The notes under the pieces are model-generated. The model was given only the letters and a program-made list of their open reading frames with translations, did no database searches and was not told the origin of the DNA. This document shows positions 1 through 64,000 of a DNA stretch of 64,000 bases, piece after piece. The DNA comes from Alpinimonas psychrophila (GTDB lineage Bacteria; Actinomycetota; Actinomycetes; Actinomycetales; Microbacteriaceae). Numbering within the stretch: the first letter of the stretch is position 1; the number at the start of each line of letters is the position of its first letter. Location of the stretch: the NCBI RefSeq assembly GCF_014137865.1, contig NZ_JACGWU010000001.1, positions 620,001 through 684,000 on the forward strand, read 5' to 3'. The translations under genes and the position numbers were made by a program.

Positions 1-152
1 ATAATTTTGACGTGCTCCGAGGGCGCCAAGGCTGCCAGGGCATCGAGCGCAGGAATCTGGGCGAGCGCGAGACGTTCGACTTCGTTCAGGGAGACGGTCT
101 CTCGGCGACGCTGGGCGTCCACAAGCGCTCCGGCCGTTAAATCGGCAAGCAC
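1..152 (-). CDS. trpC: Indole-3-glycerol phosphate synthase, N-terminal part (cut by window edge)
   Basis: Only the first 50 or so residues are present; the gene runs off the window at base 1. Translation from the GTG at 152 gives a start like MLADLTAGALVDAQRRRE followed by a segment reading LAALAPSEHVKI, which matches the N-terminus of actinobacterial TrpC (helix before the first beta strand of the TIM barrel). The enzyme closes the ring of carboxyphenylamino-deoxyribulose phosphate to indole-glycerol phosphate in tryptophan synthesis. The GTG lies two bases after the stop of the upstream HGxxPAAW gene, so translation is probably coupled. Order trpE - two membrane proteins - trpC is typical for Actinobacteria. 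No good Shine-Dalgarno is visible. Confidence 0.82.
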   Translation of the reverse strand, partial: MLADLTAGALVDAQRRRETVSLNEVERLALAQIPALDALAALAPSEHVKI

Positions 153-154
153 TA

Positions 155-391
155 TTACGAGTGGTGAGACTTAGGAATGTACTTGGGCCCGTTTACGCCG
201 AAACCCGCGCGCGACAGGAACCAACCGGTTCCAATGCCGACGACTAAGAGTCCGACAGAAGCCCAGACAAGCCACGGAACCTCCAGCACAAAGGCAACAG
301 TGCCGAGGGTGATGGCAAACAGCATCGAAAGAACGCCGGTCCATGCTGCGGGAGAGTGGCCCTCGCCCAGGTCGTCAACTTCGTTGCTCAT
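155..391 (-). CDS. HGxxPAAW-motif small membrane protein
   Basis: This 78-residue protein carries the motif GHSPAAW near residues 11-17, the signature of a family restricted to Actinobacteria and found in trp operons between trpE and trpC. Two hydrophobic helices follow (about residues 18-36 and 40-59), then a short basic tail, so it is likely a small integral membrane protein. No biochemical role is established for the family as far as I know. It lies between the tryptophan-associated membrane protein gene and trpC and ends two bases before the trpC start. The ATG at 391 is preceded by AGGAGCACC, a good ribosome binding site. Confidence 0.85.
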   Translation of the reverse strand: MSNEVDDLGEGHSPAAWTGVLSMLFAITLGTVAFVLEVPWLVWASVGLLVVGIGTGWFLSRAGFGVNGPKYIPKSHHS

Positions 392-457
392 GGTGCTCCT
401 AGATTGGCGGAAATGTACTCGCTCATTCTAACGTGAGACGGATACTCGGCTGGGGAT

Positions 458-1096
458 TTAGGAGGTGGGATCTCCGCCACGGGACAGATCGTCCCACGCG
501 TCAATGCGGGCATGACTCGCGTCGATTTCCTCCGTTTGCCGCGCTGGGTTCAAGGGGGCTACCGTCGGATCAACAGGTGCGGTGGGAGCAGCATACTTTC
601 GCCCAGACTGAGGCCACGAACGTGATGAAACAATGACGAGGATTCCGGATACAGCCGTCAGGACGCCAAAGATCAGGCTGACGAAAGGCCAGGCCGTAAA
701 GACTTCTTGGGTGACGAGGTCCTTCAGCGCTGGAACATCCTGAATTCCGGTGAGGACAATCAGGGCAGGGGCGGCTGCGGCTACGGGATCACTCACTACA
801 CCGATTGTGGTGACGACTATTCCCGCGCCGAGTGCAAGTTGGACTCCGCCAAGGATAAGGCGAAAAATGACCCCGGCGAGGGCTAAAGCGGCCAACAGAG
901 CGAGGCTGGTAAGCCCAAACGCGCTCAGACCGGGAGCCATTGTCTGGCCGGTTACCGGCAGGAGGGTGTCGCCAGCAGCCCCTGAGGTCAATGCGAGAGT
1001 GGCCCACGGTTGACTCCAGGCAACCATCGTGGCAGCGGCACACAGTGCGACGAGGAGAAGAATTCGCGATTTCACTTTTGAACCGGTCATCGGCAT
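458..1096 (-). CDS. Tryptophan biosynthesis-associated membrane protein (TIGR02234-like)
   Basis: The 212-residue protein has four predicted membrane helices (about residues 10-30, 55-75, 80-105 and 130-155) and a hydrophilic C-terminal tail of about 55 residues. Size, topology and position directly after trpE match the actinobacterial family called Trp biosynthesis associated membrane protein (Trp_oprn_chp). Its function is unknown; a role in transport or in anchoring tryptophan enzymes is only a guess. Its ATG overlaps the trpE stop by one base (TAATG), so it is co-translated with trpE. A second in-frame ATG two codons later could also serve as start. About 65 bases without a gene separate it from the HGxxPAAW gene. 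Confidence 0.83.
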   Translation of the reverse strand: MPMTGSKVKSRILLLVALCAAATMVAWSQPWATLALTSGAAGDTLLPVTGQTMAPGLSAFGLTSLALLAALALAGVIFRLILGGVQLALGAGIVVTTIGVVSDPVAAAAPALIVLTGIQDVPALKDLVTQEVFTAWPFVSLIFGVLTAVSGILVIVSSRSWPQSGRKYAAPTAPVDPTVAPLNPARQTEEIDASHARIDAWDDLSRGGDPTS

Positions 1097-2628
1097 TACA
1101 GCTTGACTAACGAATTAGCGATGGCAACCGCTCTCAACGGAGCCGCCGCTTTGTTTTGAGTCTCGACATACTCGGTCTCGGGGTCGGAGTCCATGACGAG
1201 TCCAGCTCCGGCCTGCACGTAGGCCATGTTGTTGATGAGAGTCGCCGTTCGGATGGCGATGGCCAGGTCAGCATCCCCGGCGAAACCAAAGTATCCCACT
1301 ACCCCGCCATAAGGGCCTCGTTGTGATGGTTCGAGGTCATCAATGATGCGCAAGGCACGGGGCTTAGGAGCACCCGACAGGGTTCCCGCGGGAAAAGTCG
1401 CCCGAAAGGCATCCACGGAGTTGAGGCCCGGAGTCAGGTCCCCCTCTACAGAAGAAACGATGTGCATGATGTGGCTAAAACGTTCTACGCGCATGAACTC
1501 GGTTACTTCGACGCTGCCGGGCTGACAGACTTTGAGTAGATCGTTACGCGAGAGATCAACCAGCATGAGGTGCTCAGAGCGTTCCTTCTCGTCTGCCAGC
1601 AGTTCGTGTTCAAGCTCGTTGTCACGTTCCGGGGTGTCACCACGAGGACGCGACCCAGCAATGGGGCGCGTAAAGACACGACGATCAGAAATTTTGACGA
1701 GTGCCTCGGGTGAGGAGCCAACGATGGCGTAGGGCACGTTATCGACCGTCTCGAGTGCTAAAAGGTACATGTATGGACTCGGGTTCAAACTTCGCAAGAC
1801 CCGATATACGTCAATGGGGTCAGCGTTGTTGTGGATATCAAAACGCTGCGACAGGACTACCTGGAAGACATCACCGTCGACAACGTGACGCTGCGCCGTG
1901 ACAACGGAGGCGAGAAAGTCCGCGTGGGCTGTGCGCATGGCCGCGCTGGGGGGCGCTTCTAAATCAATGCGGGCGAGCCCAACTTCTGCTGGTTGTGCTA
2001 ATTGTGCTTGAAGGGCATCGAGACGGGCAATGGCTTCATCGAAAAGAACTCGCGGCGATGTGGTGGGCTCGAGACCGAGGACATTGGAAATGAGCGTGAC
2101 AGTTCCAAATTTATGATCCAGAACAATGAGATCGCGGGCGAAACTGAGGGCCTGCGTGGGAATGACGTAGTCTGCCGGCGGGGCCGTGGGGAGATTCTCA
2201 ATCTGGCGGATAGCTTCCCAACCGATAAAACCAACGAGACCCCCAGTGAGGGGTGGCATGTGGGCGAGGTGAGGTGTTTCCCACCGCTCATACAACTGTC
2301 GAAGAGCGGCCAGCCCGGTCGGTGCCATGCTGCCACCAAACGCTGTCTCCTCCGAAAGTCCGTAGGAGATCCAGTGCGATTCATCGTCAATATCGGTGAG
2401 AACACCAAAAGAGGAGACTCCGACGAAAGAAAAACGTGACCAAATGCCACCTTGCTCGGCCGATTCCAAAAGAAAAGAACCGGGGCGGCCCGCTGCCAGC
2501 TTGCGATAAATGCTGACAGGGGTTTCAGCGTCGGCGAACAGTGACCGCGTCACGGGAATTACGCGATAACCAGAGGCAACCAAGCCTTCAAAACTCTCAC
2601 GTGACGTATCTTGCGGGGGGGCAATCAT
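1096..2628 (-). CDS. trpE: Anthranilate synthase component I
   Basis: This 510-residue protein converts chorismate, with ammonia from the TrpG glutaminase, to anthranilate, the first committed step to tryptophan. The N-terminal domain holds the LLES motif (residues 53-56) that forms the tryptophan feedback site in TrpE proteins, so allosteric inhibition is likely retained. The C-terminal chorismate-binding domain shows [28 protein letters not shown] and [11 protein letters not shown], all typical of the family. No trpG lies in the window. The ATG at 2628 overlaps the hisI stop (ATGA), placing trpE in a joint his-trp transcription unit. Confidence 0.96.
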
Positions 2629-3029
2629 GAGGAACCTTCAGTGCCAGTACTAGGTTCAGAGTCGGGAGCGGAAGCATCAACATCGGCGCGTGCCGGAATG
2701 AACCTGTCATCGAAGCAGGAGCGCGATCCAGTGTGGCACGCCGCACCAACCTGAATAACTTCGAGAAGTAGTGTGTCGCCGTCGCAATCGAAGCTCATCG
2801 AACGAACGAACTGAGCATGACCCGACGTGTCACCCTTGCGCCAAAACTCTTGGCGCGACCGGGACCAGAACGTTACGCGGCCCTCTTTGATTGTCCGAAG
2901 GACGGCTTCCTGGTTCATGTATCCCAACATGAGCACACGGTGTGACTCAACGTCTTGAATAATCGCGGGAATGAGACCATCGTCGTTAAAGACGAGGGTT
3001 GAAGTATCGAAAGTCATACTCTCTGTCAT
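2625..3029 (-). CDS. hisI: Phosphoribosyl-AMP cyclohydrolase
   Basis: HisI opens the purine ring of phosphoribosyl-AMP in histidine synthesis (step 3). The 134-residue protein is the stand-alone form, without the HisE domain, which is encoded separately at 4688-4951. It shows [10 protein letters not shown] (about residues 62-71), the acidic cluster DCDGD (81-85) that binds magnesium, and cysteines 82, 98 and 105 that act as zinc ligands in the family. Both ends overlap neighbours by four bases (hisF upstream, trpE downstream). The C-terminal tail after residue 110 is rich in Ser, Asp and Glu and probably disordered. Confidence 0.96.
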
Positions 3030-3793
3030 AGTGTCCTCACAGGGTAGCCGTGGCGAGCGAGATCCGTCTTCACCTCAGAAACTAATACTTCGCCGGAGTG
3101 GAAAATAGAGGCCGCCAAGACGGCATCCGCGCCGGCAGCAATGGCGGGGGCAAAGTCTTCCACCCGACCGGCGCCGCCAGAGGCGATGACGGGAACGCTA
3201 CTCAAGGCGCGAATGGCCGCAACGAGCTCAAGGTCAAAACCATCCTTAGTACCATCGGCATCGATCGAATTTACGAGGAGTTCGCCGGCGCCGAGTTCGA
3301 TCGCCCGCTTCGCCCACTCGAGAGCATCAAGAGTCGTTTCTTGACGACCACCATGGGTTGTCACCACAAATCCAGAGCGAGTGGATGGCGACCGCGTTAT
3401 ATCCAGGGACAGTACGAGAACTTGCGCTCCATAGCGCCCTGAAATGTCCGAAAGAAGTTCCGGGCGAGCAATCGCGGCGCTGTTGACGCCGACCTTGTCG
3501 GCACCGCTTGCTAAGAGACGACCGACGTCATCTACAGTTCGCACTCCCCCGCCCACGGTGAGGGGGATGAAGACATTCTCGGCCGTTCGGGCTACCACGT
3601 CGTACATGGTTGATCGATTGTCGACGGTGGCCTTGACATCCAGAAATGTCAACTCGTCGGCACCCTGAAGGTAATACTGACGTGCGAGCTCTACGGGATC
3701 ACCGGCATCGCGCAGATCCCGAAAATTCACGCCTTTCACGACGCGACCATCGGCCACGTCGAGACAGGGAATTACCCGAACCGCGAGAGTCAT
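3026..3793 (-). CDS. hisF: Imidazole glycerol phosphate synthase cyclase subunit
   Basis: HisF takes ammonia from the HisH glutaminase and makes imidazole glycerol phosphate plus AICAR (histidine step 5). The 255-residue TIM-barrel protein has the two catalytic aspartates, Asp12 in the opening [16 protein letters not shown] and Asp131 in LSLDIT, and phosphate-binding glycines in TVGGGVRT (79-86) and ASGGAG. Length matches the family. Its partner hisH, and hisA, are not in this window. The stop overlaps hisI by four bases and the start lies 8 bases after the hisG stop. Confidence 0.97.
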
Positions 3794-3801
3794 AGAGATT
3801 C

Positions 3802-4641
3802 CTAAAGGCGCGCCGCGTGAATGGCGCTCACCAAGATGGCACGAGCGCCGAGGTCATACAACTTGTCCATGACGTCATTGCGATCGGCGCGTGGCACCAT
3901 GACACGAACAGCGACCCACTCGGGGTCGTGAAGCGGTGACACCGTAGGCGATTCGATTCCGGGCGCTACCAGGCACGCCGCCTCGAGCAAAGTTGCCGGA
4001 ACGTCGTAATCCATCAAGACATACTGCTTGGCAACCAGTACGCCCTGCAGGCGGCGAAGCAACGTGGATATTCCGTCAATGCTGGGATCCCGACTAATGA
4101 GAACGGCCGTGGACTGCAAGATTATGGGACCAAAGATCTCCAACCCCGCTTGACGAAGAGTGGATCCCGTAGAAACCACATCGGCAACAGCGTCAGCCAC
4201 CCCGAGGCGGACGGCAGATTCAACGGCACCATCGAGCATGACGAGATTGGCCGTTACGCCAGCGGAGGCAAGAAACTTTTCTACGAGGCCCGGGTAGCTC
4301 GTGGCGACTCTCTTGCCTTGCAACTGACTCAGGTCAGAAAAAGTGTTCGCGGGGCCCGCAAAGCGAAACGTGGAGTCGGCGAAGCTCAGCTCCGCAATTT
4401 CTGTTGCCTCGGAGTGCGAATCAAGGAGGAGGTCACGCCCTGTGATACCGACATCGAGGGCACCGGAACCAACATAGGTGGCGATGTCTCGTGGCCGCAG
4501 GTAGAAAAACTCGACACCGTTGCGATCATCGGCATAGTGCAGGTCGCGGGGGTCGCGACGGCCTGAATAGCCGGCTTCGTAGAGCATTTCGGCCGAAGTC
4601 TCGGCAAGGGAACCCTTGTTGGGGATGGCGACACGCAGCAT
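3802..4641 (-). CDS. hisG: ATP phosphoribosyltransferase (long form)
   Basis: HisG joins ATP and PRPP to start histidine synthesis. At 279 residues it is the long, hexameric form: two periplasmic-binding-like catalytic lobes and a C-terminal ACT-like regulatory domain (from about residue 205), where histidine feedback acts in this family. The PRPP loop DVVSTGSTL is at residues 154-162, and the start [10 protein letters not shown] is typical. Being the long form it needs no HisZ partner. AAAAAGG upstream of the ATG is a clear ribosome binding site; a 46-base gap separates it from hisE. Confidence 0.96.
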
Positions 4642-4687
4642 GGTTGACCTTTTTAGTGGAGGTGGGTGGTGCGGGAGGAATCAGCGT

Positions 4688-4951
4688 TTAGAGGTGCTGA
4701 TTCACATCGTTGAGCGAAATTCCTTGCGCAATCATGAGGACTTGCAGATGGTACAGGAGCTGGGAAATCTCTTCGGCGGTACGGAGGGTGCCCTCATGCT
4801 CAGCAGCCATCCAAACCTCGGCGGCTTCTTCAACAATTTTCTTGCCGATCGCATGCACGCCAGCATCCAATTCAGCAACGGTTTTAGAGCCGACCGGGCG
4901 GCTCAGGGACTTTTCGCTGAGTTCTGAGAATAGGGAGTCGAAGGATTTCAC
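4688..4951 (-). CDS. hisE: Phosphoribosyl-ATP pyrophosphatase
   Basis: HisE hydrolyses phosphoribosyl-ATP to phosphoribosyl-AMP and pyrophosphate (histidine step 2). This 87-residue all-alpha protein of the MazG-like fold shows [18 protein letters not shown], where the acidic residues bind magnesium, and YHLQVLM near the end. It starts with GTG at 4951 and has only a weak purine-rich site (GAAGA) before it. It is the first gene of the hisE-hisG-hisF-hisI-trpE series; the 91-base gap upstream contains a small perfect hairpin. Confidence 0.94.
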
Positions 4952-4986
4952 TCTTCAAGATTACCGTGTCAGGGTCAAGGCTCTTC

Positions 4987-5001
4987 CCGCGTTTGACGCG
5001 G
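4987..5001. other. Perfect hairpin between rpe and hisE
   Basis: A 6-bp inverted repeat, CCGCGT and ACGCGG, around a 3-base loop lies in the 91-base gap between the rpe stop and the hisE start. No uridine run follows it on either strand, so it is not a standard intrinsic terminator. It could mark the rpe mRNA end or act in the hisE leader; neither is shown by the sequence. Confidence 0.35.
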
Positions 5002-5042
5002 AGTGAGCGAGATGTGCGGACTGAATCCTGAGAAGAATCGGC

Positions 5043-5714
5043 CTAATGTCGATGAACGGATGCTGACGTGGCGGCGTGACGAAGCTCCAAAATGGCCTGA
5101 TCGCGGTCCGGCGCGTTGTACACGCTTGAGCCGGCGACGAAAGTATTTGCACCGTGTTCAGCTGCAATCACGATGGTGTCCAACGTAATTCCCCCATCCA
5201 CTTGAAGCCATACATCGAGGCCAAGCCGCGTGTTTGCTGCCGCGAGGGCATCGAGCTTGGGCATGACATCGGCGATGAACGACTGACCGCCGAATCCAGG
5301 CTCAACGGTCATCACAAGGATTTGATCGAACTCAGGAAGGAGGTCGAGGTACGGCTCAATATCGGTTCCTGGCTTAATAGCCAGCCCTGCCCGCGCTCCG
5401 ATTGCGCGAAGTCTTCGGGCGAGTGCAACCGGGTCAGTCGTTGATTCAGCATGAAAAGTGACCGAAAAGGCCCCGAGCTCTGCATAGGTGGGAGCCCAAC
5501 GCTCGGGATTCTCAATCATGAGGTGCACATCGAGCGGAATGGGCGAAACGTCTTGAAGACGACCAACCATCTGTGGACCAAACGTGAGGTTGGGAACAAA
5601 ATGGTTGTCCATGACATCGATGTGCGCGAAGTCCGCGGACGAAATAACGCCCAAATCACGCTCCAGGTTCACGAAGTCTGCCGAAAGAATACTCGGATTG
5701 ATGCGCACGCTCAT
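5043..5714 (-). CDS. rpe: Ribulose-phosphate 3-epimerase
   Basis: Rpe interconverts ribulose 5-phosphate and xylulose 5-phosphate in the pentose phosphate pathway. The 223-residue TIM barrel shows the opening INPSILSADF, the metal-binding stretch AHIDVMDNHFVPN (about 31-43), HLMIENP, MTVEPGFGGQ (about 142-151) and QVDGGI, all signatures of the family. It lies 9 bases downstream of rsmB, the usual actinobacterial order fmt-rsmB-rpe. Confidence 0.96.
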   Translation of the reverse strand: MSVRINPSILSADFVNLERDLGVISSADFAHIDVMDNHFVPNLTFGPQMVGRLQDVSPIPLDVHLMIENPERWAPTYAELGAFSVTFHAESTTDPVALARRLRAIGARAGLAIKPGTDIEPYLDLLPEFDQILVMTVEPGFGGQSFIADVMPKLDALAAANTRLGLDVWLQVDGGITLDTIVIAAEHGANTFVAGSSVYNAPDRDQAILELRHAATSASVHRH

Positions 5715-5723
5715 GAGGTCAGT

Positions 5724-7196
5724 CTAGTTTTTAGATTTCGTTAAGAGGGCGATGAACATGGCATCGGTTCCCTGCCGATGAGGCCACAGCTGCACCGAGA
5801 GGTCTTTCCCGGCAAGATCAACATCCTGCAACGCAACCCGTGCGAGGGCCTCACGAGCATCAAGCTCGGCGACATGGGCATTTTTGCGCAAGGCCCCTTC
5901 GACGATGCCCCGCGTTTCGGCCAAGTGGGGGGAACAAGTAACGTACGCCAAGAGGCCACCAGGCTTGAGCGCCTTCAGGGCACTCTCCAGAAGCTTGGCC
6001 TGAAGGCCCGTGAGTTCGGCCACGTCCCGGGGAGTCTTGCGCCAACGAGCTTCTGGGCGCCGACGCAGTGCTCCAAGACCAGTGCACGGAGCATCCAACA
6101 GAATTCTGTCGTAGGTGTTGGGGTGGGCGGTTCCGTACTCCGTTCCATCGCCAACGACAACCTCAACCCCAGGCACGGCTTTCAGAGCATTTCGAACCAG
6201 GTCCGCGCGACCGGGAATGATTTCATTAGCGGTCAGCATCGCGCCTCCGGCGAGAGCCTCCGCTGCGAGAAGGGCCGCTTTCCCCCCGGGACCGGCGCAT
6301 ATGTCGAGCCACTTTTCTCCCTCCACAACGTCGTGGTGGCGCGAGAGGGTCAGAGCGGCGAGCTGGGACCCCTCATCCTGCACGCGAACGATACCGTCAC
6401 GAACGCGGGCAAAGCGAAGGGGATCCCCACCGGTATTCAGGGACATTCCTACGGGAGAATACGTAGTCGGTTCGCCCTCAACTTCATCATTGGTTTCAGC
6501 AAAACCAGGTAGTTCGACCAAGGTGACGCGTGGGGAAATGTTGTCGGCGGCGAGACACTTCTCAAGCTCACTCCCCCGACCTTCAGCATCGAGCGCTTGA
6601 CGAAAAGCCCGTTCAATCCAAAGGGGATGTGAGTAAATTATGGACAGTCTGCTGTCGTCGTTCTTCTCGTCTTTGGTGACAAATTCTTGCCAGTCCTCAA
6701 GGTCGTGGCGCGAGGTGCGGCGCAAAACAGCGTTGACGAACCCCACGGCCCCCAAGCTCGCGAAATGCTCGGCCATATTGACGCTCTCATCCACGGCAGC
6801 GTGCGTGGCAACACGCATATTAAGGAGCTGATGGACGCCCAGGCGAAGAATGATGAGGACAACCGGATCGATGGTGTCAATATCGCGGGCCGCTGCATTG
6901 GCGATGACCCTGTCGTAGAACCCTTGCATTCGCAGAGTTCCATAGGTCAGCTCCGTGGCCAGCCCGGCATCATTGGTCGAAAGCCCCGCAGCTTTAATGC
7001 GATTGGGAAGGACGAGGTTGGCATAGGCGTCGTCGAGCATGACAGCCATCAAGACGTCAAAAGCCACCCCGCGGGAGGGAGTGACGGGGCGCGAGCGCCG
7101 GGCGGCGGGCTTGCGGCGCTCCCGAGGGGCCCCATTAGAAGCGTCATTCATGCTTTTACTGGTCTCGAGACGAGATTTTTCGGGCGAATCGTTCAC
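5724..7196 (-). CDS. rsmB: 16S rRNA m5C967 methyltransferase
   Basis: RsmB (Sun/Fmu) methylates a cytosine of 16S rRNA. After a basic N-terminal tail of about 40 residues, the 490-residue protein has a NusB-like RNA-binding domain (about 40-190) and a Rossmann SAM-binding methyltransferase domain (about 240-490). Visible motifs are WLDICAGPGGKAALLA for SAM binding, LLDAPCTGLGALRRRPEARW with the PC cysteine, and YVTCSPH with the catalytic TC cysteine. It starts with GTG at 7196 in a GTGA overlap with the fmt stop, so the two are translationally coupled. Confidence 0.95.
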   Translation of the reverse strand: MNDSPEKSRLETSKSMNDASNGAPRERRKPAARRSRPVTPSRGVAFDVLMAVMLDDAYANLVLPNRIKAAGLSTNDAGLATELTYGTLRMQGFYDRVIANAAARDIDTIDPVVLIILRLGVHQLLNMRVATHAAVDESVNMAEHFASLGAVGFVNAVLRRTSRHDLEDWQEFVTKDEKNDDSRLSIIYSHPLWIERAFRQALDAEGRGSELEKCLAADNISPRVTLVELPGFAETNDEVEGEPTTYSPVGMSLNTGGDPLRFARVRDGIVRVQDEGSQLAALTLSRHHDVVEGEKWLDICAGPGGKAALLAAEALAGGAMLTANEIIPGRADLVRNALKAVPGVEVVVGDGTEYGTAHPNTYDRILLDAPCTGLGALRRRPEARWRKTPRDVAELTGLQAKLLESALKALKPGGLLAYVTCSPHLAETRGIVEGALRKNAHVAELDAREALARVALQDVDLAGKDLSVQLWPHRQGTDAMFIALLTKSKN

Positions 7197-8113
7197 GAGA
7201 TAACAACGCTTTCCTGTGTGTGGAGTCCTCTGAACCAGTCTGTGGCCGTCATCCGAGATTTACCCGCTGGTTGAACCTGCAGAAGTTCGAGAGATTGAGT
7301 TTGGGTTCCCAGCCAGACGCGCTTGGCCTGAAATTCAATGTGCCCTGGGGTAAGTGTGGGAGCTTCACTTGAGAGGGCGGCACGATGAATCTTGAGGCGC
7401 TCGCCCGCTAACTCTACGAAAGCTCCGGGCTCCGGAGTTACTCCCCTCATCTGCGCGTAGACGACGTCCGCGGGTGCCTCACACAACACGTGAGCGTCAT
7501 CCAAAGACATTTTGCGAGCGAGCGTAACGTGACCCGACTGCGGTACCGCATGTGCGGTTCCGAGAGACAGTGATTCGACGACGTCACACACCTGGGCAGC
7601 GCCACTGATCGACAGCCGTGCCAGTAATTCCCCGGCCGTTTCGTCGGGGCCGATCGGGCTCCGTGAGGTCGAGAAGATATCACCGGCATCAAGCTCCGAA
7701 ACGAGAGAAAACACTGTGGTCCCAATTTCTTGATCCCCCGAAATGATGCTCCATTGAACGGGGGCGGCTCCTCGCCATTTTGGTAGATCCGAAAAATGAA
7801 GGTTGATCCACCCATGATCTGTTGCGTTGAGTGCCGACTGCGGCAACAGGCCTCCGTAGGCCACGACGACCCCAAGATCGGCTGTGAACAGAGCCAGTTC
7901 TGCGCTTATCGCGGCGTCGACGCGCGCCGCCCGCACGAGGGGAATTCCGAGTTCGAGGGCGGCTGTTGCGACCGGGGACGGCGTCAGGATGCGCTTGCGT
8001 CCGAGCGGGGCATCGGGGCGGGTGAGTACGGCGCAAACATCGTGACCAGCGGTGACGAGGGCACGCAAAGTTGGAACGGAAACTTCCGGCGTGCCGGCAA
8101 AAATGATTCTCAT
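7193..8113 (-). CDS. fmt: Methionyl-tRNA formyltransferase
   Basis: Fmt formylates the amino group of initiator Met-tRNA using 10-formyl-THF. The 306-residue protein begins MRIIFAGTPEVSVP; the formyl-THF site reads INLHFSDLPKWRGAAPVQ (about residues 110-127), the actinobacterial version of the HPSLLPxxRG signature, followed by TTVFSLVSELDAGDI. A C-terminal tRNA-binding domain follows from about residue 205. It sits between priA and rsmB. The upstream gap to priA is 19 bases. Confidence 0.96.
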   Translation of the reverse strand: MRIIFAGTPEVSVPTLRALVTAGHDVCAVLTRPDAPLGRKRILTPSPVATAALELGIPLVRAARVDAAISAELALFTADLGVVVAYGGLLPQSALNATDHGWINLHFSDLPKWRGAAPVQWSIISGDQEIGTTVFSLVSELDAGDIFSTSRSPIGPDETAGELLARLSISGAAQVCDVVESLSLGTAHAVPQSGHVTLARKMSLDDAHVLCEAPADVVYAQMRGVTPEPGAFVELAGERLKIHRAALSSEAPTLTPGHIEFQAKRVWLGTQTQSLELLQVQPAGKSRMTATDWFRGLHTQESVVIS

Positions 8114-8132
8114 GAGACCCTGACCTTAATGC

Positions 8133-10172
8133 TCAAAGCGAGTCGATATCCGTGTCATCGAAGCGAACTCTCAGTCTAAGGACTCTCTTGGGCTGATCGG
8201 GGCGTTTGACGCGCCTGGTGCCACGGGTGGCACTTTGAATGACGGATGCCCGCAGCGCCGTCGCAATGACGTCACCATCGCGATAGTCGAATGTTACGAG
8301 AGCCCGCGAGTTACCTTCGCCCGTTCCGACGGGACCGAGGACCCGCACTCCGGAGTGTGTCGAAACGGTCTCGCACGTCGTCGTCACGTCGGCCAGGGGT
8401 CCGCTAACCGAGACGACACGAACGGCGGGGGGAAGGCGCAGGGCGTGACGATCGGCAAGTTCGCGTTTAGCAAATTCCGGTTGTGTCCAGCTGGTCATGA
8501 TGGCCCCCAGCTCGTCACCGGCGCCGACGAGGTAGACCGTGGCATCCTTCGCGGCCAGTGCCGAAGCATTACTCCAATGACGGATGACGTCCTCATTGAC
8601 GCGCAAGTTTTCTCGCATCCGCATCCGTTCACCATCCAACAGAAGAATCGCTCCGTACCCTCCTTCGGCCAGGGGCTCCGCGCCGGGGGTCGCGATGACG
8701 AGGGAGGGGGTGGCATCCACGTTCTGAATCGAGTGACTGCCGTCGGCCACGATGACCTTCACGCCCGGGAAGACACGCCCCAGCTCATCGGCGGTGCCTT
8801 CGGTTCCGGGTGACAGGGGCTTGAGTGCCCTGTTGTTGCAGGTGGCACACGCCCAGGCGGAAGCCAGCATTCCGCACCAACGACAGGTGGGTGGTGCCCC
8901 CTTCCGTGCGGCTCCTAAGGGGCCAGCACACTGGTTGCAGCGAGCACGCTCGCGACATCTGGTACACGCGAGGGCAGAGGCATATCCGGGGCTGGAAACC
9001 TGGATGAGGATAGGTCCCACTTTTGCGGCGGCTCGGGCAGCGAGGAGTGCCTGGGAAGGAATGCGGGCGTGACGAGCATCCTCACTGGCGGTCTGCTGAT
9101 CGCTGAGAACAACGTTGGGGTGATACCCGTCACTGCCGGTTATCTCACGCGCCCAGCCCACACTTACGAGACGTTGCGCCTCCGTTGAGCGGGTATGACC
9201 CGCAAGCACGAGGGTGGCGGCATCTGCCTGTTGCCGCATGAGGGCCACATCACGAGCGTGGGCGTAAGGGGCGAGCGGCTCGCGAAAGCTCTCGTCACCG
9301 TCGTCCCAGAGGGCGACGAGGCCGAGGTTGTGAACCGGTGCGAGGGGCGCGGAACGATTGCCGAGGACGATGCAGGGTACGGGTTCCAAGCACCGCAGGT
9401 AGGTCAGATAGCGCTGTTGCCCCGTCTGCTTGGCGTCAACGCGACACAGCGCGGATTGCAGCCCCAGGGCGATCAGTGCCTTTTCGAGGACATCGATATC
9501 GCGAAAATCAGGAACCGCCAGAATGGAGGAATTCCCACGGCTCAGTTGTTGCCCAGCAAGTTCCGCCAAGAGGAGCGCCCACAAGGGAACCCACTCCCCC
9601 GTCGAAAGTTCGACAACATGCGCCGGGACATCGACGATATATTTGTCTCCGATTTCTGGACTCCAGCCAGCGAAGCCCGTCAGAGCGTGCTCGGGTTGTG
9701 CCTCACCGACGATACCAAAGGACTCCCGGGAACTGACACCGCCTACCTGTCCTGTCGTTACGGGTGCTTTGGGCTCGGAATCGGCGGCTTCCTTCGCTAG
9801 TCTCGTCGCAAGATAGGCCTTTTCTGCCCGAACGTAGCGTGGAGGAATCGCGAGACGGAGAACATCAATAACAGAGCCGGCTTGGCGATCTGCGACGGCC
9901 CGTGCTAAGGCATAGGTCGAAGCCGTCAGCACAGGAACAAGGGAAACGACGGATTCGATGTCCCCCAGTTCACCAGGAAATTCTGCCGTGTCGACACACT
10001 CGATCACAAAACCATCGGCAAAGCGCGTTCCGCCGCGAAGCGGAACCGTGACGCGCATTCCGGCCGTGACTGTGCTGGCTAAAGCAGTCGGAATGCGGTA
10101 ATCAAAAGGATGATCAAGCTGAGGGAGGGGCGTGTCTAATAACACGCGCGCAACCCTGCCCTGGGCGGTCAT
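8133..10172 (-). CDS. priA: PriA-like primosomal protein N' without helicase motifs
   Basis: This 679-residue protein aligns with PriA in its N-terminal DNA-binding domain (opening RVLLDTPLPQLDHPFDYRIP), the zinc region with eight cysteines between about residues 395 and 445 (CTRC, CNQC, CRWC, CATC) and the C-terminal domain. Where E. coli PriA has its GxTGSGKT Walker A, this protein reads LSTGEWVPLWALLL; no GKT or DEEH box is visible. This degenerate form is common in Actinobacteria, where it probably acts in replication restart by protein and DNA binding rather than unwinding; that role is inference. It lies between metK and fmt, the usual place. Confidence 0.88.
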   Translation of the reverse strand: MTAQGRVARVLLDTPLPQLDHPFDYRIPTALASTVTAGMRVTVPLRGGTRFADGFVIECVDTAEFPGELGDIESVVSLVPVLTASTYALARAVADRQAGSVIDVLRLAIPPRYVRAEKAYLATRLAKEAADSEPKAPVTTGQVGGVSSRESFGIVGEAQPEHALTGFAGWSPEIGDKYIVDVPAHVVELSTGEWVPLWALLLAELAGQQLSRGNSSILAVPDFRDIDVLEKALIALGLQSALCRVDAKQTGQQRYLTYLRCLEPVPCIVLGNRSAPLAPVHNLGLVALWDDGDESFREPLAPYAHARDVALMRQQADAATLVLAGHTRSTEAQRLVSVGWAREITGSDGYHPNVVLSDQQTASEDARHARIPSQALLAARAAAKVGPILIQVSSPGYASALACTRCRERARCNQCAGPLGAARKGAPPTCRWCGMLASAWACATCNNRALKPLSPGTEGTADELGRVFPGVKVIVADGSHSIQNVDATPSLVIATPGAEPLAEGGYGAILLLDGERMRMRENLRVNEDVIRHWSNASALAAKDATVYLVGAGDELGAIMTSWTQPEFAKRELADRHALRLPPAVRVVSVSGPLADVTTTCETVSTHSGVRVLGPVGTGEGNSRALVTFDYRDGDVIATALRASVIQSATRGTRRVKRPDQPKRVLRLRVRFDDTDIDSL

Positions 10173-10174
10173 GC

Positions 10175-11350
10175 TTAGAGACCCGCTTTGCGCCGTAATT
10201 CTTCGACCTTATCCAGGCGCTCCCACGTGAAGTTGGGAAGGTTGCGACCGAAGTGCCCGTAGGTGGCCGTCTCCTTGTAGATGGGGCGAAGCAGATCAAG
10301 ATCCCTAATGATGGCGGCGGGACGCAGGTCGAATGTCTCGCGGATGGCATCACTGATGCGCTTCTCATCCGTGTGCGCGGTGCCAAAGGTCTCCACATAC
10401 AACCCCACAGGTTCGGCGACACCAATGGCGTAGGCGACTTGAACTTCTAGGCGATCGGCAAGCCCGGCAGCGACAGCGTTCTTCGCAACCCATCGCATGG
10501 CGTAGGCCGCCGAGCGGTCAACCTTTGAGGGATCCTTGCCGCTAAAGGCGCCGCCGCCGTGGCGAGAAGCGCCGCCATAGGTGTCCACAATGATCTTGCG
10601 GCCGGTCAAACCAGCATCTGATCCGGGGCCACCTTCGATGAAGGTGCCCACGGGGTTAATCATGAACCGTGTCCCCGAAGAGTCAATGCCCGCCTTGGCC
10701 AGAACGGGGCGAACAACGGCTTCTTCGACCTCGCGCTTGAGCTGGGCAAGAGAAACCTCGGACTCGGGGCCGTGTTGGGTAGAGACGACGACCGTATCGA
10801 CCGTGCGTGCTGCGAATCCGTCGTAACCGATGGTCACCTGGGTCTTGCCGTCGGGTCGAAGGTAGGCCAGCTCACCCGATTTACGAACGTAGGCCAACTG
10901 CTCGGCAATGCGGTGGGCGAGCCAAATGGCGGATGGCATGAGTTGCGGGGTCTCATTGGTGGCGAACCCAAACATGATGCCTTGGTCGCCAGCGCCTTGG
11001 TTTTCTTCGTCTGCCTTTTCGAAAACCATGTGGGCAATCTCGGGTGACTGCTGACCGATCGAGACCGAGATGCCGCAGCTCGCTCCGTCGAAACCGACCT
11101 TGGACGACGTGTAGCCAATATTGGACACGATGCCCCGAATGAGATCGGGAATCTCGACATATCCCTTTTCCAGGGTGACTTCCCCAGCAACATGAACGAG
11201 GCCCTTGGTCACCATGGTTTCGATGGCCACTCGGGCATGGGGATCTTCGGTGAGCATTGCATCCAAGATGCCGTCAGATATCTGGTCACAAACCTTATCG
11301 GGGTGACCCTCAGTGACGGATTCCGAGGTGAAGAGCCGCAAATCGCTCAT
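10175..11350 (-). CDS. metK: S-adenosylmethionine synthetase
   Basis: MetK makes S-adenosylmethionine from methionine and ATP. The 391-residue protein shows [20 protein letters not shown] near residues 10-29, [12 protein letters not shown] (about 116-127) and [19 protein letters not shown] (about 265-283), which build the ATP, magnesium and potassium sites. Length is normal. AAAGGAAC lies before the ATG. The 65-base gap to coaBC upstream shows no SAM riboswitch that I can recognise. The priA ATG begins just before the metK stop on the same strand (2-base gap). Confidence 0.97.
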
Positions 11351-11415
11351 GGCGTAGTTCCTTTCGTAGGCGAATGTATCAACATGCCCCGCGAAAACGC
11401 GATCTGGTGTGGCAC

Positions 11416-12663
11416 TTATCTGGTGATGTCAAGAATGCGCTCTGCTATCGCGCGCTTCTCCCCCGACACCTCTACAAGAATATCTCCCCCACGGGCGAGA
11501 ATAATAACGTCATTGACTTCTGTGCCGAAGCCGGTATCCCAACCAACTCCGTTCACCACGAGAGCATCACAGCCCTTTCGAGCAAGCTTTTCGCGGCCCA
11601 AGGCGAGTAACGATTCTTTGTCGTCGCTGGTCTCAGCGGCGAACCCAATGATGAATTGATCGGGTCGGGCGTTCGCGGCCAGAGCGGCTAGGAGGTCGGG
11701 ATTCTGAACCAACTCCAAGGTTGAACGTTCGCCGAGGGCATTCTTCTTGAGCTTGGAGTCGCTGACGATAGCCGGCCGATAATCCGCAATCGCGGCGGCC
11801 ATAATGACGATGTCATGGGATTCCGCTTCGCGTTCAAGGGCACCCTGAAGCTCCGCCGACGAACTAACGGCGATGAAGCGGGCTCCAACGGGAACTTGCA
11901 CCTCGAGATTTGCCCCGATGAAGGTAACGTCGGCACCGCGCTCCAACGCTGCGGTGGCAAGGGCTACAGACTGTCGACCGGTGGAACGATTGCCGATGAA
12001 ACGAACAGGGTCGATTGGCTCACGGGTTCCGCCCCCGGTAATGAGAACACGTTTGCCCAGGAGGTCCTTCACGCCGAGGATAAGGGTGTCCTTCTCGGTC
12101 ACACGAGCATCTAGCCAGCCGCTTGCGCGATAGGCTGCAGCGACGATCTCTTCGGGCTCGCTCATGCGCCCGGCACCGCTATCGGTTCCGGTAAGAGCCC
12201 CGCTGGCGGGCCCAATGATCACAATTCCGCGGCTGGTCAGAAGATCAATGTTCGCCTGAGTCGCGGGATTCAGCCACATCTCGGTGTGCATGGCAGGGGC
12301 CAGTACGAGGGGGCAACGCCTAGCCAAGATGGTGTTACCGAGGAGGTCCGGCGCGAGTCCGGCGGCTATGCCGGCAAGAGTATTCGCCGTAGTGGGGGCA
12401 ACCACGATGACATCAGCGCTTTGGCCCAGGGCAACGTGCCGTACCTCTGCGACGCCGTCATACAGCTCCGTGTGTACCGGATTGCGACTGATGGCCTCGA
12501 GAGTGGGGCGGCCGATGAACTCGAGGGCGCCGGCAGTTGCTACGACATCAACGTGGTGTCCATCAAGCACAAACGCCCGAATAACGCTGACGGCTTTATA
12601 CGCAGCAATGCCGCCCGTTACGCCAACAACAATGCGCAGGCGACGAGCGGCAGGGGCGGTCAT
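11416..12663 (-). CDS. coaBC: Bifunctional phosphopantothenoylcysteine decarboxylase/phosphopantothenate-cysteine ligase
   Basis: This two-domain protein (415 residues) carries out two successive steps of coenzyme A synthesis. The N-terminal flavin-dependent decarboxylase domain (about 8-190) shows [11 protein letters not shown], the catalytic His in [15 protein letters not shown] and PAMHTEMW. The C-terminal ligase domain (about 195-410) shows [20 protein letters not shown], the K-rich stretch [10 protein letters not shown] and [11 protein letters not shown]. The segment [10 protein letters not shown] replaces the Cys-containing loop of E. coli, as in other Actinobacteria. It sits between rpoZ and metK, a conserved order. 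Confidence 0.95.
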
Positions 12664-12677
12664 TTCAGACCGAAAAA

Positions 12678-12935
12678 TTAGACTGCGAGGGGACGAGCAA
12701 TGAGCTTGTCTTCGTTGATCTCGTGGAGAGCAACCGACAGTGGCTTGTCGTCAATGTTCGAGTCGACGAGGGGTCCAACATTGTCGAAGAGGCTGCCTTC
12801 GTGCAAGTCGGAGTAGTAGTCGTTTATCTGGCGGGCACGCTTTGAGGCAAAAATTACCAGTGCGTACTTCGACTCGACCTTCGACAACAAATCGTCGATG
12901 GGAGGATTGATGATGCCTTCAAGCTTGGTAGCCAT
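12678..12935 (-). CDS. rpoZ: RNA polymerase omega subunit
   Basis: This 85-residue protein helps assemble RNA polymerase by holding the beta' subunit. It has the conserved omega core: [20 protein letters not shown], then KRARQIND (residues about 32-39). The long acidic-hydrophobic tail ends [15 protein letters not shown], typical for actinobacterial omega. It lies 5 bases after the gmk stop and 14 bases before coaBC, the common gmk-rpoZ-coaBC order. Confidence 0.95.
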
Positions 12936-12940
12936 GAGTA

Positions 12941-13852
12941 TTACTCCTTGTTAATTCCTAATAAGTCTACGACCTGTTGCGCCGCTGTGCTGACGTCGGC
13001 ATTCACGACACGGCAATCGAACTCGCTTTGGGCCGCTAACTCGACGACGGCCGTTGCGAGTCGCTGCGTCTTCTGCTCTTCTGTTTCCGTGCCTCGGGCG
13101 TTCAACCGGCGAACAAGTTCGTCCCAACTGGGTGGAAGAAGAAATATGAGGCGAGCCTCAGGAAGGGAGATTCTCACCTGTCGAGCTCCTTGGATGTCAA
13201 TCTCGAGAAGAACACTATTACCGGCAGCGAGAGCAGCTTCGACCGGGGCTCGCGGAGTTCCATACATCGCTTGACCGTGAACAATCGCGTGCTCCAAGAG
13301 TTCACCCGCCGCGACCATGCGAAGAAACTCCTCCTCGGAGACAAAGAAATAGCTGACCCCGTCGATTTCTCCGGGTCGAGGTTCCCTCGTCGTTGCCGAC
13401 ACTGACAGATGAATCTGGGGATTGTGTGCCCGGATGGCGTTAGCCACGGTGCCCTTGCCCACGGCCGTGGGTCCTGCCAACACCGCTACACGCGGCTTCT
13501 CAGCGATATTGCGACGCGCGGAAAAGTTCTGCAACCAATCCTTCGCGGCAGCGCGTTGAACGACACCGAGTCCCCCTAATTTCTTGCGGGGTGAAATCTC
13601 GAGGGTTCGGAGAATATCGTCCGTCTTGGACGTACCCAAACTGGGCAAAGCCATAATAAACTCACGAAAACGGAGCCCGGCCTCAACGGTTGTTTTATCG
13701 ATGGTGCCCATCGTAAAGACATCGAGAGGAGTGCGTTTGCCCGATGCCAGGCCCGCTTTTACACGTGCGCGTGCCTGGCGGGCCAGGACACCTGCGCGAG
13801 ACGCGGCAACACGATCTACGTCTGGCGGAGTCAGGGACTCAGGAGAGCGCAT
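12941..13852 (-). CDS. gmk: Fusion of mIHF-type nucleoid protein and guanylate kinase
   Basis: One 303-residue reading frame joins two proteins. Residues about 5-115 match actinobacterial integration host factor (mIHF): [19 protein letters not shown], the helix-turn-helix [14 protein letters not shown] (69-82) and [14 protein letters not shown] (88-101). Residues about 120-303 are guanylate kinase: Walker [10 protein letters not shown] (128-136), the GMP-binding [28 protein letters not shown] and the lid region RLNARGTE. Gmk phosphorylates GMP to GDP; mIHF binds and compacts DNA. The start chosen is ATG 13852, with GAGG six bases upstream; a TTG two codons earlier is less likely. It overlaps pyrF by 14 bases. 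Confidence 0.92.
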
Positions 13853-14690
13853 CAGCAACCTCGTTAGCTCGGCGGGTAATTGACTCTACGACTCCTCCTC
13901 GCCCAACGGCTAGTACGCTGCGAGTTTCAGCCACAATGAGGTTGCGAGTCATGGAGCCGAACACAGCGCGCGCGTCCTCGATCCGAGCCCCTTGGAAGCC
14001 AAATCCTGGAGCGAGAACCGGAACCGAGGGGTAGTCATCGGGGTTGATTCCAAATTCCTCAAGCTCGAGTGTGGCGCCGAGGACGACACCGATCGATCCT
14101 GCAGGCTCGCGCTTCAGCGACCATTGTTCAGCATCGCTGAGGATGGATTGGGCCACGGTTTCACCCTTGTGGGGACCGTCAGCAATGCGCGACTGTTGAA
14201 GCGCTGCGGCCTCGGGATTTGACGTTGCCGCCAACATGAACAGCCCCTTATTGCCCTTGAGCGCCAAATTCACCGTCTGCGTGAGAGAACCGGTGCCGAG
14301 ATAAGGACTCACCGTCAGGGCATCGGCCTCGAGGGCGCTTCCTGGGGTCAGCCACGTGCTGGCGTAGGCCTCCATCGTCGAACCAATGTCGCCGCGTTTG
14401 GCATCGGCAATGACGATGAGCCCAGAGTTGCGGGCGCGCTCAAACAGAAGCTCGAGAACTTCGTACCCGCGGGACCCATGACGTTCGTAAAAGGCAACTT
14501 GGGGTTTGATAATGCCGACGCGGTCAACGCACGCATCCACCACGCGAAGGGAGAATTCCCGAAGCCCGGCGGAGTCATCATTGAAACCCCATTCCTTCAG
14601 CAGAAAAGGGTGAGGGTCTATGCCCACACACAGGTGACCGTATTCGCTGAAGGCGGCACCTAACCGCTCGCCAAAGCCGGGATCGATCAT
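13839..14690 (-). CDS. pyrF: Orotidine 5'-phosphate decarboxylase (long, actinobacterial type)
   Basis: PyrF converts OMP to UMP, the last step of de novo pyrimidine synthesis. The 283-residue protein belongs to the longer OMPDC subgroup of Actinobacteria: [11 protein letters not shown] near residues 22-32, the catalytic Lys/Asp array [18 protein letters not shown] (about 93-110), [12 protein letters not shown] and [13 protein letters not shown]. The ATG overlaps the carB stop (ATGA) and its end overlaps the mIHF-gmk start by 14 bases, so it is the last member of the pyr cluster and is linked to gmk. Confidence 0.96.
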
Positions 14691-17600
14691 GCGTGACTCG
14701 AGACGTTCTGGGCGGTGGCGGAAGCCAGATTAGCTGCCCGCGCAAGGGCATACTCCTGAAGGCTGGTGACGGTGAATCCCTCTTGAATAATGTCGATGGA
14801 TGCCACGGCGGCACTCACCTGAGCCATGGTCGTGAATAACGGCTTGTCACCACCGACGGCTGCCGCCCGAATCTCGTAGCCGTCGGCTCTGGCGGCGCTC
14901 CCGCTCGGGGTATTGATGACGATGTCGACCTCGTTGCGGTTGATGAGCTCCACGATTGTGACACCCCCGCCCTTTTCACTGACTTTCTCGACAATCGTCG
15001 AGGATATGCCGTTGCGCTGCAAGATCTCGGCCGTACCCTCTGTTGCCAAGATCTTGAATCCCAGTTGCTCGAGGCGCAAGACGGGAAGCACGATGGCTCG
15101 CTTGTCGCGGTCAGCAACCGAGACGAAGACGGCGCCGGAGGAAGGCAGTGCCCCGTAGGCGCCGGCAAGGGCTTTTGCGAACGCACGCGGGAAGTCCTTG
15201 TCGATTCCCATGACCTCACCGGTCGATCGCATTTCGGGGCCCAGGAGTGAATCCACAATGTGCCCTGTGGGGGTTCGGAATCGTTTGAACGGCAGCACTG
15301 CCTCTTTCACGGAGATCGGCGCATCCATCGGCACAATGGAACCGTCTTGCACTGGCAACATTCCCTCGGTGATGAGATCGGCGATGGAATCCCCGACCAT
15401 GAGACGACTCGCCGCCTTAGCGAGGGGAATCCCCAAGGCCTTTGAGACGAAGGGCACAGTGCGACTAGCGCGAGGGTTTGCCTCGAGCACGTAGAGAATC
15501 CCGGCGCCGATGGCAAACTGTACGTTGAGCAAGCCTTGAACGCCAATTCCCTGGGCGATGGCCAGAGTGGCGATTCGAACTCTGTCAACATCGCGTTTTC
15601 CTAAGGTCACGGGAGGCAACGTGCAGGCCGAGTCACCCGAGTGAATCCCTGCTTCCTCAATGTGTTCCATGACCCCGCCGATATACAGCTGGGTGCCGTC
15701 ATAGAGGGCATCAACGTCAATCTCGATCGCATCATCTAAGAACCGGTCGACCAGAAGGGGACGTTTGACATCAACGACGACCTGACCCTCAATGCGCGTG
15801 AAGTAGTCGCGCACGCCAGCGGTGTCAAAGATGATTTCCATTCCTCGACCGCCCAGAACGTAACTGGGGCGAACGAGAACGGGATACCCGATCTCTTCGG
15901 CGGCGATGACGGCGCCTTCGACGTCGATGGCCGTGTCGTTGCGGGGTGCCAACAAGCCGGCTTCATCCAGAATTCTCGAGAATTCCCCGCGCTCCTCCGC
16001 CAAGTCAATGGCCTCAGGCGTAGTTCCCAGAATCGGGATCCCGGCGGCCTTTAGTCCGGCGGCAAGGCCCAGTGCAGTCTGGCCCCCCAGTTGCACGACC
16101 ACGCCCACGAGTTCACCCGAGAAACTCTCTGCGTGCAGAACCTCGAGGACATCTTCAAGGGCCAGCGGCTCAAAGTAGAGGCGATCGCTAGTGTCGTAGT
16201 CGGTGGAGACAGTCTCGGGGTTGCAGTTGATCATGATGGTCTCATAACCGGCATCCGCGAGAGCAAAAGAGGCGTGGACGCACGAGTAATCAAACTCGAC
16301 GCCCTGACCAATGCGGTTGGGGCCGCTTCCGATGATGACAACCTTGCGGCGATCACTGGGAGTGACCTCGTTCTCGAGGTCGTAACTGGAGTAGTGGTAC
16401 GGGGTCTCGGCTGGGAACTCCCCCGCACACGTGTCGACTGTTTTGAAGACCGGGCGGATGCCGAGCCCGTAGCGTGCGGCCCGAACAATCTCTTCGGTCA
16501 AACCTCGAAGCTCGGCGATCTGAACATCAGAGAAGCCATGATCCTTGGCATGGCGGAGGATGCCCGCATCGAGATCCTTGTGGGCAGCGATGTCGTCGGC
16601 TACCTCGTTGATGAGCAAAATTTGATCGAGAAACCACGGGTCAATCTTGGTCGCCTCGAATGCCTGCTGGATGGTGGCACCCTTGCGCAAAGCTTGCTGC
16701 AGCGTAACGATGCGGCCATCTGTGGGCACCTTCGAGATCTCGAGGAGTTCTTCCATTGTGCGGGGCTCGACACCCCAGTGGAAGGAGCTTCCACGCTTCT
16801 CTAATGAGCGGAGGGCCTTCTGCAGCGCCGTCGAGTAGTTGCGACCGATGGCCATCGCCTCTCCCACAGACTTCATGGTCGTGGTGAGGGTGGCGTCGGC
16901 GGCGGGGAACTTCTCGAACGCGAAGCGCGGGACCTTGACGACGACGTAATCCAGCGTGGGTTCAAAGCTCGCCGGCGTCACCTTGGTGATGTCGTTCTTG
17001 ATTTCATCGAGGCGGTAGCCGATAGCGAGCTTGGCCGCGATCTTGGCAATGGGGAAACCGGTCGCTTTCGACGCGAGTGCCGAGGACCTCGAGACGCGGG
17101 GGTTCATCTCAATGACGATGATGCGGCCATCTTTGGGGTCAATGGCGAACTGGATGTTGCATCCGCCGGTATCGACCCCGACGAGACGAATTATTTTGAT
17201 GCTGATATCGCGCAGCTTCTGGTATTCACGGTCGGTCAACGTCAGTGCCGGGGCAACGGTGATCGAGTCGCCGGTGTGCACGCCGACGGGGTCTACGTTC
17301 TCGATGGAGCAGACGACGACGGTGTTATCGGCCGTGTCGCGCATGAGCTCAAGTTCATATTCTTTCCAGCCGAGGATGCTCTCCTCGAGCAGGACCTCGG
17401 TGGTGGGGCTGGAATGGAGACCGTCGGTCACGATGCGAATAAGGTCTGTTTCGTTGTACGCAAATCCTGAGCCAAGGCCGCCCATGGTGAAGGACGGGCG
17501 AACGACGAGGGGGTATCCAAGCTCCCCGGCCGCCACGAGAGCTTCGTCAAGGGTGTGGGTAATAAACGAACGCGCCGATTCGGCACCAGCTTCGGTGACG

Positions 17601-18004
17601 ATGTCCTTGAAAAGCCATCGGTCTTCACCCTTACGGATCGCATCGACTTTGGCTCCGATGAGCTCGACGCCGTGACGCTCGAGCGCTCCGTTTTCGTGCA
17701 AGGCCATTGCGGCATTAAGCGCAGTTTGGCCGCCCAGCGTCGGCAGAATGGCATCGGGACGCTCTTTGATGATGATGGATTCAATGACTTCAGGCGTGAT
17801 GGGCTCCACGTAGGTCGCATCAGCAAAGTCCGGGTCGGTCATGATCGTGGCGGGGTTTGAGTTCACCAAAATAACGCGAATGCCCTCCTCACGAAGAACA
17901 CGACAAGCCTGTGTTCCAGAGTAATCAAACTCGCAGGCCTGGCCAATGACGATGGGGCCGGAGCCGATAACAAGGACAGATTTAATGTCGGTACGACGTG
18001 GCAT
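14687..18004 (-). CDS. carB: Carbamoyl phosphate synthase large subunit
   Basis: CarB makes carbamoyl phosphate from bicarbonate, ammonia (channelled from CarA) and two ATP, feeding pyrimidine and arginine synthesis. The 1105-residue protein has the expected internal duplication: two ATP-grasp halves (roughly 1-400 and 555-935), each opening with a VIGSGPIxIGQ/ [11 protein letters not shown] dinucleotide-like motif, an oligomerisation domain between them, and a C-terminal allosteric domain (about 940-1105, MGH-like), where UMP and IMP act in the family. [16 protein letters not shown] and [14 protein letters not shown] mark the two metal sites. One base overlaps with carA. Confidence 0.97.
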
Positions 18005-19161
18005 TAGAGGGCTGCTCCAGTGGTCGAGGCGGATGCGAGCACCCTGTCGCGAAAACGGTCAAAAAGATAGTTCGAATCGTGGGGGCCGGCGGCCGCCTCG
18101 GGATGGTACTGAACGGAGAACGCGTTGAGGTCGAGGCAGTTGAGCCCCTCCACCACGTTGTCGTTGAGGCTGTAGTGGCTGACTTCGACCCGGCCGAAAC
18201 CGGCGGGCGACTCCAGGATTCCCTCGATGGGGGCATCGACGGCGAAACCATGATTTTGGCTCGTGATTTCGACGCGACCGGTTGCTTTGTCGAGAACGGG
18301 CTGGTTGATTCCGCGGTGACCAAAGGGCAACTTATAGGTACCGAACCCGAGGGCACGCCCCAACAGCTGGTTTCCGAAGCAGATACCGAAGAACGGGATT
18401 CCAGACTTGAGGCAGGTGCGCAGGAGCTCAACATGCGTCTCACTGGCACTGGGGTCGCCGGGCCCGTTGGAGAAAAACAGCGCGCTGGGCTTCATTGCAA
18501 TGATGGCCTCAGCAGTGACACTCTGCGGCAGAACGTGGGCTTCAAAGCCACGCTCGGCAAGGTAGTTCACCGTGGATTTTTTGACCCCGAGGTCAAGGAT
18601 GGCCACGGAACCGACACGATCACCTTGTGCAGGCACGACGTATGCTTCTTGGGTAGAAACCTGAGCCGAGAGGTTTCTGCCGGCCATTTCGTCCCCGGCG
18701 AGTACGAGGTCAAGCTGTTCCTTGGCAGGCAACTGCGACGCCGTGCCCGAGAAAATTCCGGAGCGCATCGCTCCCTTGGAACGAATGTGACGCGTGATGG
18801 CACGGGTATCAATTCCGCGGATGCCCACGATACCCTCGTGCTCGAGATCGTTCTCGAGGCTTCGCTCGGCACGAAAATTTGAGACGATACGCGAAGCGTC
18901 ACGCACGACAAACCCAGAAACCCAGATGCGGCGAGACTCCATGTCTTCATCGTTCATCCCCGTGTTACCAATGTGGGGAGCCGTCATGAGGACAATCTGA
19001 CCCGCGTAGGAGGGATCGGTCAGGGTCTCCTGGTACCCCGTCATTCCGGTAGCGAAGACAATTTCACCAAAAGTGGTTCCCTCGCTTCCGTAGGAGAGCC
19101 CTTCGTAGCGTGAGCCATCTTCAAGCACGAGAACGGCATCTTTGATGTTCGTGAACGTCAC
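18004..19161 (-). CDS. carA: Carbamoyl phosphate synthase small (glutaminase) subunit
   Basis: CarA hydrolyses glutamine and passes ammonia to CarB. The 385-residue protein has the N-terminal CPSase small-chain domain (about 5-150: [37 protein letters not shown]) and a class I glutamine amidotransferase domain with the catalytic cysteine in [16 protein letters not shown] and the His-Glu pair in [18 protein letters not shown] rather than LGHQ after the cysteine is usual in Actinobacteria. It starts with GTG in a GTGA overlap with the upstream membrane protein gene. Confidence 0.97.
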
Positions 19162-19751
19162 GAGGCGACCTCTTTCACTGTTGTGGTGTGGGCGGCGCCA
19201 AAAGCTTCGAGTGTTGCTTCGAGGCTTGCGCGCAAGCGGGTATTGGGAATTCGAAAGTAGGACGTCACCAGGCTTCGTTCCCCGGACGTGGAGTTTGTGG
19301 CAACCCAGTCCACGGCTGTTAGGCCATCGTTCTCGACGACGCGATCGATTGTCACGCGAGCGCTTCGGACACCCAGGAAGCTGGCGGCACCGATGGTGGT
19401 GGGGTACTCCCCCGCGGGGGCAATCTCGATTAAGTCATGGAGGACTCGAACCGTGGCTTTGGCCCGAAAACCGAGTCCAGGAAGGTTGAGGCGTGTCAGA
19501 GGCTCTTCTGTCGGTGTTGTTGCGACATAGAGAACCCTAAATTCAAGGGTGTCTCCGTTCCCTGGAAGAGGACTGCCAGGCATGGGGCTGCCGGTAATGG
19601 CAGTGCCCGCAAGTGACTGTCCCGTTCTCGTTGTCGTTGTCGTCATCGTCGCTGAAGTAGCCGAGCGACGTTTCCACGAACGGTACATGCCCCACCAGGC
19701 AAGGGCGACGAGCGCTCCCACAATAATGGCGCCAATGCTGTATCTATCCAC
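19158..19751 (-). CDS. Conserved membrane-anchored protein of unknown function between pyrC and carA
   Basis: I choose the GTG at 19751, preceded by AGAGGAAG at good spacing, giving about 197 residues; a longer frame from 19793 would overlap pyrC by 50 bases. The protein has one N-terminal membrane helix ([19 protein letters not shown], about residues 4-22), a Ser/Thr/Pro-rich linker, and a soluble beta-rich region from about residue 60. A protein of similar size and layout sits between pyrC and carA in mycobacteria (Rv1382). Its place inside the pyr operon in distant Actinobacteria suggests a conserved role, but none is known. Its start overlaps the pyrC stop by eight bases. Confidence 0.8.
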
Positions 19752-21081
19752 GTCGAACTTCCTCTGCTTGGGCCGCGATGATGTCTGTGGCAATGAGTTT
19801 TGCTCCGGCTACCGTGGCATAACCCTGGTGAATGGTCCACATCACTCTTCCGGGAAGGTCAATCCCCAGGTACGGCGAGTTGTGCGATTGTCCGGCGAGT
19901 CGATCTGTCGTGAATACTTGACGGTCATGGGGGTCAACGAGCGTAATTTCGGCGGGGGCTCCGACGGCAAGCATCTGGCCGTGAGAAGCAAGTCCTCCGA
20001 TTCGTGCTGGGGTTATAGAGAGGACCCGGGCAACGTCATCCCAGGTAAACAAGCCGGTCTCAACCATGGATTCTTGAACGACGGAAAGCGCAGACTCCAG
20101 CCCAATCATTCCAAAGGCGGCGGCACCCCACTCGCACTCCTTCGACTCGCTCGGGTGCGGCGCATGGTCGGTGGCCACAATGTCGATGGTGCCGTCGGCA
20201 AGGGCCTCTCGCAGCGCTAAAACATCCTCACGGCGACGCAGAGGCGGATTCACTTTGAAGCGTGCGTCGTACGTCTCCGCACGGTCTTCGCTGAGGAGAA
20301 GGTGGTGCGGCGTGACCTCCGCTGTGACGTTGATTCCGCGAGCCTTCGCCCATCGAATAACCTCCACGGACCCGGCAGTGGACAGATGACACACGTGCAG
20401 GCGACTTTTCACGTGTTCCGCAAGCAGAACATCCCGGGCAATGATGGCTTCCTCGGCAACGGCCGGCCATCCTGCTAGTCCGAGGCGAGCGGAAACTTCA
20501 CCCTCGCTCATCTGGGCGTCTTCGGTGAGCCGTGGCTCTTGGGCGTGCTGCGCAATAACACCGTTGAATGATTTGACGTATTCCAAGGCGCGACGCATAA
20601 GGAGGGGATCCGAGACGCATTTACCGTCATCACTAAACACCCGCACTTGAGCTCGGGACGAAGCCATTGCGCCCAGTTCTGCAAGGTGCATACCCTCAAG
20701 GCCCTGGGTTACTGCCCCGATGGGCCGAACAGTCGCGTAGCCTGCCGCCTCTCCGAGAGCAAGGACTTGCTCGACGACACCGGCAGTATCAGCGACGGGG
20801 TTGGTGTTCGCCATAGCGAAAACGGAGGTGAAACCACCGATGGCCGCCGCTTGGGTGCCGCTCAGGACAGTCTCGCTCTGTTCGTAGCCAGGTTCGCGAA
20901 GGTGAGTGTGCAGATCAACTAGTCCGGGAAGAGCAATGAGTCCGTGGGCGTCAATGATCTCAGCACCAGCGGAGTCGAGCCCAGAACCTATGGCGGCGAT
21001 CACGTTGCCCTGAGTGAGGATATCTGTTGCCGATCCCGAGCCAATCTGGGCTCCCCGGATCAGAAATCGTGGAGCGCTCAT
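19744..21081 (-). CDS. pyrC: Dihydroorotase
   Basis: PyrC closes carbamoyl aspartate to dihydroorotate. The frame is open further upstream, but that part overlaps pyrB; the ATG at 21081 overlaps the pyrB stop (ATGA) and gives 445 residues starting [13 protein letters not shown], the normal length for class I dihydroorotase. Zinc ligands His58 and His60 are in [12 protein letters not shown], and the catalytic aspartate is in IVATDHAPH (about 312-320). [17 protein letters not shown] and [11 protein letters not shown] hold further metal histidines. It is the third gene of pyrR-pyrB-pyrC. Confidence 0.96.
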
Positions 21082-22034
21082 GCGTGGACCTCTCGATTGC
21101 CCGTTAGTACCGTGTAGAGCGTGGCCATCCGAACGGAGACTCCGTTGGCCACTTGCTCGAGAATCGTTGACTGCGGGGAGTCCGCGGCGGCCGAGGATAT
21201 TTCGAGTCCCCGGTTCATTGGTCCGGGATGCATGACGAGTGTCGTGGCGGGGAGCCCGATCCAACGCGCATTCGACAGGCCCCAAACATTGGAGTATTCC
21301 CGGGGATTCGGAAAAAAGGCTTGATTCATGCGTTCCTGTTGAATGCGCAGCATCATGATGACGTCCGGCGCGGATTCGCCGAGGGCGTGATCCAGATCGT
21401 AATCGACGGTAACCGGCCACGTGTGAACGGCGACGGGAAGAAGCGTAGCCGGGGCGACAAGTCTGACCTCGGCTCCCAACGTTTTGAGGAGCCAAACGTT
21501 GGAGCGCGCCACGCGAGAGTGAACAATGTCCCCCACAATGGTGACACTGACACCATCCAAGCCTTTGCCGCGTGACCCGGCGCCATGGAGCCGTCGACGC
21601 ATCGTAAAGGCATCAAGAAGAGCCTGAGTGGGATGTTCGTGCGTCCCGTCTCCAGCATTGATTATTCCTGCGTCAATCCAACCGCTCGCCGCTAGGACCG
21701 CGGGTGCGCCGGAAGCACCGTGACGAATCACGACAGCATCGGCACCCATCGCCGACAAGGTTTGGGCGGTGTCCTTAAGACTCTCACCTTTGGAAACGCT
21801 GGAACCTTTTGCGCTGAAATTGATGACGTCGGCCGAGAGCCTTTTAGCGGCAGCTTCAAAGGAAATACGGGTCCGGGTGGAATCCTCAAAAAAGAGATTC
21901 ACCACAGTCTTGCCCCGCAGGGTGGGAAGTTTCTTGTTCTCGCGATCGGCTACGGCGGCCATGTCCTCAGAAATATCGAGAAGGTCGATGGCAGCGTCAC
22001 GGGAAAGTTCCGAGGTGCTCAGAAGGTGCCTCAT
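21078..22034 (-). CDS. pyrB: Aspartate carbamoyltransferase catalytic subunit
   Basis: PyrB joins carbamoyl phosphate and aspartate. The 318-residue protein has the carbamoyl-phosphate motif DSTRTR (51-56) with [10 protein letters not shown] carrying the Ser-Lys of the 80s loop, and [11 protein letters not shown] (about 136-146). [12 protein letters not shown] and MHPGPMNRG mark the aspartate domain. There is no pyrI regulatory gene nearby, so it is a class that relies on transcriptional or translational control through PyrR. The ATG overlaps the pyrR stop by four bases. Confidence 0.97.
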
Positions 22035-22573
22035 GCGCTGACCGCCTGATCGATCGTGACGACGTCTTCACCGTCGAGTTCCGCGAGGCGAACATTGATT
22101 CGTTCGTCGTGGGCCGAGGGAAGATTCTTGCCTACAAAATCCGCTCGAATGGGGAGCTCGCGGTGTCCGCGGTCGACCAAGACGGCCAGGCGCACGATTT
22201 GGGGTCGTCCCAAATCGGTCATGGCATCAAGCGCGGCACGAACAGTGCGGCCCGAGTACAACACGTCGTCTACCAGGATGACGGTTGATCCCTCAATGCT
22301 CACCGGGACGTCGGTGGGAGAAGACATGCGGGTGGGATGCTGCCACAGATCATCGCGGTACATCGTGACGTCTAGCGCTCCGACCGGGATGGCGGCTCCC
22401 GGAACAATGGTCTGAAAAATTGCGGCCAGTCGACGAGCGAGCGTTACCCCGCGCGTGGGAATTCCCAATAAAACGAGGTTGTCCGCGCCGCGATTAGATT
22501 CGAGAATCTCGTGGGCAATGCGCGTGAGCACTCTGTGAATGTCAGGTGTCTGCATAATGACGCGTGCAGTCAT
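22031..22573 (-). CDS. pyrR: Pyrimidine operon regulator / uracil phosphoribosyltransferase
   Basis: PyrR binds UMP/UTP and pyr mRNA to reduce pyr gene expression, and has some uracil phosphoribosyltransferase activity. The 180-residue protein shows the PRPP loop [20 protein letters not shown] (about 94-113), [14 protein letters not shown] (38-51) and [19 protein letters not shown] precedes the ATG, and a PyrR-binding RNA hairpin lies directly upstream, so the protein probably represses translation of its own operon as described for mycobacteria. It heads pyrR-pyrB-pyrC-unknown-carA-carB-pyrF, all joined by overlaps. Confidence 0.96.
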
Positions 22574-22575
22574 TC

Positions 22576-22603
22576 TGACCTCCTTCCCCGCCTCTCTGGA
22601 CGG
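22576..22603 (-). promoter_or_regulatory. PyrR-binding RNA hairpin and ribosome binding site of pyrR
   Basis: Read on the minus strand the leader contains CCGTCCAGAGAGGCGG (22603-22588): a CCG/CGG stem closing a loop that holds UCCAGAGAGG. GTCCAGAGAGGC is the core of the PyrR-binding loop known from Bacillus and mycobacteria. AAGGAGG follows two bases after the stem, then the pyrR ATG at 22573. With so little room for a terminator, repression by blocking ribosome access is the likely mechanism (inference). The 61-base gap also has TTGACT and TAAAAT, but only 14 bases apart. Confidence 0.85.
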
Positions 22604-22634
22604 ATTTTAAAGGATGTCGATTGAGTCAACTCTA

Positions 22635-23048
22635 TCAGGATGCGGTGGAGGCGATAGTGGCGAGCAATCCGTTCACGAAGCCAGCGGATTCCTCGGTGCT
22701 CAAGATCTTTGCCGCTTCGACCGCTTCATCTACGGCAACGGCGGCGGGAACATCGGGGTTAAAAAGAATTTCCCAGACGGCGATGCGGATGAGCGCACGG
22801 TCCACGGCAGGCATACGCTCCAGGGTCCAACCACGGGCATACGTGGCTATGGTTTCGTCAATTTTTTCGTGATGATCGATAACCCCGTCAACGATCTCCC
22901 GCGCGTAAAGCCACGAGGCAGTCCGCGCCGGCTCGCTGGCCGCTCTGGTCGCTTCTGCGTCCAGAGCCTCGACGAGAGAGATCTGACGGACATCCGCTGA
23001 AAAAAGAATGTCAAGGGCCCGCTTGCGAGCCTTCGTGCGAGCACTCAT
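22635..23048 (-). CDS. nusB: Transcription antitermination factor NusB
   Basis: NusB joins the rRNA antitermination complex with NusE (S10) and binds boxA. The 137-residue all-helical protein opens SARTKARKRALDILFSADVR, an arginine-rich RNA-binding helix, and ends with the typical AVWEILFNPDVPAAVAVDEA, where helices pack against S10, then ESAGFVNGLLATI. It lies 3 bases after efp, the usual efp-nusB order, and 61 bases before pyrR. Confidence 0.96.
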   Translation of the reverse strand: MSARTKARKRALDILFSADVRQISLVEALDAEATRAASEPARTASWLYAREIVDGVIDHHEKIDETIATYARGWTLERMPAVDRALIRIAVWEILFNPDVPAAVAVDEAVEAAKILSTEESAGFVNGLLATIASTAS

Positions 23049-23051
23049 CGG

Positions 23052-23615
23052 CTAGTCGTTGACGCGACCGAGGTATTCGCCCGTGCGGGTATCTACCTTG
23101 ATGCGTGTGTTCTGTTCGATAAACAAAGGAACTTGAATCTCAAAGCCGGTCTCTACCGTTGCAGGCTTGTTACCGCCCGTGGAACGATCTCCTTGAAGTC
23201 CGGGTTCAGTGTAGGTGACCTCGAGAGTCACGGATGCCGGCAGTTCCACGTACAGTGGCGCACCGTCATTGAGGGCAATCTGGACGTCTTGATTCTCCAG
23301 CAGAAAATTCTTGGTGTCGCTCACCACGACGGCGGAAACAGGGAGTTGCTCGTAGGTGACCTTGTCCATGAAAACGTAGTCGATCCCATCGTTGTACAGG
23401 TACTGAAAGTCTCGGCGGTCAACATTGGCCGTTTCAATTTTGGTACCGGCGTTGTAGGTCTTGTCGACAACTTTGCCAGACATAACGTTTTTCATTTTGG
23501 TGCGAACAAAAGCACCGCCCTTGCCCGGCTTGACGTGCTGGAAGTCGATGACGGTCCATAGTTGGCCATCAATTTTGATGACGACACCGTTCTTTATGTC
23601 CGAAGTGCTAGCCAT
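23052..23615 (-). CDS. efp: Translation elongation factor P
   Basis: EF-P relieves ribosome stalling at proline stretches. The 187-residue protein has three beta-barrel domains. The tip loop of domain I reads [17 protein letters not shown], with the functional lysine at residue 32. Many actinobacterial EF-Ps carry a palindromic PGKGP loop and work without lysine modification; here the loop is PGKGG. Domain III ends [20 protein letters not shown], a family signature. It is followed by nusB after 3 bases and preceded by aroQ with a 62-base gap. No lysine-modifying enzyme gene lies in the window. Confidence 0.97.
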
Positions 23616-23677
23616 GTTGGGCGTCCTTTAGGTGATGCGGTGATGAAAAAGCTGGGAGCAGAAATCGCTCCAAGGAG

Positions 23678-24121
23678 TCAGTCTACAAGAGGGGCGCGGG
23701 TGAGCTGAGTGAGAGCTAGGCGATACGAGTCGAAACCAAAGCCCGCAATTACCCCCGTCGCTACGGAAGAAATCACGCTGGTGTGGCGAAACTCCTCCCG
23801 GGCATGCGGGTTCGAGATGTGCACCTCGATAAGGGGAATCCCAGCTTTGGTGACCTGGGCAGCCGCGTCTCGCAGAGCGTAGGAGTAATGCGTAAAGGCA
23901 GCCGGATTCAAAATTACCGGGGTGCGAGTATCAACTGCTTCATGCAACCATGACATGAGTTCTGGCTCGGAGTCGGTCTGGCGAAGGTCAATTTCGACAC
24001 CGGGAGAGTCGGCAATCAGAATCTTAGTCAGTGCAGTTAGGTCCTGATTTCCGTAGACATCAGGCTCGCGCGAGCCCAGACGGCCGAGGTTAGGGCCATT
24101 AAGAACAAGGACGCGGGTCAT
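23678..24121 (-). CDS. aroQ: 3-dehydroquinate dehydratase, type II
   Basis: AroQ removes water from 3-dehydroquinate in the shikimate pathway. The 147-residue protein is the small type II (dodecameric) enzyme: LVLNGPNLGRLGSREPDVYG at residues 5-24 with the catalytic tyrosine at 23, NPAAFTHYSYALRDA (about 72-86) and HISNPHAREEFRHTSVIS (about 101-118) with the catalytic histidine. It is the last of aroE-aroC-aroK-aroB-aroQ, 21 bases after aroB. Confidence 0.97.
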   Translation of the reverse strand: MTRVLVLNGPNLGRLGSREPDVYGNQDLTALTKILIADSPGVEIDLRQTDSEPELMSWLHEAVDTRTPVILNPAAFTHYSYALRDAAAQVTKAGIPLIEVHISNPHAREEFRHTSVISSVATGVIAGFGFDSYRLALTQLTRAPLVD

Positions 24122-24142
24122 AATAAAGACTCTATCGCGGGA

Positions 24143-25246
24143 TTAGGTCGCAATCTCTTGGTAAGCGGTGAACAGAATTGACGTGTCTGGCACATTCAGG
24201 ATGCTCGTCTTACCCTCCGCCGACAGAACGACAAAGCGCAGCATCGAACCCCGCGCCTTCTTATCGCGCTTCATGGTGGCCAGCAGGGTGTCCCAGCGTC
24301 CCCGCGGATATCCCGTGGGCAATGTGAGGGACTCAAAAATACGTCGATGGCGATCGACGACCTCATCGGGCAGATTCTGCGTCATGCGCGAAAGTTCCGC
24401 CGCGAAAACCATCCCGATAGAAATGGCGGCACCGTGACGCCATTTGTACCGTTCAGCGTGCTCAATGGCATGCCCCAGAGTGTGGCCGTAGTTCAAAATC
24501 TCTCGCTCGCCCTGTTCCATGAAATCCTCTGAAACCACCCGAGCCTTGAGTCCAATTGAGAGTTCAATGAGACGGCGAAATTGAGAGCTCTGGGGGTCCG
24601 TAGCGATAGCAACGTTCGCTTCCAGAATGTCGAGAATCTCGGGCACGGCGATGAAACCACACTTCACGATTTCGGCAAACCCCGCGAGCAATTCATTCCT
24701 AGGGAGGTCGGCGAGCACATCCAGATCACAAAGAACAGCGTGAGGGGCGTAGAACGCCCCGACGAGATTCTTTCCTTCGTTAGTGTTAATTCCTGTTTTG
24801 CCGCCAACCGATGCGTCGACCATGCCTAAGACGGTGCTGGGAACGTGGACAAGACGAACTCCGCGTAACCATGTTGCCGCCACGAAACCGGCCAGGTCGG
24901 TGAGCGCACCGCCACCTAAACCAATTACGGCATCAGAGCGGGTGAAATCTGCTTGCCCGAGAACTTGCCAACAGAACTGAGCAACTTCCATGCGCTTCCC
25001 GGCTTCGGCATCGGGAACTTCGGCGAGAAGTACTTCGCGCTCTCCAGAAAGTGCTTCTCGAAGCTCCGCTGCGATGGCGCCCAGTGTCGGAGGGTGAATG
25101 ATGAGCACTTTATTGACGCCGGCCCCCAACGCTTCGGAAAATTGACCACGGGGATTCGCTGCGTCGGCGATCATTCCTCGACCGATGGTCACGTTGTAGT
25201 CACGGCCACCCGTGACGCTAATTACGGTATTCTCGATCGCGGTCAT
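24143..25246 (-). CDS. aroB: 3-dehydroquinate synthase
   Basis: AroB turns DAHP into 3-dehydroquinate with NAD and zinc. The 367-residue protein has an N-terminal NAD-binding fold with IGLGGGALTDLAGFVAATW (about 108-126) and the substrate segment VPSTVLGMVDASVGGKTGIN (about 135-154), then a helical metal-binding domain with NYGHTLGHAIE (about 251-261), whose histidines bind zinc. Length is normal. Its ATG overlaps the aroK stop by four bases. Confidence 0.97.
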   Translation of the reverse strand: MTAIENTVISVTGGRDYNVTIGRGMIADAANPRGQFSEALGAGVNKVLIIHPPTLGAIAAELREALSGEREVLLAEVPDAEAGKRMEVAQFCWQVLGQADFTRSDAVIGLGGGALTDLAGFVAATWLRGVRLVHVPSTVLGMVDASVGGKTGINTNEGKNLVGAFYAPHAVLCDLDVLADLPRNELLAGFAEIVKCGFIAVPEILDILEANVAIATDPQSSQFRRLIELSIGLKARVVSEDFMEQGEREILNYGHTLGHAIEHAERYKWRHGAAISIGMVFAAELSRMTQNLPDEVVDRHRRIFESLTLPTGYPRGRWDTLLATMKRDKKARGSMLRFVVLSAEGKTSILNVPDTSILFTAYQEIAT

Positions 25247-25788
25247 TGCTGGTTGTCTCCCTCAGTTCCAGATTCCTCCGGGTATCCCGCTCGAATCCAT
25301 GCGCAAATTTGCGACGCAATATCTTCTAGTGGGCGATGTGATGTATCAAAAGTTTGGTCTGCAAGCGCCCGGTAAATGGGTTCACGCTCTAAGACGAGAG
25401 CCTTCCAAGCGGCAAGACCATCGCGCAGGAGCGGTCGTTTCGGTGATTCCACAAGACGGAGGGCAACGGCCTCTTCTGACACGGTGAGCAAGACGCAGTG
25501 GGCCTGGGAAAGGTCATGCTGGGTATCTGCATCGATCACCGCTCCCCCGCCGAGACTGAGCACGGCATCGTGCTTCAGCGCATCGATGACCGCTGTGCGC
25601 TCAAGAGCTCGGAATGCGCCCTCGCCGTGCTCGTCAAAGATGTTCGCAATCGGGCCATGTTCGGCAACGATGACCTTGTCGGTGTCGATTCGTTGACAGC
25701 CGAGCTCGGCCGCGACCATTTTGGCAATTTTTGACTTGCCCGAAGCAGGAGCACCGATCAAGACGACGCGCGGTAGCGTCTGCTTCAC
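25243..25788 (-). CDS. aroK: Shikimate kinase
   Basis: AroK phosphorylates shikimate. The 181-residue P-loop protein has Walker A GAPASGKS (12-19), the substrate aspartates in RIDTDKVI (about 33-40), the glycine-rich LSLGGGAVID (about 78-87) and the lid arginine region SPKRPLLRDG (about 115-124). It starts with GTG at 25788, one base after the aroC stop, and overlaps aroB at its end. Confidence 0.96.
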   Translation of the reverse strand: MKQTLPRVVLIGAPASGKSKIAKMVAAELGCQRIDTDKVIVAEHGPIANIFDEHGEGAFRALERTAVIDALKHDAVLSLGGGAVIDADTQHDLSQAHCVLLTVSEEAVALRLVESPKRPLLRDGLAAWKALVLEREPIYRALADQTFDTSHRPLEDIASQICAWIRAGYPEESGTEGDNQQ

Positions 25789-25789
25789 G

Positions 25790-26986
25790 CTAATTGTCCT
25801 GGGCGGACGTCAACGAAGCGGGAATGTGAGTGAGGTAAGACTCAAGGTTGCGCTTTGTTTCCCCCACACTGTCACCACCAAATTTCTCAATCACGGAGTT
25901 AGCGATAACGAGCGCGACCATGGCTTCGGCGACAACGCCGGCGGCCGGGACGGCACACACGTCGGAGCGCTGATGATGGGCCGGAGAAGCTTCACCTGTC
26001 GCAACGTCAACGGTGCGCAGCGCATGTGGGATCGTTGCGATCGGCTTCATGCCGGCGCGAACCCGAAGCACAGTACCCGTGGACATGCCTCCCTCAGTGC
26101 CCCCGGCACGGTCGGTCTGTCGGGAAATACCATCTGGGCCAACGAAGAGTTCGTCATGAGCGACGGAGCCGCGACGTCGCGTGGTCTCAAAACCATCTCC
26201 GACTTCGACACCCTTGATCGCTTGAATGCCCATCAGTGCGCCGGCCAGCTGCGAGTCGAGGCGACGATCCCAGTGGACGTGAGACCCCAGCCCAGGAGGA
26301 AGACCGTAGGCGAGGACTTCAACAACGCCGCCGAGGGTATCGCCTTCTTTGTGAGCGGCTTCAACTTCGGCGTACATCAGAGCAGCGGTTGTAGGGTCAA
26401 AACAGCGCAATGGATCGGCATCAAGAGCGTCGACATCGGCGGGGTGGGGTAGCTCAGTTCCGTCGGGAACGCGAACGGTACCAATAGCAATGGTGTGACT
26501 CACAAGATGAATGCCGAGCTCGTTCAAGAAGGACCGGACTACCGCGCCAAGAGCTACGCGGGCGGCTGTCTCACGTGCGCTCGCACGTTCAAGGATGGGC
26601 CGTGCCTCGTCAAAGTCATATTTCTGCATGCCCACGAGATCGGCATGGCCAGGACGTGGCCTGGTCAGGGGGGCGCCACGACCAGATGTTGAGAGTTCAT
26701 CATCGAGAGGATCGGGGCTCATCACCTCTGACCATTTCGCCCACTCGGAGTTACCGACGCGGAGCGCGATTGGCGAACCGAGGCTGCGTCCATGACGAAC
26801 ACCGCCGGAGATTGAGAGGTCATCCTGTTCAAATTTCATGCGGGCTCCGCGGCCGAAACCAAGGCGTCGGCGCTGCAAATCAAGCTGTATTGCCGCCCGT
26901 GTAACGGGCACACCCGCGGGTAAGCCCTCGAGCACGGCAATCAGTTCTGGACCGTGTGATTCACCTGCAGTAAGCCATCGAAGCAT
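25790..26986 (-). CDS. aroC: Chorismate synthase
   Basis: AroC makes chorismate from EPSP using reduced flavin. The 398-residue protein opens [20 protein letters not shown], the first family signature, and shows [16 protein letters not shown] (about 135-150), [11 protein letters not shown] and [20 protein letters not shown] near the C-terminus. The conserved histidines and arginines around the FMN site are present. It lies 94 bases after the aroE stop; that gap contains no gene I can support. Confidence 0.97.
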
Positions 26987-27080
26987 TCTTCAAGTTTGGC
27001 ATAGTCGCGGTGCCGATTCCGCCGGTTTCTCAGTGTCTTCGGTGGGCAGCGATACCGTGGCCGCCGTAATCGCGGCGTGG

Positions 27081-27992
27081 TTAGGGGAGGCCTACCGCGG
27101 CGAACATAGCGGACCGAACGAGAGTTTCGCTAGGGAGTTCAACGGCTGCATCGCCCGAATGAAATAAGCGAACCTGAATCAGCGCCTGATGAGCCAACAT
27201 TGAGAGGCCACTCACGACGGCCCCCCTTCTTTCGGGCTGGGAGGCCCACTGAGCCCCGCGGAGGCTCGGCCAAGGACTGTAGGCAACGTCGAGCAGAGGG
27301 GCCATTGGGGTGCGGGTGAGTGAGTCGAGGGAAGTCTCAGCGGTGCCCGGTAAGGTCGAGATGACGAGGTCCACGCACGGAACGTTCTCCATATCGTTGA
27401 CGTTGTGAATGGCAACGACAGTTCCGACCGTTTCGCCGACGTCCAAAAGGGACTGGGCGCTCGTAACGTTCCGCACGAGAACCGTGACACTTTCGGCTCC
27501 CAGTTGAGCCGCAGCGACCACAGCTGACGCCGCTGTGGCTCCCCCGCCAATGATGGCCACGTGACGCGCACTCGTCAGTCCCTCAGCGGCCAGGGCCAAG
27601 ACCATCCCCGAGACGTCGGTGTTATAGCCACTGATGTGGCGCTTCCCGGCAGCATCGAAACTGAAAACAAGAGTGTTGACAGAACCCGTGGCGCGCCCGA
27701 TGAGGTCCACCGAATCGGCAATTTTTAGTGCCTGGGCCTTGTGGGGCATCGTGACGGATAGCCCGATCCAGGAGTCATCTAACCCCTGGACAAATTCTGC
27801 CAACCCTCCCGGGGCGAGATCGATTGCGTCGTACGTCCACGCCAGATTGAGGGTGGTGAAGGCAGCCCGGTGCAAAGCCGGTGATTGTGAATGCGCGATG
27901 GGGTGCCCCACCACGGCGAGGTGGCGTGGTCCGTGCTTACTTGAATTCAGGATGAGCCGCCAGCCATTGCTCGTACTGGGCAGCAGCAGCAT
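27081..27992 (-). CDS. aroE: Shikimate dehydrogenase-like protein (start uncertain)
   Basis: The protein reduces 3-dehydroshikimate with NADPH. The substrate domain begins HLAVVGHPIAHSQSPALHRA and holds the catalytic lysine in LSVTMPHK and the aspartate in YNTDVSGM; the NADP loop is IIGGGATAASAV. The start is a problem: the first AUG/GUG/UUG upstream of HLAVVG is the ATG at 27992 (with AGGA before it), inside mltG and adding about 24 residues that look like shifted mltG. The next in-frame GTG falls inside the first beta strand. A CTG at 27950 is another candidate. I list the ATG; the true start may be about 40 bases later. Confidence 0.9.
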   Translation of the reverse strand: MLLLPSTSNGWRLILNSSKHGPRHLAVVGHPIAHSQSPALHRAAFTTLNLAWTYDAIDLAPGGLAEFVQGLDDSWIGLSVTMPHKAQALKIADSVDLIGRATGSVNTLVFSFDAAGKRHISGYNTDVSGMVLALAAEGLTSARHVAIIGGGATAASAVVAAAQLGAESVTVLVRNVTSAQSLLDVGETVGTVVAIHNVNDMENVPCVDLVISTLPGTAETSLDSLTRTPMAPLLDVAYSPWPSLRGAQWASQPERRGAVVSGLSMLAHQALIQVRLFHSGDAAVELPSETLVRSAMFAAVGLP

Positions 27993-29070
27993 CATGTTCC
28001 TGAACCGTCTCACTAAAGACGGTTTCTCCGGTCTGCAGATTGACCGTGACGAAGAAGAGCCAAGGGCCATCAGCGGGGTTCCTGGCCGCGTCCATTGCCG
28101 TCTTGCCAGGGTTGGAAATAGGGCCAATGGGAAGTCCCAGGAGCAGGCGCGTGTTGTACAAATTAGAGGCATCATCAAGTTGCGCTTGGGTGATGTAGAT
28201 GCAGTCCTTCCCAATGAGGCCGGCGCCATAGCAGGTAGTGACGTCAGAGCCTAGTGTCATTCCCGCGTCAATACGGTTCTGGAACACTCGGGCGACTTTG
28301 TAATCGTTGTCGGGCGAACCGGACTCACGTTGCACGATCGAAGCCATCACGATCGTATGCCAGCGTTCCTCCAAGGGGACCCTTAAGGAGTCCAAAGTCG
28401 CGAGCGACTCGTTCACCATCGTTGTGAGGACCTCAGAAGCACTCACTCCCGGGTTAAAGGTGTAAGTCGCCGGGTAAATAAAGCCTTCCAGTGTCGTCGC
28501 CTCTGGAGGCAATCCAAAACTGCTGACATTGGCGGCTAAGGATTGGAGCTCAGCGAGGGGAATGCTGAGGGACTCAGAAATTGTGAACAATGCGACGCTC
28601 AGCACGGTGCCCTCGGGAATAACCACTTTGTTCTCGACGCGATTAGCCGGATCCGATAGAGCACTGAGCGCGGCAGTCGACGACATTTTCTCATGCAAGG
28701 CATAGACGCCGGGAATGAAGACAACCGCGGGATCCTGTTTCAACAGCAGGGTGTAAAAAGGGTCGAAAGACTTGATCACGCCAGTGGACACTAAGTTATT
28801 AGTGATTTGATCACCAATCTCGCCCTGGCTGATCGTGAAGAGCACGTCTCCGGAACCCGAACCTGTGTAGTCATCGGTGGTTGAGCCAAAGAATCCCGAG
28901 GCGAACAGTGAAATACCAACGGCTCCCAGCATGCCGACGAGGGCGATGCTGGCAGTCCACACGATCCATCGCCGACGGCGTGAACCGAGGCTACTGCCTT
29001 CACTCTCACGCAATTGTGATCGGCGATCACTTCGAGAGGTCATCTCACCGTTGGACTGAATATCGTTCAC
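27937..29070 (-). CDS. mltG: Endolytic murein transglycosylase MltG (YceG-like)
   Basis: MltG cuts nascent peptidoglycan strands in the membrane and limits their length. I choose the GTG at 29070, because AAGGAG stands eight bases before it; a TTG at 29094 lacks such a site. The 377-residue protein has a basic cytoplasmic N-terminus, one membrane helix (WIVWTASIALVGMLGAVGIS, about 35-54), a LysM-like part and the YceG domain with the catalytic glutamate in MASIVQRESG and the later signatures ARVFQNRID and LPIGPISNPGKTAMDAA. The actinobacterial order alaS-ruvX-mltG-aroE is kept. Confidence 0.94.
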   Translation of the reverse strand: MNDIQSNGEMTSRSDRRSQLRESEGSSLGSRRRRWIVWTASIALVGMLGAVGISLFASGFFGSTTDDYTGSGSGDVLFTISQGEIGDQITNNLVSTGVIKSFDPFYTLLLKQDPAVVFIPGVYALHEKMSSTAALSALSDPANRVENKVVIPEGTVLSVALFTISESLSIPLAELQSLAANVSSFGLPPEATTLEGFIYPATYTFNPGVSASEVLTTMVNESLATLDSLRVPLEERWHTIVMASIVQRESGSPDNDYKVARVFQNRIDAGMTLGSDVTTCYGAGLIGKDCIYITQAQLDDASNLYNTRLLLGLPIGPISNPGKTAMDAARNPADGPWLFFVTVNLQTGETVFSETVQEHDAAAAQYEQWLAAHPEFK

Positions 29071-29120
29071 GAGTAGATCTCCTTGTTCGGGCAAAATGAG
29101 CCTAACAGGGCCCCACTTGG

Positions 29121-29582
29121 TCAGTCCTGAATGTCACCAATGAGTTTGCCGGGGACAGTTCCCTGAGCGCGCTCAATTTCCAACGAATGCTGGAGGATCA
29201 GTACGGCGGCCACCTGATCAATGACCTGCCGAGTCTGCTTTTGTTTCTTGCCCACCTGACGCAGTGCGCTGTGAGCGGAGACGGTGGTGAGCCGCTCATC
29301 AATCATGCGGACGTCAACATTAATCTGGGACTGGAGGGCCGAAGCGACCGCAAGCGCGTCGCGGGTGGACGCCGTCATCGAACCGCTCAGTGCGAGCGGA
29401 AGACCCACCAACACTTCGAGTACATCAAGGCGCTCACATAAGCCACGCAATTGCTCCTCGTAATTGTCCGCCGAACGTTGAACAGTCGAGTGAGGAGTGG
29501 CCAAGATACCCTCGACGTCGCTGACGGCTACCCCGATTCTCACCGTGCCGATGTCGAGCCCCAAACGAACGCCGCGACGCAA
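29121..29582 (-). CDS. ruvX: Holliday junction resolvase-like protein RuvX (YqgF)
   Basis: This 153-residue RNase H-fold protein is the YqgF/RuvX family, linked in other bacteria to 16S/23S rRNA 5'-end processing and to recombination. It shows LGLDIGTVRIGVAVSD (about 7-22) with the first acidic residue, EVLVGLPLALSGS (about 56-68) and MIDERLTTVSAH (about 97-108). It apparently starts with TTG at 29582, giving the typical opening MRRGVRLGLD; no standard start lies nearer. It is 3 bases after alaS. Confidence 0.93.
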   Translation of the reverse strand: MRRGVRLGLDIGTVRIGVAVSDVEGILATPHSTVQRSADNYEEQLRGLCERLDVLEVLVGLPLALSGSMTASTRDALAVASALQSQINVDVRMIDERLTTVSAHSALRQVGKKQKQTRQVIDQVAAVLILQHSLEIERAQGTVPGKLIGDIQD

Positions 29583-29585
29583 GAC

Positions 29586-32243
29586 TTAGCCGCGAATATC
29601 GTTCAAAATACCGGTGAGCGCCGTCGCCATTTGGTCCGGATGATTGCCGCCACCTTGAGCCATGTCATCGCGACCCCCGCCACCGCCACCAAGCACAGTC
29701 GCCGCCGCTTTCGCGAGGGCTCCTGCCTTAACGCTGGCTGAGCGAGCGAGTTCCGTTGTCGCGACGATGACGCTGGGTTTGCCATCGATGATGGCACCAA
29801 GTGCAATAACGGCAGCCTGTGTCTGTAGGTGGTCGCGTACGCCTGATACGAGGTCACGCAAGTCATCTGCGGAGGAGACACCACTTACCTGCTCAACGAT
29901 TGCGGTCACTGCTCCGACAGGCGCTGCCTTCGCCAAGAGTGCGGGAATCTGTTCACGTACGGCTTGAGACTCAAACTCGGCGATCCTCTTTTCCGCAGTC
30001 TTCAGGCTGGAAATAAGGTCTGCGACCCGGGATGCGACCTGATCGCGTGGCGATTTTAGCGAAGACGAGAGTTCGTTAACGATGGCTCTTTCGGCGGCCA
30101 GACTCGTGAATGCGTCGAGACCAACCAAGGACTCAATGCGCCTGTTCGCGGAACCGACGGAAGCTTCGCTCACGATATTAATGAGCCCAATTTGTGAGCT
30201 GTGCGTCACGTGGGTGCCAGCGCAGAGCTCGCGTGACCACGGACCGCCAATGTCGACCATCCTGACGACATCGCCATACTTTTCGCCGAAGAGTGCCATC
30301 GCCCCGAGACTCTTAGCCTCGTCAATTGCCATCTCGCGAGTAACAACAGTGTGGTCAGCCAAGATTGCCGCGTTAGAAATATCTTCGATCTCACTTCGAG
30401 TGGTTGGCGAAAGTGCCTCGTTCCAAGAGAAGTCCAAGCGCAGGTAGCCCGCTTTGTTAAGCGAACCGCTCTGGTGCGCACTGGAACCGAGGACCTGTCG
30501 GAGGGCCGCGTGAACAAGGTGGGTGGCGGAGTGTGCTTGCGCGGCCTGAGACCGATAGAGGGGGTCGACAACGGTCGTGGCCGCCGCACCAACACGCACC
30601 TGACCACTGCGCACTTGAGCTGTATGAGAAATCAGTCCCTTGATGGGCTTTTGTACGTCAATGACCTCGAGGTCGAAACCATCGCCGATGATCGATCCGC
30701 TGTCGGAAACTTGACCACCGGATTCCGCGTATAGCGCTGTCGCCGCAACAATAATTTCAACAACGTCGCCCACTTCAGCCGTCACAACGGGGAGGCCATT
30801 CTTGAGCAGTCCTAAAATCGTGGTCTCGGTCTGCAATTCGTCGTAGCCCGTAAAGCGCGTTTCACCGTGGGCGCGCATCTCTGCATAAACGCTGAGGTCT
30901 GCCAAGACCAGCTTCTTTGCTTTCGCGTCTGCTTTTGCTCGGGTTCGCTGAGCGAGCATGAGCGAATCAAAGGCACCGCGATCGACGCTGAGACCAGCTT
31001 CTTCGGCCATTTCGAGGGTGAGATCAATAGGAAAACCGAAGGTGTCATGAAGCAAGAAGGCCGTATCACCGGCGAGTTCGGGCTTGCCAAGCTTCTTCGT
31101 ATCGGTCACGGCGACATCGAGGATTGCCGTGCCCGCCGCCAGCGTCTTGAGGAATGTTTCTTCCTCGCCATAGGCGACCTGGGCAATCCGAGAAAAGTCC
31201 GTTTCGACCTCGGGATAGGCCATCTTCATGGCATCCCGTGATGCTGTGAACAGTTCAGGGAACGTTAGCGCATCGACTCCCAAAAGTCGCATCGCGCGCA
31301 CGGAGCGACGTAATAGTCGCCGGAGAATATAACCACGGCCCTCGTTGGAAACCGTGACACCATCCGCCATCAGCATCAGAGCCGACCGAACGTGGTCTGC
31401 TACGACGCGGAGCCTGACGTCGTTCTCATGGTCTGCACCGTACGTGATTCCGGCTAGAGCGGCGGCTCGATCCAAGACGGGCCGAACTTGGTCAATCTCG
31501 TAGAGGTTTTCAACACCCTGTTTGAGAAAAGCGACGCGTTCGAGCCCCATCCCCGTGTCAATATTCTTGTTCGGAAGCTCGCCGAGAATTTCAAACTCGG
31601 TCTTGCTCGTGCCCTCTCCGCGCAGGTACTGCATGAACACAAGGTTCCAGATCTCAATGTAACGATCCTCGTCGGCTACAGGGCCACCTTCAATGCCGTA
31701 CTTGGGTCCGCGGTCGTAGTAAATTTCTGAGCAGGGACCCGCTGGTCCGGGTTGCCCCGTGGACCAATAGTTGTCCTCTTTGCCCCGGCGTTGGATGCGC
31801 TCGTCAGGAAGGCCCGCCGTCTTCTTCCAGAACGCGATGGCTTCGTCATCGTCTTCGTAAACGGTGACCCAGAGCTTGCTCTCGTCGAAGCCCAATCCAC
31901 CATCGGATTCGCTCCCGGTCAGGAGCTCCCAAGCGAATTCAATCGCTTGCTCTTTGAAGTAATCGCCGAAAGAGAAGTTGCCGTTCATCTGGAAAAACGT
32001 GCCGTGCCGTGTTGTCTTTCCGACCTCCTCGATGTCAAGGGTTCGAATGCACTTCTGCACGCTGGTAGCACGAGCGTAGGGCGGCGGGACGAGTCCAGAA
32101 AGGTAAGGAATAAAAGGAACCATCCCCGCAACCGTAAAGAGCAGGGTTGGATCATCACTCACCAATGATGCGGAGGGGACAACGGTGTGTCCGCGATCAG
32201 CGAAGTACGTGAGCCATCTCTGGCGAATCTCAGCGGTCTGCAT
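29586..32243 (-). CDS. alaS: Alanyl-tRNA synthetase
   Basis: AlaS charges tRNA-Ala. The 885-residue protein has the class II catalytic core (1-about 250: SLVSDDPTLLFTVAGMVPF, HGTFFQMNGNFSFGDYFK), the tRNA-recognition domain, the editing domain with zinc motifs HSATHLVHAAL and CAGTHVTH (about 575-685), and the C-terminal oligomerisation domain ending in the glycine-rich stretch near VLGGGGGGRDDMAQGG. AAGGAACC precedes the ATG. The leader upstream has an A7 run but no T-box features I can identify. Confidence 0.98.
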   Translation of the reverse strand: MQTAEIRQRWLTYFADRGHTVVPSASLVSDDPTLLFTVAGMVPFIPYLSGLVPPPYARATSVQKCIRTLDIEEVGKTTRHGTFFQMNGNFSFGDYFKEQAIEFAWELLTGSESDGGLGFDESKLWVTVYEDDDEAIAFWKKTAGLPDERIQRRGKEDNYWSTGQPGPAGPCSEIYYDRGPKYGIEGGPVADEDRYIEIWNLVFMQYLRGEGTSKTEFEILGELPNKNIDTGMGLERVAFLKQGVENLYEIDQVRPVLDRAAALAGITYGADHENDVRLRVVADHVRSALMLMADGVTVSNEGRGYILRRLLRRSVRAMRLLGVDALTFPELFTASRDAMKMAYPEVETDFSRIAQVAYGEEETFLKTLAAGTAILDVAVTDTKKLGKPELAGDTAFLLHDTFGFPIDLTLEMAEEAGLSVDRGAFDSLMLAQRTRAKADAKAKKLVLADLSVYAEMRAHGETRFTGYDELQTETTILGLLKNGLPVVTAEVGDVVEIIVAATALYAESGGQVSDSGSIIGDGFDLEVIDVQKPIKGLISHTAQVRSGQVRVGAAATTVVDPLYRSQAAQAHSATHLVHAALRQVLGSSAHQSGSLNKAGYLRLDFSWNEALSPTTRSEIEDISNAAILADHTVVTREMAIDEAKSLGAMALFGEKYGDVVRMVDIGGPWSRELCAGTHVTHSSQIGLINIVSEASVGSANRRIESLVGLDAFTSLAAERAIVNELSSSLKSPRDQVASRVADLISSLKTAEKRIAEFESQAVREQIPALLAKAAPVGAVTAIVEQVSGVSSADDLRDLVSGVRDHLQTQAAVIALGAIIDGKPSVIVATTELARSASVKAGALAKAAATVLGGGGGGRDDMAQGGGNHPDQMATALTGILNDIRG

Positions 32244-32314
32244 GGTTCCTTGGTGGTGTGGGGAGGTGTTTTTTTGTTAAAGGGGAGGATGCCCTCGAGG
32301 ACTGCGTTGAGACG

Positions 32315-32506
32315 TTAGTTGTGCTTCAGCGCCGAACGCAGTTCGTCCTCGCGTACACGGTAGCCCTCGACGATGGCTTCCTTAAAATCCCGGGACTTTG
32401 AGTCAATATCGCTCAGAAAAGCTTGGCCTTGCTCAGACTTGCTCACACGATGTGCAACGACAAAGCCGAGTGCAACGCCAACGATGAGCCAAAAAATATT
32501 CTTCAT
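32315..32506 (-). CDS. Small single-span membrane protein, unknown function
   Basis: The 63-residue protein begins with one membrane helix (IFWLIVGVALGFVVAHRV, residues 4-21) followed by a hydrophilic, charged region (22-63) with a KSREFK-like helix. GGAGG lies right before the ATG (GGAGGATCC), so it is well translated. A small membrane protein at this place between rpsD and alaS is common in Actinobacteria, but I do not know a function; it resembles YtxH-type proteins only in layout. Confidence 0.75.
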   Translation of the reverse strand: MKNIFWLIVGVALGFVVAHRVSKSEQGQAFLSDIDSKSRDFKEAIVEGYRVREDELRSALKHN

Positions 32507-32583
32507 GGATCCTCCAAAAAGGACGATAAGGGCTACGTATTCCAGTAACGAGTCTAGACGGATGCTCTGCTCGGTTCGGGCAC

Positions 32584-32620
32584 AAAAAAGTGGGACGGTA
32601 GCAATAGCGCTACCGTCCCA
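32584..32620 (-). terminator. Intrinsic terminator of rpsD
   Basis: A perfect 12-bp stem, TGGGACGGTAGC with GCTACCGTCCCA, around a 6-base loop lies 18 bases after the rpsD stop, followed on the minus strand by CTTTTTTG. It separates rpsD from the downstream small gene and alaS. Confidence 0.92.
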
Positions 32621-32637
32621 ACATTTACCAGAAAAAA

Positions 32638-33267
32638 CTATCGTGCTGCGTAGTACTCAACAACGAGCTGAACTTCACAGGTAACGGGTACTTCGGCGCG
32701 CTTGGGGCGTCGAAGGAGTGTCGCGTGAAGTTTGTCAATCTCGACCTCGAGGTAAGGAGGAAGGGTCGGCAGAACTTCGACGTGAGCACCAGCGGCGGCA
32801 ACCTGGAAAGGTTCCATGCCTTCGCTGCGGGGCTTGACGTGCATCAACTGTCCTGGCTTCACACGGAAGGAAGGACGGTCAACGAGCTGACCGTCAACGA
32901 GAATGTGACGATGCACGATCATCTGGCGCGCCTGAGCAGTCGTACGGGCGATGCCGGCGCGAACAATCAGGGCGTCAAGACGCATCTCGAGAAGCTCAAC
33001 CAAGTTCTCACCGGTCAAACCCTGGGTACGGCGGGCCTCTTGGAAGACAATCTTCAACTGGGCTTCGCGAATTCCGTACTGGGCGCGAAGACGCTGCTTC
33101 TCGCGAAGACGAACGGCATAGTCCGAGTCGGTCTTGCGCTTGGTGCGACCGTGCTCTCCGGGAGCGTAGGGACGCTTCTCGAGATACTTGGCTGCCTTAG
33201 GGGTTAGTGCGATGCCCAGGGCACGCGAGAGACGGGTCTTGCTACGGGTACGTGACTTGGTAGACAC
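32638..33267 (-). CDS. rpsD: 30S ribosomal protein S4
   Basis: S4 starts 16S rRNA folding at the 5' domain. I choose the GTG at 33267, preceded by AAAGGACATC, giving 209 residues that open MSTKSRTRSKTRLSRALG; an upstream start at 33291 would add eight residues not seen in S4. The N-terminal extension, the YAPGEHGRTKRKTDSDYA stretch and the S4 RNA-binding domain with RLDALIVRAGIARTTAQARQ (about 98-117) are normal. It lacks the zinc cysteines of some S4 forms. It has its own leader and terminator, so it is transcribed alone. Confidence 0.96.
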   Translation of the reverse strand: MSTKSRTRSKTRLSRALGIALTPKAAKYLEKRPYAPGEHGRTKRKTDSDYAVRLREKQRLRAQYGIREAQLKIVFQEARRTQGLTGENLVELLEMRLDALIVRAGIARTTAQARQMIVHRHILVDGQLVDRPSFRVKPGQLMHVKPRSEGMEPFQVAAAGAHVEVLPTLPPYLEVEIDKLHATLLRRPKRAEVPVTCEVQLVVEYYAAR

Positions 33268-33297
33268 GATGTCCTTTCGATTGAACAACAAAATGGG

Positions 33298-33354
33298 CGC
33301 GTGAACTCACGCGAAGATTAGAGGTGTTTTGCCGAGGCTCCCGGCTACAGGGAG
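33298..33354 (-). other. Two small hairpins in the rpsD leader
   Basis: In the 203-base gap between rarA and rpsD the minus strand can form CGCGTG-AGTT-CACGCG (33313-33298) and CTCCC-TGTAGCC-GGGAG (33354-33338). S4 regulates its own mRNA in other bacteria, so a leader with structure is plausible, but these hairpins do not match a described S4 site. No gene lies in this gap; the rpsD promoter must be here but I could not place it with confidence. Confidence 0.35.
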
Positions 33355-33470
33355 TTCCTAACTTCTTCCGTTGTGACGCGCAGCCGCACGCACGGGAATA
33401 GGCGTAAACCAGACTATCACGGACCTGAGGGCACCTCCTGCATTCAACGCGCCTAATCGAGTTGGCGTCC

Positions 33471-34820
33471 TCAGGATTTATTTCCCCGTGTAATGCGTCT
33501 CAGCTTCTCGAGCCGTGCCGAAATTTCTCGCTCCGTGCCATGATCCGTGGGGGTGTAGTACGTGGTCCCGTTCAACGTATCGGGGAGATACTGCTGTTCA
33601 ACGACGCCTAGCGTTGCATCGTGGGGATACTTGTATCCCTTTCCGTGACCGAGCTTTTTCGCTCCGGCGTAGCTCGAGGAACGCAGATGCATGGGAATTT
33701 GACCAGACTTGCCGTCCCGAACATCCGCCATGGCCGCGTTAATGGCGTTGTAAGCCGCGTTAGATTTTGGAGCCGTCGCGAGATAGATCGTCGCCTCTGC
33801 CAGCGGAATCCGACCCTCCGGCATTCCAATGAAGGCCACTGCCTCGGCTGCTGCTGTGGCGATTCCCAACGCCAGTGGCTCAGCGAGGCCGATGTCTTCG
33901 GCAGCCGAGATAACGAGCCGACGGGCGATAAAACGTGGATCCTCCCCTGCTTCGATCATCTTGGCAAGATAATGAATCGCGGCATCAGGGTCAGAACCTC
34001 GGATGGATTTGATAAACGCGCTGATGACGTCGTAATGTTCGTCCCCCGCCCGGTCATAACGCAAGAGAGCACGGTCGACCGCCCCCTCAACGTGCTCGGC
34101 GGTGACAACTGGTGTTGGCGTTTTCTTCTTCTGCGCAGCCGTCTGACTATCACTCGCGATACTAAAGGCCGCGTCCAATGCGGTGAGCGCTCGCCGTGCG
34201 TCGCCCGACGCAAAGGCAACAATTGCTTGGCGTGCCTCGTCGGAGAGCGAGACGGCCCCATTGAGTCCGAACGGCTCCGCTAAAGCACGATCGATCAAAA
34301 CCCCTAAAGAAACGTTATCAAGAGGCTCCAGGCGCAGCAGCAAGGAGCGTGACAGTAGCGGCGAAATGACGCTAAAGGAAGGGTTCTCCGTGGTCGCTGC
34401 GATCAGAGTTACCCAACCGTTCTCCACCCCGGGAAGAAGGGTGTCCTGTTGCGCCTTCGTAAAGCGATGGATCTCGTCGAGAAAGAGAACGGTTCGGGTT
34501 CCATACAGGTCCCGGGAAGCTTGCGCCTCTTCCATGACGACGCGAACGTCCCTAACGCCTGCCGTGATGGCGGACAACTGAACGAAACGTCGATCGGAAG
34601 AGGCCGCAATGGCATAGGCGAGGCTCGTCTTCCCCGTTCCGGGGGGGCCCCAGAGCAGGACCGACACGGAACTGGTGGAACCGGGGGTCGCGAGCGTTCT
34701 GAGGGGAGATCCTGGCGTGAGTAGTTTTTGCTGTCCGGCGACTTCGTCCAGACTTCGTGGACGCATTCGAACCGCCAGCGGAGCCGTCGACTCCCCAAAC
34801 CCCTGACTGCCCGTATCCAT
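33471..34820 (-). CDS. rarA: Replication-associated recombination protein A (AAA+ ATPase)
   Basis: RarA (MgsA, Mgs1/WRNIP1 family) is an AAA+ ATPase acting at stalled forks. The 449-residue protein shows PLAVRMRPRSLDEVAGQQKL, Walker A GPPGTGKTS (about 59-67), Walker B VLFLDEIHRF and sensor TTENPSF, then the C-terminal tetramerisation domain with DPDAAIHYLAKMIEAGEDPR and EATIYLATAPKSNAAY. Length is normal. It is divergent from the cyclophilin gene, with 93 bases between their starts that hold both promoters. Confidence 0.96.
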   Translation of the reverse strand: MDTGSQGFGESTAPLAVRMRPRSLDEVAGQQKLLTPGSPLRTLATPGSTSSVSVLLWGPPGTGKTSLAYAIAASSDRRFVQLSAITAGVRDVRVVMEEAQASRDLYGTRTVLFLDEIHRFTKAQQDTLLPGVENGWVTLIAATTENPSFSVISPLLSRSLLLRLEPLDNVSLGVLIDRALAEPFGLNGAVSLSDEARQAIVAFASGDARRALTALDAAFSIASDSQTAAQKKKTPTPVVTAEHVEGAVDRALLRYDRAGDEHYDVISAFIKSIRGSDPDAAIHYLAKMIEAGEDPRFIARRLVISAAEDIGLAEPLALGIATAAAEAVAFIGMPEGRIPLAEATIYLATAPKSNAAYNAINAAMADVRDGKSGQIPMHLRSSSYAGAKKLGHGKGYKYPHDATLGVVEQQYLPDTLNGTTYYTPTDHGTEREISARLEKLRRITRGNKS

Positions 34821-34913
34821 GACACCAGATTACCGCCGCGCCACGGAGTCGCCCACATGAAGTATCGTCGTTTACGGTTTGCAGTTATTTCAAGATAAGA
34901 AAGGCACCCCGCC

Positions 34914-35690
34914 GTGGTTGTGAAAAAAGATGCCCGTGAGTCTCGTGTTGCCCGTGAGCGCCTTCGCGCGTACGAAGCCAGGCAAGAGTTGCACGGCCGT
35001 CTCATCACACGGCGCAAGAGGGACAATATGTTCTACGGGATAGCGGCCGCCGTTGTTGTGGCGCTCGCGATTACGTCTCAAGTGAGCTTTGCCACATCGC
35101 ATCAACCCGAGGTTGCGACGACATCCTCAGCTGTTCCCAGCACTGCGCCCACCGGCGACGCAGCAATCCCCAACGCTTCCTTGGCACAGAATCGCGTCTG
35201 GACGGGGACCATTACCATCAACGACATCCCTCTCGGCGTCTCGCTCAACGGTGTCGCAGCGCCGCAAGCTGTGGCCAGCACGATTTCATTAGCGACGAGT
35301 GGTTTTTACAATGGCACCACATGTCACCGACTTACCACAGTGGGAATTTGGGTCCTTCAGTGTGGCGACCCCAATGGTGACGGTTCCGGTGGTCCCGGTT
35401 ACAGCTATGGCCCCGTTGAAAATGCTCCGGCTGACAATATCTATCCGGCGGGAACCCTCGCGATGGCTCGTCAAAGCGGTAACAGTTCTTCGATGGGCAG
35501 TCAGTTTTTTATTGTCTACAAGGACAGCCCAATCCCTGCTGATACGGCCGGCGGCTACACGGTCATTGGGCAGATCACTTCCGGTTTGGACGCCTTGAAC
35601 ACTGCCGTTCTCGCGCAGGGCACCAAGGACGGATCCGCTGATGGCTCCCCTCTCGTACCGGCCACGATTTCCACGTTTTTCTTGCAGTAG
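34914..35690 (+). CDS. Membrane-anchored cyclophilin-type peptidyl-prolyl isomerase
   Basis: The 258-residue protein has a highly charged cytoplasmic N-terminus (1-38), one membrane helix (about residues 39-58), a Ser/Thr/Pro/Ala linker, and an extracytoplasmic cyclophilin domain (about 90-258) with YNGTTCHRL, WVLQCGDPNGDGSGGPGY, GTLAMAR, SMGSQFFIVYKDSP and YTVIGQI. The arginine after HR and the glutamine in LQCGDP match the catalytic site. It probably helps fold secreted proteins. The start is GTG 34914, with AAAGG about ten bases upstream. In mycobacteria ppiB also lies beside rel. Confidence 0.92.
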   Translation: MVVKKDARESRVARERLRAYEARQELHGRLITRRKRDNMFYGIAAAVVVALAITSQVSFATSHQPEVATTSSAVPSTAPTGDAAIPNASLAQNRVWTGTITINDIPLGVSLNGVAAPQAVASTISLATSGFYNGTTCHRLTTVGIWVLQCGDPNGDGSGGPGYSYGPVENAPADNIYPAGTLAMARQSGNSSSMGSQFFIVYKDSPIPADTAGGYTVIGQITSGLDALNTAVLAQGTKDGSADGSPLVPATISTFFLQ

Positions 35691-35777
35691 GGGCGAGACT
35701 GACCACGAGCACGCATGACGGTCGTGGCCTAGGCTTGATATCAGTATTTCTGTGCACGCAACGAGGTAGGACTTTTC

Positions 35778-36998
35778 ATGTCAGAGCAAGAACTTGGTCG
35801 GGTCGACGAAGCGGGAAACGTTTACGTTAAAACGGAGTCCGGTGAACGCCTTGTCGGGCAGTACGCTGACGTTCCTGCCGAGGAGGCACTCGCGTTCTTC
35901 ACTCGTAAATTCGCCGATGTGGCCCAGTCTGTCGTTCTTCTAGAACAACGCGTCAAGCGTAGCGCTCCGGCCAATGAGATTAAGACGAGTCTCGTGAGCG
36001 TGCGCAAGGCCGTTGATGCCGGAGTCGGGGTTGGCGATTTTGCCAAACTGTCAGCACGGCTCGATAGGGTAGCGGAAGCCCTCAGCGAACTGGACGCCGA
36101 CGAGGTTGTGAAAAATACGGAGGCAACGGATGCCGCTAAAGCGGACCGGCTCGCCATCGTCGAAGCCATGGAGTCTTTGGCCGGTCAAGACCCGCTGAAG
36201 GTCCAGTGGAAGCAAGCCACAGCTACAGCCGACGAGCTTTTCGCCAAATGGCAAGATCATCAGAAGAGCGCGCCGCGTCTATCGAAGACAGAATCGAACG
36301 AGTTGTGGAAGCGTTTTCGTGACGCCCGTTCCACGATCGACCAGCACCGTCGCTCGCATTTCGCTGAATTGGATTCTCGCAACAAGGGAGCGAAGGCTGC
36401 CAAAGAGGCCCTCGTCACGAAGGCAGAAGAACTTGCCACTGCGGGTCCCGGCGGAATTCCCAAATACCGCGCATTGCTGGATGAGTGGAAGATTTCTCCA
36501 CGCGCGGGCAAGAAGATTGACGATGCACTCTGGGCGCGGTTCAAAGCTGCTGGTGACGTTTTGTATGGCGCCAAAGCGGAGGAAGACGCTGTCGAAGACG
36601 AGTCCTTTGCGGCAAACCTTGTCATCAAGCTGGAATTGCTGGCCGACGCAGAGAAGCTCATGAGTGTCACGGATCGCGTTCAGGCCCGTCAAAGCCTCAA
36701 CACCATCCAAAAGAAATGGGATGCTGCGGGCAAAGTACCCCGCGCGCAGGTTAAATCGATTGAGGATCGCATGCGCAAGGTTGAGGCAACCGTTCGTGGC
36801 CTCGAAGACAATCATTGGAATGCATCCAATCCTGAGAAGCAAGCCAGGTCCGAGGGACTCGCGGGTCAGCTAGAAGTCAAGATTGGCAAACTTGAGGTAG
36901 AGCTTGCAGCGGCCAATGCTGCCAAGAATTCCAAGGCGGTCAAGGAGATAACAGAGGCTATATCAACACAGAAGGCCTGGTTGGCCATCCTCAAGTAA
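35778..36998 (+). CDS. DUF349 domain protein
   Basis: This 406-residue protein, rich in Ala, Lys and Glu, is built of several DUF349 repeats of about 75 residues, each with WxxA or LWxRF motifs (KTESNELWKRFRDARSTID about 170-188, KKIDDALWARFKAAGDVLYG about 240-259, KKWDAAGKVPR about 310-320), and is predicted to be mostly coiled coil. Proteins of this family are found throughout Actinobacteria beside rel, and the function is not established. It begins with ATG after GAGGTAGGA. A perfect DnaA-type box lies just after its stop. Confidence 0.87.
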   Translation: MSEQELGRVDEAGNVYVKTESGERLVGQYADVPAEEALAFFTRKFADVAQSVVLLEQRVKRSAPANEIKTSLVSVRKAVDAGVGVGDFAKLSARLDRVAEALSELDADEVVKNTEATDAAKADRLAIVEAMESLAGQDPLKVQWKQATATADELFAKWQDHQKSAPRLSKTESNELWKRFRDARSTIDQHRRSHFAELDSRNKGAKAAKEALVTKAEELATAGPGGIPKYRALLDEWKISPRAGKKIDDALWARFKAAGDVLYGAKAEEDAVEDESFAANLVIKLELLADAEKLMSVTDRVQARQSLNTIQKKWDAAGKVPRAQVKSIEDRMRKVEATVRGLEDNHWNASNPEKQARSEGLAGQLEVKIGKLEVELAAANAAKNSKAVKEITEAISTQKAWLAILK

Positions 36999-36999
36999 G

Positions 37000-37008
37000 T
37001 TATCCACA
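37000..37008 (+). promoter_or_regulatory. Single perfect DnaA-box sequence
   Basis: TTATCCACA, the consensus DnaA box, begins 2 bases after the DUF349 stop codon, in the 61-base gap before the AbiEi-like gene. It is the only exact copy I noticed in the window. A single box may titrate DnaA, regulate the next gene or be chance; the sequence alone does not tell. Confidence 0.35.
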
Positions 37009-37059
37009 GAAGTCTCGTGCGCCGTGTGAAAGGTCACTCGTCCATGAGATTCTTCGGAA

Positions 37060-37668
37060 ATGCGCCTTCTAGATGACTTCCTTGCCCCCTCCAGCGTCAG
37101 CGCCAGAGAGACCTTCACTGTTGCGGAGCTTTCGGCGTGCGCTCTCGACGGAGAACTGTTCCCGGTCGACGCCGCCTATGTTTTCTGCGATTTGCCCAGC
37201 GACGTCGCGTCACGCGCACGCATTGTTATTTCGCGCGTAGACGAGCGATGTGTTGTAGCGGGCTGGTCAGCGGCGTGGGTACACGATGCAATTGACCGCC
37301 CGCCGGCACACCACACCGTTGCTCTTCGCGACGGCCTGCGCATCCGTCTCTCCCCGGACCGTCGTTACGGAATCGCTCAGATGTCCTTCGATAAATCGGA
37401 CGTGATGGGCGTTATCGGTGCGCATGTGACGACCCCCCTGCGCACCGCCATAGATCTGGCCCGTTTCGTTTCCCAAGATTCTCGGTTGGATGATGTTCTG
37501 GTAGCACTAATGCGATGCGCGCAGGCAACAGCTCTGGACGTGCGCAACGTCTTGAACAGGGGAACGAATCTCCCTTACAAACAGCGCGCTTATCGGCGCT
37601 TGGGAGCTGCTTTAGCCACGCTAGAAAATGCACGCGGTCGGAGCTTCTCCCGGTCCACTTCCGTCTAG
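37060..37668 (+). CDS. AbiEi antitoxin-like protein, no toxin partner
   Basis: The 202-residue protein resembles the C-terminal domain of AbiEi-type (type IV) antitoxins: RCVVAGWSAAWVHDAID (about 67-83), a beta-rich middle, and THVTTPLRTAIDLARFV-like sequence (about 122-137), where TPLRTAIDLAR is the best marker. I see no clear N-terminal helix-turn-helix. No AbiEii nucleotidyltransferase toxin gene lies beside it; the next gene is rel on the other strand, with which it shares its stop region. Solitary AbiEi-like genes are frequent in Microbacteriaceae and may not be part of a toxin system. The ATG has only a weak CGGA site. Function not assigned. Confidence 0.7.
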   Translation: MRLLDDFLAPSSVSARETFTVAELSACALDGELFPVDAAYVFCDLPSDVASRARIVISRVDERCVVAGWSAAWVHDAIDRPPAHHTVALRDGLRIRLSPDRRYGIAQMSFDKSDVMGVIGAHVTTPLRTAIDLARFVSQDSRLDDVLVALMRCAQATALDVRNVLNRGTNLPYKQRAYRRLGAALATLENARGRSFSRSTSV

Positions 37669-39914
37669 CCTTCGCTCACACGATAAACGTCGTAGACCGC
37701 ATCAATGCGGCGAACACTATTGAGCAAGCGATCAAGGTGAACAGTATCGCTCATCTCAAAAACAAACCGACTCAAGGCGAGCCTTTCGTTGGAGGTGGAA
37801 ACAGAGGCCGACAAGATATTGACGTGATTCTCCGACAACACTCGGGTGACATCGCTGAGGAGTCCCGCACGGTCGAGCGCCTCAATTTGGATGTGTACCA
37901 TGAAAATACTCTTCGACGAAGGCGCCCATTCGACTTCAATGAGTCGTTCGGGTTCATTGAGCAGGCTCTTCACGTTGTGACAGGATGTCTGATGAACGGA
38001 GACCCCTTGGCCGCGCGTGACGAACCCTGTGATGATGTCTCCAGGAACCGGGGTGCAGCACTTCGCAAGCTTGACCAAGATGTCGGGAGCGCCCCGCACG
38101 AGTATGCCGGAATCACTATGCCGAACAGGTTTGGACCGATTCTTGGAAGGAAAGACAAACTCAGTAGACTCGGTGTCGGCTTCATCAGAAACGTTTGCCA
38201 GAATCTTCTCGATGACCGATTGAGTCGAAACGTGGCCTTCACCGACGGCAGCGTAAAGGCCGGAGACATCCTCGTACCGAAGCTGCCCGGACACTTCTCC
38301 GAGCGTTTCCTGGCTCATCAACTTCTGCAGTGGAAGATTCTGCTTGCGCATGGCGCGAGCGATCGAATCCTTACCCTGTTCAACGGCCTCGTCGCGGCGT
38401 TCCTTTGTGAACCACTGCTTGATCTTGTTTCGCGTTCTCGTACTTTTGACGAAGTTCAGCCAGTCTTGGCTGGGGGCGGCGTCAGGGTTCTTCGAGGTCA
38501 GAACCTCAATGACGTCACCGGTGGTCAGCGTGCTCTCTAAGGGCACGAGACGGCCGTTTACTTTGGCCCCCATTGTGCGGTGGCCAATTTCGGTATGAAC
38601 GGCATAGGCAAAATCGATCGGTGTTGCCCCGGTTGGGAGGCCAATGACCCTCCCTTTAGGGGTAAACACGTAGACCTCCTTCGCACCAATTTCAAAACGA
38701 AGTGAGTCAAGGAACTCACCAGGATCTTCAGTATCGGCTTGCCAGTCGCTGATGTGCTCGAGCCACGCCATATCGGTGTCCGCCAGGTTCAGGGCATCCG
38801 TGCCCTTGCCGCCGGCCATGCGGTCCTTATACATCCAGTGGGCCGCGACGCCGAATTCGGCGCGGTGGTGCATTTCTGGAGTTCTAATTTGAATCTCAAC
38901 CGGGCGACCCGATGGCCCCATTACGGTCGTGTGCAGTGACTGGTAAAGATTAAATTTCGGCGTTGCGATGTAGTCCTTGAAACGACCGGGTAACGGAGTC
39001 CAACGTGCATGGATGGACCCCAGAATGCCGTAACAGTCTCGAACCGAGTTCACGATGACGCGAATGCCAACGAGGTCATAGATTTCGTCGAATTCGCGGC
39101 CGCGAACCACCATCTTTTGATAAATCGAATAATACTGTTTTGGCCGACCGGCAACGTCTCCGCGGATCTTGGCCGTCTTGAGGTCTCCTCGGACGGCGCT
39201 GACGACCTCGTCCACAAATTTTTCCCGCTGGGGGGTGCGTTGCGCAACGAGATTTTCAATCTCCTGATAAATCTTGGGATGCAGAACCGCAAACGAGAGA
39301 TCCTCCAATTCCCACTTCAGGGTTTGTATTCCCAAACGATGAGCGAGAGGAGTGTAGATTTCCAAGGTTTCGCGAGCCTTGCGCTCGGCCGATTCGCGAG
39401 GCATGAACCCCCACGTTCGAGCGTTGTGAAGGCGGTCGGCAAGTTTAATGACCAAGACACGAATGTCCTTAGACATCGCGACAATCATCTTTCGAACGGT
39501 CTCCGCCTGAGCAGAATCGCCGTACTTGACCTTGTCGAGCTTCGTGACGCCATCGACGAGCATGGCAACTTCAGCGCCAAAAGTAGCCGCAACCTCATCG
39601 AGAGTGTATGCAGTATCTTCAACCGTGTCGTGCAATAGAGCGGCAACAATGGTCTTGACGCCAATTCCGAGCTCGGCCAGAATCTGCGCCACAGCGATGG
39701 GGTGGGTTATATAGGGTTCCCCGCTGCGCCTGGTCTGCCCCGCGTGTGCCGCCTTTGCAACGTCATGCGCACGCTCAATTTGCGATAGGTCCGCTTTGGG
39801 GTGATGGTGGCGAACGGTACGAATAAGCGCCTCGAAGGCGCCGGTCGGTTGGGCCCTGCTGAAAATGCGGGGCACGAGTCGACGAAGGGACGTCGATGAA
39901 ACAACCTCAGCCAT
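37665..39914 (-). CDS. rel: Bifunctional (p)ppGpp synthetase/hydrolase
   Basis: Rel makes and breaks (p)ppGpp in the stringent response. The 749-residue protein has the HD hydrolase domain with His71 and LLHDTVEDT (93-101; His95, Asp96, Glu99, Asp100 intact), the synthetase domain with YDLVGIRVIV, GRFKDYIATPK and VEIQIRT, then TGS (VFTPKGRVIGLPTGATPIDFAY), a zinc-finger-like CCTPVPGDII-HQTSCHN region and a C-terminal ACT domain (HIQIEALDRAGLLSDV). Both enzyme activities appear intact. AGGAGG stands before the ATG. It lies after secF with 44 bases between. Confidence 0.96.
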   Translation of the reverse strand: MAEVVSSTSLRRLVPRIFSRAQPTGAFEALIRTVRHHHPKADLSQIERAHDVAKAAHAGQTRRSGEPYITHPIAVAQILAELGIGVKTIVAALLHDTVEDTAYTLDEVAATFGAEVAMLVDGVTKLDKVKYGDSAQAETVRKMIVAMSKDIRVLVIKLADRLHNARTWGFMPRESAERKARETLEIYTPLAHRLGIQTLKWELEDLSFAVLHPKIYQEIENLVAQRTPQREKFVDEVVSAVRGDLKTAKIRGDVAGRPKQYYSIYQKMVVRGREFDEIYDLVGIRVIVNSVRDCYGILGSIHARWTPLPGRFKDYIATPKFNLYQSLHTTVMGPSGRPVEIQIRTPEMHHRAEFGVAAHWMYKDRMAGGKGTDALNLADTDMAWLEHISDWQADTEDPGEFLDSLRFEIGAKEVYVFTPKGRVIGLPTGATPIDFAYAVHTEIGHRTMGAKVNGRLVPLESTLTTGDVIEVLTSKNPDAAPSQDWLNFVKSTRTRNKIKQWFTKERRDEAVEQGKDSIARAMRKQNLPLQKLMSQETLGEVSGQLRYEDVSGLYAAVGEGHVSTQSVIEKILANVSDEADTESTEFVFPSKNRSKPVRHSDSGILVRGAPDILVKLAKCCTPVPGDIITGFVTRGQGVSVHQTSCHNVKSLLNEPERLIEVEWAPSSKSIFMVHIQIEALDRAGLLSDVTRVLSENHVNILSASVSTSNERLALSRFVFEMSDTVHLDRLLNSVRRIDAVYDVYRVSEG

Positions 39915-39958
39915 GAATCCTCCTAAGAATTTCCATTATGAGGCCTACGGGCATTCGA

Positions 39959-40960
39959 TTAGACCGAGACGCTCTCTACGGCCTTAGCTTGATTGGCGAG
40001 AACCTTCTTGTCGTACTTACGAATCGCAGGCTCGTTACTGCGCAATTGCGCGTAGAGCGGAGTCGCCAAGAAAATTGTCGAGTACGTGCCCACAATGATG
40101 CCGATGAGGAGGGCGAGAGAAATATCCCTCAGGGTCCCCGCGCCGAGAATAACGGCTCCAATAAAGAGAATGGAAGCCACAGGCAGGGCAGCGACTACCG
40201 ATGTATTAATGGAGCGAACCAGCGTTTGGTTGACGGCAAGGTTGACTTGTTGGCCGAAGGTCTTGCTAAGGTCACGCCCCGAGCCCATCGTGTTCTCGCG
40301 AACTTTGTCGAAGACAACAACGGTGTCGTAAAGCGAGTAGCCCAGAATGGTAAGGAGACCGATCACGGCTCCAGGAGTAACTTCAAAGCCCGAAATTCCG
40401 TAAATTCCCGCCGTAATAACGAGGTCGTGAAGAAGAGCCACGAGCGCTGCAACCGACATCTTCCAGGTTCGGAAGTAGATCGTCATGACGAGGGCCGCCA
40501 AAATCAAGAAGACAACGAGGCCGCGCAGCGCCTGAGCGGTAATGTCGGCGCCCCAGGTCGCGCCAATGAAGGAGGCAGTAACGTCCTCCGTGGGAACATT
40601 GTAATTGGTAGCCAGCAAGTTGCGAATGTCCCGCGTCTGAATATCGGTTAGTTGCGCCGTCTGGATCCGGATGCTGGTGCCCCCGAGGAGCGAAACCTTC
40701 GGGACAACCGAGGGAACAACTGTCTCCACAGTCGAGGTTGCGATGGCTTGATTGGCGCCACTGGCTACGTTCGAGACCACAAATTCACTGCCGCCAGAGA
40801 ACTCAATGCCAAAATTGAAGCCGCCACGCATGATGGGGCCCACGACACTGATGAGAATCAGTAGGGCGGAAATGGTGTACCACAGGCGCTGTCTTCCTAC
40901 GATCCTGACGGATCGAGCGCCCGTATACAGGTCGTTACCAAAGTTCGAGAAACTGGCCAT
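39959..40960 (-). CDS. secF: Protein translocase subunit SecF
   Basis: SecF works with SecD and YajC to drive late steps of Sec export with the proton motive force. The 333-residue protein has an N-terminal helix (about 25-45), the periplasmic P4-like domain with FGIEFSGGSEFVV, and five C-terminal helices with GIYGISGFEVTPGAVIGLLT and the conserved YDTVVVFDKVRENT (about 210-223). Its ATG overlaps the secD stop by one base. Confidence 0.96.
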   Translation of the reverse strand: MASFSNFGNDLYTGARSVRIVGRQRLWYTISALLILISVVGPIMRGGFNFGIEFSGGSEFVVSNVASGANQAIATSTVETVVPSVVPKVSLLGGTSIRIQTAQLTDIQTRDIRNLLATNYNVPTEDVTASFIGATWGADITAQALRGLVVFLILAALVMTIYFRTWKMSVAALVALLHDLVITAGIYGISGFEVTPGAVIGLLTILGYSLYDTVVVFDKVRENTMGSGRDLSKTFGQQVNLAVNQTLVRSINTSVVAALPVASILFIGAVILGAGTLRDISLALLIGIIVGTYSTIFLATPLYAQLRSNEPAIRKYDKKVLANQAKAVESVSV

Positions 40961-42681
40961 TATCGGTTTCCCTTCGCGGAGATCTGCGTATCTTTTTCTG
41001 AGGTCAAGGTCTCAGCTTTACGCTCGGCAATCGTTTGGCGTTTGGAGGCTTCCTTGGCGGAGCCCGCGGCCTTCGTGCCTTTAGCTGCAGCAGGGGCTTG
41101 GAAACGTGCTCTACCGCGGTAGACGGCGCCGAGAGCCGTTGGGTCCAGCCCGCTCCATTTGTTGCCCCCGCCGAAGAACTTCGTCTGAGCAAGAATTTGC
41201 ATAACGGGATGGGTAAACAACATGACGACGATAAGGTCAACGATGGTCGTCAAGCCCAGCGTCAACGCGAATCCTCGGACGTTTCCGATGGCCAAAATAA
41301 ACAGCGTGACGGCCGCAAGGAAGTTGACAGTGTCGCTAGCGATAATCGTGCGAAGGGCCCGTTTCCAACCGGCTTCAACGGCCGATTCAAGACCTCGACC
41401 ATCGCGGAGCTCATCCCTCACACGCTCGAAGTACACGATGAAGGAGTCGGCGGTAATACCAATTGCCACGATCAATCCCGCCACACCGGCCAGTGAAAGG
41501 CGATAACCTTCACGCCACGACAGGATCGTCACGAGGAGATAGGTAATGACGGCTGCGACGGCAAGCGAAAAGACCGTCACGAGTCCGAGCATCCGGTACT
41601 GCAAAAGGGAGTAAACGACAACAAGGATGAGCCCAATAACGCCCGCCAATATTCCGTTGGCCAGCTGAGTTGAGCCGAGCGTTGCCGAGATGGTGTCAGA
41701 AGACTGAACCTGGAACCCAATGGGGAGGGCGCCGTATTTAAGTTGATCCGCAAGAACCTTCGCGGAGTCCTGCGTGAAACCCCCCGTAATCTGAGGACGT
41801 CCGTCGGTGATGACGGCGTTCGTTGACGGTGCCGAGATGACTTTTCCATCGAGGACAATGGCGAACTGGTTCTGCGCGCCAGTCATTCCAAACAAACGCG
41901 AGGTGACACCGGCAAACGTGGACGTTCCAGCGTCATTGAAAACAATATTGACAGCCCACTGGCCAGTGGAAGCACCGGTTTGCGTTGTCACCAACGAACT
42001 TGTCGCGTCTGAAATATCCGAGCCGCTGACCTCAACCGGACCCAGCAAGAACTTAGCTGTATTGGTGTTGTCGCAGGTGATAAGCGGAAGATCTGCCGGG
42101 GCAACGTTTGTTGCCGCAGTACTCTCGGTCGCACAATCGAAAGCAATGAACTGAGCTTCGAGTGCCGGAGTGATGTAATTCAAGTCGCTCGCGTTCGACG
42201 GCGAAATCGCCGGAATGGTGGAGAGCGAAGGGTCAGCCGTTGGCGCCGGAGTCGAAACACCATCCGCGCCAATGGTGGCACTCGAAGGGGCACTCGTGAC
42301 GAGGACGGGACGGAATTCGAGCTTTGCCGAGGCTTGGATTCTAGCGAGGGTTGCATCATCAGGTTGTCCGGGGATCGACACCACAATGTTGTTGGCACCC
42401 TGAGTACTAATCTCTGACTCAGAAACTCCGGCGGCGTCAACGCGCTGGCGAATAATCGATACGGCTTGAACAAGTTGCTCCGCTGTGACGGACTGGCCAC
42501 TCTCGAGCTGGGGAGCAAGCACAATTTGCGTTCCGCCCTCAAGATCGAGTGCGAGCTTAGGGGTCCAGGAACCTCCACCAAACATGACTCCGGCGCCGTT
42601 GACGGCAACGAGACCGGCTACGAGAACGAGGAGCCACGCGAGGGATTTCCACGCTTTATTTACTGGACTACTTTTAGACAC
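40960..42681 (-). CDS. secD: Protein translocase subunit SecD
   Basis: SecD is the large partner of SecF. The 573-residue protein has an N-terminal helix, LALDLEGGTQIVLAP (about 38-52), a large periplasmic domain with an inserted Ser/Thr/Ala-rich region (about 125-200), and six C-terminal helices (about 335-510) containing VAIGITADSFIVYFERVRDE, the SecD signature with the charged residues for proton movement. A Lys/Ala-rich cytoplasmic tail follows. It starts with GTG at 42681 and has only a weak ribosome binding site. A terminator-like hairpin lies between it and yajC. Confidence 0.96.
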   Translation of the reverse strand: MSKSSPVNKAWKSLAWLLVLVAGLVAVNGAGVMFGGGSWTPKLALDLEGGTQIVLAPQLESGQSVTAEQLVQAVSIIRQRVDAAGVSESEISTQGANNIVVSIPGQPDDATLARIQASAKLEFRPVLVTSAPSSATIGADGVSTPAPTADPSLSTIPAISPSNASDLNYITPALEAQFIAFDCATESTAATNVAPADLPLITCDNTNTAKFLLGPVEVSGSDISDATSSLVTTQTGASTGQWAVNIVFNDAGTSTFAGVTSRLFGMTGAQNQFAIVLDGKVISAPSTNAVITDGRPQITGGFTQDSAKVLADQLKYGALPIGFQVQSSDTISATLGSTQLANGILAGVIGLILVVVYSLLQYRMLGLVTVFSLAVAAVITYLLVTILSWREGYRLSLAGVAGLIVAIGITADSFIVYFERVRDELRDGRGLESAVEAGWKRALRTIIASDTVNFLAAVTLFILAIGNVRGFALTLGLTTIVDLIVVMLFTHPVMQILAQTKFFGGGNKWSGLDPTALGAVYRGRARFQAPAAAKGTKAAGSAKEASKRQTIAERKAETLTSEKDTQISAKGNR

Positions 42682-42718
42682 AGAAGATCTCGGCTTTCAT
42701 GAAAGAGCTGATGGGGAG

Positions 42719-42750
42719 CAAAGAAAGAAGAGACGCCCTTGGGGCGTCTC
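42719..42750 (-). terminator. Terminator-like hairpin between yajC and secD
   Basis: The stem GAGACGCCC with GGGCGTCTC (9 bp, 3-base loop) is followed on the minus strand by TTCTTTCTTT. It stands between the yajC stop (42763) and the secD start (42681), so it could stop or reduce transcription into secDF, or act as an RNA processing site. The hairpin itself is perfect; the T run is broken by C. Confidence 0.7.
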
Positions 42751-42762
42751 TTCATCAAAAGC

Positions 42763-43170
42763 TTAAGACTTCTTTTTGCCTTCGTTGTCTGTTGTGCGCT
42801 CACCAAACTCGGGGTCCAAGGCAAGCTTGCCTGATTCGGAGTCAGGGGCCAAAGCCAGGGCGGCGGCATCGGCTTCGATGGCCTCTGCACTGGAAAGACC
42901 CAGGGAATCCGTGGGCTCAATGACCCGAGAGACGGCCTGACGGTGAATCGTCAGTGTGGCGCTAGGGGAGGTCTCAAGGAGAATCTTGTTCTCCTCTTCG
43001 TCAATGGAAACAATCGTTCCGTAAACGCCAAAGTTCGTCAGAACATGAGCGCCGGTGGTTACTTTGGACTGCAGTTCAGCCAAGTCCCTCTGGCGCTTCT
43101 TGCCATTGCGGAACATGAAAAAGACGAGAACGGCCAGAACGGCCATCATGGCAATGGTCATGAAATCCAT
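42763..43170 (-). CDS. yajC: Preprotein translocase subunit YajC
   Basis: YajC associates with SecDF. I choose the ATG at 43170 (135 residues, opening MDFMTIAMMAVLAVLVFFMF); a GTG 36 bases upstream has no ribosome binding site. One N-terminal membrane helix (about 4-21) is followed by RNGKKRQRDLAELQSKVTTGAHVLTNFGVYGTIVSI-type sequence, the YajC core, and an acidic Ala-rich tail. It is flanked by ruvB upstream and secD downstream, as in most Actinobacteria. Confidence 0.92.
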   Translation of the reverse strand: MDFMTIAMMAVLAVLVFFMFRNGKKRQRDLAELQSKVTTGAHVLTNFGVYGTIVSIDEEENKILLETSPSATLTIHRQAVSRVIEPTDSLGLSSAEAIEADAAALALAPDSESGKLALDPEFGERTTDNEGKKKS

Positions 43171-43229
43171 GGTGAGGAGAAACCCTTCGAAAGCAAACGA
43201 GAACACAATTGCAAATGCAATCGCTTACG

Positions 43230-43235
43230 AGTATA
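43230..43235 (-). promoter_or_regulatory. Probable -10 element for yajC
   Basis: TATACT on the minus strand lies just after the ruvB stop, about 60 bases before the yajC ATG; ATGAAG stands 17 bases upstream as a weak -35. Downstream of it, at 43208-43221, is the 14-bp inverted repeat ATTGCAAATGCAAT, which could lie near the transcript start. Confidence 0.4.
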
Positions 43236-43237
43236 GG

Positions 43238-44263
43238 TTATGTGGCCTGTGTCTTCATGGGAGCGCGTCCGAGGTGGTCCCAGGCAGCCGCTGTGGCCAT
43301 ACGCCCGCGAGGAGAGCGGATCATGAACCCCTCTCGTATAAGGAAAGGCTCAACCACGGCTTCGAGGGTCTCGGCATCTTCACCAATGGAGACGGCAAGG
43401 GAAGAAAGCCCCACCGGGCCCCCGTTGAAGCGATCAAGAAGAGCAGCCAAGACGGCGCGATCGAGGCGGTCCAAGCCGCGCGCATCCACGTCATAAAGCG
43501 CAAGGGCCGCGTTGACGGCGCTCAAGGAATCTGTCTGAGGGTTCACGATCAAGTAGTCCCGGACGCGGCGCAAGAGCCTGTTCGCGATGCGAGGAGTTCC
43601 GCGACTGCGACCTGCGATCTCATCGAGAGCCTGCTCGGGGAGGTCTAATCCGAGAAGGGCAGCCGAGCGGGAGAGGACCGTGGTTAGTTCCTCATTCGAA
43701 TAAAACTCGAGATGCCCGGTAAAGCCAAAACGATCTCGCAGAGGATTCGCGAGGAGGCCCGTTCTCGTCGTGGCTCCCACGAGGGTAAAGGGAGGAAGTT
43801 CGAGAGGGATTGAGGTTGCTCCAACACCCTTGCCCACCATGATGTCCACCCGGTAATCCTCCATGGCGAGGTACAGCATTTCCTCTGCCGACTTGGCCAT
43901 CCGATGAATTTCATCGATAAAGAGGACCTCTCCGGGCACGAGCGAGGAGAGGAGCGCGGCGAGGTCTCCAGCGTGGGAGATTGCTGGACCACTGGATAGT
44001 CGAAGCGCGCGACCGCTCTCCTTGGCCACGATCATTGCCAGCGTCGTCTTCCCCAGCCCCGGGGGGCCTGCAAAAAGGATGTGGTCGGGGGTTCGTTGAC
44101 TGATTTCAGCGGCTTTGAGGAGGAGTGTGAGTTGATTGACGACCCGAGTTTGTCCCACAAACTCAGCGAGATCAGTTGGACGGAGGGCTCCTTCAAACTC
44201 GAGTTCAACGGTTCCCTGTGGGAGGGCATCCGTAATGGCCGGACCACCGTCACTCCCGGTCAC
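43238..44263 (-). CDS. ruvB: Holliday junction branch migration helicase RuvB
   Basis: RuvB is the AAA+ motor that moves Holliday junctions. The 341-residue protein shows [12 protein letters not shown], Walker [12 protein letters not shown] (about 66-76), Walker [12 protein letters not shown], sensor [19 protein letters not shown] with the arginine finger, and the winged-helix C-terminal domain ending [15 protein letters not shown]. It starts with GTG in a GTGA overlap with ruvA. It ends 67 bases before yajC. Confidence 0.97.
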
Positions 44264-44859
44264 TTCGTCCCCTTAGAGAGTGCGGCAAGGGCTAAACGGA
44301 GCAACGTCGCGGCCGTTGCCTCAGATTGTTCCGACTGAACGCTGTCGACGGTTTCTCTTGCCGTTCGTTCAACCCAGCCGAGGCCGACGAGTGCGACGAC
44401 GACCGTTTCGGCCGCATCCCGCGCAGAGCCAGCGGATTTGGGCACTCCAGCAGCAGTAATCGCGGAGAGTTTACCCGCCAGTTGAACGATGATGAGCTTT
44501 GCGGTCTTGGGCCCGATACCCGTAACTTTTCGAAAAACAGCGTCGTCCTCGTTGACGACGGCCATGAATGCTTCGGCGGGCGTGAGGTGACCAAGAATTG
44601 CCAAGGCCGAGCGCGGGCCTACCCCGGATACGGTGATGAATGCCTCAAAGAGTTCAAGACTCTCGGGGTTTTCAAAACCGAAAAGTGTCATCGAATCCTC
44701 GCGCACAATAAGGGTCGTGAGCATGGTGACGGACTCCCCCACGATGAGCGAAGATTTGTGGCTTGTGGTGATGGCAACTAAATACCCGACACCAGAGACG
44801 TCAATGACACACGAATTTTCGTGAGCAATCGAAACAGTTCCGCGCAGCGAGGCAATCAC
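44260..44859 (-). CDS. ruvA: Holliday junction DNA helicase subunit RuvA
   Basis: RuvA binds the four-way junction and loads RuvB. The GTG at 44859 gives 199 residues opening [12 protein letters not shown], the usual RuvA start; a longer frame would enter ruvC. Domain I is an OB fold (1-about 64), domain II has two helix-hairpin-helix motifs ([15 protein letters not shown] and [16 protein letters not shown], about 70-130), and domain III binds RuvB (about 150-199). No strong ribosome binding site is seen before the GTG, so coupling to ruvC is likely. Confidence 0.95.
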
Positions 44860-44869
44860 GTGTGTGAGC

Positions 44870-45457
44870 CTAGTTCGTGCGGCGACTGTGACGGGCGCGG
44901 CTCTCCGCTTCACGCCAACGCTGTTGCGCTGGCGTGAGGGAAGTCTGGACTCCCCCAGCCGAAGTCACGGCCGTCACCGCATCTGCTCGGCCGCGCCAAG
45001 CGTTACAAATCGCCAGCGCCAGGGCATCTGTGGCGTCGGGTAAGAACGTATCGGTGCCCAAAGGAATTAGGCGACGCACCATTGCGGCGACTTGCGCCTT
45101 ATTGGCTCGTCCCGAACCCGTGATAGACGCCTTAACCTCACTGGGCGTATGCAGATCTACGGGAATCCCCCGGGTCGCGGCTTCTACCATCGCGATGGCA
45201 CTGGCCTGGGCGACTCCCATCACCGAACTCAGGTTCTGCTGGGCAAATACCCGTTCGATCGCGATCCGATCAGGTTTATGAGTCTCAAAAAGAAGCACAA
45301 ACTCTGTCTTCAAGAGCAAAAGGCGTTCCGGGAGAGGAAGGGTCGGAGCGGTCTGGATGACGACAACGTCCACCAAGCCAAGGGATCGATCCAGATGGGT
45401 GTCGATAATGCCGACACCGCACCTCGTGAGTCCTGGATCGACTCCGAGGATTCGCAA
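44870..45457 (-). CDS. ruvC: Crossover junction endodeoxyribonuclease RuvC
   Basis: RuvC cuts Holliday junctions. The 195-residue protein opens MRILGVDPGLTRCGVG with the first catalytic Asp at residue 7; the Glu of IAIERVFAQQNLSS (about 66-79) and the Asp pair near the end (FLPDATDALALAICNAW, about 138-154) complete the site. It appears to start with TTG at 45457, seven bases after an AGG, because no ATG or GTG precedes the first strand. A basic C-terminal extension of about 35 residues is unusual compared with E. coli. Confidence 0.94.
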   Translation of the reverse strand: MRILGVDPGLTRCGVGIIDTHLDRSLGLVDVVVIQTAPTLPLPERLLLLKTEFVLLFETHKPDRIAIERVFAQQNLSSVMGVAQASAIAMVEAATRGIPVDLHTPSEVKASITGSGRANKAQVAAMVRRLIPLGTDTFLPDATDALALAICNAWRGRADAVTAVTSAGGVQTSLTPAQQRWREAESRARHSRRTN

Positions 45458-45464
45458 ACGAGAC

Positions 45465-46226
45465 CTATTCGTCTTCTTCGAGTTCGGCCAGAACGGATTC
45501 GCTCAAGTCGAAGTTCGAGTAGACGTTCTGGACGTCGTCGAGGTCTTCCATTGCTTCGATAACTTTGAATATCTTGCGGGCTGTCTCGGCATCGACATTG
45601 ACGCTCAGGTTTGGAACAAACTCTACGTCAACGGAGTCGTATTCAATCTTCGCGTCGTTCAGGGCTGCGCGCACCTGGGGCATGTCGTGAGGCTCCATGA
45701 TGATTTCAAATGATGATCCATGATTCTCAACATCTTCGGCTCCGGCGTCCAGCACGGCCGCTAGGATGTCGTCTTCAGATACACCGTCGGACGCCGTGAC
45801 ACGGATGACACCCTTGCGAGTGAAGTTGTACGCGACGCTCCCGGGGTCAGCCATTGTTGCCGTGCTGCGCGTAAACGCGGTACGAACCTCCGCCGCCGCA
45901 CGGTTCTTGTTGTCCGTCAGGCACTCGATCATGAGGGCAACGCCTCCTGGCGCATATCCCTCATAGATGATGGTCGTGTAGTCCACGCTTTCGCCGGAAA
46001 GACCGGCACCACGCTTGACGGCGCGGTTGATGTTGTCGATGGGGACGCTCGTCTTTTTTGCCTTTTGAATGGCATCGACAAGGGTCGGGTTTCCTGACAG
46101 GTCGGCCCCGCCGAGCTTGGCAGCAACTTCAATGTTTTTGATGAGCTTCGCAAACGACTTCGCCCGGCGAGAATCTTTGATCGCCTTCTGGTGCTTAGTG
46201 GTGGCCCATTTAGAGTGTCCAGACAT
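45465..46226 (-). CDS. YebC/PmpR family regulatory protein
   Basis: The 253-residue protein opens [20 protein letters not shown], the family signature (SGHSKW), and has the three-domain YebC fold with [22 protein letters not shown] (about 88-109 region). YebC proteins have been described as DNA-binding regulators, often of ruvC, and recently as aids to translation of proline stretches; which applies here is open. Position just before ruvC is conserved across bacteria. The C-terminus is very acidic. Confidence 0.94.
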
Positions 46227-46235
46227 ACGAAGATT

Positions 46236-46850
46236 CTAGCTTTCTTGAGGCTGAAGGGAGGTGGCCACACGCCCCAAAAAGTATTCGTGCACTCTGGTAT
46301 CACCATTCACTTCGGGATGAAATGATATTCCCAGAAGGTTCCCTTGCTCCACGGCGACAATCCGTCCGTCCTCTAAGCGTGCAAGAACTTTTACGTCGGG
46401 GCCGACACGTTCCACAATGGGTGCGCGAATAAAGGTCGCAGAAATTTTGCCACTGGTAATCTCCGGAATGGAGAGATTCGTCTCAAACGAGTCGACCTGA
46501 GTTCCGAAGGCATTGCGACGCACATCGACATCGAGGCCACCCAGCGTCTTCTGGTCATCCATGGCATCCAGAACAGTGCGCGAAAGCATGATGAGGCCGG
46601 CACACGTGCCAAAGACGGGGAGACCCGCTGCAATAGCGGCTTTCAGAGGCTCGTAGAGACCAAAGAGCCGCACAAGCTTATCCATGACGGAGGATTCACC
46701 ACCGGGGATCACGAGACCGTCGACAGATCCAAGCTCCTCGGGGCGACGTACTTTGATCACTTCGGCGCCGAGACGTTCGAGAACAACAATGTGTTCCCGA
46801 ACATCCCCTTGAAAAGCGAGAACGCCTATGCGCAGCGGTTTACCAACCAC
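46236..46850 (-). CDS. pdxT: Pyridoxal 5'-phosphate synthase glutaminase subunit
   Basis: PdxT supplies ammonia to PdxS for vitamin B6 synthesis. The GTG at 46850 gives 204 residues opening [20 protein letters not shown] and overlaps the pdxS stop by 11 bases; an ATG at 46889 would add 13 residues with no ribosome binding site. The nucleophile is in [11 protein letters not shown], the oxyanion region in [12 protein letters not shown], and the His-Glu pair in SFHPEVNGD. Both subunits are encoded together, which indicates the DXP-independent B6 route. Confidence 0.94.
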
Positions 46851-47748
46851 GATCAGCGAGGCGGTGGGGTGCCGGAATGTCATTGACATTGATGCCCACC
46901 ATTGCTTCGCCCAAACCGCGAGAAGTCTCGAGAATTACGGCCGGGTCATCGTAGAAAGCTGCGACCTTGACGATTGCCGCAGCGCGAGCCGCGGGATTTC
47001 CGGACTTGAAGATTCCCGAACCAACAAAGACCCCATCGGCACCCAATTGCAGCATCATGGCGGCATCCGCTGGTGTTGCTACTCCCCCGGCGGTGAAAAG
47101 TGGAACGGGCAAGCGGCCAGCACCGGCAACCTCGGCAACGAGTTCATAGGGAGCCTGGAGTTCCTTGGCGGCGACGTACAACTCATCTTTGCTCATCGAA
47201 GAAAGTACGCGAATTTGCGAATTAATCTTGCGGATGTGCTTGGTTGCCTCGGAAACGTCGCCGGTTCCTGCTTCACCCTTGGAGCGAATCATTGCGGCGC
47301 CTTCGTTGATGCGGCGAAGAGCCTCACCCAAGTTCGTTGCTCCACAGACAAAGGGAATCTGGAACGCCCATTTGTCGATGTGGTTCACGTAGTCGGCAGG
47401 ACTGAGAACCTCGGATTCATCAATGAAGTCAACGTTGAGCGCGGCCAGAATCTGAGCTTCAACAAAATGACCAATGCGCGCCTTTGCCATGACGGGAATC
47501 TTGACCGCGGCTTGGATACCTTCAATGAGGTCGGGGTCGCTCATGCGGGCAACGCCGCCCTGCGCGCGAATATCGGCAGGGACACGCTCGAGAGCCATGA
47601 CGGCTATGGCGCCAGCATCTTCAGCGATGCGAGCCTGCTCGGCGTTGACGACATCCATAATGACACCGCCCTTGAGTTGCTCGGCAAGACCGCGCTTGAC
47701 GCGGCTGCTTCCGGTGTTGGAGGAGTTCTGAGCTTCAGTCATTTTCAC
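46840..47748 (-). CDS. pdxS: Pyridoxal 5'-phosphate synthase lyase subunit
   Basis: PdxS builds PLP from ribose 5-phosphate, glyceraldehyde 3-phosphate and ammonia. The 302-residue TIM barrel shows [39 protein letters not shown], the lysine segment [20 protein letters not shown] and the second signature [20 protein letters not shown]. The phosphate sites appear intact. It is followed by pdxT and preceded, 36 bases upstream, by the HIT gene. Confidence 0.97.
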
Positions 47749-47783
47749 TACTTCTTGTCGGTGATGAGGATGATGGTAACAAA

Positions 47784-48395
47784 TTAGTTCTTAGGCCACG
47801 CATTGGCGATTGAGACGCGGACATCGCCGAGTAATGCCGTTATCGCTTTGGTCTTAGCGATTATTGGAAAGAAATTCGAGTCGGTTGCCCAACGAGGAAC
47901 AATGTGCTGGTGCAAATGATCGGCAATCCCGGCCCCTGCTAACTGCCCTTGGTTCATGCCAATATTGAACCCGTGACTGTTCGAAACTTCTTTCAAAACA
48001 CGCATTGCTGTCTGAGTCAGACTACCGATCTCTGCGATCTCTTGGGCCGTAGCTTCGTCATACAAGGCAACGTGACGGTACGGACACACCAGCAAATGAC
48101 CGCTGTTGTAGGGATATAGGTTCAAGAGAACATAGGCATATTTCCCTCTGGCGACAATCAGGCCGTCTTCATCGCTCTTCCCCGGCGCGAGGCAGAAGGG
48201 ACAATCATCATGATGCGGCTGTTGCCCGTTTTGAATGTAAGCGAGGCGATGGGGGGTCCACAAGCGCTGAAATTCGTCTGGAACGCCAGGAAGATCACTG
48301 GCAGCACGCAGATCGGCATCGGTCATTGGCATTGGCATCTGCATTGGCGCCAGCGTGTCATCAGAGAGCTCAGGGCCGCTCGCGGAGGAACTCAT
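47784..48395 (-). CDS. HIT-family nucleotide phosphorylase/hydrolase
   Basis: The 203-residue protein has a histidine-triad motif HLHQHIV in [16 protein letters not shown] (about 155-170) and a CPFC pair (about 70-73) preceding [20 protein letters not shown]. It matches the actinobacterial type next to thrS (as Rv2613c of M. tuberculosis, which splits AP4A by phosphorolysis). That activity is inferred from the family. The N-terminal 35 residues, rich in Asp, Met and Pro, are probably flexible. The ATG overlaps the thrS stop by four bases. Confidence 0.92.
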
Positions 48396-50392
48396 AGGTC
48401 GCCCGCTCCCATAATCTGACGGTGATCAGCAACAGCGGCCTTCACAAGCGCGATTGCCTCGGCCACAGGAACACCGTTACGCTGCGATCCGTCACGGAAT
48501 CGGAAGCTGACGGCACCATTGGAGCGATCCTCCTCCCCAACGATCATCTGTAACGGAATCTTTTGCGCGGCAGCGTTACGGATCTTTTTCTGCATCCGGT
48601 CGTCAGAGGAATCTAATTGAGCGCGTACCCCTGACTCCTTGAGCCGAGAAATAACGTCACCGAGGTACTCCTCGTACTCGGCGGCAACGGCAATGCCAAC
48701 AACTTGAACGGGTGACAGCCACAGTGGAAAGGCCCCGGCATAGTGCTCCGTGAGAACGCCAAAGAACCTCTCAATCGAGCCAAAGAGGGCGCGGTGAATC
48801 ATGACGGGGCGATGACGCCCGCCGTCACTTCCCGTGTACTCGAGGTCGAAGCGTTCAGGCAAATTGAAGTCGAGCTGAATGGTGGACATTTGCCAGGTGC
48901 GGCCGATGGCGTCCCGAGCCTGCACAGAGATTTTCGGTCCATAGAACGCCGCTCCCCCGGGATCCGGAACCAGCGTGAGCCCAGACTCTTCGGCCACACT
49001 CCGAAGAGTCTCGGTCGCTTCATCCCAGACATCGTCGTCGCCAACGTACTTGTCGGGGTTTTTCGTGGAGAGCTCAAGGTAGAAGTCATCGAGGCCATAG
49101 TCGCGCAACAACGAGATCACGAAGTCGAGAAGCTTGGTGAGCTCGGTGCGCATGTCTTCACGCGTGGTGAAGATGTGGGCATCATCTTGAGTCATGCCTC
49201 GCACGCGGGTGAGACCGTGTACGACGCCCGACTTCTCGTACCGATAGACCGAACCAAACTCGAACATGCGCAGGGGAAGTTCTCGGTAGCTCTTGAGACG
49301 TGACTTGAAGATCAGAATGTGGAACGGGCAGTTCATCGGCTTCAAGAAATACTGCGTGCCGACACGCGTGATTTCGCCAGCGTCGTTCTTGACTTCATCT
49401 ACGGTCATGGGCGGGAACATGCCATCGGCATACCACGCGAGGTGCCCGCTGGTCTCGAAAAGGTTTGCCTTGGTGATGTGAGGCGTATAGACGAACTCGT
49501 AGCCAGCCTCTTCATGGCGGCGACGCGAGTAATCTTCCATCTCACGACGGATGATTCCACCCTTGGGGTGGAATACGGGTAGGCCTGAGCCAACCTCCTC
49601 GGGGAACGAAAACAGGTCGAGCTCGACGCCGAGACGGCGGTGATCCCTCTTTGCTGCTTCTTCTTGGCGCTCCTGATACTCACGCAGTTCTGCTTTACTG
49701 GGCCACGCCGTTCCGTAGATGCGCTGAAGCTGGGGGTTCTTCTCACTTCCCCGCCAATAGGCTGCGGCAAGGCGTGTCAAAGCGAAGCCGTTACCGATCA
49801 TGCGAGTGTTGGGCAGATGCGGCCCGCGACACAGGTCCTTCCAGACAGTCTCTCCCGTTGCGGGATCGATATTGTCGTAGATGGTCAGCTCATTGCCGCC
49901 CACCTCCACGCTCTCGTTGTCTTCCCCGGTATTGCCACCTTTGAGGCCAATGAGTTCAAGTTTGTAGGGCTCCCCAGCGAGCTCAAGGCGCGCCTCGTCA
50001 TCGGTAACGACGCGACGGGTGTAACGCTGGCCCGAGCGAATGATGCGCTCCATGGCCTTTTCCAGCGACTTCATATCCTCAGGGTTGAATGGGACGGGAA
50101 CATCAAAGTCGTAGTAGAAACCATCGATCACGGGCGGACCAATGCCGAGTTTGGCTTCAGGGTTGATGGTCTGCACGGCCTGGGCCAAAACATGGGCAGC
50201 CGAATGACGCAGGATGCTCAGGCCTTCAGGGGAATCGATCGTCACAGGTTCAACAGCATCTCCGGCAACCAGAACGTGGGCAAGATCACGCAGTTCGTCG
50301 TTTACACGCATTGCCACAATGTTGCGCTCGGTGAAGAGTGCAAAGCCGTCGCTGGATGCCTGAATTGTCAGAGAATGGGAAAGTTCAGACAC
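48392..50392 (-). CDS. thrS: Threonyl-tRNA synthetase
   Basis: ThrS charges tRNA-Thr. I choose the GTG at 50392, 11 bases after AAGGAG; an upstream GTG at 50404 overlaps that site. The 666-residue protein has a TGS domain (about 1-60), the editing domain with [13 protein letters not shown] (about 76-88) and a catalytic class II core with [48 protein letters not shown] (motif 2) and [14 protein letters not shown] (motif 3), then the anticodon-binding domain from about residue 560. I see no T-box leader. Confidence 0.97.
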
Positions 50393-50430
50393 CGAAAACA
50401 GCACTCCTTAGCGAAACCACGTTGGAATCA

Positions 50431-50467
50431 ATTCTAACGACTTAAGCGTGCGCACCCCTCGAGGGGT
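50431..50467 (-). promoter_or_regulatory. Probable thrS promoter with a palindrome at the -35 region
   Basis: TAGAAT on the minus strand (50436-50431) is a good -10 element 38 bases before the thrS start. At the -35 position there is no TTGACA but a perfect 14-bp palindrome, ACCCCTCGAGGGGT (50454-50467). A palindrome here could be an operator; the protein is unknown. Confidence 0.4.
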
Positions 50468-50483
50468 AACCCACCGAATTAGG

Positions 50484-50517
50484 CAGAAAAAAACCCCGTT
50501 TTACCGGGGCTTTTTTT
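50484..50517. terminator. Bidirectional intrinsic terminator after tRNA-Val(GAC)
   Basis: CCCCG and CGGGG (50494-50498 and 50505-50509) form a 5-bp stem around a 6-base loop, extended by an A run on one side and a T run on the other (AAAAAAA and TTTTTTT). On the minus strand it ends the tRNA transcript just after tRNA-Val; it could also work for plus-strand transcription. Confidence 0.88.
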
Positions 50518-50518
50518 G

Positions 50519-50590
50519 TGAGCGATACTGGGATCGAACCAGCGACCTCTTCCGTGTCAGGGAAGCGCGCTACCGCTGCGCCAATCGCTC
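50519..50590 (-). tRNA. tRNA-Val (anticodon GAC)
   Basis: The minus strand folds into a full cloverleaf: 7-bp acceptor GAGCGAT/ATCGCTC with discriminator A, D arm GCGC/GCGC with GG in the loop, anticodon arm CTTCC-CTGACAC-GGAAG with anticodon GAC, and T arm with TTCGATC. CCA is not encoded. It is the last of three tRNAs on this strand. Confidence 0.96.
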
Positions 50591-50593
50591 TTG

Positions 50594-50611
50594 CCAGTTC
50601 TTGCGAACTGG
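50594..50611 (-). other. GNRA-capped hairpin between tRNA-Cys and tRNA-Val
   Basis: On the minus strand, CCAGTTC-GCAA-GAACTGG forms a 7-bp stem with a GCAA tetraloop and fills the spacer between the two tRNA genes. The first CCA of the stem is the encoded 3' CCA of tRNA-Cys, so the hairpin begins in the tRNA tail. It may guide RNase processing of the precursor. Confidence 0.75.
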
Positions 50612-50682
50612 AGGTGGATGCGGGATTCGAACCCGCGTGGACGGCTTTGCAGGCCGCTGCCTAGCCTCTCGGCCAATCCACC
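50609..50682 (-). tRNA. tRNA-Cys (anticodon GCA), CCA encoded
   Basis: The minus strand shows acceptor GGTGGAT/ATCCACC with discriminator U, anticodon loop CTGCAAA (anticodon GCA) and T loop TTCGAAT. It is followed directly by an encoded CCA, unlike the other three tRNAs of this window. Uridine at the discriminator position is the rule for tRNA-Cys. Confidence 0.96.
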
Positions 50683-50733
50683 ATGAGTGGTTTCCCACAC
50701 ACAGTGAGTCGGCCATTTGACTGACCACACTCG

Positions 50734-50805
50734 AGCGGATGACGAGATTCGAACTCGCGACCCTAACCTTGGCAAGGTTATGCGCTACCACTGCGCCACA
50801 TCCGC
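50734..50805 (-). tRNA. tRNA-Gly (anticodon GCC)
   Basis: The minus strand folds with acceptor GCGGATG/CATCCGC and discriminator U, D arm GCGC with GTGGTA loop, anticodon loop TTGCCAA (anticodon GCC) and T loop TTCGAAT. CCA is not encoded. It is the first of the Gly-Cys-Val series, an order often seen in Actinobacteria. The 181 bases between it and tRNA-Val(CAC) contain both promoters but no gene I can support. Confidence 0.96.
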
Positions 50806-50986
50806 TTTGCTCCCTTACGGGTGCTTTGCAACTTTACTGGAAGAGAACAGGAACGCAAAACTCACGCGCCAACGTAAGGATCTAAATGCGTATTTCGATG
50901 AGGTGATAGTGACGTGCGTCGAAGATCGCTGCCAAGTCTTGTAACCTAAAGGTCCGGGGTTTGCTTCGATATCGTTGTGGCCATCG

Positions 50987-51059
50987 GGGCGATTGGCGCA
51001 GTTGGTAGCGCGCTTCCCTCACACGGAAGAGGTCATCGGTTCGAGCCCGGTATCGCCCA
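50987..51059 (+). tRNA. tRNA-Val (anticodon CAC)
   Basis: The plus strand folds with acceptor GGGCGAT/ATCGCCC and discriminator A, D arm GCGC/GCGC, anticodon arm CTTCC-CTCACAC-GGAAG with anticodon CAC, and T loop TTCGAGC. CCA is not encoded. It is divergent from tRNA-Val(GAC) and shares most of its D and anticodon arms, so the two probably arose from a common gene. Confidence 0.96.
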
Positions 51060-51115
51060 CTCACAAGCGAAGACGAACTATCTGTCTCAACGAGGACCAT
51101 TCCGGGAAACAGCAA

Positions 51116-51145
51116 TTCGGCCCCGCGATTTTTCGCGAGGCCGAA
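51116..51145. terminator. Bidirectional hairpin between tRNA-Val(CAC) and amtB
   Basis: TTCGGCC-C-CGCGA and TCGCG-A-GGCCGAA form a 12-bp stem with one mismatch and a TTTT loop, 56 bases after tRNA-Val and 41 bases after the amtB stop on the opposite strand. T tracts on the outside are poor, but the position between converging genes suggests a shared terminator. Confidence 0.7.
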
Positions 51146-51186
51146 CGCATTGTTTCTCCTGCCGAACAGAAGACACGAGCGGGCGT

Positions 51187-52455
51187 TTAGCGCATTGCCC
51201 CGACGGTTTCGAGCGAGTAGCCCTCTTCGCCGTGAACCGAATTGTCGATTCCCGCCAGTTCGTCGGTGTTCTTTACACGGAATCCCATGGTCTTTTCGAT
51301 GACCATTCCAATGATGTAGCTGAGAACGAACGAGAAGATCATGACGGTGAAGGCCGCGATGGCTTGCTTTCCCAGCTGGTCCCATGAACCTGTTGCCAGG
51401 AGTCCAACATCCGTTGCCACGAAACCGATGAAGAGCGTTCCAATGAGGCCACCGATGAGGTGAATACCCACAACATCGAGCGAGTCATCAAAGCCAAACT
51501 TGAATTTGAGCTCGATGGCAAGGGCGCAGATGGCGCCGGCCAAGAGGCCGAGGACGATTGCCCACATTGGCGTAATGCTGGCGCACGCTGGCGTAATGGC
51601 AACGAGGCCCGTGACGGCACCAGAAGCGGCGCCAACCGACGTTGCTTTACCTTCTTTGATTCGTTCAACGATGAGCCAACCGAGAATACCGGCGGCGGGG
51701 GCAGCAATGGTGTTGATGAAGGCAAGGGAAGCAATGCCGTCCGCGGCAAGCTCGGAACCAGCGTTGAAGCCGAACCAGCCGAACCAGAGGAGGCCAGCAC
51801 CCAACAGAACTAGGGGTACGTTGTGAGGTTTGTCGACGCCCTTGGCAAAGCCAATACGCTTTCCAAGAACGAGGGCCAGGGCCAAACCAGCGGCACCGGC
51901 GTTGATATGGACGGCAGTTCCGCCGGCGAAGTCGATGGCACCAAGGTTATAGGCAATCCACCCACCGTCGGTGATCTTTCCATCCGTGACCGTGAAGTTG
52001 AAGACCCACGAAGCCACGGGGAAGTAGACCAAAGTAGCCCAAACGCCCGCGAAGACGAGCCAAGCTCCGAATTTCGCGCGGTCTGCGATTGCTCCAGAGA
52101 TCAACGCAACCGTAATGATGGCGAATGTCGCTTGGAAGGCGGCGAATGCCAACGGCGGGAACATTGCACCCTCTGGCGTCACCAGAAGACCTTCGAGGCC
52201 GATGAAGTTCGTGTCAATACCGAAGACGCCGTCAATGCCATAGAACGTATCTGTGCCGCCGTTGGAGAACGTGATGGCGTAGCCGTAGAGGACCCAAATA
52301 ACACCAATGAGAGCAAGCGAGCCAAAGCTCAGCATCATCATGCTGATGACGGACTTGGCCTTGACGAGACCACCGTAGAAGAATGCGAGTGCTGGTGTCA
52401 TCAGCAGCACTAAAGCTGAGCTGATGAGCAGGAAGGCGGTATTGCCTTGATCCAT
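51187..52455 (-). CDS. amtB: Ammonium transporter
   Basis: The 422-residue protein is an Amt/MEP channel with eleven predicted membrane helices and an N-terminus outside. The ATG at 52455 follows AGAGGATTAATA; an upstream start at 52488 is unlikely. The first pore histidine is in GGTAVHINAGAAGLALAL (about 160-177), the second in VVGIHLIGGLIGT (about 305-317), and the gate region AFFYGGLVKAKSVISMMM is near the start. Unlike many relatives it has no glnK or glnD after it; the next gene downstream is a tRNA on the other strand. A GlnR-like box lies upstream. Confidence 0.95.
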   Translation of the reverse strand: MDQGNTAFLLISSALVLLMTPALAFFYGGLVKAKSVISMMMLSFGSLALIGVIWVLYGYAITFSNGGTDTFYGIDGVFGIDTNFIGLEGLLVTPEGAMFPPLAFAAFQATFAIITVALISGAIADRAKFGAWLVFAGVWATLVYFPVASWVFNFTVTDGKITDGGWIAYNLGAIDFAGGTAVHINAGAAGLALALVLGKRIGFAKGVDKPHNVPLVLLGAGLLWFGWFGFNAGSELAADGIASLAFINTIAAPAAGILGWLIVERIKEGKATSVGAASGAVTGLVAITPACASITPMWAIVLGLLAGAICALAIELKFKFGFDDSLDVVGIHLIGGLIGTLFIGFVATDVGLLATGSWDQLGKQAIAAFTVMIFSFVLSYIIGMVIEKTMGFRVKNTDELAGIDNSVHGEEGYSLETVGAMR

Positions 52456-52547
52456 TATTAATCCTCTTTCACCTAGAGTGACGACCAATCATCCTTGCCG
52501 ATGGCACGATGACAATGTGTCTATGTGTAAGAGTTTGGGACCCACTC

Positions 52548-52585
52548 GTTTCGCACGGAGGCCGGATGTGTATCCGTGATGTTAC
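52548..52585 (-). promoter_or_regulatory. GlnR-like nitrogen control box upstream of amtB
   Basis: On the minus strand the pentamers GTAAC (52585-52581), GATAC (52574-52570), GGCCT (52563-52559) and GAAAC (52552-52548) follow each other with exactly six bases between. The GlnR consensus in Actinobacteria is gTnAC-n6-GaAAC repeated; three of the four pentamers fit. It lies 93 bases before the amtB start, in a 157-base gap shared with the zapE end. That GlnR binds here is inference. Confidence 0.55.
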
Positions 52586-52612
52586 AAACCACGGCGCAAT
52601 GTTTCGCCTGTG

Positions 52613-53647
52613 TTAAGCGTTCGTCAAAGCAATGAGGCGCGAGACGCAGCGAAGGTACTTCTTGCGATAGCCACCGTTGATCATGTCACCACCGAAAACG
52701 TCACTCATGGCGGTTCCGGATGCCCAAATGGGGATCTGTGCGTCATAAACACGGTCAATAAAAGCAACGAGACGCAAGGCATCCGTTTGATTCATGATGA
52801 CGTGCACATCTTGCAGGGCCAATACGTCAATGCCGTTAATGAGGCGCAAATACGTAGACGGGTGGATCGAACCGAGATGTTTGAGAACGTCATCGAATGA
52901 GTTATAGGCCACCCACGTGCCGCCCGCTACTGAGGCCGACACTTTCGCACTCAGATCATTCGAGGTGTAGACGCTCGCGATCCCCTCTGATGTTCGGCGT
53001 CGGTAATCCGTGCCGTCAATGCGAATGGTCTCAAAAGTTGCCGCCAGTGCGTGAATTTCTCGCAAAAAATCAGCGGCTGCGAAGCGGCCCTCTCCGAGCG
53101 CTTGCGGCGGCGTATTACTGGTGGCCGCAACCTTGGTGCCTGCAGCCATCAGCTCGCCCAACATTCGGGTCATCATCATGGTGTCGCCGGGATCATCCAG
53201 CTCAAACTCATCAATGCAGATTAAGCTCGCACCACGTAGGGCGTCGACAGCTTTCACGTAGCCGAGCGCTCCCACTAAAGAGGTGTATTGCAGGAAAGTT
53301 CCGAAATATTTGCGGCCACCAGCTACGTTCCACGCGGCGGCTAGGAGGTGGGTCTTTCCTACTCCAAAACCCCCATCAAGATAGACGCCGGGAAGTTCAG
53401 AGGCGCCCTTCTTGGCGCGAGAAAAAAGTCGGGCATGGCGAACGGTCACGGATGTCCCGGCGGCAAACTCGGCAAGGCGCACGCGCGTGCTGTCCTGGGA
53501 CGGGTAATCAGCATCCGGTACATAGGACTCAAATGAGGCTGAGTGAAAGTGAAGTGGAGGAACAAGACTGGCAACAATCTCGGCGGCATCCAGCGTGGGG
53601 TGTCGATCAACCAGAGAAACGATGTTGTCTGGCACGGTAGCGGACAT
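52613..53647 (-). CDS. zapE: Cell division protein ZapE-like ATPase
   Basis: ZapE (AFG1-like) is an ATPase linked to cell division and to membrane protein turnover. The roughly 344-residue protein shows Walker A GFGVGKTHLLA (about 105-115 of the mature frame), Walker B LICIDEFELDDPGD and an arginine-finger-like ATSNTPPQALGEGRF. The chosen ATG at 53647 lies directly after AAAGG, too close for a good ribosome binding site; a GTG four codons later would also fit. It is divergent from the rhodanese gene across 126 bases. Confidence 0.87.
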   Translation of the reverse strand: MSATVPDNIVSLVDRHPTLDAAEIVASLVPPLHFHSASFESYVPDADYPSQDSTRVRLAEFAAGTSVTVRHARLFSRAKKGASELPGVYLDGGFGVGKTHLLAAAWNVAGGRKYFGTFLQYTSLVGALGYVKAVDALRGASLICIDEFELDDPGDTMMMTRMLGELMAAGTKVAATSNTPPQALGEGRFAAADFLREIHALAATFETIRIDGTDYRRRTSEGIASVYTSNDLSAKVSASVAGGTWVAYNSFDDVLKHLGSIHPSTYLRLINGIDVLALQDVHVIMNQTDALRLVAFIDRVYDAQIPIWASGTAMSDVFGGDMINGGYRKKYLRCVSRLIALTNA

Positions 53648-53773
53648 CCTTTGGTTGCAGAGTTTTACGTCACAATACTTGGCACCCACCGCGATGAAAC
53701 GTAAAATCAAGGGTGCGACACAAGCCTATTAGGACTTATCCCGTCGCAATTGCCGATATGAAATCTTGGAGTC

Positions 53774-54673
53774 ATGACAGTTTCCCCGGATCACAACCCC
53801 AAATTCGCAAACTACGCCCATCCTGAGGCGCTCGTCAGCACAGAGTGGCTGGCAACTCGTTTGAGCGAGGACAACATTGTCGTCGTTGAATCAGATGAGG
53901 ATGTTCTGCTGTACGAAATCGGCCACATCCCTGGTGCGGTCAAAATTGATTGGCATACGGACCTCAATGACCCGGTCGTGCGCGATTACGTTAAAGGCCA
54001 AAACTTTGCTGAGCTCCTTGGGTCAAAGGGTATTTCTCGCGACACCACCGTCGTGATTTACGGCGACAAGAGCAACTGGTGGGCGGCCTATGCGCTCTGG
54101 GTTTTCAAACTTTTCGGACACCCCGATGTTCGCCTGCTGGATGGTGGACGCGACAAATGGATCTCTGAGGGCCGCGAACTGACGACCGCCAAAGCACACC
54201 GTGAATCCGTGACCTACCCTGTCATTGTTCGGGAAGACACGGCTCTGCGTGCTTTCAAGGAGGACGTCCTGGCCCATCTCGGCCAACCCCTGATCGATGT
54301 TCGCAGCCCGCAGGAATATAGCGGCGAGCGAACTCACATGCCTGACTATCCTCAAGAAGGCGCGCTCCGGGGCGGTCACATCCCGGGTGCTGCGAGTGTT
54401 CCTTGGAGCAAGGCTGCCGCCGAGGACGGAACCTTCCGCCCTCGGGCGGAGCTCGATTCCATCTATCGCGTAGGTGCTGGTTTGAAGCCCGGTGACGATG
54501 TCATTGCGTATTGCCGCATCGGTGAGCGTTCTAGCCACACGTGGTTCGTTCTCAAGTACCTGATGGGCTTTGACACGGTTCGCAACTACGACGGTTCTTG
54601 GGTCGAGTGGGGAAATGCTGTGCGCGTCCCGATTGTCATGGGAGAAGAGCCGGGAGCGTTCTCGGCTGTCTAA
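53774..54673 (+). CDS. Thiosulfate/3-mercaptopyruvate-type sulfurtransferase
   Basis: The 299-residue protein has two rhodanese domains. The N-terminal one (about 20-140) lacks the active cysteine; the C-terminal one (about 165-290) has it in [14 protein letters not shown] (Cys near residue 247), the loop of the thiosulfate-type CysA/SseA proteins. It moves sulfur from a donor to cyanide or thiol acceptors. SufE, a sulfur acceptor protein, is encoded next, so the two may pass sulfur on together (inference). No strong ribosome binding site is seen before the ATG. Confidence 0.92.
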
Positions 54674-54751
54674 CCTCTGAAAGTGATTGATCAGGGGAAT
54701 CGGCACGTGACAGCAATCTGCACCTTGTTCCAGTGGGACAATGGAGGAACT

Positions 54752-55192
54752 ATGACCTTTCAGCTCCCAGCAGTTCTCAGCGAAACGCGTGACGATTTTC
54801 TTGATCTCTCGGAGACAGACCGGCTTCAGCTACTGCTTGAGTTCTCGCAAGAACTTCCGGCACTTCCTGCAAAATATGCGGAGCACCCGGAACTTCTTGA
54901 ACGCGTGGAAGAATGCCAGTCCCCTGTGTTCATCTTCGTGGATGTTAACGCCGATTCGACGGTGAGTGTCTATGCCACGGCACCTGAGCAATCTCCCACC
55001 ACGCGGGGCTTCGCCTCCATTCTCGTTCAGGGCCTCTCTGGCCTGAGCGTGGATGACGCCCTTCAGATTCCATCTGATTTTCCCGACACGCTCGGCCTCA
55101 CTAAGCTCATCTCGCCTTTGCGCGTGCGCGGTATGACCGCCATGCTCTGGCGCATCAAGCGACAGATCAAGGAAAAATCAGGCGCGGTGTGA
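54752..55192 (+). CDS. sufE: SufE-like sulfur acceptor protein
   Basis: The ATG at 54752, preceded by GGAGG, gives 146 residues opening MTFQLPAVLSETRDDFLDLS. The sulfur-accepting cysteine is in RVEECQSPVFIFV (about residue 53), in the typical VxxCQSxV setting, and FASILVQGLSGLSVDDALQI follows. SufE takes persulfide from SufS and stimulates it. Here it lies beside a rhodanese rather than in a suf operon. It overlaps the next gene by four bases (GTGA). Confidence 0.92.
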   Translation: MTFQLPAVLSETRDDFLDLSETDRLQLLLEFSQELPALPAKYAEHPELLERVEECQSPVFIFVDVNADSTVSVYATAPEQSPTTRGFASILVQGLSGLSVDDALQIPSDFPDTLGLTKLISPLRVRGMTAMLWRIKRQIKEKSGAV

Positions 55193-55845
55193 CCCCCGCG
55201 ATGACGAATATGGCCACGACGTATGCCTGGCCAGATTCGGGTAGGTACATTCGCCTCAATATGGCCGTGGATGTCGCGGGTGTTTTTGCGGATGAAGGCG
55301 GGCTCTCTACTGGCCTGAGTTTCCCAGAGGATCGACACCTTTTACGCCTCATTCGTGCTGGTGCTGATGTGGTCGTTGTCGGAGCAAAAACCGTTCGATC
55401 TGAAGGTTGGAACTTGCCCCCGACAGGTACTCTCGTCGTTCTGTCTGCAAGCGGAAATCTTCCGTGGGAGTCCTGTCCGGATTCTTCACGGGTGCGTCTT
55501 ATTCAGGGAAATCTTTCAGCGGCTGATGTGGTTCAGCTTCTCGAAAGAGATGGCGTGAAGCGTATTCTCCTCGAGGGTGGCGCCAGCGTTGCTCGTCAGT
55601 TTGCACGGTTGAACGTGATCGATGACGTGTGTCTCACTGTCAGCTCACATAACAAAACCTTTCCACTTGAGGGCTCTCCCCCGGCGGCCCCTGACGCATT
55701 CGCCGCCGAAAGGGCTCTGACTCGGCTTCTTGACGTTAGTCCCGATCAATTTACCTTGACGTCGTTGGTCGGAGCCTCGACTGCACCGGCAATATTCACT
55801 CTCTGGCGGCGTGCCTTTGGCGCGCAGACCGAGGACGCACACTAG
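55189..55845 (+). CDS. RibD C-terminal-like / pyrimidine reductase family protein
   Basis: The 218-residue protein has the dihydrofolate-reductase-like fold of RibD C-terminal domains: RLNMAVDVAGVFADEGGLST (about 22-41), IRAGADVVVVGAKTVRSEGW (about 55-74) and KRILLEGGASVARQF (about 124-138). It lacks the N-terminal deaminase domain. Proteins of this type in Actinobacteria are annotated as pyrimidine reductase family; their substrate is not known, and a role in riboflavin synthesis should not be assumed. It starts with GTG overlapping the sufE stop. Confidence 0.85.
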   Translation: MTPAMTNMATTYAWPDSGRYIRLNMAVDVAGVFADEGGLSTGLSFPEDRHLLRLIRAGADVVVVGAKTVRSEGWNLPPTGTLVVLSASGNLPWESCPDSSRVRLIQGNLSAADVVQLLERDGVKRILLEGGASVARQFARLNVIDDVCLTVSSHNKTFPLEGSPPAAPDAFAAERALTRLLDVSPDQFTLTSLVGASTAPAIFTLWRRAFGAQTEDAH

Positions 55846-55854
55846 TCTTCTGCT

Positions 55855-56463
55855 GTGAACGACCCCGCACCTCTCTCAAGCCTCCCGGCGGCATTTGCTA
55901 CCGCCTGCGAGTCGATGGAGGCAGTCGTTTTCCGGAGTGAACTCACGGTTCGAAAGATTCCTTCACCCACGGGCGTTGCACCGCATAGCGTTGCCCTCGC
56001 GGCCGACGTTCTGGCGTCCCCAGATTCCTCACCCCACTCGACCCAGGATTCCATTCATGGCGCAGGGCGCTTCATCTTGTTGTACGACCCTGAGGAACCG
56101 GCTTCGTGGGGCGGCGCCTTTCGTGTCGTTTGCTTTGCTCAGGCACCCCTCGAAAATGAAATAGCACTCGATCCATTTCTGGCTGATGTGACGTGGTCCT
56201 GGTTGGTCGATGCTCTCGATTCGCGTGGGGCACTCTACAAGAATGCCTCCGGTACCGCCACCCGAACTCTATCTACGGGGTTTGGTGAACTAGCGGATCA
56301 AGGCGATGCCGCTCAAATCGAGCTTCGAGCCTCCTGGTCCCCTCTCGAAGTCGACATGTCTCATCAGATTCAGGCCTGGGGCGAGCTTCTGTGCATGCTA
56401 GCCGGCCTGCCACCCAGTGGAGAAGCTGTTAGCCTCGCCGCCCACCGCCGGGAGCGTGGTTAG
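55855..56463 (+). CDS. DUF3000 domain protein
   Basis: The 202-residue protein matches the actinobacterial DUF3000 family: FRSELTVRKIPSPTGVAPHS (about 26-45), GRFILLYDPEEPASWGGAFR (about 70-89) and the helix with WSWLVDALDSRGA (about 112-124). It is found beside the RNase D gene throughout Actinobacteria, but its function is unknown. It starts with GTG nine bases after the upstream stop and overlaps the next gene by eight bases. Confidence 0.85.
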   Translation: MNDPAPLSSLPAAFATACESMEAVVFRSELTVRKIPSPTGVAPHSVALAADVLASPDSSPHSTQDSIHGAGRFILLYDPEEPASWGGAFRVVCFAQAPLENEIALDPFLADVTWSWLVDALDSRGALYKNASGTATRTLSTGFGELADQGDAAQIELRASWSPLEVDMSHQIQAWGELLCMLAGLPPSGEAVSLAAHRRERG

Positions 56464-57670
56464 AGTTAAGGTCATTGCTTCTCGTGAAGAATTTCTCGTG
56501 ACATGTCAGAGGATCGCTGCAGGCGTGGGTCCGATTGCAATCGATGCCGAACGAGCATCCGGCTTCACGTATTCCCAGCGTGCCTATCTCATTCAGGTTC
56601 ATCGCCGAAATGCAGGCACTTTTTTGTTTGACCCGCCCGCCATTGGCGATATGAGCGACCTGCAACAGGCGACGATTGGGTGTGAATGGGTTCTTCATGC
56701 CGCGAGTCAAGACCTGTCGTGCCTTCGGGAAGTCGGGATCACCCCCACCAAAATATTTGATACCGAACTTTCCGCACGACTCCTCGGCATGGAACGGGTT
56801 GGCCTGGGGGCCGTAGTCGAGGCGCTCCTCGGAATTCACTTGAAGAAGGAACACAGCGCCGCTGACTGGTCAACGCGGCCCCTTCCAGAATCCTGGCTGA
56901 CCTACGCCTCCCTTGACGTCGAATTACTGGTCGACCTTCGGGATCAAATCGAACAGATGCTCATCGAATCCGACAAACTTAAATTCGCCTATGAGGAATT
57001 TGAAGCAACGCTGAACAAGCCAGACAAGCCTATCCCTGCGGAACCGTGGCGCCGTCTCTCCGGTCTCAACACCTTGCGCACCGCGCGCCAGGTGGCCGTG
57101 GCTCGTGACCTGTGGCTGGAGCGCGATTCGATTGCGCAAACTCGTGACGTCTCCCCCGGACGCCTGATTCCGGATTCCGCGATCGTCGCAGCTGCTCATG
57201 CCGCACCGGTAAATAAACAAGCATTGGCATCGCTGACGGGATTCAATGGTCGGGCCAGTCGAACTCTTCTGGATTCGTGGTGGGCGGCCATCAGTCGTGG
57301 TCTTGCGACGAATGATCTGCCAGCAACAAGGGTGCGAAGCGAATCCATTCCTCCTCCACGAAACTGGGCGGACCGACGCCCTGAGGCTCTCGATCGCCTC
57401 ACGGAAGCGCGCGCGGCTCTTCACGAGATCGCCAGCGAAATGGCGATGCCTGTCGAGAATCTCCTTACTCCTTCCATGTTGCGTGAAGTTGCGTGGGCCC
57501 CGCCGTCCGAAATCACAGCAGATTCTGTTGGGGAAGCCCTGCGTTCACACGGCGCGCGGGCCTGGCAAATTGAGGCGACAGCGGATCGAATTGCGCAAGC
57601 TTTTGTTGAAGCACCCCAAAAGGTGACGTCAGAAGCGGTCGAAGATTCATCGACAGCCACAAGCGACTAA
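56456..57670 (+). CDS. rnd: Ribonuclease D / HRDC domain 3'-5' exonuclease
   Basis: RNase D trims tRNA and other RNA 3' ends. From the GTG at 56456 the protein has about 404 residues; a GTG at 56417 would overlap DUF3000 by 47 bases. The DEDD exonuclease domain shows PIAIDAERASGFTYSQRAYL (Asp and Glu of motif I), WVLHAASQDLSCLREVG with the second Asp, and TYASLDVELLVDL with the third. An HRDC domain (about 200-280) and a second C-terminal HRDC-like domain follow. The start is uncertain. Confidence 0.9.
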   Translation: MVRVKVIASREEFLVTCQRIAAGVGPIAIDAERASGFTYSQRAYLIQVHRRNAGTFLFDPPAIGDMSDLQQATIGCEWVLHAASQDLSCLREVGITPTKIFDTELSARLLGMERVGLGAVVEALLGIHLKKEHSAADWSTRPLPESWLTYASLDVELLVDLRDQIEQMLIESDKLKFAYEEFEATLNKPDKPIPAEPWRRLSGLNTLRTARQVAVARDLWLERDSIAQTRDVSPGRLIPDSAIVAAAHAAPVNKQALASLTGFNGRASRTLLDSWWAAISRGLATNDLPATRVRSESIPPPRNWADRRPEALDRLTEARAALHEIASEMAMPVENLLTPSMLREVAWAPPSEITADSVGEALRSHGARAWQIEATADRIAQAFVEAPQKVTSEAVEDSSTATSD

Positions 57671-57725
57671 GCACGTTCACGGCTTGACGCAATAGCCTTC
57701 GAAGTACCAACTGTTTGGAGAAGCT

Positions 57726-58925
57726 ATGCCCTCGAATAACCGTGTCGTTTTTGTGGATGGCGTTCGCACGCCTTTTGGTCGCGCTGGCGAGAAGGGAATG
57801 TTCTGGCAAACGCGCGCTGATGACCTTGCCGTTAAAGCGATGGTGGGTCTCCTCGATCGCAATCCCAACGTTCCACTCGACAAAATTGACGAGGTCGCAA
57901 TCGCCGCCACCACTCAACAAGGCGACCAAGGCCTCACACTAGGGCGAACAGTAGCGTTACTGGCCGGGCTACCGCAGAGCGTGCCAGGCTACGCCATCGA
58001 TCGCATGTGCGCGGGAGCCATGACGGCCGTGACGGCTACGGCCGGCGGCATTGCGTTTGGTGCCTACGACATCGTTTTGGCCGGTGGCGTAGAGCACATG
58101 GGGCGCCACCCCATGGGATTCAACGCTGATCCCAATCCCCGTTTTCTGTCCGAAAAACTTGTCAGCTCCGACGCCCTGAACATGGGAGCTACTGCCGAGC
58201 GGTTGCATGACCGTTTTCCTCTTCTCACCAAGGAACGTGCGGATGCCTACGCGTTACACAGCCAGCAGAAAGTTGCTGCCGCGTATGTCGCCGGGCACAT
58301 TCAAGCGGATCTGATTCCCGTCGCGAATCGCACCGCCGAGGGCTTTGGGTTGGCATCCGTCGATGAAGCCCCCCGCCCCGAGTCAACGCTTGAGGGCCTT
58401 GCGGCGCTCAAGACCCCTTTTCGAGCCCACGGTCGAGTGACGGCAGGGAATTCTTCGGGGCTCAACGACGGAGCTACCGTTTGCCTCCTTGCCAGCGAAA
58501 AAGCGGCACAAGACCTCAACCTTGGAATCAAGATGGTCATGGTTTCGTTCGCTTTCGCCGGCGTGGAACCAGAGGTCATGGGCTACGGGCCGGTGCCGGC
58601 GACCCTGAAGGCACTCGACAAAGCAGGACTCACCATTGAGGACATCGGTCTCTTCGAAGTAAACGAAGCCTTCGCTGTGCAGGTTCTTGCCTTCCTGGAC
58701 TTCTTTGGCATTGCGGACGATGATCCACGCGTCAATGAATACGGCGGAGCGATTGCGTTCGGGCATCCTTTGGCCTCGAGCGGAGTGCGCCTCATGATCC
58801 AGCTAGCGCACCAATTTGAACGTCACCCCGAGGTGCGCTTCGGACTCACCACAATGTGCATCGGCTTGGGTCAGGGCGGAACCGTTATTTGGGAAAACCC
58901 CAACTTCACAGGAGAAACCAACTAA
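57726..58925 (+). CDS. fadA: Acetyl-CoA acyltransferase (thiolase)
   Basis: The 399-residue thiolase cleaves 3-ketoacyl-CoA in fatty acid beta-oxidation. The nucleophilic Cys95 is in IDRMCAGAMTAVT, the catalytic His in AIAFGHPLASSG (about 343-354) and the second Cys in TTMCIGLGQGG (about 376-386). GHPLASSG replaces the usual GHPxGxSG, a small deviation. GGAG lies six bases before the ATG. The TAATG overlap with the next gene shows they form one unit, as fadA-fadB pairs do. Confidence 0.94.
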   Translation: MPSNNRVVFVDGVRTPFGRAGEKGMFWQTRADDLAVKAMVGLLDRNPNVPLDKIDEVAIAATTQQGDQGLTLGRTVALLAGLPQSVPGYAIDRMCAGAMTAVTATAGGIAFGAYDIVLAGGVEHMGRHPMGFNADPNPRFLSEKLVSSDALNMGATAERLHDRFPLLTKERADAYALHSQQKVAAAYVAGHIQADLIPVANRTAEGFGLASVDEAPRPESTLEGLAALKTPFRAHGRVTAGNSSGLNDGATVCLLASEKAAQDLNLGIKMVMVSFAFAGVEPEVMGYGPVPATLKALDKAGLTIEDIGLFEVNEAFAVQVLAFLDFFGIADDDPRVNEYGGAIAFGHPLASSGVRLMIQLAHQFERHPEVRFGLTTMCIGLGQGGTVIWENPNFTGETN

Positions 58926-61060
58926 TGACAAACTACGAGACGCTCGATTTTACAGATCTCCTCGCCATCAGTACAGACGGAGTTGTCACTCACAGCCTCG
59001 TTCGAGATGTCACGCTTCCGTCGGGCAATATCCTGGCACTCGTCACCCTCGACAACGGAATCGATCACACGAGACCCAACACTTTGGGCCCCCACTCGCT
59101 TCTCGAGTTTGATTCCCTGTTGGTCGATCTTGCCGCGCGGGCCAGAAACGGCGAAATTCAGGCCGTAGGAATAACAGGCAAGCCCTACATTTTGGCTGCA
59201 GGTGCCGACCTCAGCAAGGTCCAGGATATTCCCTCGGTAGCAGTGGCTCGCAAGCTCTCACAGCTGGGCCATCGGGCTCTTGGCCGGCTCGCTGAGCTCG
59301 GCGTTCCGTCCTTCGTGTTTATCAATGGCTTAGCTTTAGGCGGCGGGCTCGAGATTGCGCTCAACGCCACTTACCGCACGGTGGACGCCAGTGCTCCGGC
59401 CCTTGCCTTGCCGGAGACTTTCCTCGGCCTTGTTCCCGGTTGGGGCGGGGCATTTTTGCTTCCTAACCTCGTGGGAATCGAGAATGCTCTCAAGATCATT
59501 ATTGAGAATCCGCTCAAGAGCAATCGCATGATGTCCGCACGCGATGCGCGGGACCTCGGCGTTGCCGATGTCATGTTTGATTCGGTCCGCTTCCTTGAGG
59601 ACTCGCTGCAATGGGCAGACGGCGTGCTCGGCGGCACGATAAAGGTGAAGCGCCCCCACGAGCCTTCGAAAGCGGAGCGACTCGTTAAATGGGATATTGC
59701 CATCAAAATGGCCCGATCCATGTTGGAAACAAAGCTCGGCACCGTAGCCAAGGCTCCCTATGTTGCTCTCGATCTAATGTCAGCAGCCAAGTCGGGCACG
59801 AAAGCCGATGGTTTTGCTCGCGAAGACGAGGCCTTGGCTACGTTGATAGCAGGGGATCAATTCAGCGCCTCGATTTATGCCTTCAACCTTGTGCAAAAAC
59901 GTGCGAAGCGTCCTGCGGGTGCTCCCGACCGGAAGCTGGCTCGCCCCGTGACGAAAGTCGGCATCATTGGCGCCGGATTAATGGCCCGGCAATTTGCCCT
60001 CCTTTTCGTTCGTCGGCTTCAGGTTCCTGTTCTCCTCACCGACATCAACCAGGAGCGCCTCGACCTTGCGTTGGCGTATATCCACGATCAGATTGCGACC
60101 CTCAAAGAGAAGGGACGTATTGGCGATGATGAAGCGAAACGTCTCAACGCTCTTGTCAGCACCACGACAAACCTTTCTGATTTCTCCGATGCCGACTGGG
60201 TGATTGAGGCGATCTTCGAGGAACTCACCGCGAAACAGGATGTGTTTGCCGACGTTGAGAAATATGCGCCGGACTCCGCCATTTTTGCCACCAATACGTC
60301 GTCACTTTCCGTAGATGCCATTGGTTCCAAGTTGCTGCATCCCGAACGCCTTGTTGGCTTCCACTTCTTCAATCCGGTGGCCGTCATGCCGCTGCTTGAG
60401 GTCGTGCGCGCTAGCAAGACAGACGACGCAGCCTTGGCAACGGCCATGGACACGGCCAAGGCACTTCAAAAGTCGGCCGTTATAACGACGGACTCCCCAG
60501 GATTTGTGGTGAATCGTCTCCTCGCCCGCTTATTGGGAGAGGCAATGCACGCTATTGACAACGGAACACCTCTCGCCGTTATTGATGGCGGCCTGAAACC
60601 CTTTGGCCTTCCCATGACTCCGTGTGAGCTCCTCGAACTCGTTGGCCTCAAGGTGGGCGCCCACGTGCTCGACACGCACTATGCCGCGTTCCCCGACCGC
60701 TTCTACCGCAGCGACAATCTTCATGCCCTTGCCGATCACGGCAAACTCCTGGCTCGCGATAAAAAGGGTGCCGTCACAGGATTTGATAAGGGTGCGGAAG
60801 CAATCATCCGCGGTGGTTCCTCCCCTATTACGCAAGATGAGTTCCGGGTTCGCGTTGAGGACGGTCTTGCTGATGAAATTCATCGCATGTTAGACGAAAA
60901 GGTGGTTGTCGGCGCCGAGGACATCGATCTGTGCATGATCTTGGGAGCGGGCTGGCCTTTCCAAATGGGCGGCGTGACGCCGTATCTTGACCGCGTCGGC
61001 GCGAGCCAGCGGGCTTTTGGCGGCACTTTTCACACACCCCTCATCAGAGGCGTCGTCTAA
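58925..61060 (+). CDS. fadB: Multifunctional beta-oxidation protein: enoyl-CoA hydratase / 3-hydroxyacyl-CoA dehydrogenase
   Basis: The ATG at 58925 overlaps the thiolase stop by one base and follows AGGAG; the protein has 711 residues. The N-terminal crotonase domain (about 30-300) shows AAGADLSKV, INGLALGGGLEIAL and LPETFLGLVPGWGGAFLLPN with the catalytic glutamates. The NAD domain (about 335-520) shows IIGAGLMARQFALLF, IFEELTAKQDVF, NTSSLSVDAI and HFFNPVAVMPLLEVV with the catalytic His; a C-terminal helical domain follows. With FadA it oxidises fatty acyl-CoA. It ends six bases before the dxs stop on the opposite strand, without a visible terminator. Confidence 0.95.
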   Translation: MTNYETLDFTDLLAISTDGVVTHSLVRDVTLPSGNILALVTLDNGIDHTRPNTLGPHSLLEFDSLLVDLAARARNGEIQAVGITGKPYILAAGADLSKVQDIPSVAVARKLSQLGHRALGRLAELGVPSFVFINGLALGGGLEIALNATYRTVDASAPALALPETFLGLVPGWGGAFLLPNLVGIENALKIIIENPLKSNRMMSARDARDLGVADVMFDSVRFLEDSLQWADGVLGGTIKVKRPHEPSKAERLVKWDIAIKMARSMLETKLGTVAKAPYVALDLMSAAKSGTKADGFAREDEALATLIAGDQFSASIYAFNLVQKRAKRPAGAPDRKLARPVTKVGIIGAGLMARQFALLFVRRLQVPVLLTDINQERLDLALAYIHDQIATLKEKGRIGDDEAKRLNALVSTTTNLSDFSDADWVIEAIFEELTAKQDVFADVEKYAPDSAIFATNTSSLSVDAIGSKLLHPERLVGFHFFNPVAVMPLLEVVRASKTDDAALATAMDTAKALQKSAVITTDSPGFVVNRLLARLLGEAMHAIDNGTPLAVIDGGLKPFGLPMTPCELLELVGLKVGAHVLDTHYAAFPDRFYRSDNLHALADHGKLLARDKKGAVTGFDKGAEAIIRGGSSPITQDEFRVRVEDGLADEIHRMLDEKVVVGAEDIDLCMILGAGWPFQMGGVTPYLDRVGASQRAFGGTFHTPLIRGVV

Positions 61061-61066
61061 AAGGGG

Positions 61067-63004
61067 CTAGTTCTCAGAACGAAGGAGGGCGTCGGCTTCA
61101 TCAAGACGAGGCCGCGCCATGGGGATTTTCGATCCAAGCACCTGCGCGACGACGTCGCGGGCGATGTCCTGAGGGGTGAGTCCGACCTCAGCCAAAATCT
61201 GTTCCCGCGTAGCGTGTTCGATGAAACTGTCGGGAAGGCCCAATTCGTCTACAGCGGTGTCGACCCCTGCCTCGCGCATGGCTTGACGAATTCTGGTACC
61301 GATTCCTCCGACGCGAACACCATCTTCTATCGTGATGACGAGTCGGTGATCGCGAGCCATCTCAATGAGGCTAGAGGCCACGGGAACAACCCACCGAGGA
61401 TCAATGACGGTCGCCCCTATTCCCTGCTGGGCGAGGCGCTCTGCCACGTCAAGTCCAAGTTGGGCAAACGAGCCAATGGCAACAATGAGGACATCTTTGT
61501 GAGGCGCCTCACGCAGAACATCAACGCCATCTGCCGTGCGACGTTGGGCATTAATATCGTTCCCCACGCTGCCCTTGGGAAAGCGGAGAACGGTCGGTGC
61601 ATCATTTATTGCTGTCGCCTCCGCTAGTTCCTCGCGCAACCGTGCCGCATCTCGTGGTGCCGCAATCCTTATGCCGGGAACAACCTGAAGAATGGAAAGG
61701 TCCCAAAGGCCATGATGGCTGGGGCCGTCCGGGCCCGTGACCCCCGAGCGGTCGAGAACGAACGTCACGCCAGCCTTATGAAGGCCAACGTCCATGAGGA
61801 CCTGGTCGAAGGCACGATTAATGAACGTGGCATAAACCGCGACGACCGGATGCATGCCGCCAAAGGCCAAGCCAGCGGCAGAGGTGACCGCATGCTGTTC
61901 CGCGATGCCCACATCAATAACGCGTTCCGGGAATGCCTCGTGAAGACGATGAAGGCCCGTGGGGCGCAGCATGGCTGCCGTGATGCCCATGATCCGATCG
62001 TCTTTCTGGGCAAGACGAACCAACTCATCCCCAAAAACATCTGTCCACGCCACCGACGTGCTCGAGGAAATGGGTTCGCCCGTTTCCGCATCTATTTTAC
62101 CGACGGCGTGGAACTGATCAGCGAGATCCCGGCGGGCGGGCTCATAGCCCTTGCCCTTTTGTGTGATGGCGTGGACGATCACAGGAGCGCCGTAGTTTTT
62201 TGCCTGACGAAGGGCTAGTTCCATTGCGTGAACATCGTGGCCGTCAACAGGTCCGACATATTTGATATCGAGGTTCGCATAAAGGGCTTGATTGTTCGTA
62301 AAACGACTGAGAAATCCATGCATGCCGCCGCGAACACCACGATAGAAGGCTCGCGCCGTCGGCCCCAAGCGGTCAAAGACTTTGCGGCTCGTGAAATGAA
62401 GATTTCGGTATGCCCTTTTTGTGCGTACGCTATCGAGATAACGAGCCATTCCTCCGATTGTCGGAGCATATGAACGACCATTGTCATTGACGATAATGAC
62501 CAGGTTGCGGCTGTTGTCATGCGAAATATTATTGAGAGCTTCCCACGTCATCCCTCCGGTGAGGGCACCATCGCCGACGACGGCGACAACGTGGCGGTCG
62601 CTTTGCCCGGTCATGGAGAAGGCGCGAGAAATGCCGTCGGCCCATGAGAGAGAACTTGACGCGTGAGAGCTCTCGACAATGTCATGAACGGACTCGGATC
62701 GTTGCGGATATCCCGCAAGGCCACCCTTCTCGCGAAGGTGGGAGAAATCCTGACGACCGGTAAGAATCTTGTGCACGTACGACTGGTGACCCGTGTCAAA
62801 GACAATCGCGTCATGGGGTGAATCAAAGACACGATGGATTGCAATCGTCGTTTCGACCACACCAAGATTCGGACCGAGGTGCCCACCGGAACGGGCTACC
62901 TCACGGACCAAGAATTCTCTAATCTCTCCCGCGAGCACAACTAAATCTGTTGAACTCAGGTCGTCCAAATCTCGGGGACCCGTGATGGAAGAAAGAATGG
63001 ACAT
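61067..63004 (-). CDS. dxs: 1-deoxy-D-xylulose-5-phosphate synthase
   Basis: Dxs makes DXP from pyruvate and glyceraldehyde 3-phosphate, the first step of the MEP isoprenoid pathway. The 645-residue thiamine diphosphate enzyme has the conserved histidines at 42, 73 and 78 (GGHLGPNLGVVE, TGHQSYVHKI), the TPP/magnesium motif GDGALTGGMTWEALNN (about 145-160), IDVGIAEQHAVTSAAG with the catalytic Glu, and the C-terminal transketolase domain. It lies after acn with a 49-base gap, typical for Actinobacteria. Confidence 0.97.
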   Translation of the reverse strand: MSILSSITGPRDLDDLSSTDLVVLAGEIREFLVREVARSGGHLGPNLGVVETTIAIHRVFDSPHDAIVFDTGHQSYVHKILTGRQDFSHLREKGGLAGYPQRSESVHDIVESSHASSSLSWADGISRAFSMTGQSDRHVVAVVGDGALTGGMTWEALNNISHDNSRNLVIIVNDNGRSYAPTIGGMARYLDSVRTKRAYRNLHFTSRKVFDRLGPTARAFYRGVRGGMHGFLSRFTNNQALYANLDIKYVGPVDGHDVHAMELALRQAKNYGAPVIVHAITQKGKGYEPARRDLADQFHAVGKIDAETGEPISSSTSVAWTDVFGDELVRLAQKDDRIMGITAAMLRPTGLHRLHEAFPERVIDVGIAEQHAVTSAAGLAFGGMHPVVAVYATFINRAFDQVLMDVGLHKAGVTFVLDRSGVTGPDGPSHHGLWDLSILQVVPGIRIAAPRDAARLREELAEATAINDAPTVLRFPKGSVGNDINAQRRTADGVDVLREAPHKDVLIVAIGSFAQLGLDVAERLAQQGIGATVIDPRWVVPVASSLIEMARDHRLVITIEDGVRVGGIGTRIRQAMREAGVDTAVDELGLPDSFIEHATREQILAEVGLTPQDIARDVVAQVLGSKIPMARPRLDEADALLRSEN

Positions 63005-63053
63005 TCCGTAATTCTAGAACTATCGGAGCCCTGAAATCCTCCAAAAGGAGCAA

Positions 63054-64000
63054 CTAAGCGACGAGCGAACGCAAGACATATTGCAGAATTCCACCATTGC
63101 GGTAATAGTCTGCTTCACCCGGGGTATCGATGCGCACAATTGCATCGAATTCCACGGTTTCCTTGCCTGCAACGGAGTGCTCACTGGGCACAGCCAAGAC
63201 ACGAACAGTCTTGGGGGTTGACCCCGCGTTAAGCTCCTCAATCCCCGAGATGCTGACAACCTCGGTGCCGTCAAGGCCCAACGTTGCCCAACTCTGACCG
63301 GCAGGGAACTGAAGCGGAAGGACGCCCATTCCAATCAGATTCGAACGATGGATACGCTCGAAGCTCTCGGTAATTACGGCACGGACGCCCAAAAGGCTCG
63401 TCCCCTTGGCTGCCCAGTCACGCGAGGAACCAGAACCGTACTCTTTGCCCGCAAAAATAACGAGCGGCGTACCGGCGGCCTGGTACTTCTCACTGGCGTC
63501 ATAGATGAAGGCCTTAGGAGCATCCGTCTCAGTAAAGTCCCTCGTGTACCCGCCCTCAACATCGCTAAGGAGCTGGTTGCGAAGACGAATGTTGGCAAAG
63601 GTTCCACGAATCATTACCTCGTGGTTTCCACGACGTGAACCATAGGAGTTGTATTCCGACCGACCGACGCCATGGGCCTCGAGGTATTCGGCCGCAGGAG
63701 TTCCCGCTTTAATGGTTCCCGCCGGTGAGATGTGGTCGGTCGTGATCGAGTCACCCAAGGCGGCTAAGACACGGGCACCGGAGATGTTCGTCACAGCCGA
63801 AGGAGTCTTATTCATGCCCTCAAAATATGGTGGCTTGCGAACATACGTTGAGTCAGCATCCCACGCGAATGTCACACCATCAGGGGTGGGCAGGTTCTGC
63901 CAACGCTCATCACCGTCGAAGACTCCTGCGTATTCGTGTGTAAACATCTCGGTGTCGATGGAGGAAGCGATGATGCTCTGAACCTCTTCGGCATTGGGCC
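63054..64000 (-). CDS. acnA: Aconitate hydratase, C-terminal part (cut by window edge)
   Basis: Only the last 315 or so residues are in the window; the N-terminal 4Fe-4S part lies beyond base 64000. The frame stays open to the edge, with [19 protein letters not shown] near it. The visible part is the C-terminal swivel domain: [72 protein letters not shown] and the end YVLRSLVA. It isomerises citrate and isocitrate in the TCA cycle. It is of the AcnA (IRP-like) type. Confidence 0.95.

Follow-up and report, generated by a model that had tools for sequence, protein, structure and literature searches.

The leader of the pyr operon in the window (the whole 64,000-nt stretch of Alpinimonas psychrophila DNA analyzed here) most probably, at about 87% as judged from its sequence, forms a PyrR loop that blocks translation of pyrR by taking up the Shine-Dalgarno (SD) sequence in its lower stem. 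What is inferred comprises PyrR binding, the response to UMP, the consequences for translation and for the genes further downstream, and the start of the transcript.

A PyrR loop at the pyrR ribosome binding site

The PyrR loop lies within the gap between nusB and pyrR and shares bases with the first ribosome binding site of the pyr operon (Table 1). The initial annotation had described a 16-base hairpin that carries the PyrR core and ends two bases before AAGGAGG, and this hairpin was confirmed at 22603-22588 on the minus strand. It is followed by GG and then by AAGGAGG (22585-22579), and the distance from the upper hairpin to the pyrR ATG at 22573 is 14 nt. The description of the hairpin as pressed against the SD was right about its placement and incomplete about the structure, since it overlooked the lower stem (22614-22610 with 22585-22581), which pairs with the SD. 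The minimum-energy fold showed UCCUU paired with AAGGA beneath the upper hairpin. As modelled, the loop contains the ribosome site: its lower stem is predicted to include the SD and not merely to stand beside it.

The fold of the 70-nt stretch was mildly unusual (z -1.50; 15 of 200 shuffles were equally stable), so the case for the loop rests on conservation and covariation. GTCCNGNGAGGC occurred once in the window against 0.20 copies expected, and at least one copy was present in 18 of 100 shuffles; the bare core therefore says little by itself.

Table 1 Features of the pyr leader and operon in the window.
Feature	Position	Strand	Basis or remark
Extended -10 TGATAGAGT (TAGAGT 22634-22629)	22629-22637	-	Conserved position among leaders
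nusB-pyrR gap	22574-22634	-	61-nt intergenic distance, not a measured leader
Whole PyrR loop	22614-22581	-	
Lower stem, 5' strand (anti-SD) UCCUU	22610-22614	-	Fold, RF00515 alignment, sequence
Internal bulge UAAAAU	22604-22609	-	Same position as the RF00515 bulge
Upper hairpin CCGUC-CAGAGA-GGCGG (CCGTCCAGAGAGGCGG)	22588-22603	-	Sequence, RF00515 alignment, covariation
Upper stem halves CCGUC and GGCGG	22603-22599 and 22592-22588	-	
Hexaloop CAGAGA	22598-22593	-	
PyrR core GUCCAGAGAGGC (GTCCAGAGAGGC as DNA), inside the upper hairpin	22601-22590	-	
Lower stem, 3' strand AAGGA (first five SD bases)	22581-22585	-	Fold, RF00515 alignment
SD AAGGAGG of pyrR, 5 nt before the ATG	22579-22585	-	Predicted duplex with the 16S 3' end, -16.7 kcal/mol
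pyrR, PyrR regulator / uracil phosphoribosyltransferase	22031-22573	-	NCBIfam NF003547, 256.9 bits (cut-off 230)
pyrB, aspartate carbamoyltransferase	21078-22034	-	Start overlaps the pyrR stop
pyrC, dihydroorotase	19744-21081	-	Start taken at ATG 21081
bPH_11-domain protein, fourth operon gene	19158-19793	-	Start uncertain
carA	18004-19161	-	
carB	14687-18004	-	
pyrF, seventh operon gene	13839-14690	-	

Covariance models and conservation in Microbacteriaceae

The conserved core, upper stem, hexaloop and bulge of the PyrR loop are all present. The alignment with the Rfam PyrR model RF00515 takes in both stems, the bulge and the loop and scores 33.9 bits, short of the gathering cut-off of 54 bits; the model has 115 positions and extends beyond the loop, and most of this extra length is missing from the window leader. 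At E values up to 0.001, RF00515 matched none of 20 genomes (Alpinimonas psychrophila and relatives) and 3 of 14 control genomes.

We constructed two further covariance models: R1, with 39 positions, from 17 actinobacterial leaders including the window leader, and R2 from 11 leaders of more distant actinobacteria, chosen outside Microbacteriaceae (two of them, the MAG loci L060 and L067, bear no family name). Both were built on the equal-length sets A2 and A5, the bulge being misaligned in the mixed-length set A1. A fixed sequence pattern missed many leaders that the covariance model detected and was excluded from the counts. R1 gave 62.0 bits at the window site, which is itself one of its 17 sequences, and R2 gave 55.1 bits with an E value of 4.5e-12. 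In the 2.24-Mb genome this site was the sole match of either model at E values up to 10; R1 scored 150 of 959 first-look candidates and R2 scored 150 of 1537. Three further places in the genome fit the bare core pattern, and none was matched by R1 or R2.

R1 matched 146 of 150 Microbacteriaceae genomes, and PyrR was found in 148 of them. All but one of the 146 matches ended between -2 and 9 nt from the start of the PyrR alignment, the most frequent distance being 5 nt (88 matches). Two genomes (G015 and G099) contained neither PyrR nor an R1 match; two others (G087 and G119) had pyrR and no R1 match, and both carry two tandem loops. Lack of loop conservation in close relatives had been put forward initially as a ground for abandoning the hairpin, and these counts show that the conservation holds. 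A chance hairpin was ruled out by the family-wide R1 matches together with the single R2 match in the genome. The current Rfam model misses these leaders in the 20 genomes given above, though R1 detects a site in nearly all family genomes. In the phylum, 212 of 396 genomes matched R1 at E values up to 0.01 under stricter filters.

Two family genomes were unusual at pyrR. In one (G040; L178, C10:362000-364800), pyrR lies about 1.3 kb upstream and has no loop, and it is a 27-codon reading frame upstream of pyrB that is preceded by a good PyrR loop; this is perhaps an operon in rearrangement. In the other (G009; L179), an intact loop is followed by a pyrR match split into two overlapping pieces that lie in different frames, which is a frameshift in the gene or in the assembly.

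Three pyrR leaders also contain a tandem pair of PyrR hairpins enclosed by a single CCTT and a single AAGG: L176/L184 (G087), L177/L181 (G119) and L203 on the minus strand (G1059). They span three genera and two families and differ in their spacers, and genomes of the same genera (G004 and G149 of g5, G049 of g50) gave an ordinary R1 match. The tandem leaders came from a pattern search of 398 family genomes and 394 class genomes, for which every one of the 9 family matches was inspected together with 20 of the 33 class matches, 13 class matches having no locus; the remaining 26 inspected matches showed neither loop context nor PyrR downstream.

Covariation of the stems

The initial annotation had proposed a covariation search over related pyrR leaders, and this search revealed compensatory changes, mostly in the upper stem. 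In A3 (84 matches, 73 distinct rows) and A4 (60 matches, 58 distinct), both fitted to the structure beforehand, 97.4% and 97.0% of cells paired, respectively. Double changes were found in 20 cells of A3 against 2.7 in shuffles and in 48 cells of A4 against 15.0; none of 500 shuffles reached either number. The upper stem accounted for 16 of the 20 and 40 of the 48 double changes, and shifting the pairing partners reduced both the paired cells and the double changes in A3 and A4. The MAFFT alignment A2, made without structure, contained one double-change cell, a number reached by 32 of 500 shuffles; across its 17 rows the bulge stretch TTTAA showed no variation.

The lower stem behaved differently from the upper one in these alignments. 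In both A3 and A4 the four CCUU/AAGG pairs are standard wherever a cell holds letters and change very little; the outermost pair, U-A, fails to form in 13 of 70 cells of A3 and 17 of 54 cells of A4. Covariation is therefore of little help for the stem proposed to mask the SD, and the near-invariance of CCUU/AAGG neither proves nor disproves it. Such constancy is as expected if this stretch must serve both PyrR and 16S rRNA.

Position of the loop relative to pyrR across lineages

We classified loci as SD-type when the AAGG of the loop had an ATG, GTG or TTG in frame with pyrR no more than 22 nt away, and scored as a T-run five or more T between the loop and pyrR. The named loci were the best 80 of 555, and 77 of these 80 had an R1 match upstream of pyrR; three loci from other lineages (L075, L076 and L081) had none. 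Among the 70 named actinobacterial loci outside Eggerthellaceae, 69 were SD-type (L017 fails the strict start rule) and none had a T-run before pyrR. The seven other named loci, five from Firmicutes in the broad sense and two from Eggerthellaceae, included no SD-type locus and six with a T-run. A further 60 phylum loci were picked by hand among the listed R1-matching genomes, so that all match R1 by choice. Those from the same class, Actinomycetes, were SD-type in 18 of 18 cases with no T-run. SD-type leaders made up 13 of the 42 loci from other classes (2 of the 42 without a PyrR match), and 12 of the 42 carried a T-run, 11 with the loop far from the start and one SD-type when CTG starts are allowed. 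Allowing CTG starts raised the SD-type counts to 71 of 77 named and 16 of 42 other-class loci and left the same-class count at 18 of 18. The lower stem CCUU/AAGG is present in both layouts; its role at the SD therefore looks like the reuse of an older part.

These layouts bear on Bacillus-type attenuation, in which PyrR would act as an anti-antiterminator and a terminator would form before pyrR. The loop is of the same kind as those of Bacillus-type attenuators, and a loop far upstream followed by a T-run is the layout of the six named loci from other lineages. In the window, however, only the 14 nt noted above separate the upper hairpin from the ATG, a scan for intrinsic terminators detected no terminator-like site on the minus strand between the loop and the pyrR ATG, and the T-run is absent from all 70 named actinobacterial and all 18 same-class loci. 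The early judgement that the leader leaves no room for the antiterminator and terminator of Bacillus is upheld by this spacing and by the scan. Attenuation was accordingly rejected on the lack of a terminator in the leader and of a T-run in relatives, and we consider its probability close to negligible.

A conserved -10 element at the end of nusB

The TGA within TGATAGAGT is the nusB stop codon (22635-22637, minus strand). Of 70 leaders, those of 69 named actinobacterial loci and that of the window, 65 have a TANNNT that begins 26 to 15 nt upstream of CCTTT, whereas each of seven equally wide control stretches has one in 1 to 4 of the 70; this count omits L037 and L166, which have no anchor, the named loci of other lineages, and L001, a copy of the window. 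In the wider phylum sample, TANNNT was found in 38 of 59 loci against 2 to 6 of 59 in controls. The full TGNTANNNT occurs in 37 of 70 loci, and the bases preceding TANNNT favour TGN: among 64 aligned leaders, 81% have G at -2 and 58% have T at -3. No -35 element stood out upstream of the -10 in the aligned leaders, and a consensus promoter scan, which requires a -35, returned nothing on the minus strand between 22500 and 24200. The usual spacing from a -10 to the transcript start is about 7 bases. Transcription would start near 22622, which gives a leader of about 49 nt. The leader is thus short, as had been remarked from the sequence; the figure of 61 bases given for it is the intergenic gap.

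Two other readings concern the 5' end of the message. The bulge sequence TAAAAT (22609-22604) itself fits TANNNT, and if it served as the -10, the transcript would start inside the hairpin and the loop would be absent from the message. Only 5 of 70 relatives have TANNNT at this position, as against 65 of 70 leaders with the upstream element, and a start within the hairpin would give the conserved 5' stem no reason; we regard this reading as very hard to sustain. A start inside the hairpin had been named beforehand as an outcome that would count against the loop, and the conserved upstream -10 makes it unlikely. Alternatively, the hairpin could mainly protect the 5' end or tune mRNA decay with PyrR uninvolved. 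It does lie within a few nucleotides of the inferred 5' end, but the specific PyrR core, hexaloop and bulge are kept and 145 of the 146 family matches precede pyrR, which leaves such a role highly improbable.

The pyr operon and its PyrR protein

The seven-gene pyr operon that had been proposed from the open reading frames is borne out: pyrR, pyrB, pyrC, a gene for a bPH_11-domain protein, carA, carB and pyrF are consecutive, with overlapping frames. The PyrR protein matches solved PyrR chains and retains LTRIAHE and a 16-residue stretch, which we take to hold the RNA-binding residues. The gene for the bPH_11-domain protein lies between pyrC and carA (19158-19793, minus strand). Just after pyrF, a single frame at 12944-13858 (minus strand) combines an actinobacterial IHF-like N-terminal stretch (NF041260, 49.6 bits, below the cut-off of 60) with guanylate kinase (213.8 bits) and may encode an mIHF-Gmk fusion. 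This frame shares bases with the 3' end of pyrF and is possibly cotranscribed with it.

Predicted energies and the proposed control of translation

The 70-nt 5' stretch has a predicted energy of -21.8 kcal/mol, and opening the SD would cost 10.2 kcal/mol. The SD is predicted to pair with the 16S end at -16.7 kcal/mol, and the co-fold of the leader with that end reaches -27.6 kcal/mol; this corresponds to a net -5.8 kcal/mol, and in the co-fold the upper hairpin persists but the lower stem is open. According to these energies, the ribosome can win when PyrR is absent, and the balance would tip the other way if bound PyrR contributed several kcal/mol more. In 69 relatives, the mean net energy was -6.6 kcal/mol (-14.2 to -2.8). 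AAGG was predicted to be paired, with a mean unpaired probability below 0.2, in 61 of 69 leaders; after shuffling of the first 20 nt, the count was 29 of 345.

We propose that when UMP is plentiful, PyrR-UMP would bind the loop through the core GUCCAGAGAGGC and the bulge and lock both stems. The locked stems would keep the 30S subunit from the SD, and pyrR and the coupled downstream genes would be little translated. When UMP is scarce, the anti-SD of the ribosome would compete the lower stem open. Control by blocking translation, which the initial annotation had favoured as the natural reading, is the one best supported by the conservation, the SD overlap and the terminator scan. A variant keeps the translation block as the first step and assigns much of the repression of the distal genes to Rho-dependent polarity on untranslated message; such polarity would follow from the general behaviour of untranslated messages, and the reading frames overlap all the way from pyrR through pyrF. 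We consider this division of the effect rather unlikely.

With respect to its origin, we tentatively suggest, at somewhat less than even odds, that in class Actinomycetes an old PyrR loop merged with the SD. Its structural lower stem CCUU/AAGG, which in Firmicutes belongs to the attenuator, would thereby have become an on/off switch over the pyrR ribosome site, with an extended -10 at the end of nusB feeding it and a leader that is almost only switch. A few lineages would then have doubled the PyrR hairpin, which could allow cooperative binding of PyrR oligomers.

Comparison with known PyrR-controlled leaders

The excerpts of PMC7430163 give the PyrR loop core as ARUCCAGAGAGGYU, with a hexaloop, upper stem and bulge. 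The loop described here has this core in common with RF00515 and Bacillus subtilis, in the form CGUCCAGAGAGGCG with the A-U end pair replaced by C-G (PMC7430163), and it also shares the hexaloop, upper stem, bulge and lower stem CCUU/AAGG. B. subtilis has three attenuation regions, according to the same excerpts (PMC7430163), whereas A. psychrophila has one loop by R1 and R2. Unlike in B. subtilis, no antiterminator or terminator was found in A. psychrophila, its AAGG doubles as the SD, and its loop scores below the RF00515 cut-off.

Fields and Switzer reportedly described a PyrR loop before the first pyr gene of Mycobacterium smegmatis, with no terminator, and proposed that the first ribosome site is occluded; their abstract is said to propose the same control for many other bacteria. 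A leader of the M. smegmatis type is defined by a loop that overlaps the first ribosome binding site without a terminator or antiterminator, by UMP-dependent binding, and by repression of translational, not transcriptional, fusions by uracil. The likeness to that system lies in the loop before the first gene, the lack of a terminator and the proposed occlusion of the ribosome site. A. psychrophila differs in belonging to another family; its SD paired within the lower stem and its -10 at the nusB stop are reported here on the basis of sequence.

PyrR-dependent translational repression in M. smegmatis has already been published, as the title of Fields & Switzer 2007 (PMC1951914) states, and the pyrR leader reported here is therefore a known kind of switch. 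In the excerpts of PMC3766115, PMC2965389, PMC4342826, PMC12369341, PMC13328217 and PMC7430163, we found no description of a Microbacteriaceae PyrR leader. As far as these portions of the literature show, what appears to be added here is that the SD overlaps the lower stem, that this overlap is constant in the family, that a -10 lies at the nusB stop, that RF00515 fails on these leaders and that tandem loops occur. With the exact bases for a simple test now available, these results, drawn from one family and from class samples, support the view that a PyrR translation block is the rule in these actinobacteria and not a mycobacterial exception.
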